Shown here in pieces: positions 1-47,946 of a stretch of DNA of 47,946 nt. Both the position numbers and the translations under genes were made by a program. Under the pieces are notes generated by a model. It worked only from the letters and a program-made list of their open reading frames with translations, did not search any database and had not been told where the DNA came from. The number at the start of each line of letters is the position of its first letter. Position 1 is the stretch's first letter. The DNA lies in assembly GCA_018716065.1 (NCBI GenBank), contig DVKJ01000048.1:1-47946 (forward strand), given 5' to 3'. The stretch comes from Candidatus Pelethosoma merdigallinarum. Lineage in GTDB: Bacteria; Bacillota_I; Bacilli_A; RF39; UBA660.

Positions 1-33
1 TGTACAATAAAAAGAGAATAGGAGTGAAATAAA

Positions 34-1758
34 ATGCGAACAAGACAAAAGCAAAGAATCATTATAGGAACCCTATGTGCGATTGTGATTGGACTAACTG
101 TAGGTTATGCCGTACTTAGTCAAACATTAAACATTCAAGGAATAGGAAATATTTCCGGTCACTTTGAAATTTTATTTACAAAGATTGAGGAAGGAAAAAT
201 GAATGAATCTACAACTATCGATAAACAAATTACTAATACAACCACTGCCACCTTTACTATAGATTTAAAGAAACCTAGCTCTAGTGGAGAATATTTTATT
301 ACGGTAGAAAATAGAGGAATGATCGATGCGTATGTAGAAAGTATTCAGGGGTTAGATGAAGCCAATTCAACAGAACCAATCGATATTACGTTTTCATTAG
401 AGGGAATAGAAATTAATGATAAATTAGGTGCAAAACAAAGTAAAGTATTCAAAGTAAAAGTCAATTGGAATAGTAATGCAACAAGCATACCAGAGACGAG
501 TAAGGATTTAACTTTAACCATTAATTTTGCACAAGATCCGAATGATAATCCTTCTGAAATAGTAAGTGACATAGAAGAACCTGTGATTAAAGATGGATTA
601 ATACCTGTTACTTATGATGAAAATGGAAATACAGTAAAAGCTGATATTTATGGGGATTGGTATAGTTATGAGAATAGACAATGGGCAAATGCCGTAAGTG
701 TAACTAGTAATTCTAGAAATGAATATTTAATTGCTCGTGCCGGAACTCCTGTTGAAGAATCTGATATTTTAGCTTATTATGTGTGGATACCAAGATATCG
801 ATATCAGTTATGGAATGTAGATGGTTTTAGTAACGAACAGGAAATACAAGTAGAATTTGAAACAATTACTACTGAGAAGTCAATTGGTGATCAAAATGGA
901 GAATGGTTAACTCACCCTGCTTTTACTTTTGGATATGAAGAAATCTCTGGTTTTTGGTTTGGAAAGTTTGAAATGACAGGAACGAAAGAAAATCCAATGA
1001 TAAAACCAAATCAGAAGAGTTTAACTAATTTAAATAATAAAGATATGTTTGATAGTATAAAATCAATGAATAGTGAAACTTATGGGCTTAGTATGTATGA
1101 TTCCCATATGATTAAGAACATGGAATGGGGAGCTGTTGCTTATTTAACCAATTCAAAATATGGAAAATCTACGAATGGAGTATGTGAAGAAGTATGGATT
1201 AATAATGTTAATACAGGAACTGGGCAGGCAAATACTGAAGTGATATGGGGGCCAACTATAACTGGATGTAGTGGGATTTCTTCATCTGCAGATGTTAAAA
1301 ACAATATGACTTCGTGTGAAATAGGAAGAGATTATAAGCAAGAAGGAGTTAAGGCTTCCACTACAGGGAATATTTATGGAATTTACGATTTAAATGGCGG
1401 ATCATGGGAAAGAACAATGGCAAGTATTGTTAGTGAAGATGGATCTTTCTTACCAGTAGAAAGTGGATTTTTAGAGTATCCAAATTTCAAGTATTATGAC
1501 TCATATTTACCTGTCAATTTTCAATATGATTTTAGTCAAGGAAAATTAGGAGATGCGATGAAAGAGACGAGAAAAAGTACTGAACCGAACAGCAATGGAT
1601 GGTATATGGATTATGGCTATTATCCTGTTATTTCTGCACCATGGTTTGCTCGTGGTGGAAATTCTGCTAGTACAAATTTATCTGGTGTATTTGGTGTAAG
1701 TTATTCAACCGGTATTGAAGGTAGTGCTAATGGTTCTCGTGCTGTCATAGCTCCATAA
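34..1758 (+). CDS. Membrane-anchored surface protein, FGE/lectin-like C-terminus
   Basis: A 574-aa protein with a basic N-terminus and one membrane segment at about residues 9-29, so it is probably anchored with the bulk outside. Residues about 35-170 form a Thr/Ser/Asn-rich beta domain that also occurs in the proteins at 13160 and 25081. The C-terminal half is different from those two: it has YVWIPRYRYQ near residue 250, DLNGGSWERTM near 455 and a final ARGGNS...GSRAV segment, resembling formylglycine-generating-enzyme/C-type-lectin-fold surface proteins. The start follows GGAGTG. A TACAAT box at 3-8 matches the -10 of the paralogues, but their upstream tract is cut off by the window edge. 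Role is inferred as variable surface or adhesion protein; no catalytic function is claimed. Confidence 0.7.
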   Translation: MRTRQKQRIIIGTLCAIVIGLTVGYAVLSQTLNIQGIGNISGHFEILFTKIEEGKMNESTTIDKQITNTTTATFTIDLKKPSSSGEYFITVENRGMIDAYVESIQGLDEANSTEPIDITFSLEGIEINDKLGAKQSKVFKVKVNWNSNATSIPETSKDLTLTINFAQDPNDNPSEIVSDIEEPVIKDGLIPVTYDENGNTVKADIYGDWYSYENRQWANAVSVTSNSRNEYLIARAGTPVEESDILAYYVWIPRYRYQLWNVDGFSNEQEIQVEFETITTEKSIGDQNGEWLTHPAFTFGYEEISGFWFGKFEMTGTKENPMIKPNQKSLTNLNNKDMFDSIKSMNSETYGLSMYDSHMIKNMEWGAVAYLTNSKYGKSTNGVCEEVWINNVNTGTGQANTEVIWGPTITGCSGISSSADVKNNMTSCEIGRDYKQEGVKASTTGNIYGIYDLNGGSWERTMASIVSEDGSFLPVESGFLEYPNFKYYDSYLPVNFQYDFSQGKLGDAMKETRKSTEPNSNGWYMDYGYYPVISAPWFARGGNSASTNLSGVFGVSYSTGIEGSANGSRAVIAP

Positions 1759-1827
1759 GTGATTATGTATAATTGAAAAATAATTTTTAGAAGAATATAT
1801 AATGGTAATAGAATAGGAAGTGATTAT

Positions 1828-2880
1828 ATGTTTACAAATAGAACACATGGGGGAGGTTATCGGAAATCGCGATTTAATATCCATCAACGTATTTGGATAA
1901 TAACGGTATTTGTTTTAATCCTCTCTCTTATGGTTGGCTATGCGGTCATGGATAATACCTTTGAAATTAATGGAACCAGTAAAATAACTGCCACCACTTT
2001 AATACGAATTACAAGTATTAAACATGTAGATAGTAACGCAATAGGTGAAGGAAAAGTTGAAGGAAATATTAAAGGAATTCTTCCAACAGAATTTAGTAGA
2101 AATGGATCAACATCTTATCAAGTAACGGTAAAAAATGAAGGAAGTACTTCAGGAATACTATCAACAATCAATTTAATCAACGAAAGTAATAATAAGAATC
2201 CAAGTTGTATCACCATGGAAATCGAAGGATTACAAGTAGGAGATATCCTAACACCTAGTCAAGAACAAACTTTTACTGTAACGGTTACAAATACTTGCGG
2301 AAATTCTGGTAGTAAAGAGAATGAATTTAGTTTAAGTTATATTCCAGTTAATGGTGAAGGAGATACAACAACCATAGATGAAAAGATCAATTTACTTCAA
2401 ACACAAATCAATTCTTTACAAGAGGAAAACAAGAAATTAAAAGAAGATATGTTTTCAACGCCCATTGGAGAATTCACTTTATTTAATCAAAAAAAAAACT
2501 TTAATGAAAACGAGAATGGTGAAATTGGATTTTCTTATAGTGCATTATCATATCTTGTTACCATGTATCCGTTACGTTCAGGATATAATCGACGATATAA
2601 ATTAGTATTAGATTATTCAACTTCGGATATAGGAAATGATGTTGATTTAGTTGTTAGTGCTAGAAAAATAAGTTCAACAGATCCCTTTGTCGAATATCAT
2701 ACGTATGAATTTCATAATATCTGGGGTAGTACTACAGCGTCTACTATAGTAATTTATGATGATAATTTTATTTTTCCAATTGGAGGACAAACTCATTTGA
2801 GTTTTTCAATTTCTAACCATACGATAGGAACCATAGTAATAAATCGTATTTATGTATTGGTATATGATACACCACAATAA
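1828..2880 (+). CDS. Membrane-anchored surface protein with coiled coil
   Basis: A 350-aa protein. After a basic 20-residue tail there is one membrane segment (IWIITVFVLILSLMVGYAV), then a beta-rich domain related in layout to that of the gene upstream (VGYAV, INGT, TVKNEG motifs). Residues about 185-210 are a heptad-type coiled coil (INLLQTQINSLQEENKKL), followed by a roughly 140-residue beta-sandwich-like C-terminus that I do not recognise. It follows the upstream surface gene by about 70 bases with its own AGGAAG ribosome site, so the two may be co-expressed. Likely a surface structural or adhesion protein; the function is inference. Confidence 0.6.
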   Translation: MFTNRTHGGGYRKSRFNIHQRIWIITVFVLILSLMVGYAVMDNTFEINGTSKITATTLIRITSIKHVDSNAIGEGKVEGNIKGILPTEFSRNGSTSYQVTVKNEGSTSGILSTINLINESNNKNPSCITMEIEGLQVGDILTPSQEQTFTVTVTNTCGNSGSKENEFSLSYIPVNGEGDTTTIDEKINLLQTQINSLQEENKKLKEDMFSTPIGEFTLFNQKKNFNENENGEIGFSYSALSYLVTMYPLRSGYNRRYKLVLDYSTSDIGNDVDLVVSARKISSTDPFVEYHTYEFHNIWGSTTASTIVIYDDNFIFPIGGQTHLSFSISNHTIGTIVINRIYVLVYDTPQ

Positions 2881-2896
2881 TCACTTGTTAAAAATG

Positions 2897-2922
2897 ACAC
2901 AATTTGTTGTGTTGTTTTTTTA
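2897..2922 (+). terminator. Rho-independent terminator
   Basis: ACACAA pairs with TTGTGT across a 4-base loop and is followed by a T-rich tail; it ends the two-gene surface-protein unit. Confidence 0.7.
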
Positions 2923-2973
2923 TATACATGTATAATTTAATGATTCTTTTTCATTATGTAATAGGTGATTAAA

Positions 2974-3504
2974 ATGAAGAAAACAATACTAATTTTATTT
3001 ATATTATTTTTAGGATATAGCTTTTTTACAAAGGGAATGGCGAATGCTTCGGAACTTATTATACCCAGTGATGCGATTCGTATGCGAGTGATTCCAAATA
3101 GTAATAGTGAATATGATCAAGCGATTAAGGAAAAAGTGAAAGAAGAGCTTCAAACGACAACGTATGAATTATTAAAAGATACCAAAGGAAGTGAGGAAGC
3201 GGAACGTATTATTAACGCTAATATCGCTTTGATCGATAATCGTATCAATGATCTTTTAATAAAAGAAAATTATCCTTTAGGTTATCAGATTCACTTTGGG
3301 CAAAATTATTTTCCAGAAAAGAATTTTAAAGGTGTGACTTATGAAGAAGGATATTATAATTCTTTGTTAGTGACATTAGGAGAAGGAAAAGGAGATAATT
3401 GGTGGTGTGTTTTATTTCCTCCTATGTGTTTAATGGAAGCCGAAGAAAGTGAAGAAGTGGAATATAAATTCTTTATTCAAGAACTAATTGAGAAATATTT
3501 ATAG
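2974..3504 (+). CDS. spoIIR: Stage II sporulation protein R
   Basis: SpoIIR is the secreted forespore signal that triggers SpoIIGA to process pro-sigma-E in the mother cell. The protein (about 176 aa from ATG 2974) has an N-terminal signal/membrane segment, then the family motifs IRMRVIPNSNS near residue 40 and GDNWWCVLFPPMC near residue 145. A GTG at 2965 in frame is an alternative start, but AGGTGAT lies at the right distance for ATG 2974. It is a single gene between terminators. Its presence argues that the host makes endospores. Confidence 0.93.
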   Translation: MKKTILILFILFLGYSFFTKGMANASELIIPSDAIRMRVIPNSNSEYDQAIKEKVKEELQTTTYELLKDTKGSEEAERIINANIALIDNRINDLLIKENYPLGYQIHFGQNYFPEKNFKGVTYEEGYYNSLLVTLGEGKGDNWWCVLFPPMCLMEAEESEEVEYKFFIQELIEKYL

Positions 3505-3505
3505 G

Positions 3506-3526
3506 GTAGAGTAATCTACTCTTTTT
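3506..3526 (+). terminator. Rho-independent terminator
   Basis: AGAGTA/TACTCT stem with a 3-base loop and a T5 tail directly after spoIIR. Confidence 0.7.
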
Positions 3527-3560
3527 GTTTGACATAAAATGAAGAGAGTGAGGAGATATT

Positions 3561-4094
3561 ATGAATATAATTCTAATTTTAATTATATCGATTAGTTTAA
3601 GTATGGATGCTTTTTCCTTATCATTAGCTTATGGAACGATTGGATTACGTAAAAAAACAATTTTTTTATTAACTGTGATTGTCAGTTTGTATCACTTCGT
3701 TATGCCTTTAATTGGTTTAATAATGGGACATGCGATTATTACCTTTTTGCCAGTGAATCCTGATTTCTTAGTGTTTTTAGTATTAACTTTTATTGGTGTT
3801 CAAATGTTAATAGAAAGTTTTAAAAAGGAAGATATTAATAATCACATGAGTTTATGGGAACTCTTAGCTTTTGGATTTGCGGTTAGCTTAGATAGTTTTT
3901 CTGTAGGAATTGGTCTTTCTTCGATTACAGATCAATATCTTCTATCTTGTCTTATATTTTCTATTTGTAGTGGTGGTTTTACGTATTTTGGATTGTTTCT
4001 TGGAAAATATATCCATCATTTAATTGGTAAATTATCGACGATTTTAGGTGGTATTGTATTAATTCTATTAGGTATTATTTACATTCTTCCTTAA
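3561..4094 (+). CDS. MntP/YtaF-family membrane protein
   Basis: A 177-aa protein of six predicted membrane segments with the family motif SMDAFSLSLAYG at residues about 13-24 and its internal repeat SLDSFSVGIG near residue 110, the two halves of the inverted-repeat fold of MntP manganese exporters. Each repeat keeps the membrane-embedded Asp. The sporulation protein YtaF belongs to the same family, and the adjacent spoIIR makes a spore role possible, but length and motifs do not decide between the two. Start ATG follows GAGGAG. Confidence 0.8.
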   Translation: MNIILILIISISLSMDAFSLSLAYGTIGLRKKTIFLLTVIVSLYHFVMPLIGLIMGHAIITFLPVNPDFLVFLVLTFIGVQMLIESFKKEDINNHMSLWELLAFGFAVSLDSFSVGIGLSSITDQYLLSCLIFSICSGGFTYFGLFLGKYIHHLIGKLSTILGGIVLILLGIIYILP

Positions 4095-4144
4095 GTTATG
4101 TTAGAATGATTTCAGAAAGAACAAGTTCTAATGGAGGTGAGAAC

Positions 4145-4171
4145 ATGAGAAGAGGATTAAAACAAAAATAA
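4145..4171 (+). CDS. 8-codon leader peptide MRRGLKQK
   Basis: A short ORF, MRRGLKQK then TAA, preceded by the strong ribosome site GGAGGTGAG at 7-9 bases. It ends two bases before a 9-bp hairpin that lies just upstream of an ABC-F gene. Leader ORFs placed like this commonly sense stalled ribosomes and control antibiotic-resistance genes, including ABC-F genes. Translation is inferred only from the ribosome site and position. Confidence 0.55.
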   Translation: MRRGLKQK

Positions 4172-4173
4172 TC

Positions 4174-4196
4174 GGGTATAAACAACATTTATACCC
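4174..4196 (+). promoter_or_regulatory. Leader hairpin with alternative pairing to the ABC-F ribosome site
   Basis: GGGTATAAA (4174-4182) pairs perfectly with TTTATACCC (4188-4196) across a 5-base loop. There is no T-run after it, so it is not a terminator. The 3' arm contains TATACC, which can instead pair with GGTATA at 4203-4208, covering part of the GGAGG ribosome site and spacer of the gene at 4211. Two exclusive folds suggest translational control. Confidence 0.55.
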
Positions 4197-4210
4197 AAAA
4201 GGAGGTATAT

Positions 4211-5710
4211 ATGTTAGAAGTAAAAGAACTTACTATTGCAATACAAGATAAAGTATTGATTGAAAATTTAAATTTTACTCTTTCACCTGGTGATAAATTA
4301 GCTATTATAGGAGATGAAGGTACTGGTAAAAGTACATTATTAAAAGCGATTCTTAGGGATTTAGATTCTAGTTGGATACATGGAAAAATTAGGTGTAGTG
4401 CAAAACAAATTGGTTACTTAAAACAATCATTAGATGTAGAAGATGAGAATATGCTAGTGTTTGATTATTTATTTGAAGATCAAGATACCTATTATCATCA
4501 AATCAATGATTATTATAAGTTGGTGAAGCAATTAAACATAAAAGAAGATTTATTAGATTCTGCCATGATGAAGAATTTAAGTGGTGGAGAAAAAGTGAAG
4601 ATTCAACTTTTAAAAATATTGTTGAATCATCCAGATCTTCTCTTGTTGGATGAACCAACAAATGATTTAGATTTAAAGACCGTATTATGGTTGGAACAAT
4701 TTATTAAAAGACAAACGATACCTATTATTTATGTGTCTCATGATGAATATTTATTAAAAAATACAGCAAATCAAATCCTTCATTTGGAACTTGTTCACAA
4801 TAAGACGAAACCAAGACATACTTATAAAATAATGGGATATGATGAATATTTAAAAGAACGTCATCGTTGGATAGATAAAACGACGATGGTTGCTAAAAAA
4901 GAAGCGGCTCAATATCGAAAAAAAGAAGAAAAACTAAAACAAATTATGAATAAAGTAGAATATCAACAGGAACACATTAGTCGAAGTTTACCTTCTGTTG
5001 GTAGAAAATTAAAGAAGAAGATGCACACGTTAAAAGCTCAAGAACAAAAAATGGAACAAATGGAAAGGACTGAAATTCCGGAAGTGGAAGAATCTATCTA
5101 TTTCCGATTTGAAAAAACAAATTTACCAAATAGAAAAGAAATTCTAAAATTAGATCTTCCTGTTTTACAAGTTTCCAAACGAGTTTTATCTCAAAATATT
5201 AAACTTACAATCTTGGGAAATAATCATATAGTTATTGTTGGAGAAAATGGTGTGGGTAAATCTACTTTATTAAAGTATATTGAAAAAGAATTAAAAACAA
5301 GAAAAGATATTAAAGTTGGCTATATGCCACAAAATTATGAAGAAGTTTGGGAAATATCAGATACTCCTGTTTCTTATCTTATGGGATCTGATCACCCAGA
5401 GTATCTCATTCGTAGTTATTTGGGAAATATGAAGTTTTCTAAGGAAGAAATGACTTCTCCTATACGTAATTTAAGTGGTGGTACGAAAGCAAAACTTCTG
5501 TTACTTAAATTTGTTTTAGATCGATGTGATGTATTACTGTTAGATGAACCAACGAGAAACGTGAGTCCACTATCCATCCCCGTCATTTGTCAGATGTTAA
5601 AAGAATTCGATGGAGCGATTATAAGTATTTCCCATGATCGTTACTTTATGGAACAAGTAGGGAAAGAAATTTATCAATTAACAAGTCAGGGATTAAAAAA
5701 AGAGTTATAA
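4211..5710 (+). CDS. ABC-F ATPase, candidate antibiotic-resistance type
   Basis: A 499-aa soluble twin-ATPase of the ABC-F family, whose members act on the ribosome. Walker A motifs are GDEGTGKST (about residue 35) and GENGVGKST (about 345); signatures are LSGGEKVK and LSGGTKAK; the first Walker B is LLLLDEPTNDLD. The second reads VLLLDEPTRNVSP, so the usual N-x-LD D-loop is lost. The two halves are joined by a charged helical linker (about 210-300), the part that reaches toward the P-site tRNA in ribosome-protection members. The leader ORF and hairpin just upstream fit an inducible resistance gene. Which drugs, if any, cannot be read from sequence. It has a terminator of its own. Confidence 0.85.
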   Translation: MLEVKELTIAIQDKVLIENLNFTLSPGDKLAIIGDEGTGKSTLLKAILRDLDSSWIHGKIRCSAKQIGYLKQSLDVEDENMLVFDYLFEDQDTYYHQINDYYKLVKQLNIKEDLLDSAMMKNLSGGEKVKIQLLKILLNHPDLLLLDEPTNDLDLKTVLWLEQFIKRQTIPIIYVSHDEYLLKNTANQILHLELVHNKTKPRHTYKIMGYDEYLKERHRWIDKTTMVAKKEAAQYRKKEEKLKQIMNKVEYQQEHISRSLPSVGRKLKKKMHTLKAQEQKMEQMERTEIPEVEESIYFRFEKTNLPNRKEILKLDLPVLQVSKRVLSQNIKLTILGNNHIVIVGENGVGKSTLLKYIEKELKTRKDIKVGYMPQNYEEVWEISDTPVSYLMGSDHPEYLIRSYLGNMKFSKEEMTSPIRNLSGGTKAKLLLLKFVLDRCDVLLLDEPTRNVSPLSIPVICQMLKEFDGAIISISHDRYFMEQVGKEIYQLTSQGLKKEL

Positions 5711-5732
5711 GTGTACTTTGTACACTTTTTTG
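5709..5732 (+). terminator. Rho-independent terminator
   Basis: AAGTGTAC/GTACACTT stem, 3-base loop, T6 tail, overlapping the stop codon of the ABC-F gene. Confidence 0.8.
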
Positions 5733-5807
5733 TTTTGATATGTAAAATCAAAGAAAATACCTTTGTATAATGAATGATACGTGTTATAATGATAACTAGG
5801 TGATGAT

Positions 5808-6659
5808 ATGTTAGTAAATGCAAAAAAAATGTTAGAAGATGCGCATCGTGAAAAATATGCGATTGCTCATTTTAATATTAATAATTTAGAATGGACAAGA
5901 TTTATATTAGAAGAATGTCAAAAATTAAATAGTCCTGTTATTCTAGGAGTCAGTGAGGGTGCGATTCGTTATATGGGTGGTTATCACGTTGTGGTCTCAC
6001 TTGTAAAAAGTTTAATAAATGATTTATCGATTACCATTCCTGTCGCTCTTCATTTAGACCATGGAAGTAGTGTCGAAAGTTGTAAGAAAGCTGTGGATGC
6101 CGGATTTACATCTGTTATGATTGATGCGTCTCGTTATTCGGTAGATGAAAATATTCGTATGACAAAAGAAGTAGTGGAATATGCTCATCCTAAAGGAATT
6201 ACCGTAGAAGCGGAAATTGGTCATGTTGGTGGTGAAGAAGATGGCGTAGCCGATGAACTTGCTTATGCGAAAGTAGAGGATGCGATTCGTTTAGCAAAAG
6301 AAACAGGAATCGATTTTTTAGCTCCTGCTTTAGGTAGTGTTCACGGTATTTATAAAGGAGAACCTAAGCTTGATTTTCGTCGTATGAAACAAATTGATGA
6401 TGCACTTCAAATGCCACTCGTCTTACACGGAGGAAGTGGAATTGGTGATGATTTAATTCGTGAAGCGATTCGTTGTGGAATTTCTAAATTAAATATCAAT
6501 ACCGAATTACAATTAGCATGGAATCAAGCAGTTCGTGAATTTATTGAATCAAACGAAAATGTGTATGATCCACGCAAAGTAATTAAAGCGGGGGAAATGG
6601 CTATGAAACAAGCCATTGATCATAAATTACAATTGTTGGGAAGTGTGAACAAGGCATAA
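5808..6659 (+). CDS. fba: Class II fructose-bisphosphate aldolase
   Basis: Cleaves fructose 1,6-bisphosphate to glyceraldehyde 3-phosphate and dihydroxyacetone phosphate in glycolysis. The 283-aa protein has the zinc motif LHLDHGSS (about residues 81-88), VEAEIGHVGGEEDG (about 140), the second zinc region LALGSVHG-type (PALGSVHG, about 178) and LHGGSG (about 208), all typical of the Bacillus-type enzyme of about 285 aa. ATG follows AGGTGAT; a TATAAT box lies near 5783. Related class II aldolases for tagatose or ketose substrates cannot be excluded on motif alone. Confidence 0.9.
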   Translation: MLVNAKKMLEDAHREKYAIAHFNINNLEWTRFILEECQKLNSPVILGVSEGAIRYMGGYHVVVSLVKSLINDLSITIPVALHLDHGSSVESCKKAVDAGFTSVMIDASRYSVDENIRMTKEVVEYAHPKGITVEAEIGHVGGEEDGVADELAYAKVEDAIRLAKETGIDFLAPALGSVHGIYKGEPKLDFRRMKQIDDALQMPLVLHGGSGIGDDLIREAIRCGISKLNINTELQLAWNQAVREFIESNENVYDPRKVIKAGEMAMKQAIDHKLQLLGSVNKA

Positions 6660-6708
6660 ACACCAATTAGTAATAAATGCATATTAATATAATGACTTGG
6701 AGGTTTAT

Positions 6709-7968
6709 ATGAAACAGATTGTAATAGAAGGTGGACATCCATTAAAGGGAACCATTACTATTAGTGGAGCAAAAAATAGTGCGGTCGCTCTTGTACCAGC
6801 ATCTCTACTATGTGATGAACAAGTAACCATTGATCATGTTCCTGATATATCGGATATTGATGCCTTAGAAGAGATGTTAGAATATTTAGGGGCTCAAGTA
6901 AAACGTGAAGATGGAACGATTGAGATTGATGCGTCTAAGATTCAAAATAAAGAAATTCCTGAACATATATCTAAAAAATTACGTGCTTCTTATTATTTTA
7001 TGGGCGCACTTCTTGGAAAATATAAAGTAGCTACGATGTATTTCCCAGGTGGATGTCCTATAGGAGCTCGCCCGATTAATTTTCACTTAAAGGGATTTGA
7101 AGCTCTTGGTGCACACGTCATTGAAGAGGGAAATAAATATACGATTCAAGCAGAAGAATTAAAGGGAAATAATATTTATTTAGATATGCCAAGTGTTGGG
7201 GCTACGATTAATATTATGTTAGCTGCGGTTAAAGCCAAAGGAACAACCACAATTGAGAATGCCGCTTGTGAACCAGAAATTGTAAACGTGGCAACGTTCT
7301 TAAATAATATGGGAGCTAAAATTAAAGGTGCAGGAACAAGTACCATTATCATTAAAGGTGTTACCTATTTACACCATGCTTATACAGAAGTCATTCCTGA
7401 TCGTATTGAAGCAGGTACATATCTTTTAGCTGGTGCGTTATTAGGAGAAGATGTAACCGTTCAAAACGTTATTCCTGAACACATTTTATCTTTGTTACAA
7501 AAATTAAAACAAATGGGAGTGCCTATGAAACTAGAGGGAGATACGATTCATATTCGTAAGGGAAATCACTTAAAACCAGTCGTGATTACAACCGGTGTTT
7601 TTCCAGGATTTCCTACAGACTTACAACAACCAATTACCACTTTACTTACGCAATGTGAAGGAATAAGTGAAGTTACAGAGACCATTTATGAAAATCGTTT
7701 TCTAAATACAAAGTATTTAAATCACATGGGTGCGAGTATTCATGGTAAAGGTTCCGATAAAATTCAAATTAAAGGTCCAACTCCATTGGTAGGAAAAACA
7801 GTAAAAGCGACCGATTTACGAGCTGGTGCTTGTTTAGTTTTAGCTGGATTGGTTGCCCAGGGAACCACAACGATTCAGGAAGTTGAACATGTTTTACGAG
7901 GATATGAAAATATTATTGAGAAATTATCCGGTATTGGTGCTAAAATTCGCTTAGAAGAAATAAAATAA
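6709..7968 (+). CDS. murA: UDP-N-acetylglucosamine 1-carboxyvinyltransferase
   Basis: Transfers enolpyruvate from PEP to UDP-GlcNAc, the first committed step of peptidoglycan synthesis in the cytoplasm. The 419-aa length is normal. SGAKNSA lies near residue 20 and the catalytic cysteine is in GGCPIGARP near residue 115 (the fosfomycin target). FPTDLQQP near 305 and RAGACLVLAGL near 370 are also conserved. An upstream in-frame TTG (6697) is rejected because TTGGAGG contains the ribosome site for ATG 6709. There is no terminator between fba and this gene, so they may be co-transcribed. Many Firmicutes carry two copies; which paralogue this is, is not decided here. Confidence 0.95.
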   Translation: MKQIVIEGGHPLKGTITISGAKNSAVALVPASLLCDEQVTIDHVPDISDIDALEEMLEYLGAQVKREDGTIEIDASKIQNKEIPEHISKKLRASYYFMGALLGKYKVATMYFPGGCPIGARPINFHLKGFEALGAHVIEEGNKYTIQAEELKGNNIYLDMPSVGATINIMLAAVKAKGTTTIENAACEPEIVNVATFLNNMGAKIKGAGTSTIIIKGVTYLHHAYTEVIPDRIEAGTYLLAGALLGEDVTVQNVIPEHILSLLQKLKQMGVPMKLEGDTIHIRKGNHLKPVVITTGVFPGFPTDLQQPITTLLTQCEGISEVTETIYENRFLNTKYLNHMGASIHGKGSDKIQIKGPTPLVGKTVKATDLRAGACLVLAGLVAQGTTTIQEVEHVLRGYENIIEKLSGIGAKIRLEEIK

Positions 7969-7988
7969 AGTAGTGTAAGCTACTTTTT
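7967..7988 (+). terminator. Rho-independent terminator
   Basis: AAAGTAG/CTACTTT stem with a T-rich tail at the end of murA. Confidence 0.75.
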
Positions 7989-8005
7989 CTTTTGGGGGAA
8001 TATCT

Positions 8006-8722
8006 ATGAAATTAAAGACCATTATCGTTTTATTATGTATTATATTTACGATCTTTTTTATTTATTTAACAACCTTAGATCGCAAAGTGTACTATTTATC
8101 AATTGGCGATTATATCACAACGGGGATGGATGAAAAATTCACTTGGAATCAAAAAATTGTAAATGAATTAAAGAAGAAGAAAAAGTTTGAAGTTTATATT
8201 AATGAATTTTCTAATATGAACTTAAGAACAACGGATTTAATTTATCAAATCAAAAATAATGAGAAAAAAATGGTGAATGGGGAAGAAAAATCTATTAAAA
8301 ATGCATTAATTAAAGCTGATTTGGTTACACTATCTATTGGAATGAATGACTTTCTATATAAGATGAATTTAGATGTGGAAGAATTTAGTATGGAAGAATT
8401 ATATGACTATGTGGATGAAATGAGTGAAGATACCGATATTTTATTACGTTTATTACGTGAATATTGTAAAGAGGATATTATGATGACAAATTATTATGTC
8501 CCACGTAATTTGAATAGTGATAAAGCAAATAAAATGATTTATTATGCGAATAAACGATTAGAATCGATGGCAGAAGCTTATCAAATAGAAATCATTGATT
8601 TATCCACATATACCGTAAATAGTTCTTATTTTGATCATGATACCGCTTTATTATCTGAAAAAGGCGAAGAAGAACTGGGGAATGAAGTGATGGAAGTCGT
8701 AAATAAGACTTTATTAAATTAA
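8006..8722 (+). CDS. SGNH/GDSL-type hydrolase, membrane-anchored
   Basis: A 238-aa protein with an N-terminal membrane segment (residues about 4-24) and then an SGNH-hydrolase plan: block I YLSIGDYITTG (the usual catalytic Ser is in SIGD), block III LSIGMNDFLY with the conserved Asn, and a C-terminal FDHDTALLSEKGEEELG that supplies the Asp/His pair. Such lipase/esterase-like proteins act on envelope lipids or acyl groups. It is extracytoplasmic by prediction. Substrate unknown. It sits between murA and a Bax-inhibitor-family gene with no clear operon link. Confidence 0.75.
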   Translation: MKLKTIIVLLCIIFTIFFIYLTTLDRKVYYLSIGDYITTGMDEKFTWNQKIVNELKKKKKFEVYINEFSNMNLRTTDLIYQIKNNEKKMVNGEEKSIKNALIKADLVTLSIGMNDFLYKMNLDVEEFSMEELYDYVDEMSEDTDILLRLLREYCKEDIMMTNYYVPRNLNSDKANKMIYYANKRLESMAEAYQIEIIDLSTYTVNSSYFDHDTALLSEKGEEELGNEVMEVVNKTLLN

Positions 8723-8758
8723 GAAAATATTATATAATGATAACAGAGAGGTGATATT

Positions 8759-9403
8759 GTGCAAAAATCAATTTTTTCTAAAGTATTTTTGTGGATGTTT
8801 GTAGGTTTATTTGTAACATTTGCCACAGGAATTTATGTAAGTACCAATGAAAATATGATTTATAATATTTTTAGTACCAGTGCTTATTGGCTTATTTTTA
8901 TCGCAGAAATCTTAGTGGTAATCTTTTTATCCGCACGAATTCATAAAATGAGTTTTACAACCGCCATCATTTCCTTTTTAGCTTATTCAGTATTGAGCGG
9001 TTTAACATTCTCATCGATCTTCTTAGTATTTAATATTTCATCTATTATGTTTATTTTTGCGGTAACAGCGGTATTATTCCTTATTTTTGGATTACTTGGA
9101 TATTTTACCAATATTGATTTATCTAAAATGGGAACGATTTTATTCTTTGGATTATTAGGAGTGATTCTTGTATCTCTTGTAAATATTTTCCTAGGAAATC
9201 CTACTTTAGATATTATCGTTAGTGCCATCGCTGTAATTATTTTTGTTGGATTTATTGCTTATGATATTCAACGTATTAAGGCTTTTCAACAAATGATGGA
9301 TGATGAAAACAAAGTCGCAATAATTGGTGCTTTAGAATTATATTTAGATTTTATTAATTTATTTCTTCATTTACTTTCATTATTTGGAGATCATCGTAAT
9401 TAG
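8759..9403 (+). CDS. Bax inhibitor-1/YccA family membrane protein
   Basis: A 214-aa protein with seven predicted membrane segments. The C-terminal part has the family features FVGFIAYDIQRI and LELYLDFINLFLHLL, including the conserved Asp residues. Bacterial members such as YetJ act as pH-sensitive calcium leak channels in the cytoplasmic membrane; the role here is by homology only. The start is GTG at 8759, spaced correctly from GAGGTGAT. A TATAAT box lies at 8734-8739. Confidence 0.85.
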   Translation: MQKSIFSKVFLWMFVGLFVTFATGIYVSTNENMIYNIFSTSAYWLIFIAEILVVIFLSARIHKMSFTTAIISFLAYSVLSGLTFSSIFLVFNISSIMFIFAVTAVLFLIFGLLGYFTNIDLSKMGTILFFGLLGVILVSLVNIFLGNPTLDIIVSAIAVIIFVGFIAYDIQRIKAFQQMMDDENKVAIIGALELYLDFINLFLHLLSLFGDHRN

Positions 9404-9428
9404 TATATACCATCGTATATACTTTTTA
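9402..9428 (+). terminator. Rho-independent terminator
   Basis: Nine-base-pair stem AGTATATAC/GTATATACT with a CATC loop and a T5 tail. Confidence 0.85.
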
Positions 9429-9460
9429 CATGAAATGAAATCTTATATTTTAATGAGGGG

Positions 9461-9489
9461 TTGTCAAACCAATAAAAAGTTGCTATAAT
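9461..9489 (+). promoter_or_regulatory. Sigma-A promoter of rpmE
   Basis: TTGTCA at 9461-9466 and TATAAT at 9484-9489 with a 17-base spacer. About 50 bases of 5' UTR follow, which could host an L31 autoregulatory leader; I see no structure strong enough to call one. Confidence 0.8.
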
Positions 9490-9546
9490 ATAGAGGCATT
9501 GAATTTCTATGGCATTTTAGATGTCATGGCGGAAGGAGAGATAAGT

Positions 9547-9759
9547 ATGGCAAAAAAAGGAATTCATCCAGAATACCAAGATACAAAAGTAACTTGTGCT
9601 TGTGGAAATACATTCACAGTAAAGTCAACTCATGAAACTCTTCATGTAGAAACTTGTAACCAATGTCATCCAGCTTATACTGGAAAACAAGGTAGTGCTA
9701 AACAAACAGGTGCTGTGGATAAATTTAACAAAAAATATGGCTTTAATCAAGCAAAATAA
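9547..9759 (+). CDS. rpmE: 50S ribosomal protein L31
   Basis: A component of the large ribosomal subunit that bridges to the small subunit. The 70-aa protein starts MAKKGIHPEY and keeps the zinc-binding cysteines CAC near residue 14 and CNQC near residue 36, so it is the zinc-containing C+ form. The longer frame from 9499 is rejected: GGAAGGAGAG directly precedes ATG 9547. Strong promoter upstream and terminator downstream make it monocistronic. Confidence 0.95.
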   Translation: MAKKGIHPEYQDTKVTCACGNTFTVKSTHETLHVETCNQCHPAYTGKQGSAKQTGAVDKFNKKYGFNQAK

Positions 9760-9790
9760 GAAGCACGCAATAGCTTCTTATTTTATTTTA
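9755..9790 (+). terminator. Rho-independent terminator
   Basis: Ten-base-pair stem AATAAGAAGC/GCTTCTTATT and a T-rich tail, overlapping the rpmE stop codon. Confidence 0.9.
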
Positions 9791-9802
9791 GGGGGAATAG
9801 AA

Positions 9803-10090
9803 ATGAAAAAAGAATTATTAACCGTAGAAAAAATTGTAGAAGAAGAGGAATTTAACGCGAAAGATTGTTATAAGATTGGTATACTATGTCTCGCACTAGG
9901 ACTATCTGGAGTCACTTTATCTTTTGTATCAGGAAAACCAGATATGGCGGTTCCCTTTGCGAACCTCACCTTTGGTTCTGTTCCTTGTGTTTATGCACAT
10001 GATCGTTTGAAACGAGAAGAACAAGAAAAAGAAATTGCTAAAGTTTTAATTCGTTCAACAGGAGGAAAAAATGCATTTAGAAAGAAATAG
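9803..10090 (+). CDS. Small two-TM hypothetical protein
   Basis: A 95-aa protein starting at ATG 9803 after GGGGG. It has an acidic N-terminus (VEEEEF), one or two membrane segments between about residues 28 and 70 and a basic C-terminus. I do not recognise the family. Its last 20 bases overlap the start of the next gene, so the two are translationally coupled and probably work together. The frame open further upstream (9695) overlaps rpmE and is not used. Confidence 0.65.
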   Translation: MKKELLTVEKIVEEEEFNAKDCYKIGILCLALGLSGVTLSFVSGKPDMAVPFANLTFGSVPCVYAHDRLKREEQEKEIAKVLIRSTGGKNAFRKK

Positions 10091-10337
10091 TATTGTAAAA
10101 CTAACCGATGGGAAACTTTATTTAGTGTTAGAAACGATTACATTAGATGATATTCATTATGTATATGTCATGGAAAAAGATAACCCTATGAACTTACGTT
10201 TTTATAAAGAAGAAACATTTGGGGATAAAATGGGATTATTACTTGTTGAAGATGAAGAAGAAAAACAAAAAATCATGAAAAATTTTTATCAAGTTATGAA
10301 AAAAACGTTACAAGAAAAGAAAGAGTCAAATGATTAA
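10071..10337 (+). CDS. Small acidic hypothetical protein, DUF1292-like layout
   Basis: An 88-aa soluble protein with a beta-rich N-terminus (IVKLTDGKLYLVLETI, then YVYVMEKD) and a helical acidic/basic tail. The pattern recalls small DUF1292-type proteins, but I cannot assign it. ATG follows GGAGGAAAAA inside the 3' end of the upstream gene. Its stop codon overlaps the stop of the convergent FemAB gene by three bases, a tail-to-tail arrangement with no terminator between them. Confidence 0.6.
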   Translation: MHLERNSIVKLTDGKLYLVLETITLDDIHYVYVMEKDNPMNLRFYKEETFGDKMGLLLVEDEEEKQKIMKNFYQVMKKTLQEKKESND

Positions 10338-11605
10338 CCCTTTCTTTTTTTGATCATTTTACGAATTCTTGGATATACTTTTTGATATAGGAAATAAAGT
10401 GGTTTATTGAGAATTAAATGAAACTCTCCAATAAACTCGGTATATTCTCCCCCTAAGCGTTTTTTAAATAAATGAATTCCATATCCATTATCTTTCGGAT
10501 TAGGATCTCCGATCGTACCAAAGAAATCAATGGTTTTATATCCTTGATCATAAGCATCTTTAATAATGGTATAGTAGAGTAAGTAATTAGCATTTAACTC
10601 TCTAAGTAAACGATGATTTCCTCCATGAATCGTCCATACTTTATCATGGTATTTTGCCGTCATAATAGAAGATAGGACAAGCTCTTTTTCGTCTATTTGT
10701 TCAATATTGTGATACTCTTTTTCAACTTTTTCCAAATTCTTTTGTAAATCTTTTTTCTTATTTTCTAACTTTTGTTTATTCTTATATTTACTTTCATCTA
10801 AAGATTCTAATTCTTCTTTTAAAGATTGAATCTTTTTTTGATAAGTTTCTTTTAATTTTGAAATATCCACTTTTACAACATATAAATCACTCATATTATG
10901 TTGGTGAAGAGTGTGATAAAAGTTTAAATAGTACTCTTTACTAAAACAAAATAAATGTTCTCGAATAGCAGTTTCTTTCATAGTTAAATAAAAGTCATCA
11001 ATATTAGTTTCATCACCAATAAAAACATCTAAATTATATTGATTCCCTTTATTTAAAATTTTTCTTGTTGTTGGATGCATTCCTTTATAAATATCATCAA
11101 AAGAAGGTTGATCCAAGTTTAAACGAAAAGTATATCTTGGTTCACGATTTTCAAAGTTTTTATTAAATCCTAAATGTTTTAATCCACATTTTTTTAAGAA
11201 ATTAACCAATTCAAAATTGTTTTTTTCAGGATGAATCACATTCCCATCCGGATCTAAATTTTGTAACTTAATATCAGGATCCATTGCAATAAAGATAGCG
11301 CCTCTTTTTTTACCGAATTTCTTTAATTCTTGAAGAAACTTTTGAACGATCTCATGATTTGAAAAGTCTGTAACAAAGCCTCTTGGAATATAAAGATAAG
11401 TATATTTTCCAAATAAATGTTTTTCTAGAATTAAAGCTGTTGCGACTAATGTTTGATTACTTTTAAGTCCCACACGATGAGGAACGAAGCCCTTTTCTTT
11501 ACTAACATCTCCCCAATAATACGACTGCATAAAATGAGATTTTGTAGGATGATGACTTACAAATTCTTCAAACTCTTGTTCTTTTACTTGTTCTACAAAT
11601 TCCAT
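10334..11605 (-). CDS. FemAB-family aminoacyl transferase
   Basis: Transfers amino acids from aminoacyl-tRNA to the peptidoglycan stem peptide to build interpeptide bridges. The 423-aa protein has the N-terminal motif SHFMQSYYWGDV, two GNAT-like halves and, at about residues 240-305, a charged antiparallel coiled-coil arm typical of FemA/FemX/MurM. GTIGDPNPKDNGYGIHLFKKRLGG is conserved near the C-terminus. I chose the internal ATG at 11605 because AAGAGGA lies just upstream and family members start there; a longer frame to 11662 has no support. A second member lies at 15269. Confidence 0.85.
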   Translation of the reverse strand: MEFVEQVKEQEFEEFVSHHPTKSHFMQSYYWGDVSKEKGFVPHRVGLKSNQTLVATALILEKHLFGKYTYLYIPRGFVTDFSNHEIVQKFLQELKKFGKKRGAIFIAMDPDIKLQNLDPDGNVIHPEKNNFELVNFLKKCGLKHLGFNKNFENREPRYTFRLNLDQPSFDDIYKGMHPTTRKILNKGNQYNLDVFIGDETNIDDFYLTMKETAIREHLFCFSKEYYLNFYHTLHQHNMSDLYVVKVDISKLKETYQKKIQSLKEELESLDESKYKNKQKLENKKKDLQKNLEKVEKEYHNIEQIDEKELVLSSIMTAKYHDKVWTIHGGNHRLLRELNANYLLYYTIIKDAYDQGYKTIDFFGTIGDPNPKDNGYGIHLFKKRLGGEYTEFIGEFHLILNKPLYFLYQKVYPRIRKMIKKRKG

Positions 11606-11697
11606 AAGAATCCTCTTTTCTATTGCCTTTTTAAGTATAACCTTAAATTCTTTTTTCGTCAATGGTTCGAGAATAAAAGATAGAACAATGAAAGCTA

Positions 11698-11764
11698 CCC
11701 CAAATGTTTAAAACAAAATGCCCCAAATTATTAAAATAAAATGCCCCAAATGTTTAAAATAAAT
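11698..11764. repeat. Three tandem copies of a 23-bp repeat
   Basis: Units begin at 11698, 11721 and 11744, each starting CCCCAAAT and followed by an A/T-rich stretch ending in AAATG. The three differ at a few positions (TGTTTAAAAC versus TATTAAAAT). They lie between the divergent FemAB and DUF4143 genes, in a stretch of about 200 bases with no other gene. Could be operator repeats for either gene or the mark of an insertion. Confidence 0.75.
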
Positions 11765-11812
11765 GAATAAATAACAGATTTTTATGATACAATGATAGTG
11801 GAGGGGATTCTT

Positions 11813-13081
11813 GTGGAATATTTAAAAAGAATTGTTGATGAGGAATTAAAAGAAAAATTATCTACAGTCGGTGCGGTTCAGATTAAAGGACCAAAATGGT
11901 GTGGAAAAACTACAAGTGCGAAACAAATTGCAAAAAGTGTATTAGAAATGCAAAATCCAGATTTACAAGATAATTATATCGAACTTGCAAATACCAAACC
12001 TTCTTTATTATTAGAAGGAGAAAAGCCAAGACTAATTGATGAATGGCAAATGGTTCCTAAACTTTGGAATGCAGTTAGGTATTCAGTGGATCAATCCGGA
12101 CTTACGAACCAGTATATTTTAACGGGATCTGCCACACCTGTTGACGATGATTCGTTACATAGTGGAGTTGGAAGATTTGCGATTATAGATATGAAACCAA
12201 TGTCATTATATGAATCGGGTGATTCTAACGGAAAAATTTCTTTATTTGATTTAATGAATGGAAAAAAGAATATAGATGGAATCAAAACGGATTTGGATTA
12301 TGAAAAAATTGCTTATACACTATGTCGTGGAGGATGGCCAAACTCCATTCATTTAGATCCGAAACAAGCGCTTCAAATTCCAAAGAATTATTTGGATGTA
12401 TTATGTGAGTCGGATATTTCTAAAGTAGATGGTGTTAAAAGAGATCCTGAATTAATGAGAACGATTCTACGTGCTTATGCGAGACAAGTATCAACGATTG
12501 ATTCTGACAAAAGTATGCTTGCGGATATAAAAGCAAATTATGCGGACGTGAGTGATGTTACCATTTTAAATTATCTAAAAGTATTAAAAAGACTATATAT
12601 CATCGAAGAAATACAAGCATGGAATCCTAATATTAGAAGTAAAACATCGATTCGTACTTCACCTAAAAAAAGTTTTGTAGATCCATCCCTAGCTGTATGT
12701 GCATTAGGATGTTCACTAAAAGAGTTGATGTTAGATATTAATACATTCGGTCTTTTATTTGAAAATTTAGTCAATCGTGATTTGAGTATTTACGCAAGAA
12801 AAAATGGGGGAATACTTAAACATTATCGAGATCGTTACGGACTAGAATGTGATAATATTATTTGTTTTGAAGATGGAAGTTATGCTTTGGTGGAAGTAAA
12901 ATTAAGTGGATCTAGAGTCAAAGAAGCAGAAGAACACTTGTTACAATTAAAGAAATTAATTGATGAAAGTGATGAAATTAAAGTAAAGCCTAGTTTATTG
13001 ATGATTATCACTGGTACTGATATGGCTTATAGAACAGAAAGTGATGTATGTGTAGTTCCAATTGGATGTTTAAAAGATTAA
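11813..13081 (+). CDS. AAA ATPase with DUF4143 domain
   Basis: A 422-aa protein of the AAA_14/DUF4143 class. Walker A is KGPKWCGKTTS near residue 35, Walker B-like RLIDEWQ near residue 78, then LTGSATP (sensor). The C-terminal third (LLFENLVNRDL, then VEVKLSG) resembles the DUF4143 restriction-endonuclease-like fold. These proteins are common, sporadically distributed and of unknown role. Start is GTG 11813, just after GGAGGGG; the ATG at 11792 lies upstream of that ribosome site. A GATACAAT -10-like box is at 11785-11792. The 23-bp repeats upstream suggest an accessory cassette. Confidence 0.85.
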   Translation: MEYLKRIVDEELKEKLSTVGAVQIKGPKWCGKTTSAKQIAKSVLEMQNPDLQDNYIELANTKPSLLLEGEKPRLIDEWQMVPKLWNAVRYSVDQSGLTNQYILTGSATPVDDDSLHSGVGRFAIIDMKPMSLYESGDSNGKISLFDLMNGKKNIDGIKTDLDYEKIAYTLCRGGWPNSIHLDPKQALQIPKNYLDVLCESDISKVDGVKRDPELMRTILRAYARQVSTIDSDKSMLADIKANYADVSDVTILNYLKVLKRLYIIEEIQAWNPNIRSKTSIRTSPKKSFVDPSLAVCALGCSLKELMLDINTFGLLFENLVNRDLSIYARKNGGILKHYRDRYGLECDNIICFEDGSYALVEVKLSGSRVKEAEEHLLQLKKLIDESDEIKVKPSLLMIITGTDMAYRTESDVCVVPIGCLKD

Positions 13082-13088
13082 TATACAT

Positions 13089-13136
13089 GGGGGGGGGTAT
13101 CTAATATTGATGTTTTCCTTCTTTTTTTTTTACAAT
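13089..13136 (+). promoter_or_regulatory. Promoter with G9 and T10 tracts, likely phase-variable
   Basis: TTGATG at 13107-13112 and TACAAT at 13131-13136 are separated by 18 bases that end in a run of ten T (13122-13131, the last T being the first base of TACAAT). A run of nine G lies at 13089-13097. The same block upstream of 25081 has a 16-base spacer and G6-A-G2. Length change in a spacer homopolymer is the known mechanism of promoter phase variation. Confidence 0.55.
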
Positions 13137-13159
13137 AAAATAAGAATAGAAGGTGGCAT

Positions 13160-14956
13160 ATGAGAACACGAAAGAAACAAAGAATTATTATTGGGACATT
13201 GTGTTCTATTTTAGTTGGTTTAGCAATAAGCTATGCGATACTAAGTCAACAATTAAATATCAATGGAACGAGTGGAATCACATCGAACTTTAATATTTTG
13301 TTTATCAATATCGAAGAAGGAACAATAAACGGAGCGAAAACCATCAATAAACAAATTACAAACTCCACTACGGCAACTTTTACAATAGCTTTAGAAAAAC
13401 CAAGTTCTAGTGGAGAGTATTTGATTACGGTAGAAAATCGAGGAACCATTGATGCCTATGTAGAAAGTATTAGTGGAATTGACGAAGCTAATTCCATTAA
13501 ACCAAAAGATATCAAATTTAGTGTTGAAGATATCAAAATCAATGAAAAACTAAAAGCCAAAGAATCGAAAATATTCAAAGTGAAAGTAGAATGGGATAGT
13601 AATGGGACGAGTATCCCAAGTACGAATAAAGATTTAACGTTAAGTATTAACTTTGTTCAAGACACAGGGACTATATCACCAAGTGAAAATACACTAGCTA
13701 AAACGACTCAAACGTTATTAGATTCTAGTACAGAGGGAATCTATAATTATATGGATGGAACGTATTTAAAAGGAAGACAAGATTCTAACTATGTTTGGTT
13801 TGATGGATTTCTATGGCGAATCATGGGAAAGAATAGTGATGGAAGTATCCGTATGATTACGGAAGAAAACATAACCGCAATCCCATGGGGAGCAGAAAAT
13901 ACAGCTTTAGATTACGACAATAGTAATGTGAATGATTGGTTAAATAATTACTTTTATCCAAAATTAGAACATAAAGATTCACTTGTTAATCAAACATGGT
14001 GTAGTGAAATAACAACATCTACATCCTTACGAACAACATGTAAAAACAATTTATCGACTGTACAAAAACCAGTCGGATTATTATCATTAGATGAATACAA
14101 TTTAGCTAATGGAAATTCTAGTTATTTGCACATATTACAAAATTATTGGATATTAACACCATATGATATCTCGAATGCTTGGTATGTGAACTACTATGGT
14201 AATGCGACAAGCTACTATGTTGTGACGAGTACACATGGTGTTCGTCCCGTTGTAGGAATTTCCTCTGATACTTTGATTACAAGCGGTAATGGGTCCTTGG
14301 TAAACCCATATGTGATCGAAGAAGTTAATGATGTATTAGGAAGTCTAAAAGATAATAGTAATGTAGGAGAATATGTAACATATGCTAGAAGAAATTATCG
14401 AGTTGCTGAAACTAGTCATGATGGAACCAAGTTAATCTTAGATGGATATTATGATAGTAATAATGATGGAATTATAGAAGATTCGGATAAAATGGTCTAT
14501 GGGACAAATTGTACTTTATGCACAGTCATAAATGAAGAAGCATTTATAAATTGGATCAGTAATAATAATGAAACAGATAAAAATAAATTAGTATCAACCA
14601 CATGGTATCGAGGAGATTATTTTAACTATGGTGATAATTATAAAAGTTATTTGGAAAGTACAAGTAATTCTTATGAAGGAAAAGTAGGATTAATCCGAGT
14701 AGGAGAGATGTTATCAGATCAAAGTGAAACTATACTTTCAAGAAATCGTACAACAAATAATGATTATGATAATACACAAAATTATTGGACAGCTACATCA
14801 TTTAGTGCATCGTTTTCTTGGGACGTGTACGATCATGGATATGCGACCATAAACACTGTGACGAATAAATTTGTCGTGCGTCCAGTGATCATGATCTCTC
14901 CTGATGTGCAAATCACATCTGGTAATGGAACCTTTAATGAACCGTTTCAAATATAA
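13160..14956 (+). CDS. Surface protein with two DUF6273-like domains
   Basis: A 598-aa protein. The N-terminus RTRKKQRIIIGTLCSI begins a single membrane anchor, followed by the shared beta domain (about 35-175) and two C-terminal repeats (about 190-390 and 395-598). Each repeat has a WRIMG or NYRVAE start, an NYW core and ends RPV...SGNG-N-P, the layout of DUF6273 domains. The stretch between NYW and RPV differs strongly between repeats and between paralogues, while the frame around it is conserved. ATG follows AGAAGGTGG. Related to 25081 along its full length and to 34 in the N-terminal part. Probably a surface-exposed variable protein. Confidence 0.7.
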   Translation: MRTRKKQRIIIGTLCSILVGLAISYAILSQQLNINGTSGITSNFNILFINIEEGTINGAKTINKQITNSTTATFTIALEKPSSSGEYLITVENRGTIDAYVESISGIDEANSIKPKDIKFSVEDIKINEKLKAKESKIFKVKVEWDSNGTSIPSTNKDLTLSINFVQDTGTISPSENTLAKTTQTLLDSSTEGIYNYMDGTYLKGRQDSNYVWFDGFLWRIMGKNSDGSIRMITEENITAIPWGAENTALDYDNSNVNDWLNNYFYPKLEHKDSLVNQTWCSEITTSTSLRTTCKNNLSTVQKPVGLLSLDEYNLANGNSSYLHILQNYWILTPYDISNAWYVNYYGNATSYYVVTSTHGVRPVVGISSDTLITSGNGSLVNPYVIEEVNDVLGSLKDNSNVGEYVTYARRNYRVAETSHDGTKLILDGYYDSNNDGIIEDSDKMVYGTNCTLCTVINEEAFINWISNNNETDKNKLVSTTWYRGDYFNYGDNYKSYLESTSNSYEGKVGLIRVGEMLSDQSETILSRNRTTNNDYDNTQNYWTATSFSASFSWDVYDHGYATINTVTNKFVVRPVIMISPDVQITSGNGTFNEPFQI

Positions 14957-14968
14957 AATATTAAAATA

Positions 14969-15013
14969 AGTAATAAGAGAATGGACGTTTCATTAACTAT
15001 TCTTATTACTTTA
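14969..15013 (+). terminator. Rho-independent terminator
   Basis: AGTAATAAGA (14969-14978) pairs with TCTTATTACT (15001-15010) across a 22-base loop with TTT behind it. It closes the surface-protein gene. Confidence 0.65.
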
Positions 15014-15060
15014 TAATGAAGTTTTATTTTTTATGTATTATAATTCATTTGTAAAATATA

Positions 15061-15144
15061 ATGAGGTTGTTTATTGGAGTGATCTTTACATTAATTGGAT
15101 TAGTTGTTACAATTGGAAGTATAAAAGAACAATTTAGCAAATAG
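15061..15144 (+). CDS. 27-aa single-TM micropeptide
   Basis: A short ORF, MRLFIGVIFTLIGLVV followed by TIGSIKEQFSK, with one hydrophobic segment and a polar tail, ended by TAG and followed at once by a terminator. No good ribosome site is visible before the ATG, so translation is uncertain. The gene-free gap 14957-15268 otherwise holds only the two terminators and the promoter of the next gene (TATAAT at 15236-15241). Confidence 0.35.
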   Translation: MRLFIGVIFTLIGLVVTIGSIKEQFSK

Positions 15145-15148
15145 AATT

Positions 15149-15181
15149 AAAACTCCCATATTACTTATGAGGAGTTTTATT
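15149..15181 (+). terminator. Rho-independent terminator
   Basis: AAAACTCC (15149-15156) pairs with GGAGTTTT (15171-15178) across a 14-base loop. Confidence 0.75.
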
Positions 15182-15268
15182 GATATTACTTTTATATTTT
15201 AAAAGGATTCAGTTGCGGATAACCTCTGTGGCATGTTATAATATTAAACGTATAATGGAGGCGAGAAG

Positions 15269-16528
15269 ATGCTAGAAAAATTAACAGATAAAGAATTTAA
15301 TGAATTTGCGAAGGGTCATCCACAGAGTAGTTTCTTTCAAAGTTCTTATTGGGGAGATTTAAAGGAACATAATGGTTGGAAAAAACATTTAGTTGGAATA
15401 AAACAAGAGGGAAATATTGTTGCGGCCACACTTCTTTTATCGAAAGTAATTCCTGTTTTAAAAAAGAATATGTTTTATGCGCCTCGTGGCTTTTTATTAA
15501 ATTATGAAGATTCTGAACAAATCAAATTGTTTTGTGAAGAAATTAAGAAGTATGCGAAAGAACATCGTGGTATCTTTATTAAAATAAATCCTTTAATTCC
15601 CTTTCGTGAACGAGATGTAGATGGAAATATTGTTGATCCTCTTAAAAATAATAAAAAATTAGTCGATACTTTAAATGAATTAGGGTATCACCACATTGGT
15701 TTTGATGAAGCTACGCCGAATTTAGAACCTCGTTTTATTTCGGTATTAGAAATTGAAAATAAAACGACAGATGAACTTTTAAAAGATATGCGTGCGACGA
15801 CACGTTGGAGTATTAAAAACTCATATAAAAATAGTTTACGTGTGATTGAAGCCAAAAAAAGTGATTTATCAAAATTTAAAGAATTGATGAAACATACTTC
15901 AGAACGTCGTGGTTTTATCGATCGTCCTCTTAGTTATTATGAAAATATGTTTGATGCATTTAATAAGGCAGGAATGATTAAAGTATTATTAGTAGAGTTT
16001 GATTGTAATGGTCAAATTAAAAAGTATCAAGAAGATATCGATCATATTGAACAACGTTTAGAACAAGCCAAAAAAAGTAAGAAGAAAAAAGAAGGTCAAA
16101 TAAAAGAATTCACTAGTGAATTAGAGAGTATTCAAAAAAAGATTGCGGAAGTAAAAAAACAAAAAAAAGAATATGGGAATAAAGTGATTGTTGCTGGTGG
16201 ACTTTATATGTTATTTGGAAAACAAATCGTTTATCTATTTGGAGCGAGTTTAAAACCTTTTATGAAATATAATTCACAATATTTATTACAATGGGAAATG
16301 ATTGAATATGCGGTTGAAAACCACTATCAAAACTTTAATTTTTATGGGATTGAACCTGCTTTCCATCATGATCATCCAATGTATGGATTGTTTGATTTTA
16401 AAAGAGGATTTAATGCGAAACCTGTTGAATTGATTGGTGAATTTAATTGTGTAGTTGATCCTAAAGGATATAAACGTTATAATACGCTTTTAAAAATGTA
16501 TAAATGGATGAGGAGGCTAAGAAAATAG
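15269..16528 (+). CDS. FemAB-family aminoacyl transferase
   Basis: A 419-aa relative of the product of 10334-11605. It has SSFFQSSYWGDL at the N-terminus, RATTRWSIKNS near residue 180 and a lysine/glutamate-rich coiled-coil arm at about 255-305. FYGIEPAFHHDHPMYGLFDF is conserved near the C-terminus, and FKRGF is followed by ELIGEF. It presumably adds a different residue of the peptidoglycan cross-bridge from that added by its paralogue. ATG follows GGAGGCGAG. The stop TAG shares one base with the GTG start of rpiB, so the two are coupled. Confidence 0.88.
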   Translation: MLEKLTDKEFNEFAKGHPQSSFFQSSYWGDLKEHNGWKKHLVGIKQEGNIVAATLLLSKVIPVLKKNMFYAPRGFLLNYEDSEQIKLFCEEIKKYAKEHRGIFIKINPLIPFRERDVDGNIVDPLKNNKKLVDTLNELGYHHIGFDEATPNLEPRFISVLEIENKTTDELLKDMRATTRWSIKNSYKNSLRVIEAKKSDLSKFKELMKHTSERRGFIDRPLSYYENMFDAFNKAGMIKVLLVEFDCNGQIKKYQEDIDHIEQRLEQAKKSKKKKEGQIKEFTSELESIQKKIAEVKKQKKEYGNKVIVAGGLYMLFGKQIVYLFGASLKPFMKYNSQYLLQWEMIEYAVENHYQNFNFYGIEPAFHHDHPMYGLFDFKRGFNAKPVELIGEFNCVVDPKGYKRYNTLLKMYKWMRRLRK

Positions 16529-16968
16529 TGAAAATTGGTATTGCGAGTGATCATCGCGGTGTAGAAGTAAAACAAGAAATCATCCGTGATTTAGAATCAC
16601 TTGGATATGAAGTATTTAATTTTGGAACGAATACAGAAGAATCGGTAGATTATCCAGAGTATGCGTTTAAAGTAGGAGAAAGTGTTGTTCAAAAAGAAGT
16701 AGATTTAGGAATTGTAATATGTGGTACAGGTATTGGAATGAGTATTGCTTGTAACAAAGTAAAAGGTGTACGTTGTGCGAAGGTTCATACAAAAGAAGAA
16801 GCTTTCTTAACGAGAAGTCATAATAATGCGAATGTTTTAGCGATTAGTGCCCATGATTCCATCGACTTACTAAAAGAATTGGTTCACACCTTTATTACGA
16901 CACCATTCTCTGGAGAAGAACGTCATATTCGTCGTATAGAAGAAATTACGGAGTACGAAAATGCTTAG
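16528..16968 (+). CDS. rpiB: Ribose-5-phosphate isomerase B
   Basis: Interconverts ribose 5-phosphate and ribulose 5-phosphate in the non-oxidative pentose phosphate pathway. About 146 aa. IASDHRG at the N-terminus, FGTNTEESVDYPEYA and the active-site cysteine region VICGTGIGMSI (Cys near residue 66) are as in RpiB. The start is GTG 16528, preceded by AGGAGG at 16511; the frame open further upstream lies inside the preceding gene. RpiB and LacA/LacB isomerases share these motifs, but no lactose genes are near. Confidence 0.9.
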   Translation: MKIGIASDHRGVEVKQEIIRDLESLGYEVFNFGTNTEESVDYPEYAFKVGESVVQKEVDLGIVICGTGIGMSIACNKVKGVRCAKVHTKEEAFLTRSHNNANVLAISAHDSIDLLKELVHTFITTPFSGEERHIRRIEEITEYENA

Positions 16969-17155
16969 AGTTGTACTATATATTTTCTTCGTTCCTTTTA
17001 CGATATGGGCTTTAGAAAGTATTAATATTAATGGTATTTTTAAAAAGAACCGTTACTATCAATCACGTTTTGTATATTTATTATTTTCCCTATCCATTTC
17101 TTATTTAGTCGTAAATTTCTTTATGGATTTCTTTACAGCTACTATGATTCATTAA
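16961..17155 (+). CDS. DUF1146 small membrane protein
   Basis: A 64-aa protein with two membrane segments and the signature ALESININGIFKKNRYYQSR between them. This is the DUF1146 (YwzB) family, which in Bacillus also lies near cell-wall and spoIID genes. It overlaps the 3' end of rpiB by eight bases, so it is co-translated with it. Function unknown. Confidence 0.85.
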   Translation: MLRVVLYIFFVPFTIWALESININGIFKKNRYYQSRFVYLLFSLSISYLVVNFFMDFFTATMIH

Positions 17156-17180
17156 AATACTAGAAATAGTATTTTTTTTA
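17154..17180 (+). terminator. Rho-independent terminator
   Basis: ATACTA/TAGTAT stem with a GAAA tetraloop and T8 tail. Confidence 0.85.
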
Positions 17181-17255
17181 TAAAAAATTAAAAGAGTCGT
17201 CTTTTAGACAAATTTTTTCTTTCTTTCTACGTATAGTAATAGTAATGGTGATTTT

Positions 17256-18182
17256 ATGAAGAAGATATTGGTCATATTCTTATTTCCGTTATTTTTAATA
17301 TTAATATCGTATGCGTTAGTTCATTCTTTTACACGTGAAGAATTAATTCGTTTTCAATATAATCAACACGATGAAAAAATTAAGGTATTTCGAGAAGAAA
17401 CAGGAGAAACGGAAGAACTTTATTTTGAAGATTATATTGTTGGTGTACTAGCTGGAGAAATGCCTGCCAATTTTGAATTAGAGGCACTTAAAGCTCAAGC
17501 TGTTGCGGCTCGTAGTTATGCTTTAAAGAAAATGCTTAGTGAGAACCAAGCGGATTATGATGTGATTGATACGGTAGCGAATCAAGTGTATCAAGATGAA
17601 GAAGAGTTAAAAGAACGATGGGGAAATGATTATGTTTCTAATATGAATAAGATCAAAACGGCAGTATTAGAAACAAAAGGAGAATATATTGCTTATAATG
17701 GAGAAGTCATTGAAGCTTTCTTCTTTTCTACTAGTTCTGGAAAAACAGAAAATAGTGAGGAAGTTTTTACGAGTGCTAGACCATATTTAAAAAGTGTGGA
17801 TTCGAGTTGGGATGCGAAAGTTTCTCCTGTTTTTCAAGTAGAAAATGATATGAGTCTACACGATTTCTATACAAAGTTAGGATTACCTTACCAAGATTCT
17901 CTTCAAATTGAAGTGGTTAAACAAACATCTACCGGGCGTATGAAACAAGTAAAAATCAATGGAACTGAGATGAATGCGAGTGATATACGTCAAAAATTAA
18001 ATTTAAAATCTACGTATTTTACGATGGAACAAGTAGGAAATAATGTTCATATTCAAACAAAAGGTTATGGTCATGGTGTAGGTATGAGTCAATATGGTGC
18101 GGAAGGAATGGCGCGAGAAGGAAAAACTTATGAAGAAATTATTAAACATTATTACCAAGGTGTCGAAATAAAAAAACTTTAA
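17256..18182 (+). CDS. spoIID: Stage II sporulation protein D
   Basis: A lytic transglycosylase of the engulfment (DMP) machine in the mother cell. The 308-aa protein has an N-terminal membrane segment and the SpoIID motifs: YIVGVLAGEMPANFELEALK (catalytic Glu in GEMP, near residue 72), AQAVAARSYA, and the C-terminal GYGHGVGMSQYGA near 270. ATG follows GGTGAT. It begins the order spoIID, spoIIQ-like, spoIIID, mbl, which is conserved in spore-formers. Confidence 0.95.
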   Translation: MKKILVIFLFPLFLILISYALVHSFTREELIRFQYNQHDEKIKVFREETGETEELYFEDYIVGVLAGEMPANFELEALKAQAVAARSYALKKMLSENQADYDVIDTVANQVYQDEEELKERWGNDYVSNMNKIKTAVLETKGEYIAYNGEVIEAFFFSTSSGKTENSEEVFTSARPYLKSVDSSWDAKVSPVFQVENDMSLHDFYTKLGLPYQDSLQIEVVKQTSTGRMKQVKINGTEMNASDIRQKLNLKSTYFTMEQVGNNVHIQTKGYGHGVGMSQYGAEGMAREGKTYEEIIKHYYQGVEIKKL

Positions 18183-18236
18183 AAAAGAAGTATAAAAAAT
18201 TTCATTTTGTTCACACTTAAAATAGAGGTGAAGAAA

Positions 18237-18869
18237 ATGAAACATAGAAGAATAAAACCAAAAATGCTTCCAGTAATTTATGGTCTTATTGCTTTAGTCG
18301 CTATTGGTGGTGCCTACTTAGTAGAAAATGCGTTAAAACAAGCAACTTTTAAAGATGAGGATCATTATGGATACGTGACAAAAACAATTGTAGAAGACGA
18401 AGTTCCAGTTGTTGAAGTAAAGCCAACCATTATTCGTCCTTATAATGATACTGAAATTAAAATTTTAAAGAGCTATTATGATTATAAGGCAGATGAAACG
18501 AGTCAACAAAATGCATTGATTTACCATGATAGTACTTATATGCAAAACAGTGGAGTTGCTTATGGAGGAAAAGATTCCTTTGATGTTGTTGCCATTTTAG
18601 ATGGAGAAGTGACAGAGGTAAAAGAAGATAAATTATTAGGAAAAATTATTCAAATGAAGCATGATAAAGATATTATTAGTATTTATCAAAGCTTATCTGA
18701 AACCAGTATCAAAAAAGGTGATACGGTAAAACAAGGTCAAGTGATTGGAAAAAGTGGAACTTCTAATATTTCAACGGATTTAGGAAGTCATTTATTATTT
18801 GAACTTATTATTAATGGTTCAACCGTAAATCCTGAAGAGTACTATGATAAGTTAGTAAGTGAAATATAG
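18237..18869 (+). CDS. spoIIQ: SpoIIQ-like M23-domain protein
   Basis: A 210-aa protein with one N-terminal membrane segment (about residues 15-32) and a C-terminal LytM/M23 fold. SpoIIQ in the forespore membrane pairs with SpoIIIAH to form the engulfment channel. The M23 metal site is degenerate: the first His/Asp pair is replaced (AYGGKDSFDVVAILDG) and the usual HxH is SHLLFEL, with only one His. So it is probably structural, not a peptidase, as in Bacillus SpoIIQ. ATG 18237 follows GAGGTGAAG; the upstream frame to 18207 is not used. Position next to spoIID and spoIIID supports the name. Confidence 0.85.
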   Translation: MKHRRIKPKMLPVIYGLIALVAIGGAYLVENALKQATFKDEDHYGYVTKTIVEDEVPVVEVKPTIIRPYNDTEIKILKSYYDYKADETSQQNALIYHDSTYMQNSGVAYGGKDSFDVVAILDGEVTEVKEDKLLGKIIQMKHDKDIISIYQSLSETSIKKGDTVKQGQVIGKSGTSNISTDLGSHLLFELIINGSTVNPEEYYDKLVSEI

Positions 18870-18896
18870 GAGCGATTTAAATTTGCTCTTTTTTCT
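18868..18896 (+). terminator. Rho-independent terminator
   Basis: Short GAGC/GCTC stem with an A/T-rich extension and a T6 tail after the spoIIQ-like gene. Confidence 0.6.
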
Positions 18897-18958
18897 TCGA
18901 AAAATAATGTTCATGAAATTCTCTCAATATCTATATACTGAAGTATAGGGGTGTTGTT

Positions 18959-19213
18959 GTGAATAAAGAAATAGAATCAAGGATATTAAAAGAAGCGCAT
19001 ATGATGTTGGAAACCAAAAAGACGGTAAGAGAGTTATCTAATGTTTTTGGAGTATCAAAAAGTACCGTTCACAAAGACCTTAAATATCGATTGATTCGAT
19101 TGGATCATGAGTTATATCAAAAGGTTGAAAAAATTTTAAAATTTCATAAAGAAGTACGTCATTTACGTGGTGGAGAATCCACGAAAAAAAAGTATTTAAA
19201 TTTAGAAATTTAA
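18959..19213 (+). CDS. spoIIID: Stage III sporulation transcription regulator SpoIIID
   Basis: A mother-cell DNA-binding protein that modulates sigma-E and sigma-K genes. The 84-aa length is typical. The helix-turn-helix is TVRELSNVFGVSKSTVHKDL (about 22-41), followed by HKEVRHLRGGESTKKKYL. The start is GTG at 18959 after GGGGTG. It directly precedes the mreB-family gene, as in Bacillus. Confidence 0.95.
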   Translation: MNKEIESRILKEAHMMLETKKTVRELSNVFGVSKSTVHKDLKYRLIRLDHELYQKVEKILKFHKEVRHLRGGESTKKKYLNLEI

Positions 19214-19272
19214 GTAAAAAAATAGGTATGAATATGTTATAATATTAGATATGTAGAAATGAGAGTGATAAA

Positions 19273-20262
19273 GTGTTCGCAAAAGATATAGGAATCGATT
19301 TAGGAACCGCTAATGTACTAATTTATATTAAGGGTCAAGGAATTGTATTAAATGAACCATCGGTAGTAGCTATTGATGCAGAAACGAAAAAACCATTGGC
19401 TGTCGGTACAGAAGCTCGTGAAATGTTAGGAAGAACACCAGGGAGAGTTCATGCGATTCGTCCCATGAAAGATGGTGTGATTGCTGACTTTGAAATCACG
19501 GAGATTATGTTAAATCACTTCATTCGAAAAGTAAATGGAAAGAGTTTCTTTTCAAGACCAAGAATTTTAATTTGTTGTCCATCTAATATTACACAAGTGG
19601 AACAAAATGCAATTAAAGAAGCTGCGGAACGTACAGGAGCTAAAAAAGTATTCTTAGAAGAAGAACCAAAAGTAGCTGCAGTAGGAGCTGGTATGGATAT
19701 TTCTAAACCAAGTGGAAATATGGTTATTGACGTAGGAGGAGGAACCACGGATATTGCAATTCTTTCTCTTGGGGGAATTGTTACAAGTTCTTCTATTAAG
19801 ATTGCTGGAAATACCTTTGATGCAGACATTTTAAAATATATTAAAGATAAATATAAATTATTAATTGGTGATCGTACTGCCGAAGAAATTAAAATGACGA
19901 TTGGTACTGTTTTTCCAGAAGGAAAAAATGAAAAGATGGAAGTACGTGGACGTGATTTAGTAACGGGACTTCCTCATACCATAACACTCTGTTCCGAAGA
20001 AGTGGAAGAAGCTCTTCGTGAAAGCGTTTATATGTTAGTACATGAGGCAAAAAGCGTATTAGAAAAAACTCCACCAGAATTATCTGCAGATATTATTGAT
20101 AAAGGAGTTGTAGTAACGGGTGGAGGAGCCTTGATTGATGGTTTTGATCGTTTACTCGCTCATGAATTAAAAGTTCCTGTTTTCGTTGCTGAAAGTCCAT
20201 TAACATGTGTCGCAGAAGGAACAGGAATCTTATTAGACAACATTCATTTATTAGAAAAATAA
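19273..20262 (+). CDS. mbl: MreB-family actin homologue, Mbl-like
   Basis: A 329-aa bacterial actin that guides cell-wall elongation along the inner membrane. Phosphate-binding motifs are IGIDLGTANVLIY at the N-terminus, VIDVGGGTTDIA near residue 155 and VVTGGGALIDG near residue 280. The gene follows spoIIID, which is the place of mbl in Bacillus; the sequence alone does not separate Mbl from MreB. The start is GTG 19273 after GAGAGTG. A TATAAT box lies at 19238-19243. Confidence 0.92.
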   Translation: MFAKDIGIDLGTANVLIYIKGQGIVLNEPSVVAIDAETKKPLAVGTEAREMLGRTPGRVHAIRPMKDGVIADFEITEIMLNHFIRKVNGKSFFSRPRILICCPSNITQVEQNAIKEAAERTGAKKVFLEEEPKVAAVGAGMDISKPSGNMVIDVGGGTTDIAILSLGGIVTSSSIKIAGNTFDADILKYIKDKYKLLIGDRTAEEIKMTIGTVFPEGKNEKMEVRGRDLVTGLPHTITLCSEEVEEALRESVYMLVHEAKSVLEKTPPELSADIIDKGVVVTGGGALIDGFDRLLAHELKVPVFVAESPLTCVAEGTGILLDNIHLLEK

Positions 20263-20296
20263 ACTATTTTTGTACATTACAAGAATAGTTTTTTTG
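20261..20296 (+). terminator. Rho-independent terminator
   Basis: AAACTATT pairs with AATAGTTT across a 15-base loop; T7 tail. Confidence 0.8.
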
Positions 20297-20398
20297 TTCG
20301 CAAATAGCAAGACAATGTAAATATTAAAAAGCAAGAAACAATTGATAAATAAAGGATTATTCCCGATTCTTACTTTTAAATGGAGAGGGTTAGTGCCA

Positions 20399-20428
20399 TT
20401 GACAACCTGTTTTTTATTATATTATAAT
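20399..20428 (+). promoter_or_regulatory. Sigma-A promoter of the zinc-ribbon gene
   Basis: TTGACA at 20399-20404 and TATAAT at 20423-20428 with an 18-base spacer. Confidence 0.8.
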
Positions 20429-20453
20429 AAAATCGAAAGGTAGGAAAGTAGTT

Positions 20454-21634
20454 ATGAAATGTTTAAAATGTGGGTATGAAAACCCAAATGATGTGCAGTA
20501 TTGTTTACAATGTGGGAATCCATTAACTAGCCCAGCAGTAAATCCTTTAGGAAATAATGTATTGAGTCAGAGTGTTACAAATACTTCAGCACAAAATACG
20601 AATTCAGGTAATCCATCTCAAGCTTTCTAAAAAACAATGATTTTTCCAACTAATCCAACTCCAACGAATCCTGTAGTTTCTGAACCAAAAGTAGAAACAC
20701 CTTCAACGAATAAGAATATTCCTGATATGATGAATGCATTTGAACCGATGAATGATTTTCCACAGGAAACACAAGTTAAAGTTGATCATTCACAGGTTAA
20801 TGAACAAGTTACACAATCAACTATCCCTAATTCTGTGGAAAATATCTCTATCAATTCATCTAAACCTGTGGAAAATGTTGTTCCACCGGTAGTTTCTCCG
20901 ACAAAACCTGTGGAAAACGCAATGGTTGTTCCTGAAAAACCAGCAGAACCAGTCTTTGGTGTGGAAAAGAATAAAGTACAGTCTACTGAACCAGTGACTT
21001 TAAATGATCATCAACTTCAACAATTAACACTTGATTTTGTTGGTAAGAATGGTGCAAAAGTATTAAGCAAAAATATTAATTGGTCGGCCTTCTTATTTGG
21101 ACCATTATACTTCTTTTATCGTCGTATGATTCTTTTTGGAATTTTATTAATGATTATAGAAGGACTTGCCAATAGTTTCGCTTTAAAAATTTTAGGAAAT
21201 TCATCATCTTTTTTCATTGCTATAGTTATCTATGTTTTAGTTGGACTCATTGTTGGTTCATTATTTAAAAATATTTATATGATACATACAAAGAAAAAGA
21301 TTAATAAAGTATTAGCTTATAATCCAAATGAAAGCTTTGAAAATATACGTGTGCAAGTGGCTAGATTAGGGGGAACTAGTATTTCTAATGTTCTTTCTGT
21401 CTTTGGACTTGCGATGGCTTCTCTAGTGATTCTTTTGCCATTTGTTGCTGCCAAAGGAATTGTTGACTTTTTAAGTGAAAACGTTACCATTACAACAAAT
21501 AATCAAAATCAAATATCAGAATATGATAACTTTTAAGATAGTCTATTACTAATGATGATATAACTAATTGTGATGGTACAGTTTACTATAGTTATCGAAA
21601 TGGACAAACAACAGTAGAATGTCGTACAGAATAA
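20454..21634 (+). pseudogene. Zinc-ribbon membrane protein, broken by a nonsense codon and a 3' frameshift
   Basis: Reading from ATG 20454 gives a zinc ribbon (CLKCGYEN...CLQCGNP) and a Ser/Thr/Pro/Asn linker, stopped by TAA at 20628. The same frame continues past it for 302 codons, through a long Pro/Thr/Val linker into a DUF2628-like membrane domain (NINWSAFLFGPLYFFYRR) with about four membrane segments, to a stop at 21534. Beyond that, another frame (about 21545-21634) still reads as protein, including CDGTVYYSYRNGQTTVEC, so the original C-terminus probably continued. Restart at ATG 20637 is possible but has no ribosome site. The promoter and first ribosome site are intact. Two lesions suggest recent decay; a sequencing error or true short product is the alternative. 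Confidence 0.65.
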
Positions 21635-21662
21635 GAATAACTCTGTTTACTCTTATTTTTAA
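21629..21662 (+). terminator. Candidate terminator
   Basis: AATAAGA pairs with TCTTATT across a 14-base loop with T5 behind it, just at the end of the decayed coding tail. Confidence 0.55.
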
Positions 21663-21790
21663 TATACAATGGTAACATAATCAAAAGATAATCGTTACTT
21701 TCTATCACCTGTAAAAAGATTGTCAAATGAAATAGAAAATTGTATATTAAAAACAGATGTGGTATACTACTAATGTAGTAGGTGAATGTT

Positions 21791-22852
21791 ATGGATCCAA
21801 GAATATATATAAAAATCTTTTTCATGGTACTCATCACTTTTATTATTGGATGTAGTATCGTTCCGTTTATCCGCGGAGTTGCTAAACACGTAAATGCACT
21901 GGATATTCCGAATGAAAGAAAAGTTCATAAAAAACCCATGCCTCGTTTAGGGGGAGTGGCAATCTTTCTTGCTTTCTTATGTGGATACATGGTATTCGGA
22001 GAAGCATCTGCGACAATGAACTCTATTTTAATTAGTAGTTTTATTATTGTATTAACTGGAGTCGTGGATGATATTAAACCATTAAAAGCTTCTCATAAAT
22101 TTTTAGGCCAACTATTCGCAGCTTGTGTTATTGTTTTTTATGGAAAGATTATCATGCAAGACTTATCTGCATTTGGCTTTTATGTTGATTTTGGAATTTT
22201 TGCTTATCCCATTACCTTATTCTTTATTTTAGGTTGTATCAACTGTATGAACCTGATTGATGGATTAGATGGCCTAGCCGCAGGTATTAGTGCGATTTAT
22301 TTTGCAACCGTAGGTATTATTGCGACGATGCAAGGAAAATTTGGACTAGATTTTATTTTAACTTTTATAATGCTAGGATCAACTTTAGGATTCTTAGTTC
22401 ATAACTTTAATCCAGCTAGTATTTTTATGGGTGATAGTGGATCCATGTTTTTAGGTCTGATTATTGCGGTGATTGCTTTATTAGGATTTAAAAATGTAAC
22501 CATGACTTCTTTAATCATTCCATTATTAATTTTAGCTATTCCAATATTAGATACCATTTTTGCAATTTTACGTCGTTTACTAAAAGGAGAAAGTATATCG
22601 AAACCAGATAAGTTTCACATTCATCATCAATTGTTGAATCGTAATCTATCACAACGTGCGACCGTATTAATTATTTATTTCATTAATATCTTGTTTGCCG
22701 CATGCTCTATTATTTACGTCTTGAAAGATGCCGTTCTAGGTTATATTAGTTATGGTATTCTGTTAGCGATTGTTCTTGTCTTTGTATTTAAAACCAATGT
22801 TGTTTTTGATAAGAGCGTAAAAGAAAAAATATTAGAAAAATTAAAAAAATAG
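21791..22852 (+). CDS. tagO: Undecaprenyl-phosphate GlcNAc-1-phosphate transferase, TagO/WecA type
   Basis: Joins GlcNAc-1-phosphate to undecaprenyl phosphate, starting wall teichoic acid or other envelope glycans. About 353 aa with 10-11 membrane segments. Conserved loops: KKPMPRLGG (about 45), GVVDDIKPLKA with the DD pair (about 95), NCMNLIDGLDGLAAG (about 155), NFNPASIFMGDSGS (about 215) and the HIHHQLL loop (about 275) typical of the TagO/WecA group and not of MraY. ATG 21791 follows AGGTGA; the in-frame GTG at 21782 overlaps that site. A terminator follows. Confidence 0.9.
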   Translation: MDPRIYIKIFFMVLITFIIGCSIVPFIRGVAKHVNALDIPNERKVHKKPMPRLGGVAIFLAFLCGYMVFGEASATMNSILISSFIIVLTGVVDDIKPLKASHKFLGQLFAACVIVFYGKIIMQDLSAFGFYVDFGIFAYPITLFFILGCINCMNLIDGLDGLAAGISAIYFATVGIIATMQGKFGLDFILTFIMLGSTLGFLVHNFNPASIFMGDSGSMFLGLIIAVIALLGFKNVTMTSLIIPLLILAIPILDTIFAILRRLLKGESISKPDKFHIHHQLLNRNLSQRATVLIIYFINILFAACSIIYVLKDAVLGYISYGILLAIVLVFVFKTNVVFDKSVKEKILEKLKK

Positions 22853-22870
22853 GTCATACTATTTTTTTAT
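22847..22870 (+). terminator. Rho-independent terminator
   Basis: AAATAG/CTATTT stem and T-rich tail, overlapping the stop of the tagO-like gene. Confidence 0.7.
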
Positions 22871-22897
22871 TTTGCCATACTAAGAGTGGGTGATTCT

Positions 22898-23617
22898 ATG
22901 GAAATGAGTCTTAAAGCATTAGAAGTAATTCCTCGTAGTGTGTTATCGTTGATTATTTTATTTGTCGCAACCAAAATGATTGGAAAGAAACAAGTCTCGG
23001 AACTTAGCTTATTTGATTATGTCATTGGAATATCCATTGGAAACTTCGCCGCAGAAATGACAGTTAATACCGATGTTCCCTTTTTCTATGGTGTGATTGC
23101 GGTCTTTGTCTTTGGTTTTATTGCTTTATTTGTTTCTTGGATTACCATGAAAAATATTAAATTACGCCGTTTAATAATTGGAAAGCCCAATATTTTAGTT
23201 AAACGGGGAAAATTATTGGAAGAAAATTTCCGAAAGACGAAATATGATATTCATGATTTTTTAGAACAATGCCGAATTGGTGGTTATTTTGATGTTTCTC
23301 AAATTGAATATGCGATTGTAGAAGCCAATGGAAAACTGACTATTCTTCCTAAAGCAGAATATCAACCGGTTACTCCTAAAGACATGAACCTAAAAGTAGA
23401 TCCAAGTCGCTTAGTAGCTAATATTATTGTAGATGGTCATATTATGGGAAATGCATTAAACGATATGCATAAAGATGAAGAATGGTTAAAAAAAGAATTG
23501 AAAATAAAAGGTTACACTTCATATGAACCTATTCTACTAGCCACATTAGATGCACAAGAAAAATTAGTGGTGTATGAAAAAAATCTTCAAGCCACAGATT
23601 TAGATATTTTAGAATAA
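22898..23617 (+). CDS. DUF421 membrane protein (YetF type)
   Basis: About 239 aa with three N-terminal membrane segments, then a cytoplasmic domain. SLFDYVIGISIGNFAAEM near residue 40 and GKPNILVKRGKLLEENFRK near 105 are the family hallmarks of DUF421 (YetF, YcaP), as is the LR-Q-type strand YAIVEANGKLTILPK. Function in the family is unresolved; some members are linked to spore or stress biology. ATG 22898 is chosen over GTG 22886, since GGGTGAT precedes it. Confidence 0.85.
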   Translation: MEMSLKALEVIPRSVLSLIILFVATKMIGKKQVSELSLFDYVIGISIGNFAAEMTVNTDVPFFYGVIAVFVFGFIALFVSWITMKNIKLRRLIIGKPNILVKRGKLLEENFRKTKYDIHDFLEQCRIGGYFDVSQIEYAIVEANGKLTILPKAEYQPVTPKDMNLKVDPSRLVANIIVDGHIMGNALNDMHKDEEWLKKELKIKGYTSYEPILLATLDAQEKLVVYEKNLQATDLDILE

Positions 23618-23640
23618 TTAATGTTCTTTTAAAAAAACTA

Positions 23641-23669
23641 TTGTCTCACAAGCCATGGTTAGATATAAT
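23641..23669 (+). promoter_or_regulatory. Sigma-A promoter
   Basis: TTGTCT at 23641-23646 and TATAAT at 23664-23669, 17-base spacer, for the 372-aa gene downstream. Confidence 0.75.
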
Positions 23670-23697
23670 GATAATATGTGAGAAATGAGGTAAGGGT

Positions 23698-24816
23698 ATG
23701 ATTGAGCTTGAAAAATTTCAAGAATTAATAAAAAGTTATGGAGAAGATTATAATCAACGTTTTAATAAACACCTTCAAATGAACGAAGATTTTTTTGGTG
23801 ACACGATTCGTATAATTGACTTTTTAAATCATTATTACCACGAACTTTTAAAAGAAAATAATGACGAACAATTAGCTTTACTTCAAAAGAACTTTTCCTT
23901 TTTGCGCCGTATTTTTACAGGAATTGATCAAGATCCAATTGAACTACAACACCTATCAATTTCACCCGATGAATTTCGTCAATCTAAAAAAGGTGTTTTA
24001 AAAGTACGTCGTATTATACCTACACCTTTAGAAAAAAAACAAATCTTTTCACAACTGTTATCTTTATATCGTGTGTTTAATGAACAATTTGATGATCAAG
24101 AATATTTAGTATATACGAATAATAGTATTCATACTTTTGAATTAAAGTCATCTTATTTTCCTCATGTCATAGGATTAAGTTTAGAAGACGCACCAAAAGA
24201 TATGTATCATTATTCACAAAAAGAAAAAGAATATTATCAAAATTTACCTCGTATGTTAGAAAGAATGAATCAAAAAGAAGCTTTACAAAATTTAGATCAA
24301 TATGAACATAAGAGAAATCATAGTTTATTTAATTATGCTTATTTAAAAGTAAAAAGTTCTAGTTTTTCAAGTATTAGTAAAAATGGAATGCCATTATTTG
24401 TATGTCATACTGATCATAAAGAAGGATCTAACATTAAAACAAATATTTTCTTTGCCAAACCAGTTCAATTAGAAGAACAACTGGTATATACATACCTAGG
24501 ATTTCATGAGAATTCAAAATTCAATGAGGGATATGCAGAATCAGGTATGAATCTTTTAGAAAAGAAAAAAGTTCACGGAGAATGTGGCATAACAACAGCT
24601 TTTTTCCGTAAGAATAAAAGTAAATTTCCTAGAAATCTAAAATTAGTTAAATTATATACGATCAACGAACAAGTCCAATTTATTGAACTTTTACTTCCTT
24701 ATTTAGAAAATGGTCATGTTAAGAAAGAACTATCTGACTATCAAAACCGTTTAAAACGAAGTTTATTTGATTATATGAATTTAGAATGTCAAATTAAAAG
24801 AAACTTATCAAAATAA
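23698..24816 (+). CDS. Hypothetical protein, possible PBECR4-type domain
   Basis: A 372-aa soluble protein without membrane segments. The N-terminal 100 residues are helical. The middle (HTFELKSSYFPHVIGLSLED, then a YYQNL helix and YLKVKSSSFSSISKNGMPLFV) resembles the fold of phage-associated nuclease-like PBECR4 domains, with conserved His and Lys positions, but this is recall of pattern and not proven. The C-terminus is a basic helical tail. It has its own promoter and terminator and is not in an operon. If the domain call is right it may be a nuclease or toxin-like protein; otherwise function unknown. Confidence 0.6.
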   Translation: MIELEKFQELIKSYGEDYNQRFNKHLQMNEDFFGDTIRIIDFLNHYYHELLKENNDEQLALLQKNFSFLRRIFTGIDQDPIELQHLSISPDEFRQSKKGVLKVRRIIPTPLEKKQIFSQLLSLYRVFNEQFDDQEYLVYTNNSIHTFELKSSYFPHVIGLSLEDAPKDMYHYSQKEKEYYQNLPRMLERMNQKEALQNLDQYEHKRNHSLFNYAYLKVKSSSFSSISKNGMPLFVCHTDHKEGSNIKTNIFFAKPVQLEEQLVYTYLGFHENSKFNEGYAESGMNLLEKKKVHGECGITTAFFRKNKSKFPRNLKLVKLYTINEQVQFIELLLPYLENGHVKKELSDYQNRLKRSLFDYMNLECQIKRNLSK

Positions 24817-24850
24817 AACTCTTTGGGTCTAGAGACTTAAAGAGTTTTTC
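24815..24850 (+). terminator. Rho-independent terminator
   Basis: Perfect AAAACTCTTT/AAAGAGTTTT stem, 14-base loop, T5 tail. Confidence 0.9.
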
Positions 24851-24977
24851 TAATATTGTCGAAGTGATAGAAAAAGATTACAAAAAGAGTTATAGTAAAA
24901 AAGTAATACCTCCACTTCTAAAATGGATGAATTATACTAAACATAGTAAAATCAACAGAATATTGAACAACACTTGA
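24849..24977 (+). pseudogene. Possible coding remnant
   Basis: The frame of 24864 stays open to TGA at 24975 and reads VIEKDYKKSYSKKVIPP, then LLKWMNYTKHSKINRILNNT: a protein-like basic helical tail with no start or ribosome site. It lies directly before the shared upstream block of the surface-protein gene at 25081, so it may be the remnant of a gene displaced when that cassette arrived. Chance open frame is the alternative. Confidence 0.25.
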
Positions 24978-25009
24978 ATTTCACATTTGCATTTAGCGAG
25001 TTAATATAC

Positions 25010-25057
25010 ATGGGGGGAGGTATCTGATATTGATATTTTCCTTCTTTTTTATACAAT
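25010..25057 (+). promoter_or_regulatory. Promoter with G and T tracts, second copy
   Basis: TTGATA at 25030-25035 and TACAAT at 25052-25057 with a 16-base spacer including T6. G6-A-G2 lies at 25012-25020. The block from ATATACATG to the start codon is nearly the same as at 13081-13160 apart from these tracts. Confidence 0.55.
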
Positions 25058-25080
25058 AAAATAAGAATAGAAGGTGACAT

Positions 25081-26871
25081 ATGAGAACCAGAAAGAAACA
25101 ACGTATTATTATTGGAATGCTGTGTTCTATTTTAGTTGGACTAGCCATAGGCTATGCGGTTCTAAGCCTACAATTAAATATTCAAGGAACCGGAAGTGTC
25201 ATCTCTAACTTTCAAATCTTATTTACGAAAATAGAAGAAGGAACCATGAATGGAGCGAAAACCATTCAAAAAGAAATTGTCGGAGATACCACCGCTAACT
25301 TTATCATTGATCTCAAATCGCCTGGTTCAAATGGAGAATACGTCATTACGGTAGAAAACAGAGGTAATATTGATGCCTATGTAAAAGATATTAAAGGAGT
25401 CGTAGACTCTAATAAAAAAGAACCTAAAGATATCCAATTTAGTATCAATGGATTAAAAGTAAATGATAAACTAAAGGCAAGAGAAACAAAAACATTTAAA
25501 GTAAAAGTAAATTGGAATAGTAATTCAACAACTATACCAGAAACGAGTAAAGATTTAAGCTTAACCATTGATTTTGTACAAGATACAAATAATATTGAAT
25601 CAGGAGGAAATATAACAGAATTAGTTCAAGATTTATTAAAAACAAGTCCCGATGGAACCTATGAATATATGGGAGGAACCTATTTAAAAGGAGTCCAAGA
25701 TTCTAACTACATCTGGTTTGATGGATTCTTATGGCGAATCATGGGAATCAATGAAGATGGAAGTATCCGTATAATTACCGAAGAAAATGTGACAGCTATA
25801 CCATGGGGAGCCGCCAATACAGTTCAAGATTATGACAATAGTTATGTGAATGATTGGTTAAACAATTATTTCTATCCCAATTTAAAAGATAAGTACTTAC
25901 TTGTGAATCAAACATGGTGTAGTGAGACAACATATTCAAATTCAAGAAGAACTACATGTAAAAATAATTTATCGAAAGTACAAAAACCTGTTGGATTATT
26001 ATCACTTGATGAGTTTGAGCTTTCGAGGGACTTTTCAAGTTATTTAGTAAATTCACAATTTTATTGGACATTAACACCAAGAAGTTCATCGATTGTATGG
26101 CGTGTGGAACATCAAGGAATTGCAGGCTCTAGTGGAATTTCCGGTGTGTCTAGCACCGGTGTTCGTCCTGTTATTAATATTCAATCCAATATTTCTGCTA
26201 TATTTGGAACTGGTACTTTGCAAGATCCATTTGTTATTGAAGATCAAAATATGAGAGGTAATCTAAATGAATATAGTTTAATCGGAGAATATGTGACATA
26301 TGCTGGAAGAAATTATCGAGTAGTAGAGACATCTGATCAAGGAACAAAATTAATATTAGATGGATATTACGATCAAAATAATGATGGAATAATAGAAGAG
26401 GTCGATAAAACAGCATACGGAGAAAATTGTACGTTATGTACAACTATAAATGAAGAATCGTTTATCAATTGGATTAGTAATAGTAATGAAATAGATAAAA
26501 ATAAATTAGTCTCAACCACATGGTATCGAGGAGAATATTGGATAGGTGAAAATTATAAGAATAATTTAGAAAGCGCAAGTAATCCCTATGAAGGAAGAGT
26601 GGGGTTAATAAGAGTAGGAGAAATATTATCTGGTCAAAGTGAAACAATCCTATCTAAAAATCATACAACAAACAATAGTTATGGTAATGCTCAAAATTAT
26701 TGGACATCTACATTATATAGTATAGGAAGTGTGTGGAATGTTAAGCTTAATGGTGTTGCCCAAAAAGATGGGAAATCGAATCCGTATTCTATCCGTCCAG
26801 TGATTATGATTTCTCCTGATGTTCAAATACTTAGTGGAAATGGGACCTTTAATAGTCCATATACAATTTAA
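25081..26871 (+). CDS. Surface protein with two DUF6273-like domains
   Basis: A 596-aa full-length paralogue of 13160. Same membrane anchor (MRTRKKQRIIIGMLCSI), same beta domain and two DUF6273-like repeats. Domain 1 has WFDGFLWRIMG, ITEENVTAIPWG and VNDWLNNYFYP; domain 2 has YAGRNYRVVET and CTLCTTINEESFINWIS, and both finish RPV...GTG or GNG. Between NYW and RPV the two paralogues and both repeats have quite different residues, which points to a variable surface or ligand loop. ATG follows AGAAGGTGA. A terminator follows directly. Confidence 0.7.
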   Translation: MRTRKKQRIIIGMLCSILVGLAIGYAVLSLQLNIQGTGSVISNFQILFTKIEEGTMNGAKTIQKEIVGDTTANFIIDLKSPGSNGEYVITVENRGNIDAYVKDIKGVVDSNKKEPKDIQFSINGLKVNDKLKARETKTFKVKVNWNSNSTTIPETSKDLSLTIDFVQDTNNIESGGNITELVQDLLKTSPDGTYEYMGGTYLKGVQDSNYIWFDGFLWRIMGINEDGSIRIITEENVTAIPWGAANTVQDYDNSYVNDWLNNYFYPNLKDKYLLVNQTWCSETTYSNSRRTTCKNNLSKVQKPVGLLSLDEFELSRDFSSYLVNSQFYWTLTPRSSSIVWRVEHQGIAGSSGISGVSSTGVRPVINIQSNISAIFGTGTLQDPFVIEDQNMRGNLNEYSLIGEYVTYAGRNYRVVETSDQGTKLILDGYYDQNNDGIIEEVDKTAYGENCTLCTTINEESFINWISNSNEIDKNKLVSTTWYRGEYWIGENYKNNLESASNPYEGRVGLIRVGEILSGQSETILSKNHTTNNSYGNAQNYWTSTLYSIGSVWNVKLNGVAQKDGKSNPYSIRPVIMISPDVQILSGNGTFNSPYTI

Positions 26872-26872
26872 G

Positions 26873-26892
26873 ATACGAAAACGTATTTTTTT
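26873..26892 (+). terminator. Rho-independent terminator
   Basis: ATACG/CGTAT stem, AAAA loop, T7 tail. Confidence 0.75.
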
Positions 26893-26893
26893 C

Positions 26894-26922
26894 TTTACAC
26901 TATAAGGGCTTTGTGGTATAAT
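26894..26922 (+). promoter_or_regulatory. Sigma-A promoter of typA
   Basis: TTTACA at 26894-26899 and TATAAT at 26917-26922 with a 17-base spacer. Confidence 0.8.
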
Positions 26923-26953
26923 TACTGAGGTTTTTTAAAGGAAGTGAATGTGC

Positions 26954-28768
26954 ATGAAAAATATTAGAAATATTGCAATTATTGCCCATGTTGACCATGG
27001 AAAGACTACTCTTGTGGATAAGTTATTAAAAATGTCAGGAACTTTTCGTGAAAATGAACAAGTAGAAGAACGTGTGATGGATTCAAACGCGATTGAAAAA
27101 GAACGTGGAATTACGATTCTAGCTAAAACGACAGCTATTGATTATAAAGGTTGTCGTATTAATATCTTAGATACACCAGGACATGCGGACTTTGGTGGAG
27201 AAGTGGAACGTATTATGAATATGGTAGATGGTGTTTTACTAGTAGTAGATGCCTATGAAGGAACGATGCCTCAAACTCGTTTTGTATTGAAGAAAGCATT
27301 AGAGGCAGGAGTAACACCGATTGTTGTTGTGAATAAAATTGATAAGCCATCTGCTCGTCCAGAACATGTTGTGGATGAAGTGTTGGATTTATTTATTGAA
27401 TTAGGTGCGGATGAAAGTCAATTGGAATTCCCAGTTGTTTATGCGTCAGCTTTGGCAGGTACTTCTAGTTTATCTCCAGATGTAAATACTCAAGAACCAA
27501 CCATGGATCCTATTTTAGATATGATTGTGAATGATATACCAGCTCCTAAAGTAGAAGTTGATGGACCCTTCCAATTTCAACCAGCTCTTTTAGATTATAA
27601 TGACTTTGTAGGTCGTATTGGAATTGGTGTAGTAAAACGTGGACATGTAAAAGTAAATGAAATGGTTTCTTGTGTACGTTTAGATGGTAGTATTAAACAA
27701 TTTCGTATTCAAAAAATATTTGGTTATTACGGATTAAAACATTTAGAAGTTTCAGAAGCAAGTGCGGGAGACATTGTCGCTATTGCTGGATTACCAGATA
27801 TTAGTGTAGGGGAAACCATTTGTACTGTGGGACAAGAAGAAGCGTTACCTCACTTACGTATTGATGAACCAACTCTACAAATGACTTTTGGTGTTAATAC
27901 ATCTCCATTTGTAGGAAGAGAAGGTAAAATTGTAACGGCAAGAAAGATTGAAGAACGTTTACGAAAAGAAACAGAACGTGATGTTTCTCTTAAAATCGCT
28001 CCAAACGATAGTGAATCTTTTATCGTATCAGGACGTGGGGAGTTACACCTTTCTATCTTAATTGAAAATATGCGTCGTGAAGGTTTTGAATTACAAGTAT
28101 CTAAACCAGAAGTTATTATGAAAGAAATCGATGGTGTAAAATGTGAACCTTATGAAGATGTTCAAATTGATGTTCCTGAAGAATATGTAGGAAGTGTGAT
28201 TGAAGCTTTAGGTCTTCGTGAAGGTCAAATGGAAAATATGATTCATGATGAAAATCAAGTTCGCTTATTATATACCGTTCCATCTCGTGGATTAATTGGG
28301 TTTATGACCGAATTTATGACGATGACAAAGGGATATGGTATGATGAGTCATACATTTAAAGAATATCGTAAAATGGCAAGTAATCGCATTGGAGAAAGAA
28401 AACTTGGTGTTTTAGTATCTATGGAAAATGGACAAGCGACCGCCTATGCGTTAGGACAATTAGAAGATCGTGGTGTCATGTTCATTGAGCCTGGAACCGA
28501 AGTTTATGAAGGTATGATTGTGGGAGAACATAGTCATGATAATGACTTAGCGGTTAATGTGGTAAAAGGTAAAAAACTAACGAATACTCGTGCGAGTGGA
28601 AGTGATCACACCGTAGTATTAAAAAGACCTCGTGCGTTAACATTAGAGTATTGTTTAGATTATATTAATTCGGATGAATTAGTTGAAGTTACACCAGAAA
28701 ATTTCCGTATGCGTAAAAGAATATTAAATACGAATGAACGTAAAAAATATGATGCTAGAAAGAACTAA
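26954..28768 (+). CDS. typA: Translational GTPase TypA/BipA
   Basis: A ribosome-associated GTPase of the EF-G family needed for stress or cold growth and 50S assembly. About 604 aa, the usual length. G1 [11 protein letters not shown]2 RGITI, G3 [14 protein letters not shown] and G4 NKIDK are present, followed by the domain II, III and V regions and the TypA-specific C-terminal domain ([19 protein letters not shown]). ATG 26954 is preferred over the in-frame GTG at 26948, which overlaps the GGAAGTG ribosome site. Confidence 0.96.
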
Positions 28769-28988
28769 TATTGGTTCTTTTTTGTTTTTGATAAATAGTC
28801 CAAGTATGGGACATTATGCCTCAACAATTGTATATAAAATAAGTAGTAGTTTTCTCTCTAAACGAGCAGGAATGGATGAACATTTTAGGAGTGAAAAGAC
28901 TTTTTTTATAATCTTCGTGATTTCATTTGACAAAATTTCATACGCATGGTTTAATAATAATAGAGTATAATAAGGGTTTGGTGAAGTT

Positions 28989-31232
28989 ATGAAAAAATTT
29001 TTGAAATGGGCATCTGTTTGTAATTTAATTGTTGGTGGTTTAATTTTACTGACTTGTCTTACAACATATTCCCCAATGATATTTGTTTTGGGAGTAGTTG
29101 AACTCGTTTTAGGTTTTTATTATGCCCAATGTGCCAATCAAGAAGTTTATACGTTATATCAAAATAGAGGAGTCTTATTATTAGTTGGAATTCTAAACTT
29201 TATTCCTAACTTTATTTCTTCTGTCTTTGTATTTACTGCGTATGATAAAATACGTATAGAGTATAAAAAAGGAAATTATAAGAAAAAAAGAATTTCTAAA
29301 AAACGTCAAGAACAAATTAAATTAAATCGTATTTTAAATGTTGGTGTGGGACTTGTTTTACTTGCTGGATATTTATTCTTAAATTCAACAATAACAGTAA
29401 AACAACCATGGTTTTTAGTACTTGTAATGTTATTATTCTCAGGAATCTTTTATGCATTATATTTATTTAATCATAAACATATTCAAAATCAGTATTCATT
29501 ATGGGTTTATCACATTTTATCTATGTTTTTCTTACTTGTTGGATATTTTGGTATTGGAAAATATGGTTTGTTTGGTGAATGGTTTAGTTTTGCAGGGGAA
29601 GGAAAAGATATTGTTTTAATGTTATTCTTTTTACTTCTTTCCTTTCTATCTTGGTATTCTTATCAAGTATTTAAAAATAAAGCTTATTTATATGGTGTAT
29701 ATGCAGGATTCTTTCTTGCCCCAATCTATTACTTAGGATACACTAATGTAGATATGTATGTGATTGTTTTAGCTATGAGTTTAGTACTTACGATTGTAAG
29801 TATGTTAGAAATAAAAAATACGGATATTCAAAGTACTTTTCGTCAATTTTTAAAAGTTGCTAGTTATATATTAGTCTTTGCACTCATTATAGGTACGAGT
29901 GTACAAAATTCAGTGATTTATATTTTAGCAGTCATTTTAAGTTTGTGTAACCTTTATTATTTAAATGTATATCACGCGACAAAAACGTCTACGATTCTTA
30001 CGACGGTATTCGCATTATGTTTATGTCCATCTATTATTTTCCATTTACATTTTGATGCGACTGTGAATATCTCTGTTTTACTTTTAAGTTATGCTTTATT
30101 ATTTATTGCTTTATTGTTAAATAAAGAGACAAAAAGCGATAGTTTCTTTCATCGTACGAGTATGATTGGACTAAATTTTTATGCACTATTTATCTATATC
30201 TTTAGTTTTGCAGCTTCTTTCTTAGCTCCAGTCTTAGTGTCTCTTGTCGCATTGTTCTTCCATTTTGTTTATCTTTCTATTTACGATCATAAAATGTATG
30301 CGGAATATTACTTACAACCATTAAAACTTGGTTTATTACTATATGCATGTTTCTATTTCTTAAGAATTTTTGATGCTTCTATTATATTTACTGTTATTAG
30401 TATCGTATTCTTAGTGGCAGGATGCCTAACGGTCGAAAAGAAATTAAAATGGACTTATTTACTAACCTTATTTGCGACTTTAATGTTAGCTTTCATTATG
30501 ACAGTTTATACAGGAAATAAAATTGGTGGATTTGTATTATTGGTAGTTACACTTGCGTATACCTATTATATTCGAAATAATAAAGATACTTACATCAAAA
30601 GTCTTTACCCAGCTGCGTATGTCATATTAATACTATTCTTCTATGAATTCCTTTCTATTGAAAATATCTTCCAATTCCAACCAATTTATAATCATATTCT
30701 TGTAATGTTAGCTTTAGTTAGTGGATTATTTATGAATACGAAGGATAAACAACTATTACAAGTAACATCTCTTGCCTTCTTATTCCCAATGATCAATATC
30801 TTATTGGATTTGAATAAATATTTCTTTATGCAAGATATATTTGTAAACCTATTATCTATAGTATTAGTATTATTATTGTGTGAAAAAGGAATTCGAAATG
30901 ATCGTGATAAAAATATAGTTTCTACTTTATTTATTGCTTTATTATTAATTAATATTATATTTACCAATGTGCCATATGTATCTATATATGTCAGTATTGT
31001 AACCGTATTATTAATGTTCTTTAGTATTTATCGTCCTGCATACAACACGTTATTTGTGGTTTCTATAGGTGCGTTTATATTGAACATTATGCTTTATTTG
31101 GAAAACATTTTAGCGATTATTCCATTATGGATTTACTTATTAATAATGGGACTTCTCGTGATTGGTTTAGTTACTTATCAAGAAACACATAAAGGAAAAA
31201 AGAAAACAAGAAGAAAGAAAAGTAAAAAATAA
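28989..31232 (+). CDS. Large polytopic membrane protein
   Basis: A 747-aa protein that is almost wholly hydrophobic, with about 20 predicted membrane segments. Residues 1-80 hold two or three of them, then a basic loop (YKKGNYKKKRISKKRQEQ), then a long series of segments and a Lys/Arg-rich tail. The layout recalls DUF2157/DUF2339-type membrane proteins, but no motif decides it. Promoter TTGACA 28928-28933 and TTTAAT 28951-28956 (17-base spacer). The 220 bases before it (28769-28988) hold a weak hairpin after typA and this promoter; I see no gene there. Confidence 0.7.
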   Translation: MKKFLKWASVCNLIVGGLILLTCLTTYSPMIFVLGVVELVLGFYYAQCANQEVYTLYQNRGVLLLVGILNFIPNFISSVFVFTAYDKIRIEYKKGNYKKKRISKKRQEQIKLNRILNVGVGLVLLAGYLFLNSTITVKQPWFLVLVMLLFSGIFYALYLFNHKHIQNQYSLWVYHILSMFFLLVGYFGIGKYGLFGEWFSFAGEGKDIVLMLFFLLLSFLSWYSYQVFKNKAYLYGVYAGFFLAPIYYLGYTNVDMYVIVLAMSLVLTIVSMLEIKNTDIQSTFRQFLKVASYILVFALIIGTSVQNSVIYILAVILSLCNLYYLNVYHATKTSTILTTVFALCLCPSIIFHLHFDATVNISVLLLSYALLFIALLLNKETKSDSFFHRTSMIGLNFYALFIYIFSFAASFLAPVLVSLVALFFHFVYLSIYDHKMYAEYYLQPLKLGLLLYACFYFLRIFDASIIFTVISIVFLVAGCLTVEKKLKWTYLLTLFATLMLAFIMTVYTGNKIGGFVLLVVTLAYTYYIRNNKDTYIKSLYPAAYVILILFFYEFLSIENIFQFQPIYNHILVMLALVSGLFMNTKDKQLLQVTSLAFLFPMINILLDLNKYFFMQDIFVNLLSIVLVLLLCEKGIRNDRDKNIVSTLFIALLLINIIFTNVPYVSIYVSIVTVLLMFFSIYRPAYNTLFVVSIGAFILNIMLYLENILAIIPLWIYLLIMGLLVIGLVTYQETHKGKKKTRRKKSKK

Positions 31233-31235
31233 CCT

Positions 31236-31292
31236 AAGAGGAAAGATTTTTTAAGAAAAAGTTGTTCTTAGAATTATCTTCCTCTTTTTCTT
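31236..31292 (+). terminator. Rho-independent terminator
   Basis: AAGAGGAAAGAT pairs with ATCTTCCTCTT (one bulged A), T5 tail. Confidence 0.75.
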
Positions 31293-31352
31293 CTCTTTAC
31301 TTCTTAAAAGGTTTAAGATATAATAAATGTATAAGAATAGAGGAGGGAAAAC

Positions 31353-32141
31353 ATGAATTTGGATGGAAAAATTGCGGTCGTAACAGGTGGAGCCATGGGT
31401 AATGGTTTAGGAATTGTTCAAGTATTCTTAAAATTAGGTGCGACCGTAGTTATTTTAGATCGTGATGATAAGTTAGGGGAAACCTTACATCAATTACGTC
31501 AAACTTATTCAAATGTAATTGGATATAAAGTAGATATTACGGATCGTGATTTAGTTAATCGTTGTGTGAAAGCTATTATTGATAAATATGGTCGTATTGA
31601 TATTTTAGTGAATAATGCGGGAGTTGCTAAATTGGTACGTTTTGAAGAAATGACACCAGAAGTTCGTGATTTCCATATTGATGTCAATATCAAAGGAACA
31701 TGGAATGTAACGCAAGCCGTTTATCCTTATATGGTAAAACAAAAATACGGAAAGATTGTTAATTTATCAAGTGTAACGGGACCTAAAGTAGCGGACGCTG
31801 GAGAAGTTGCCTATGCGACCACGAAAGCAGCTTTAATTGGATTTACAAAAGGACTTGCGATGGAAGGTGTTGAACATGGTATTAATGTCAATGCCATATT
31901 GCCTGGGTATATTATGACCCCTATGGTAGAAGGGATTGCGAAAGATACTGATGCGAATAATCCAGATAGTGTAGTGAAAGGGATCGCAGACGGTATTCCA
32001 ATGGGACGCTTAGGTACGATTGAAGAGCTTGGTAATTTAGCAGCTTTCTTAGCTAGTGATGCTTCTAGTTATATCACTGGTTCAGAATTTGTCATTGATG
32101 GAGCTTCGACTTTGCCTGAAACAAAGAGTGTTGGTGTATAA
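31353..32141 (+). CDS. ucpA: Short-chain dehydrogenase/reductase, UcpA-like
   Basis: A 262-aa NAD(P)-dependent oxidoreductase. The Rossmann motif is VTGGAMGNGLG at the N-terminus, NNAG near residue 88, catalytic Ser in SSVTG and the YATTK pair near residue 155. The GYIMTPM segment and the ending DGASTLPET are close to enterobacterial UcpA, whose substrate is not well defined. ATG follows GGAGGG; a TATAAT box lies near 31318. Single gene. Sugar-alcohol dehydrogenases of the same family are the alternative. Confidence 0.85.
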   Translation: MNLDGKIAVVTGGAMGNGLGIVQVFLKLGATVVILDRDDKLGETLHQLRQTYSNVIGYKVDITDRDLVNRCVKAIIDKYGRIDILVNNAGVAKLVRFEEMTPEVRDFHIDVNIKGTWNVTQAVYPYMVKQKYGKIVNLSSVTGPKVADAGEVAYATTKAALIGFTKGLAMEGVEHGINVNAILPGYIMTPMVEGIAKDTDANNPDSVVKGIADGIPMGRLGTIEELGNLAAFLASDASSYITGSEFVIDGASTLPETKSVGV

Positions 32142-32207
32142 AGAGGGAGACCTCTTTTTTTCTATCGCTTTTTGTGATACAATGAAACAGCGAAATGAGG
32201 TGAGAAC

Positions 32208-33827
32208 ATGCGAGGAGAAAATCTTTGGTTATCGTTTGGAACGGAACAAATTTATGAAGGAGCAAATTTCCTGATTCATGATCGAGATAAAGTAGGAATT
32301 GTTGGTGTGAATGGAGCAGGAAAAACAACCCTATTTAAAGTAATATTAGGTATTCAAGAATTAGATCAAGGTCGCATTATCATACCTAATAAAAAAAGAA
32401 TTGGTTATCTACCTCAGGAGATTATTCTAGAAGATAAAGATACCACCGTATTTGAATACTTGATGAGTGCTCGCCCGATCGAATCTTTAGAACAAAAACT
32501 AACGGACTTATATGAAAAAGTAGCTGTTGCTCCAGAAAAAGAACAAAAAAAGATTTTAAAAGCCATCGCAAACACCCAAGAAAAATTAGAATATTATGAT
32601 TATTACCAAGCTGAAAATATTCTATTTGAACTATTGGAACATATGCAGATAGATGGAAACTTGTTAGATATGAAACTGATGGATTTAAGTGGAGGACAAA
32701 AATCAAAGATTGCCTTTGCTCACTTACTTTATTCAAAACCAGAAATTTTGTTATTAGATGAACCAACAAACCATTTAGACGTAAACACAAGAGAATTTAT
32801 TACGAGTTATTTAAAGAATTATCAAGGAATGGTTTTAATTATTTCTCACGATGTTCCCTTCTTAGATCAAATTACAACCAAGACTTTACATTTAGATAAA
32901 CTTACAAAACAAATGAAGTTATATGATGGAAATTATTCTACTTATTTAAAAAAAGCTAAAGCAGAAGCGGAAGCCAAAGAACGATTGATTCAAAAACAAG
33001 AACGAGAAGAACAAAAATTAAGAGACATTGTCTTGTTATATTCTAATTCAAGTGGCAAGAGAAAACGTATGGCTCAAAGCCGTGAAAAACAACTTAATAA
33101 AATGATGAAACAGCATATTGAACGAGATAAGGTATATAAAAGAGTTAAACTTCGTATTCAGCCTGAACGGGAAGGTTCTAAAATACCAGTTAAAGTCAAT
33201 AATATTACATTTGCTTATCCAAATAGTAATACCCTTATTCATAATTTATCTTTTTTAGTCAATAATCGCGAACGTTTCTTAATTGTTGGAGAAAATGGAG
33301 TAGGGAAAAGTACGTTATTAAAATTATTAGTAGGTATTTTAAAACCATTAGAAGGTAACATTTGGTTTGGAAATAAAACAGACTTAGCTTATTATGCTCA
33401 AGAACAAGAGAACTTAGATCTACAAAAGACGGTTTTAGAGAATGTAGATCAAGCAGGGATGAGTGAGAAAGAATTGCGTACCATTTTAGGAAGTTTTCTT
33501 TTCCATGGTGATGATGTCTTTAAAAAAGTAGAGGTATTATCTCCTGGAGAAAAGGCTAGGATTTCTCTATGTAAAGTTATGTTAGAAAAAGCTAATTTAT
33601 TATTATTAGACGAACCTACGAACCATTTAGATCCCGAAACACAAAGTATTATTGGCGATAATTTTAAAGATTATGAAGGAACTATTATTCTGGTTAGTCA
33701 TAACGCATCTTTTGTTGAAAAGATTGGGATTGATCGTATGTTGATTCTGCCATCCGGTAAGATCACGAATTATAATGAAGATTTACTAAACTATTATTAT
33801 CAATTAAATGAGAAAAAGAATCACTAA
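32208..33827 (+). CDS. ABC-F ATPase, housekeeping type
   Basis: A 539-aa twin-ATPase. Walker A GVNGAGKTT (about 35) and GENGVGKST (about 360), signatures LSGGQKSK and LSPGEKAR, and two Walker B motifs LLLLDEPTNHLD, both intact, unlike the ABC-F at 4211. The linker (about 245-320) is charged and helical. The N-terminus lacks the usual first few strand residues. Likely an Uup/YdiF-like translation factor and not a resistance gene: no leader ORF is seen. ATG follows GAGGTGAG. Confidence 0.88.
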   Translation: MRGENLWLSFGTEQIYEGANFLIHDRDKVGIVGVNGAGKTTLFKVILGIQELDQGRIIIPNKKRIGYLPQEIILEDKDTTVFEYLMSARPIESLEQKLTDLYEKVAVAPEKEQKKILKAIANTQEKLEYYDYYQAENILFELLEHMQIDGNLLDMKLMDLSGGQKSKIAFAHLLYSKPEILLLDEPTNHLDVNTREFITSYLKNYQGMVLIISHDVPFLDQITTKTLHLDKLTKQMKLYDGNYSTYLKKAKAEAEAKERLIQKQEREEQKLRDIVLLYSNSSGKRKRMAQSREKQLNKMMKQHIERDKVYKRVKLRIQPEREGSKIPVKVNNITFAYPNSNTLIHNLSFLVNNRERFLIVGENGVGKSTLLKLLVGILKPLEGNIWFGNKTDLAYYAQEQENLDLQKTVLENVDQAGMSEKELRTILGSFLFHGDDVFKKVEVLSPGEKARISLCKVMLEKANLLLLDEPTNHLDPETQSIIGDNFKDYEGTIILVSHNASFVEKIGIDRMLILPSGKITNYNEDLLNYYYQLNEKKNH

Positions 33828-33862
33828 AAAACACTTTCGTTATAAAATGTAAAGTGTTTTTA
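33828..33862. terminator. Bidirectional terminator
   Basis: AAAACACTTT pairs with AAAGTGTTTT across a 13-base loop; T-runs on both strands. It separates the plus-strand ABC-F from the minus-strand Nudix genes and overlaps the stop region of the latter. Confidence 0.85.
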
Positions 33863-34711
33863 ATAACCTTGTTTTACCATCAATTCAAACTTGCCATTCT
33901 TTCTTTGATAGATTGCACCTATATTGTTTTCTTGATCTATTAGTTCTAATCGAAGAATTTCATCCATAGGCAAATCATCGGATAAATGATAAATTCCATC
34001 TGCACTTTGATAAGTATAACGAGAGCGTTCATGGGTTAAAAGATTAAAATTTATTAGTTGATTTTTATCTAAGTGATCAGAATAATCAGCATAATATTCT
34101 AATAAAAAACGATAATCATTTCCTGCAAGACTATATTCAATCTCTCCATTTTTGTTTATACTTATGAGCAAGAAATCAATATTCCCAGTTTTTGTATAGT
34201 CGTTTTCTATGTTTTTTACATATTGATTTATTTTATCTTCTATATTTAAATCATGTATTTTTTTGGAAAGCCTTTCTAAGAAAATACTTTGATTTTTTGT
34301 AATTTTTGATTTAGCTTCTTCTAATGAAAACCAATTTATTTGATCCATTTCAGGAAATGTTTCTATTTTACTAGAACGAGGAGGCCATTCCATCGTAAAG
34401 GTATTACTTGTGAATAACTCTATACTTGGATTTTGTTCTGTTGCCCATATATGAATGATTTTGTTAGAAGTTTTATGAGTATCTAAATCAATAAAAGATT
34501 TTGTAGAATCTATAGTAATACCTGTTTCTTCTTTCAACTCTCTTATTGCAGCTTCAAATTCTTTTTCCTCGTTTTCTACTTCCCCTTTAGGAATCGACCA
34601 AGCACCTTGATCTTTATGTTTCCATAGAGGTCCACCAAAATGGGTTAGTAAAACTTCCGTTTTATTATGATTCATACGATAAACTAAAATTCCAGTACTT
34701 TTCTTAACCAT
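33860..34711 (-). CDS. Nudix hydrolase with an extra C-terminal domain
   Basis: A 283-aa protein. Residues 1-145 are a Nudix domain with the box GEVENEEKEFEAAIRELKEE followed by TGI, all catalytic Glu and Arg residues present, and a preceding QGAWSIPKG. Residues about 160-283 form a separate beta/alpha region (SLAGNDYRFLLEYYADYSDH, then ERSRYTYQSADG) that I do not recognise. Such enzymes hydrolyse nucleoside diphosphates linked to a moiety X; the substrate is unknown. It starts four bases after the upstream Nudix gene ends, so the two form one operon. Confidence 0.8.
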   Translation of the reverse strand: MVKKSTGILVYRMNHNKTEVLLTHFGGPLWKHKDQGAWSIPKGEVENEEKEFEAAIRELKEETGITIDSTKSFIDLDTHKTSNKIIHIWATEQNPSIELFTSNTFTMEWPPRSSKIETFPEMDQINWFSLEEAKSKITKNQSIFLERLSKKIHDLNIEDKINQYVKNIENDYTKTGNIDFLLISINKNGEIEYSLAGNDYRFLLEYYADYSDHLDKNQLINFNLLTHERSRYTYQSADGIYHLSDDLPMDEILRLELIDQENNIGAIYQRKNGKFELMVKQGY

Positions 34712-34715
34712 ATTT

Positions 34716-35195
34716 TTACTCCTGTTCTCCTTTTAAATTTTGTTTCCAATATTTCTTTAACTTTAAATAGATTGGCTTTCTAAAAGAGATAGTCTTTTCA
34801 ATGAGTTTATCCATGGTCATCCAAGTATAACTCCTAAATTCAGGTTCTTGTGTTTTGATATTAATATCTTGATCTTCCCCAATAAACTCAAATAGGAACC
34901 ACTTTTGAACTTGTCCACGTCCGGTTCTTAATGATTGTTTATCATAATCAAGTTCATACGCTAGCCACTCAGGATAAGTATCAATCAGTTTAAGGTGTTG
35001 AGGAAGAATACTGGTTTCTTCTGTTAATTCTCGGTATATAGCATCCAGTGGCTTCTCATCAATTTCTAGTCCTCCTTGTGGAAACTGCCAAGCATTTTTG
35101 ATGTGGATTCGCTCAAAAGCTAGTACTTCTCCTTTTTGATTGATGAGAACAGCTCCAACACCCGCTCTAAAAACATTATTATAAAGTGGATTCAT
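34716..35195 (-). CDS. RppH-like Nudix hydrolase
   Basis: A 159-aa protein with the Nudix box GGLEIDEKPLDAIYRELTEE after WQFPQ, and the GQVQKWFLFEF strand that is typical of RppH/Ap4A hydrolases. RppH removes pyrophosphate from mRNA 5' ends and starts decay; Bacillus has an unrelated-looking YtkD/BsRppH, so naming is by motif only. Start ATG at 35195 follows AGGATGTG-type ribosome site on the minus strand. It is the first gene of a Nudix pair. Confidence 0.75.
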   Translation of the reverse strand: MNPLYNNVFRAGVGAVLINQKGEVLAFERIHIKNAWQFPQGGLEIDEKPLDAIYRELTEETSILPQHLKLIDTYPEWLAYELDYDKQSLRTGRGQVQKWFLFEFIGEDQDINIKTQEPEFRSYTWMTMDKLIEKTISFRKPIYLKLKKYWKQNLKGEQE

Positions 35196-35236
35196 ATCTT
35201 CACATCCTCTCCTCTTTATTATAACGTAGATTGGTT

Positions 35237-35947
35237 CTATTGGGTTGTTTTTTCGGTTTTAAAAATCATTTTATTTTGATTTTCATCAATCATTGGAATA
35301 ATCGAAAAGGCGGTGTGATACTGATTTTCAAATGAAATACGTATATTTTCATAGTTTAATCGTTTTTGAATATAGATCGTACTATTTTCTTTAAGATAAC
35401 CGTTGTGATAAATCAAGCGTTGATCTTGGAACTTTTCTTTTTCCCAAGTCCCTGCATGGACACTAAAGTTGGTTACAAACTTGTGAAATGTTAATTTAAT
35501 ATACTTATCACTATCTTCTACTTTAATTAATTCAGTTTGATCATCTTGAGAAAAATCTGTTGTTAATTCAATCTTATAAAAAGAGTCATCTTCATATAAA
35601 TGAGGTAACTGATCTAAATAATTTTGTAATTTTTGCACATATTTGTTAGAGGCATAGTAATATTGATCATTCGTTTTAATCTTCAGTTTCTTTTTATCTG
35701 TGGAAAACATTACATAATAGAGGTCCTTTTTAGTTGTAAGAGTTAAAGTGTGTTCATAATCACCTTTCATTTCTCTTTTGGTAAAGTTCATTTTATTTAG
35801 TAATTTCGCAATTTCAGAATAATTATGAGGACTAATATCTAAGGTATCATAATGAATATCTAAAATATATTCTTTTTTTAATTGAAACAATTTGGTTGAA
35901 CAGCCTACACATAGCAAAATCAATAATAGAAGAATTGTCTTTTTCAT
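35237..35947 (-). CDS. Putative lipoprotein
   Basis: A 236-aa protein with a signal peptide ending in the lipobox LCVGC near residue 16, so it should be lipid-anchored outside the cell. The rest is a beta-rich domain of about 210 residues without recognised motifs. The ribosome site GAGGTGAAC precedes ATG. It is separated from the Nudix pair by about 40 bases and from cotJC by about 60; co-transcription with the coat genes is possible. Confidence 0.7.
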   Translation of the reverse strand: MKKTILLLLILLCVGCSTKLFQLKKEYILDIHYDTLDISPHNYSEIAKLLNKMNFTKREMKGDYEHTLTLTTKKDLYYVMFSTDKKKLKIKTNDQYYYASNKYVQKLQNYLDQLPHLYEDDSFYKIELTTDFSQDDQTELIKVEDSDKYIKLTFHKFVTNFSVHAGTWEKEKFQDQRLIYHNGYLKENSTIYIQKRLNYENIRISFENQYHTAFSIIPMIDENQNKMIFKTEKTTQ

Positions 35948-36005
35948 AGTTCACCTCTATTTTTAATATTTATAAAAATGATTATTTTATGCATAAAAAA
36001 AGATA

Positions 36006-36590
36006 TTATTCATATCTTTTCATGTCACCTGTTCCTATTTTCTTTTTTAAGTAATAATCACGTAATTCTTTAAAACGTTCATAGTGTACAATCTCTCTTT
36101 GACGTAAAAAGGAAAGTGGTCCTAAAACATCAGGATCATTGGTCATATCCATTAGGTGTTCATAAGTAGCTCGGGCTCGTTGTTCTGCGCCCATGTTACT
36201 TTCTAGATTGGCAATCGCATCTCCAGCTGTTTTAATATAAGTCATGGTAAAAGGAACGCCATTCGCATCACTTGGAAATAAATCAGTTCCAAATTGAGCA
36301 TAATTTGCCCCTAATCCAGCTTCTTCTAGTTCTCTAATAGACGCTCCACGCATTAACTGATAAATCATCGAACAGATCATTTCAACATGGGCAAGTTCTT
36401 CTGTCCCAATATCCGTAAGCAAAGCTTTTCCACGATCATCTGGCATAGTATAACGTTGATTAAGATATTGGAAAGCGGCAGAAAGTTCTCCAGCAGGTCC
36501 ACCATATTGAGTTAAAAGATATTTTGCCATACGTAAATCTTTATTTTTAATATTTACAGGATACTGTAATTTCTTTTGATAAATCCACAT
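36006..36590 (-). CDS. cotJC: Spore coat protein CotJC, manganese-catalase type
   Basis: A 194-aa inner spore-coat protein of the manganese catalase fold. MWIYQKKLQYPVNIKNKD, TQYGGPAGELSA, LLTDIGTEELAHVEM (metal-ligand Glu and His) and LRQREIVHYERF are conserved and the ligands are present. The start is ATG 36590 after AGGAGGAT; a longer frame runs into the upstream gene and is not used. It follows the CotJB gene by ten bases in one operon. Confidence 0.93.
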   Translation of the reverse strand: MWIYQKKLQYPVNIKNKDLRMAKYLLTQYGGPAGELSAAFQYLNQRYTMPDDRGKALLTDIGTEELAHVEMICSMIYQLMRGASIRELEEAGLGANYAQFGTDLFPSDANGVPFTMTYIKTAGDAIANLESNMGAEQRARATYEHLMDMTNDPDVLGPLSFLRQREIVHYERFKELRDYYLKKKIGTGDMKRYE

Positions 36591-36600
36591 AATTATCCTC

Positions 36601-37083
36601 CTATTTATTTTCCCATGGCCATGGTGATTGATTCCATGCCCACATTTCTGTGTTATCAGACGCACTACTATTTACAAATAGCGGTCCATATTTCTTTTCA
36701 TATTCTCCAGTTGCTTTGTTTGCTTGTTTGCGATATTCGTTAAACAAACGAATCATTTCTGAATCTCTTGGATGTACATCAAGATATAAGTTTAGATCAT
36801 GAGCCGCAAACCCTAATGAGTCAATGTAAGTTAATAATTGAGCTTGATCATTCATAGGTTCTACTTGGTAAGGACGAGGTAATTTGTAACCTTGATAGAG
36901 TCCACGGAATAGATTACCACGAATAAAACCTTCATATGGTTTAAATAGATCATGATTTATTTTTTGTTCATCAATGACTGGATTAATATTGGTATTCATA
37001 TTAAAATTCCAGTTTCGATCTTCCATTGCGTTATTATTTGGTATAGCTCGATAATAATTTTGAAAGTCGTTATAGTTATTCAT
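36601..37083 (-). CDS. cotJB: Spore coat protein CotJB with a CotJA-like N-terminus
   Basis: A 160-aa protein. The C-terminal 90 residues are CotJB: LLTYIDSLGFAAHDLNLYLD, HPRDSEMIRLFNEYRKQA, YEKKYGPLFV and a final WPWENK. Before it lies a CotJA-like stretch (KPYEGFIRGNLFRGLYQGYK) and about 40 Asn-rich residues. In Bacillus CotJA and CotJB are separate genes, so this looks like a fusion. It is the promoter-proximal gene of cotJB-cotJC. On the minus strand CATACACA (37124-37131) resembles a sigma-E -10 box. Confidence 0.85.
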   Translation of the reverse strand: MNNYNDFQNYYRAIPNNNAMEDRNWNFNMNTNINPVIDEQKINHDLFKPYEGFIRGNLFRGLYQGYKLPRPYQVEPMNDQAQLLTYIDSLGFAAHDLNLYLDVHPRDSEMIRLFNEYRKQANKATGEYEKKYGPLFVNSSASDNTEMWAWNQSPWPWENK

Positions 37084-37213
37084 ATCAATTCCCCCTCACC
37101 ATAAAATATGTAACTGAGACTTTTGTGTATGGGCATAAAACCTAAAGTGATATTTTTTTGTAACAAGTACTTGTCAATATCATCTTTTTTTGGTAAAATA
37201 TTAAATGTCTTAT

Positions 37214-37290
37214 GGCGAGATTGGTGAAGGGGTTAACACGGCGGATTGTGGTTCCGTTATGCAAGGGTTCGAATCCCTTATCTCGCCCCA
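37214..37290 (+). tRNA. tRNA-His (GTG)
   Basis: The stem GCGAGAT/ATCTCGC, an extra 5' G (37214) opposite C73 as histidine tRNAs need, anticodon GTG in the loop TTGTGGT, the T-loop GGTTCGAATCC, and an encoded CCA at 37288-37290. The 3' end serves as the attachment site of a prophage, which leaves it intact. Confidence 0.95.
37275..37290. repeat. Attachment site attL (16 bp)
   Basis: CCCTTATCTCGCCCCA, the 3' end of tRNA-His, repeated exactly at 44679-44694. The flanking bases differ (T before the left copy, A before the right copy). Confidence 0.9.
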
Positions 37291-37299
37291 TTTAAGCTA

Positions 37300-37336
37300 A
37301 TAATGCCCTTAGAACGCAAAATTAGGGTATTATTAT
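37300..37336. other. Hairpin next to attL
   Basis: AATAATGCCCT pairs with AGGGTATTATT (one G-T pair) across about 14 bases, just inside the phage and downstream of tRNA-His. It lacks a long T-run. It could end transcription of the tRNA or belong to the phage attP region. Confidence 0.5.
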
Positions 37337-37410
37337 AGATAACATTAAATATTTTTGTTCGGTATGTAGTAATCTTTGTAGTAATTTAAGGTATTTAATA
37401 ATATTTAATG

Positions 37411-38328
37411 TTAAAATATTTGGAAGAGAGTTTTAATAACTCTTTTTTCATTTTTCTGATCACGATGTATATAAATATTTAAGGTTGTATTAATATTAGA
37501 ATGACCTAGTCTATGTTGAATTGTTTTAATGTCTACATTATGATTATAAAGTAATGTAGCATGACTATGTCTTATTGCATGTATTCCAATACGTTTAACA
37601 TGTGCTTGATCACAATATTTATTTTTATATCTATCAAGTGTAGTAGTTGCTATTGGTTTAATACCACCAAAAATAAAGTAGTCATTTTTAAAACTTCCAT
37701 ATTTTTTAATGTATATCTTTTTCAAATTCATAATTTGATGATATAATATAAAATCGATTTGTATATTTCTTTCTGAATTTTTTGTTTTAGGATTCATTAT
37801 TAATCTTTTTCCATTGAAAAATTCTTTTGTTATTGTCTTATTAACGTTTATAGAATATTTATCAATATCATTAAATGTTAAAGCCAATAATTCACCTTTA
37901 CGTAACCCAGTTTTAAATAATGTTATAAATAAAATTTTATACATATAGTTATCTATTACATTGATAAATTTTTTAAATTCTCTTATATTCCAAATCTCTT
38001 TTTCTTTTTTTACGATCTTATATGATTTTAGTACTTTTCTATTAATTATTATCTTATCTGTTTTATAATTTAAATGTAAATAATTTAATAGATCTTGTAA
38101 AATACAATATACATTATTATTAAAACTATTTGAGTACCCTAATTTTTTGATCATATTTTGCCATTGAATAATATCATGATTATTTATTTCATAGATATTT
38201 TTATTCAAATAAGGTAAAATATGTTTTTTAATGTTACGATCAATGTTAAGTCTTGTTGTAGGCTTAACATATAAACTAACATAATTAATGTAATTATTAA
38301 TTACATCTTTAAGTATTACCTTTTCCAT
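37411..38328 (-). CDS. Phage tyrosine integrase
   Basis: A 305-aa site-specific recombinase. The N-terminal half is a SAM-like core-binding domain. Catalytic residues: Arg in TGLRKGELLAL (about 143), HAIRHSHATLL (His and Arg), LGHSN, and the nucleophile Tyr in LNIYIH near the C-terminus. It lies next to attL, as is usual, and is transcribed toward it. It has its own promoter (38349-38376) and so can be expressed apart from the structural genes. ATG follows GGGAGG. Confidence 0.93.
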   Translation of the reverse strand: MEKVILKDVINNYINYVSLYVKPTTRLNIDRNIKKHILPYLNKNIYEINNHDIIQWQNMIKKLGYSNSFNNNVYCILQDLLNYLHLNYKTDKIIINRKVLKSYKIVKKEKEIWNIREFKKFINVIDNYMYKILFITLFKTGLRKGELLALTFNDIDKYSINVNKTITKEFFNGKRLIMNPKTKNSERNIQIDFILYHQIMNLKKIYIKKYGSFKNDYFIFGGIKPIATTTLDRYKNKYCDQAHVKRIGIHAIRHSHATLLYNHNVDIKTIQHRLGHSNINTTLNIYIHRDQKNEKRVIKTLFQIF

Positions 38329-38348
38329 ATAACCTCCCTTTCGGCTGT

Positions 38349-38376
38349 ATTATATAGAAAAAATAGTATTTGTCAA
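38349..38376 (-). promoter_or_regulatory. Sigma-A promoter of the integrase
   Basis: On the minus strand TTGACA (38371-38376) and TATAAT (38349-38354), 16-base spacer. Confidence 0.75.
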
Positions 38377-38418
38377 ATTAACCTCCTTTCAATAAAAATA
38401 ATATATCACTATTTTATA

Positions 38419-38453
38419 CAAAAAAAAAGATATATCTAAAAAAACATATCTTT
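38419..38453 (-). terminator. Terminator after the Zot gene
   Basis: On the minus strand AAAGATAT pairs with ATATCTTT around an A/T-rich loop, followed by T9. It overlaps the last codons of the Zot gene. Confidence 0.75.
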
Positions 38454-39299
38454 AAGTTCTTGTTTCTCTTTCGGTGTAACCATAAATCCTTTTATTACCT
38501 CGTTCTTAGTCATTTTCAAAGAGTTATAGGTATGTGTTGGGTAAAGTGGTAAATCCTTATTTAAAATACCTAAATATTTTGTTATATATCCGTTATAAAC
38601 CCTTTTATTAAAAAATCTTACTGTCTGGTATTTAGCTCTTATATCATCAACCACATTTTCATTATTTCTTCCACTTCTCATGTCTGTTGTTACTTTAAAG
38701 GTACAAATTGACAAAAATGGTAATAGTTTATATTGTTTTAGTTCAATCACGTTCCAAAATTCTTCCGAAATACACAACACACGTTTGATCACGCGTGATA
38801 AACTCTGTGAATTAGTATAAATCATATTATAATTTAGGTGTCTATGCACTTGAAAGAAGTTCGCTATACAGTCAGGGAAGTCAGAATATTCCATAGAGTC
38901 ATATATATACTGAATTTCGTCAATAAAGAAATTTGCTCGTTTTAAAAACCGATATTTTAATCGCATATCTGTAAATCTTATGTAATTTGAAAAACAACCA
39001 TAATATTCTCTTTCCTCTTCTTTACAAATTGTAAAGTAATCACATTCTAGATCATCATCATGTACTTTTTTAATCGGCACAGAATCACATATTTGATTAT
39101 TACCATTGATATACTTGAATGGCTTTTTCTTATACCAAAGTAAGATCGGATAATTAGAATAGATATTATTATAATAAATATGATCTTTTTTTAGCCTTAG
39201 TAAAAAGGGATTTTCTTCTTTAAATAATTCAATAGCTATTCTAGTTAAATTAAGTGTCTTACCCATGCCAGGAGGGGCGGTTAATACTCTTACTGCCAT
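38436..39299 (-). CDS. Zot/pI-family morphogenesis ATPase
   Basis: A 287-aa ATPase of the zonular occludens toxin/gene I protein family, which drives assembly and export of filamentous phage through the membrane. Walker A is APPGMGKTL at residues 8-16, Walker B FFIDEIQ near residue 130, then VHRHLNYNMIYTNS as sensor region. A C-terminal membrane segment as in M13 pI is not obvious. This is the diagnostic gene of inoviruses. Its ATG shares its A with the TAA stop of the preceding small gene, so it is translationally coupled. Confidence 0.9.
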   Translation of the reverse strand: MAVRVLTAPPGMGKTLNLTRIAIELFKEENPFLLRLKKDHIYYNNIYSNYPILLWYKKKPFKYINGNNQICDSVPIKKVHDDDLECDYFTICKEEEREYYGCFSNYIRFTDMRLKYRFLKRANFFIDEIQYIYDSMEYSDFPDCIANFFQVHRHLNYNMIYTNSQSLSRVIKRVLCISEEFWNVIELKQYKLLPFLSICTFKVTTDMRSGRNNENVVDDIRAKYQTVRFFNKRVYNGYITKYLGILNKDLPLYPTHTYNSLKMTKNEVIKGFMVTPKEKQELKDMFF

Positions 39300-39460
39300 T
39301 AATAAAGACCTCTTCTCTTACGACCTAAAGAAAATAACATAATAAATGGACTGAGTAACATACCAAAAAAACAAATACATTCGATTATATAGATAAATCC
39401 ATATACCCATTCTAAATTCTTAGGTAAGTTTGGTAATAAAGTTTGTGCTAATTCTATCAT
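39299..39460 (-). CDS. 53-aa one-TM phage peptide
   Basis: MIELAQTLLPNLPKNLEWVYG followed by a hydrophobic segment and the basic end SLGRKRRGLY. This acidic-hydrophobic-basic plan and the position right before the Zot gene fit a minor virion protein of the pVI/pVII/pIX type. Ribosome site AAGTGAGG; the stop overlaps the Zot start by one base. Confidence 0.6.
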   Translation of the reverse strand: MIELAQTLLPNLPKNLEWVYGFIYIIECICFFGMLLSPFIMLFSLGRKRRGLY

Positions 39461-39462
39461 AT

Positions 39463-39624
39463 TTAATACCTCACTTTCTTAGCTTCTATTAACATCTTAC
39501 AGACAATATATATGATTAAATTAAATATAAATAAACCTATTAATATTTGATAAAATTGTATATTCTTAGAATATAAATTTTGTACCATGCTATTCACAAA
39601 TAAAGCCATTTCATTTACGATCAT
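39463..39624 (-). CDS. 53-aa one-TM phage peptide
   Basis: MIVNEMALFVNSMVQNLYSK then a hydrophobic stretch and the basic end MLIEAKKVRY. ATGA overlaps the stop of the preceding gene, and its end carries the ribosome site of the next. Probable minor virion or membrane protein; no family recognised. Confidence 0.55.
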   Translation of the reverse strand: MIVNEMALFVNSMVQNLYSKNIQFYQILIGLFIFNLIIYIVCKMLIEAKKVRY

Positions 39625-39809
39625 TTATTATCACTTCCTTTAATTTCGATTTTAGAAATATCGTTATTTTCTAAATCTAAAAAATTATCTAGTACATAAT
39701 CTTCTATTTTATTCTTAAACCCTCTTAAACCAAATCGATAAATTAAAAATAAAATTATTGCAAATATAAAATTTAATGTAATAGAAATTCCTAATAAAAA
39801 CCATATCAT
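39621..39809 (-). CDS. 62-aa one-TM phage peptide
   Basis: An N-terminal hydrophobic segment (residues about 2-23) and then a hydrophilic cytoplasmic-looking tail (NKIEDYVLDNFLDL). No family recognised. Coupled to its neighbours on both sides. Confidence 0.55.
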   Translation of the reverse strand: MIWFLLGISITLNFIFAIILFLIYRFGLRGFKNKIEDYVLDNFLDLENNDISKIEIKGSDNK

Positions 39810-39813
39810 ACTA

Positions 39814-39957
39814 TCAATCCTTACTTATTTTTTTCACAACTAAAAATATAATTGAAAATATTGTCATAAATATTAAATAATTAAATATTGAAATTCCATA
39901 AAATTCAAAATTCATTATTTTAAGCATTATTCCAAGAAAAATATTAAATAAATTCAT
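39814..39957 (-). CDS. 47-aa hydrophobic phage peptide
   Basis: MNLFNIFLGIMLKIMNFEFY, a second hydrophobic stretch, and the ending VVKKISKD. Start ATGA overlaps the stop of the 85-aa gene. No family recognised; a minor virion protein is likely from the context. Confidence 0.5.
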   Translation of the reverse strand: MNLFNIFLGIMLKIMNFEFYGISIFNYLIFMTIFSIIFLVVKKISKD

Positions 39958-40211
39958 CGTACAAACCTATAGATCAAGAGTGCTACTAATATTATGATCG
40001 TAAAATTGAATAGAGCTAAAATCTCGGTAGGTAAAATTGAAAAATAACTTGTAATCCACTCAAATATATCATATATACTCTCAATTATCATTGTAATTGT
40101 ATCTGTAATTGTCTTGATTAAATCCCAAACAAAATTGAGTACATTACCTAATACTTTAATAACATCTTCAAATCCTTTACCCAAATCATCAATAACATTC
40201 AATGTATACAC
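39954..40211 (-). CDS. 85-aa one-TM phage protein
   Basis: An amphipathic helical N-terminus (LGKGFEDVIKVLGNVLNFV), a second helical region rich in Ile and Thr, then a membrane segment ending in LIYRFVR. The place directly after the pIII-like gene is that of pVI in M13, the partner of pIII at the virion tip. This analogy is by position, not by sequence. Ribosome site GGAAGTG. Confidence 0.55.
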   Translation of the reverse strand: MYTLNVIDDLGKGFEDVIKVLGNVLNFVWDLIKTITDTITMIIESIYDIFEWITSYFSILPTEILALFNFTIIILVALLIYRFVR

Positions 40212-40233
40212 TCTTGATCACTTCCTTTCTAAA

Positions 40234-42279
40234 TTATCGTCTATTCATCGCTTTTATGATCATAACGATAAACGTACCAGTTACTAAAAGTAATATATAA
40301 ATTATAATCGGACTACTCTTTAAACTATTCCAAGTATTGTTAAATAAAACTTGTGCCGATTTAATAAACGAATTAAATCCGTCAAAATAATTCAATATAT
40401 TTTTAATTGAATTAACTTGACCTGTTCCTGTCGGATTCCCATTTGAATAAGAGTTATAAACTACGTAAATATAAGCAAATGCTACATCTTCATTATTACG
40501 TTTAATTTTTGCGTAAAAATCTGTGTTATTGTAAAAAATCAATGTCATACTAGTTTCATAAAATTGTATATATTCTTGATCATTGTAACTATAGAAGAAT
40601 GTATCTGTACTGGTATCTACATAATTTAGTGTAACGTCTAGTTTTTGACTTGAATCTACTGAATCATAATACGAATTAAATTTAATTTGTGGCATATTTT
40701 CTAAGAAATTTAAATTAGTAGTTTTTTTATAAATTACTTCGTTATCTTTTTCAATTGATAAAATTAAATATGTATTATAATCTGCGTTTTTTAGTTTCCA
40801 CATAGTTCCACCAGAACAATCTTCTTCTTGTTTTTCCTTACCACCCAACTGCCAAAAACATTTCATTTCTTTAGTTGTATTCATGTATTTATATTTAACC
40901 GAATTAGGTACATTATCTTTATTGTATCCTTGAATTAAAACGTATGGATCATTCTTTAAATCTAACTGTACGTTATTTAAGTCAATTACAATTGAATAGA
41001 CTTGTTCATCTGTGTTTACATCGTAGATATAAACGGTAATTATTGTATCTAGATTTAATTTTTCAATCGTAAATTTATCCGATCCATTCAAGTTAATATC
41101 ATAAAACGAGCCAAAAGTATGATTGTAATAATTTGTATAATAATTATCATTCATGTAATGATATGTTAATTCTACATTAGATCCATTACCGTCAGTTTCG
41201 ATTATTTTATATGTGATATAAGGTTCGGGTTCGTGAAAGACAATTATATCTCCATTCATAATTTTTAAATTTCCATAATAGAAATATTTGTAATAATTCC
41301 AATTCCCGTCCGAATCGGCAGGTACATAATATCGATAATTTGTAAAATTAGAATATGTACCAGAGATTAGTAGATTATTTTTTAAGCCAATATCGTCATC
41401 TTGATCATTTTCTACTTCATCAATAGTTAAACTATTAATTCTATTAAATGTACTTGCTTCTTTGTGAGTTCTTATTCTTTCACTAATATTTTCACCAGAA
41501 TAATAATAGAAGTAGGCATTTTCTAAATTTTCAATTGATGAATCAACTACATTGTAGATATTAATTATAAAATCTTCATGACCATTAGTTCCACCGTTAT
41601 TGAAATGTTGACTTTTTAAAGTGAAATACTTATCGACATCACTTTCATTTTCAAAACAATTTAACCAAAATCCGTAATCATAACCGTATGCATAACTAGA
41701 ACCATATGTAATAATATAATAATTGCATTTATTAATATTTTTTTGTTTTTCCAATGTGTAATTTAATAGATTTTCTGCTTGATCGATTGTCATATCATGA
41801 CTTTCAAAGTAATTTTTTATTTCTTGATTGTTTTTTATATTTTTTGGATTATCAAAATAAATATTATCAGTTGTTCCGTCCCAATCTTTCGGCCAATCAT
41901 ATCCTAAATTCTGATCATAACTCGCCTCAACATTTTTTTTGAAAACAACTTCATTTGTATCTTTATTTCTGATATCGTGATTTGTAAAAAAATATTTTTT
42001 TTGTATATTTAAACCAATTATTAACTCATCATCATTATAAAATCTACAAAATTGTGATGAGTCAGTATTCTCGGTACAATCAGTTGTCATTATTTTATCA
42101 TTACCAATGTAATAATTATCATAATTTGTTAAAACGAAAAAATAAGGTGTTCTCTCAGTATCAATATTGTAAGTCTTACCGTCAATTATGAATTCTTGGG
42201 CATTAGCTTTATCCATGAAAAGAAAGAAAATACTAACTAATATTAAAAAAATCCAATATTTTTTCAATCGAACCACCAC
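40234..42279 (-). CDS. Large secreted, membrane-anchored phage protein (pIII-like)
   Basis: 681 aa with a signal peptide (IFLILVSIFFLFMDKANA, cleavage after ANA), a long Asn/Tyr/Asp-rich extracellular region with few motifs and a C-terminal membrane anchor followed by the tail MNRR. Three cysteines in the ectodomain (CTENTDSSQFC and KCFW..CSG regions) could form disulphides. Signal, ectodomain, C-terminal anchor and its place before small membrane proteins and the Zot gene all match the receptor-binding pIII of filamentous phages. The start is uncertain: GTG 42279, or TTG 42267 with AGGTGG nine bases upstream. It overlaps the 45-aa gene. Confidence 0.7.
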   Translation of the reverse strand: MVVRLKKYWIFLILVSIFFLFMDKANAQEFIIDGKTYNIDTERTPYFFVLTNYDNYYIGNDKIMTTDCTENTDSSQFCRFYNDDELIIGLNIQKKYFFTNHDIRNKDTNEVVFKKNVEASYDQNLGYDWPKDWDGTTDNIYFDNPKNIKNNQEIKNYFESHDMTIDQAENLLNYTLEKQKNINKCNYYIITYGSSYAYGYDYGFWLNCFENESDVDKYFTLKSQHFNNGGTNGHEDFIINIYNVVDSSIENLENAYFYYYSGENISERIRTHKEASTFNRINSLTIDEVENDQDDDIGLKNNLLISGTYSNFTNYRYYVPADSDGNWNYYKYFYYGNLKIMNGDIIVFHEPEPYITYKIIETDGNGSNVELTYHYMNDNYYTNYYNHTFGSFYDINLNGSDKFTIEKLNLDTIITVYIYDVNTDEQVYSIVIDLNNVQLDLKNDPYVLIQGYNKDNVPNSVKYKYMNTTKEMKCFWQLGGKEKQEEDCSGGTMWKLKNADYNTYLILSIEKDNEVIYKKTTNLNFLENMPQIKFNSYYDSVDSSQKLDVTLNYVDTSTDTFFYSYNDQEYIQFYETSMTLIFYNNTDFYAKIKRNNEDVAFAYIYVVYNSYSNGNPTGTGQVNSIKNILNYFDGFNSFIKSAQVLFNNTWNSLKSSPIIIYILLLVTGTFIVMIIKAMNRR

Positions 42280-42370
42280 CTAGCAAATAACCTACTGCAA
42301 AAAATAGAAAATAAAATGCGTAGTTTATAAAATAGTGTAATTTACGTTTAATTTTAAATATTTCATTCAT
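42233..42370 (-). CDS. 45-aa one-TM phage peptide
   Basis: Basic start MNEIFKIKRKLHY, one hydrophobic segment, then GGGSIEKILDFFNIS. Its 3' end runs over the start of the pIII-like gene in another frame, so expression is coupled. No family recognised. Confidence 0.5.
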   Translation of the reverse strand: MNEIFKIKRKLHYFINYAFYFLFFAVGYLLGGGSIEKILDFFNIS

Positions 42371-42371
42371 T

Positions 42372-42599
42372 TTATTCTATCCTTTCTGTTTTAGTTTCTT
42401 TTGTCTTTTTTCTTCTAAAAACATCAAGTACGATATCATAAATTTTAAATAGTAAAGTTATCACGAAACTAATTAAAATAAAATATATTATTGTTTTAAA
42501 AAAATAATTATTAATTAGATAATTGTATACAATCTGTACTACATTTATTAGTTTATTTACAATATTTATAGTGGTATTAATAAATTGTTGATAAGTCAT
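42372..42599 (-). CDS. 75-aa one-TM phage protein
   Basis: Polar N-terminus (MTYQQFINTTINIVNKLINV), a hydrophobic centre and a strongly basic/acidic tail (RRKKTKETKTERIE). The shape is that of small virion proteins. Start ATG overlaps the stop of the gene upstream by one base. Confidence 0.55.
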   Translation of the reverse strand: MTYQQFINTTINIVNKLINVVQIVYNYLINNYFFKTIIYFILISFVITLLFKIYDIVLDVFRRKKTKETKTERIE

Positions 42600-42769
42600 T
42601 AGTTTTTCATGTTAATAATTAAATAAATAATTGAAATAAATAAACTAATAATGATCATGAATAATATAATTTCACCTAGTATCGTTCCAATCATCCAATT
42701 AAACAATGACGTAATCATATTAAATATCGAATTAAAAAATATATTAAAATCTGATAGAAAACTAGTCAT
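42599..42769 (-). CDS. 56-aa one-TM phage peptide
   Basis: MTSFLSDFNIFFNSIFNMIT, a long Ile-rich hydrophobic segment, then NMKN. Ribosome site AAGGTG upstream. It is the first gene after the coat-gene terminator. No family recognised. Confidence 0.55.
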   Translation of the reverse strand: MTSFLSDFNIFFNSIFNMITSLFNWMIGTILGEIILFMIIISLFISIIYLIINMKN

Positions 42770-42804
42770 AAAATCACACCTTTATCTAAATTTTAAATCT
42801 AAGC

Positions 42805-42832
42805 ATAAAAAAAAGTCAAATTTTTTGACTAT
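42805..42832 (-). terminator. Terminator after the coat genes
   Basis: On the minus strand AGTCAAA pairs with TTTGACT across a 3-base loop, followed by T8. It would limit read-through from the highly expressed coat genes into the minor-protein genes. The GTCAAATTTTTTGAC core recurs at the coat promoter. Confidence 0.8.
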
Positions 42833-42836
42833 TTTT

Positions 42837-43052
42837 TTATCTACCACGTTTTCTTAATTTACGAACCATTGTGAAAACTAAGCTCATTACGATACCAAGA
42901 ACAACAACTCCAATTGTTAATTGGAATAATGAATTACTCATTAATTTAGTACCTACCGTAGTAAATAGGGTTAAAATATTGGTAATAACGGTGGTTACAT
43001 TATCAAATAATGTACCAATTGCAGTTGTAGGTGTTTCAAGAACATTCAACAT
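42837..43052 (-). CDS. Major coat protein, second copy
   Basis: 71 aa: an amphipathic N-terminal helix (ETPTTAIGTLFDNVTTVITN), a hydrophobic membrane span (TIGVVVLGIVMSLVFTMV) and a basic end RKLRKRGR that would face DNA in the virion. The last 30 residues are nearly the same as in the copy at 43071. No cleavable signal peptide is apparent. The plan is that of pVIII-type coat proteins; the assignment is by shape, order and duplication. Ribosome site GAGGAGG. Confidence 0.7.
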   Translation of the reverse strand: MLNVLETPTTAIGTLFDNVTTVITNILTLFTTVGTKLMSNSLFQLTIGVVVLGIVMSLVFTMVRKLRKRGR

Positions 43053-43070
43053 AATATAAATCCTCCTCTA

Positions 43071-43253
43071 TTATCTACCACGTTTTCTTAATTTACGAAC
43101 CATTGTGAAAACTAAGCTCATTACGATACCAAGAACAACAACTCCGACAGTCAATTGAAAAATCGGATTACTCATTAAAGTAGTTGATACAGTACCAAAT
43201 AAGGTTAAAATTTCTGTAACAACTTCTGTAATAGCCGTAAAAAGTGCCGTCAT
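43071..43253 (-). CDS. Major coat protein, first copy
   Basis: 60 aa from ATG 43253 (after AAGGAGAA): MTALFTAITEVVTEILTLFG, a membrane span (TVGVVVLGIVMSLVFTMV) and RKLRKRGR. It matches the copy at 42837 over the C-terminal half but differs in the N-terminal helix. A longer frame to 43283 lacks a ribosome site. First gene after the strongest phage promoter, preceded by a 170-base leader with a hairpin. Confidence 0.72.
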   Translation of the reverse strand: MTALFTAITEVVTEILTLFGTVSTTLMSNPIFQLTVGVVVLGIVMSLVFTMVRKLRKRGR

Positions 43254-43285
43254 AATATTCTCCTTTCTTCTTTCAAAAAACAAAA

Positions 43286-43317
43286 TAAGAGAAAGGGGTT
43301 ACGTAACCTTTCTCTTA
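43286..43317. other. Long hairpin in the coat-gene leader
   Basis: TAAGAGAAA (43286-43294) pairs with TTTCTCTTA (43309-43317), a 2-base bulge follows, and the inner palindrome GGTTACGTAACC closes it. On the minus strand T-rich sequence follows. Candidate packaging signal, attenuator or terminator; not decided. Confidence 0.6.
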
Positions 43318-43424
43318 CAAAATTTAAAAATTTGATCATGTTTTTTTATTTTTTTAAGTATAAGTAGGTTAATTTAACAAACATCAAGGCAACAATATGA
43401 AATCAAATTTTTAAACTTAAAACC

Positions 43425-43454
43425 ATTATAAGACTACTATTTTTAAATTGTCAA
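43425..43454 (-). promoter_or_regulatory. Promoter of the coat genes with overlapping palindrome
   Basis: On the minus strand TTGACA (43449-43454) and TATAAT (43425-43430), 18-base spacer. The palindrome GTCAAATTTTTTGAC (43450-43464) covers the -35 box and could be an operator. Confidence 0.8.
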
Positions 43455-43478
43455 ATTTTTTGACTATTTTTTTTAAAA

Positions 43479-43763
43479 CTAGATATTCTCAACATAGATT
43501 GCGTCAACTTTAGTTTTACCAGTGATAATGTTATCGGTAGTAGTGTAATAAGTTCTTGTTAAATTTTTATTATCAATTGCATATTTTAATGATTCTTCTA
43601 ATTGTTCATCATATTTAAGAAAAATAGCAGGTGCGATCATCATACCATAGTATTTTTCGTTTTCCGATTTAATTCCGATTAAAACACGTAACATCATCTC
43701 TCCCGTTTCTTTATCTGGATATTTACCGTAACCAAAAACTTTACATTCTTTTTTATTTTCCAT
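43479..43763 (-). CDS. Probable phage ssDNA-binding protein
   Basis: A 94-aa soluble, slightly acidic protein with beta-strand pattern (KECKVFGYGKYPDKETGEMM, LRVLIGI, YYGMMIAPAIFL). Its size and place between the origin region and the coat genes match the gene V-type ssDNA-binding protein of filamentous phages. No conserved motif confirms this. Ribosome site AAAGGAGG. Promoter at 43785-43814. Confidence 0.5.
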   Translation of the reverse strand: MENKKECKVFGYGKYPDKETGEMMLRVLIGIKSENEKYYGMMIAPAIFLKYDEQLEESLKYAIDNKNLTRTYYTTTDNIITGKTKVDAIYVENI

Positions 43764-43784
43764 TTTCTTTCCTCCTTTAAAAAA

Positions 43785-43814
43785 ATTTTAAATCACTTGT
43801 ATTGAAATTGTCAA
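43785..43814 (-). promoter_or_regulatory. Promoter of the ssDNA-binding-like gene
   Basis: On the minus strand TTGACA (43809-43814) and TAAAAT (43785-43790), 18-base spacer. The -35 region repeats the sequence around the -35 of the coat promoter (AATTTGACAATTT versus AATTTGACAATTT), suggesting common control. Confidence 0.6.
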
Positions 43815-43901
43815 ATTTTTTTATTATTTTTTTTCTTTTTTTCTACTATATATAAAAAAAATATATTGAATAGTAGATATATTATATATATTTATATATA
43901 G

Positions 43902-43988
43902 GGTGGTAAAATTACCACCAAATTGGTACCCAAATTGCCACCACTTAAGGTGGTAAAATTGCCACCAAAAGGTGGTAAATCTGCCACC
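43902..43988. repeat. Palindromic iterons, candidate phage origin or operator
   Basis: Three 18-bp palindromic units, GGTGGTAAAATTACCACC (43902), GGTGGTAAAATTGCCACC (43949) and GGTGGTAAATCTGCCACC (43971), plus a degenerate unit near 43925. Spacing is 22-24 bases, about two helix turns, and a very A/T-rich stretch (43835-43900) adjoins them. They lie between the winged-helix gene and the ssDNA-binding-like gene. Confidence 0.75.
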
Positions 43989-44001
43989 ACCTAAAAGGTA
44001 T

Positions 44002-44030
44002 AAAAAAAGACTCAGTTATGAATCTTTTTC
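44002..44030 (-). terminator. Terminator of the phage regulatory genes
   Basis: On the minus strand AAAAAGATTCA pairs with TGAGTCTTTTT (one mismatch) across a short loop, with a T-run; it overlaps the end of the 17-aa ORF. Confidence 0.6.
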
Positions 44031-44069
44031 AATTAATTGTTGTAATTCTTCTTTTATTTCTTCTAACAT
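44016..44069 (-). CDS. 17-aa charged phage peptide
   Basis: MLEEIKEELQQLIEKDS, a short amphipathic helix. A strong ribosome site AGGAGG lies at the end of the upstream gene, just before its stop. Too short to assign. Confidence 0.35.
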   Translation of the reverse strand: MLEEIKEELQQLIEKDS

Positions 44070-44074
44070 AATAA

Positions 44075-44434
44075 TCATTCCTCCTTGTCCATAAAATCAC
44101 TTAACCAGTCATATGAAAATACTTCTTGATATTCTTCTGACTGTTTTATTTTATCTACGTCTACGGTAGATTCTTTAGGTTCGCCTGTAAAGGTAAAGAA
44201 CCTTTTTTTATTTTTGTAAAATACATGAATCATTTTATCTTCTTCTAGTTGATGTAATAGTTTAATTGTATTTTTTTTATGTAATTTTAAAATGTTCATG
44301 ATTTTTTTGTTAGGTATGTAGTAATCTTCATAATAATTCAGTGAGTTAAGTAATAATAATAGTTTTGTATATTTATTAACTCTCTTATTTTGTAATAATA
44401 TTTTGTATATATTATTATTTTTTTGTTTTTTCAT
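44075..44434 (-). CDS. Winged-helix phage protein, candidate replication initiator or regulator
   Basis: 119 aa. Residues about 15-85 have a winged-helix pattern: KYTKLLLLLNSLN, IPNKKIMNILKLHKKNTIKLL (helix-turn-helix), QLEEDKMIHVFYKNKKRFF (wing). An acidic tail follows. It adjoins the palindromic repeats and is the only phage protein that looks like a DNA-binding initiator. No HUH, Rep_trans or relaxase motif is present in it. Starts inside the 3' end of the gene upstream. Confidence 0.6.
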   Translation of the reverse strand: MKKQKNNNIYKILLQNKRVNKYTKLLLLLNSLNYYEDYYIPNKKIMNILKLHKKNTIKLLHQLEEDKMIHVFYKNKKRFFTFTGEPKESTVDVDKIKQSEEYQEVFSYDWLSDFMDKEE

Positions 44435-44615
44435 GCTTTTTTAATTTACATCTAATTTGTGAGTTAATTACTACAATATTTTCTATAGATTTCAATATAT
44501 CGTTCTTTGTATAGAGATCATCACGTATTACGTAATGTTCTATGTTTTTAATCTCTAATTTCTGTAAATTGAATAATCGATCTATTGATAGACCAATTAA
44601 TTCTTCATATTTCAT
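44415..44615 (-). CDS. 66-aa phage protein, first gene of the operon
   Basis: MKYEELIGLSIDRLFNLQKL, then a helical region and the basic end KLKKHEKTKK. Ribosome site AGGAGG. Overlaps the winged-helix gene by 20 bases. A small DNA-binding regulator is possible, but no helix-turn-helix is clear. Confidence 0.5.
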   Translation of the reverse strand: MKYEELIGLSIDRLFNLQKLEIKNIEHYVIRDDLYTKNDILKSIENIVVINSQIRCKLKKHEKTKK

Positions 44616-44678
44616 AATATCCTCCTAAACTTGTATAAACTTGTTCTAAGGACATTTTTACTCTTAAACGGTATAAAA

Positions 44679-44694
44679 CCCTTATCTCGCCCCA
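44679..44694. repeat. Attachment site attR (16 bp)
   Basis: Exact copy of 37275-37290. Its last six bases (GCCCCA, 44689-44694) are also the first six of the 122-bp inverted repeat of the next element. Confidence 0.88.
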
Positions 44695-44810
44695 GATGTG
44701 GGTATAAACAAACCACCTAGTAAATTGGTGGCACGTTTCATTATAGAAAAGCTTAGTAGACCTTGTGTTTACTAGGCTTTTTTGATTATATAAGGGAGCG
44801 TGATGATATG
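44689..44810 (+). repeat. Left copy of a perfect 122-bp inverted repeat
   Basis: Compared base by base with the reverse complement of 47700-47821: all 122 positions agree, and the match stops on both sides. It contains two hairpins, a T6 run, a ribosome site and, as its last three bases, the ATG of the gene at 44808. Confidence 0.95.
44713..44783 (+). promoter_or_regulatory. Attenuator-like leader of the left unit
   Basis: Hairpin 1: CCACC (44713-44717) with GGTGG (44727-44731). Hairpin 2: AAGCTTAGTA (44749-44758) with TACTAGGCTT (44770-44779) and T6, a terminator. CCTAGTAAA (44716-44724) in hairpin 1 is exactly complementary to TTTACTAGG (44768-44776) in hairpin 2, so an antiterminating fold exists. 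The same leader, inverted, precedes the gene at 46892-47674. Confidence 0.6.
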
Positions 44811-45119
44811 TTTATTACCAAGAAAACTTTTCCTAAAACACTACAAGACAAAATTCTTAGTGGTGTAAAGAAACGTCAACTAGATATACAGTTTTTAGAC
44901 GGAGCTTTTATTGAGGCAGAAAATACTAATATTAGATTTATAGAGCCATATAAGGTAATATTTAAAAGTAAAAGTGATGGCCCTACCAAGTATTTAGTAG
45001 CTTTAATATTCGATAAAGAGTTAGGGAGTGATTTAACTATATTTGTTAATGAGATAGGAGTTATTAATAAGTGTAGTATTACAAGACTTTTACAATTAGT
45101 AAATGGGAATATATGTTAA
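44808..45119 (+). CDS. 103-aa hypothetical protein of the inverted-repeat element
   Basis: Starts at ATG 44808 (MFITKKTFPKTLQDKILSGV) after AAGGGAG; the ATG is the end of the inverted repeat. A basic N-terminus, then strands and helices (YLVALIFDKELGSDLTIFVN) suggest a small alpha/beta protein without membrane segments. I do not recognise it. It lies 51 bases upstream of the recombinase and is probably co-transcribed, so a recombination directionality factor or regulator is possible. A frame open to 44763 lies inside the terminator hairpin and is not used. Confidence 0.6.
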   Translation: MFITKKTFPKTLQDKILSGVKKRQLDIQFLDGAFIEAENTNIRFIEPYKVIFKSKSDGPTKYLVALIFDKELGSDLTIFVNEIGVINKCSITRLLQLVNGNIC

Positions 45120-47666
<2,547 letters not shown>

Positions 47667-47674
<8 letters not shown>

Positions 47675-47702
47675 AATAATTCCTCCTAATGATGTCTAGC
47701 AT
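47667..47702 (-). CDS. 11-codon leader ORF MLDIIRRNYYD
   Basis: The ATG supplied by the inverted repeat (47702-47700) opens a frame of 11 codons ending TGA at 47667. It contains the AGGAGG of the 260-aa gene and overlaps its start by eight bases. In the left copy the same ATG starts the real 103-aa gene. Translation here could control access to the next start. Confidence 0.4.
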
Positions 47703-47821
47703 ATCATCACGCTCCCTTATATAATCAAAAAAGCCTAGTAAACACAAGGTCTACTAAGCTTTTCTATAATGAAACGTGCCACCAATTTACTAGGTGGTTT
47801 GTTTATACCCACATCTGGGGC
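47700..47821 (-). repeat. Right copy of the perfect 122-bp inverted repeat
   Basis: Identical to 44689-44810 on the opposite strand. Beyond it (47822-47946) lies 125 bases without a gene. On the minus strand that flank has a TATAAT box at 47891-47896, followed by the inverted repeat ATAATAGAC/GTCTATTAT (47867-47896), so a promoter reading into the repeat from outside is possible. Confidence 0.95.
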
Positions 47822-47946
47822 ATGTTACACACAAACTTTTAGCCACTACATATAAGAAAAGAGCCATAATAGACCTCTCATTTATACACGTCTATTATAG
47901 CACATCTCTAAGGACTTTATAAGTTCTTTTTAATTATTAATCTAGT

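Follow-up and report, generated by a model that had tools for sequence, protein, structure and literature searches.

Meningococcal porA and opc have phase-variable promoters in which a homopolymer occupies the spacer between the two boxes. Elsewhere, homopolymer changes near the −10 box alter expression, as for the poly-A tract of nspA (PMC6389960). In the pil1/pil3 attenuator of Streptococcus gallolyticus, GCAGA repeats within a translated leader peptide lie upstream of a terminator (PMC3894217). Intrinsic (Rho-independent) terminators can also serve as insulators, an example being T1 of Tn916 (PMC11658703).

The window, that is, the whole 47,946-nt stretch analysed here from Candidatus Pelethosoma merdigallinarum (G000; genome of 1.32 Mb, 91% complete), carries ahead of its surface-protein genes an element that can be compared with each of these systems. 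It resembles an intrinsic terminator in its stem, its short loop and a U-run placed against read-through into the gene downstream. Unlike intrinsic terminators, however, its 5′ strand is almost pure G9, a sigma-A promoter overlaps its loop, 3′ arm and U-run, and it is present in about two dozen dispersed copies, mainly for one surface-gene family. With the spacer-homopolymer promoters (porA/opc; nspA, PMC6389960) it shares a homopolymer between the boxes of a surface-gene promoter, and two copies in another species of the genus (G004) fit that type; in the window, by contrast, the spacer does not include the G-tract, and the T-run belongs to a conserved hairpin and is short in most copies and usually interrupted. 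The pil1/pil3 arrangement, a leader terminator plus a simple repeat before surface-appendage genes, resembles the form found in the sister genera g2 (G005, G174) and g158 (G164, G251, G263, G375, G439), although the repeat there is in the leader peptide and here is the stem itself. A terminator between promoter and gene is present in the g2 and g158 leaders and not in G000, where the promoter overlaps the hairpin and transcription starts downstream of it.

The element in the window

The relevant features are as follows (window positions).

1–33, +, −10 box and 5′ UTR of a third copy; identical overlap with the abutting contig C49
34–1758, +, paralogous surface-protein gene, 574 aa, N-terminal part 70% identical
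11792–13081, +, upstream co-directional AAA_14/DUF4143 gene, its stop codon ending 7 nt before the G-tract
13089–13097, +, G9, the 5′ strand of the hairpin
13089–13121, +, hairpin: G9 and TATC, 7-nt loop, GATG and TTTTCCTTC; 13 bp, several of them G-U
13107–13112, +, −35 box TTGATG, within the loop and 3′ arm of the hairpin
13122–13131, +, T10 run, the hairpin U-run and most of the −35/−10 spacer
13131–13136, +, −10 box TACAAT, spacer to the −35 box 18
13150–13156, +, ribosome-binding site AAGGTGG
13160–14956, +, surface-protein gene of 598 aa with DUF6273 (PF19789, E 7.5e-8) and a membrane/signal segment at the N-terminus
20382–20432, +, weak divergent candidate copy: hairpin GGGTT/AACCT, T-run, TTGACA-18-TATAAT; E 0.007
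25012–25044, +, second hairpin copy, starting GGGGGGAGG (25012–25020); 13 bp
25030–25035, +, −35 box TTGATA of the second copy, spacer 16
25045–25057, +, T6A and −10 box TACAAT of the second copy (−10 at 25052–25057)
25081–26871, +, paralogous surface-protein gene, 596 aa, DUF6273

The blocks upstream of 13160 and 25081 are 88% identical across 160 nt. An earlier, sequence-only reading of this DNA had described their tracts exactly (G9, T10 and a spacer of 18 at 13160, with a spacer of 16 at 25081); the difference that it saw between G9 and G6-A-G2 is confirmed in the sequence, and the promoters that it assigned to surface-protein genes are indeed conserved sigma-A-type boxes upstream of predicted surface-protein genes. 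Beyond its view were the genome-wide extent of the block, the third copy at the window start, whose G9 hairpin lies on contig C49 (30589 on), and the pairing of both tracts as one hairpin. No other T-run in the window is as long as the T10 at 13122, and only the G9 at 13089 reaches 7 or more G; 36 other T7/T8 runs are found elsewhere in the window.

The genes after the copies encode paralogues starting MRTRKKQRIIIG or related membrane-anchored proteins, several of them with DUF6273, which resembles C-type lectins in an analysis of phage proteins (PMC10743442). The upstream gene is co-directional in all 33 assessable copies. This is weak evidence, given that genes of this genome usually have such a neighbour anyway (in the window, about nine in ten do).

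The window also holds an L31-Firmicutes ribosomal protein leader (9507–9538, Rfam RF03156), two 153-nt direct repeats, 86% identical, in an AT-rich stretch (42837–43223), and 122-nt perfect inverted repeats (44689–44810 and 47700–47821) that flank a large serine recombinase gene (45147–46895) and also enclose an ORF of unknown function on the minus strand (46892–47674). The repeat-flanked segment 44689–47821 is a candidate mobile or invertible element.

Pairing within the hairpin

The hairpin is composed, in order, of the G-tract, 4–7 bases, a loop holding the TTGA of the −35 box, 4–7 complementary bases and about nine pyrimidines, followed by the T-run. Folding of the copies from G000 and from G001, the closest (sister) species, gave 13–15-bp hairpins of −10.9 to −18.1 kcal/mol in all but one copy, L013, from which a good hairpin is absent. 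As in an intrinsic terminator, the stem-loop is stable, a U-run follows directly, and the stem is conserved by compensatory change. The arms vary yet stay complementary (TATC/GATA, TATTTG/CAAATA, TATTG/CAATA, TTATTG/CAATAA, TATATGA/TCATATA), and one copy without G9 preserves the stem through the Watson-Crick pairs GAGGG/CCCTC. When the 3′ side was shuffled, no more than 6 of 300 shuffles were equally stable in 21 of 22 copies, and arm swaps among the three multi-copy classes weakened the hairpin (matched −13.3, −15.6 and −14.6 versus mismatched −10 to −12.4). A terminator scan of 19 kb returned the 13089 and 25012 sites as those with the longest stems.

Run on an alignment of all promoter copies made from sequence alone, RNAalifold found no good structure, since the arms of one main class are there shifted against those of the other. 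Pairs were counted instead in a structure-fitted alignment, which leans towards structure; 87.7% were paired, versus 80.3 ± 0.9% after shuffling and at most 68% after sliding, and double-change cells numbered 19 versus 6.8 ± 1.9. No covariance model of any Rfam 15 family matches the element. This pairing pattern makes a terminator U-run the best reading of the T-tract, and the base of the terminator stem that of the G-tract.

Copies across species and genera

A covariance-model search, the E-values of which are rough, found about 24 copies in G000 and about 14 in G001. Spacing between the conserved −35 and −10 boxes is 16–19, and among the 18 G000 copies with both boxes the spacer is 16 in one, 17 in eight, 18 in eight and 19 in one, such that the pair first described (18 and 16) straddles what is a broad distribution in the family. 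The family consensus at the T-run is T7 followed by G, with T5–T8 closed by G being common and T10 occurring only at 13122. Relative to the T7G consensus, the 18/16 difference amounts to a G-to-T or G-to-A change plus one T gained or lost; the G001 orthologue of the 13160 promoter has T7G, a spacer of 17 and an interrupted G-tract, G5AG3.

All 17 runs of at least 8 G in G000 belong to the element, and all are exactly G9, where simple arithmetic gives a chance expectation of about 0.1 for such runs. Four further G000 copies carry A-interrupted tracts (G6AG2, G2AG6, G3AG6 and G3AGAG3), and one copy, L110, has no G-tract. Shortened or broken G-tracts in G001 (L106, L107, L186, L187 and L190) precede apparently broken or missing genes, as judged in the stretch fetched, with some contigs ending nearby; these decayed copies suggest, though only tentatively, that the G-tract is kept while the gene is functional. 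All genomes compared are single assemblies, one per species and mostly MAGs.

In g2 and g158 the poly-G hairpin with its T-run lies between the promoter and the ribosome-binding site, and the genes that follow are prepilin-like (N_methyl), DUF6273-like and others. Another hairpin immediately precedes the poly-G one (GTGTGC...GCACAC in g2, AGTTTGC...GYAAAC in g158), and RNAalifold recovers both together over 22 leaders. The g158 leader alignment shows 96% pairing with weak covariation statistics, because its sequences are very similar and their poly-G stem shows little variation. Leader G-runs range from 8 to 12 and are mostly 10 (G174: 8, four of 10 and three of 11; G251: three of 10, 11 and 12; G005: 8, 9 and five of 10). 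A generic pattern matches 11 of the 385 genomes of the order, with many copies only in g2, g158 and the genus of G000, and the reversed-pattern control was near zero.

ORFs run through the G-tract in 35 of the 46 sister-genus leaders, but no leader ATG ORF with a Shine-Dalgarno-like motif does so in any of the 46, and a leader peptide across the tract was therefore rejected. In two G005 leaders, L196 and L265, a leader ATG stands 8 nt before the G-tract and is open through the hairpin, with no ribosome-binding site seen; G8 with C5 and G9 with C4 come to an equal total length and stay in frame with the main start codon. Some copies in G005 and G174 (L196, L206 and L246) also have a second, longer conserved leader segment, GCAGTCGAGGGGAAGACGC...AAAACCCCCTG...GTGTC, upstream of the poly-G hairpin, for which no Rfam match was found.

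The two G004 copies, L139 (contig C5) and L140 (contig C17), precede surface-gene paralogues and have G9 inside −35/−10 spacers of 18 and 19. Judged on their sequence, they are a strong candidate for a phase-variable promoter, fitting the mechanism first proposed for the window pair much better than that pair does. The L139 protein carries BspA-type leucine-rich repeats.

Probable role of the fused promoter and hairpin

As sequence features, the promoter and the terminator-like hairpin are each well supported; they overlap, and the T-run serves both. We favour, at a probability of roughly 55%, the reading that the block is a composite terminator-promoter, which would insulate the surface genes from read-through and start their transcription. 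On this reading, an RNA polymerase that has crossed the co-directional gene upstream would go on to transcribe the hairpin and be halted at its U-run, and a new surface-gene transcript would begin just downstream of the −10 box, by which the expression of the dispersed surface family would be insulated from neighbouring genes; both termination in vivo and insulation as the role are what we infer from these features. In the sister genera the hairpin comes after the promoter and before the start codon, and there it would attenuate the transcript of the very gene that it precedes. The use of the same kind of hairpin in those leaders counts for the composite reading. Against it counts a separate terminator-like repeat already present upstream of several copies (contigs C15, C22, C20 and C4), meaning that not every upstream gene depends on the hairpin for its end. 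In its favour, paralogues that lack the hairpin still have a promoter in the corresponding position, in several cases preceded by an ordinary terminator of its own. As a further caveat, ribosomes near a stop codon can suppress termination, as at tR2 in E. coli (PMC4824070), and could do so at copies only 6–10 nt past the stop codon, such as that at 13089. Plain insulation also leaves unexplained why the stem is poly-G rather than of mixed sequence.

A rival reading is replication slippage in the poly-G tract, in which changes in G number would alter hairpin strength, or the spacing to an adjacent leader hairpin, and thereby make the surface proteins phase-variable. G8–12 tracts stand out in AT-rich genomes, being confined to the element in G000 (17 of 17 runs, about 0.1 expected), and their lengths differ between copies within sister-genus genomes; L139 and L140 have the layout TTGACA-18/19-TATAAT with G9 in the spacer, and a leader tandem repeat upstream of a terminator switches pili in S. 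gallolyticus (PMC3894217). However, in G000 every uninterrupted tract is exactly G9, the A interruptions in four further copies and in the G001 orthologue of 13160 break the homopolymer, and a change of one G shifts stem stability only slightly. Uniform G9 together with interrupted tracts thus disfavours phase variation in this species, as far as its sequence can tell; uniformity could instead reflect a mutational equilibrium length and not constraint, and for that reason it does not alone exclude slippage. Overall we consider G-slippage possible but doubtful, and more plausible in the sister-genus leader form and in G004. Slippage in the T-tract, tuning the spacer around 17 and so switching the promoter, was the point of the sequence-only reading and now appears very unlikely. 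A T-run homopolymer does lie between the −35 and −10 boxes, the spacer does range over 16–19 between copies and is 18 versus 17 between orthologues, and the nspA homopolymer offers a precedent (PMC6389960). What fails is the expectation that a long, uninterrupted hypermutable tract is kept: the run is short (T5–T8) and in most cases closed by G, T7/T8 runs are frequent anyway in the window, spacers are 17 or less in half of the copies and 18 or more in the other half without any ON/OFF class standing out, and the length of the run is accounted for by its role as the U-run of a conserved hairpin. The G-tract, for its part, is no part of the spacer at these sites, and each of the 17 uninterrupted copies has exactly G9.

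A G-tract flanked by an AT-rich repeat recalls RcnR/FrmR operators, and the element sits beside and over the −35 box, as might a DNA operator in which the G-tract and the inverted repeat are recognised by a regulator of the CsoR/RcnR type or of another. The arms, however, differ within one genome while pairing is kept, and because many of the pairs are G-U, tolerated only by RNA, the structure makes sense as RNA rather than as an operator, which we regard as very unlikely. A search of G000 (91% complete) found no gene for a CsoR/RcnR-family regulator, and an operator under a member of that family was rejected on this ground. Least probable of all, in our judgement, is that the hairpin survives as a relic from an ancestor in which it was a leader attenuator, its role lost once a promoter arose inside it. 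The leader form does exist in the sister genera, and some G000 and G001 copies keep GCAAAC upstream of the G-tract, like the first g158 leader hairpin; on the other hand, compensatory changes continue within G000 and G001, and where the G-tract of a G001 copy is shortened or broken, the gene after it is in several cases broken or missing.

More speculatively, and with considerable doubt, the poly-G terminator hairpins may constitute a previously undescribed family that, across several genera within a single family of uncultured Bacilli, gates surface and prepilin-like proteins and is tuned by slippage. If this is true, the homopolymer is itself the terminator stem, such that changes in G number would reset termination, and two of the genera would have the gate as a leader attenuator, a third in the form fused with the promoter; a homopolymer stem would be an unusual way of making a terminator mutable. 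What began as a guess about one T-run has become a defined, searchable element with covariation support and many copies in each of three genera. It marks the surface repertoire of these small uncultured Bacilli and probably controls it.
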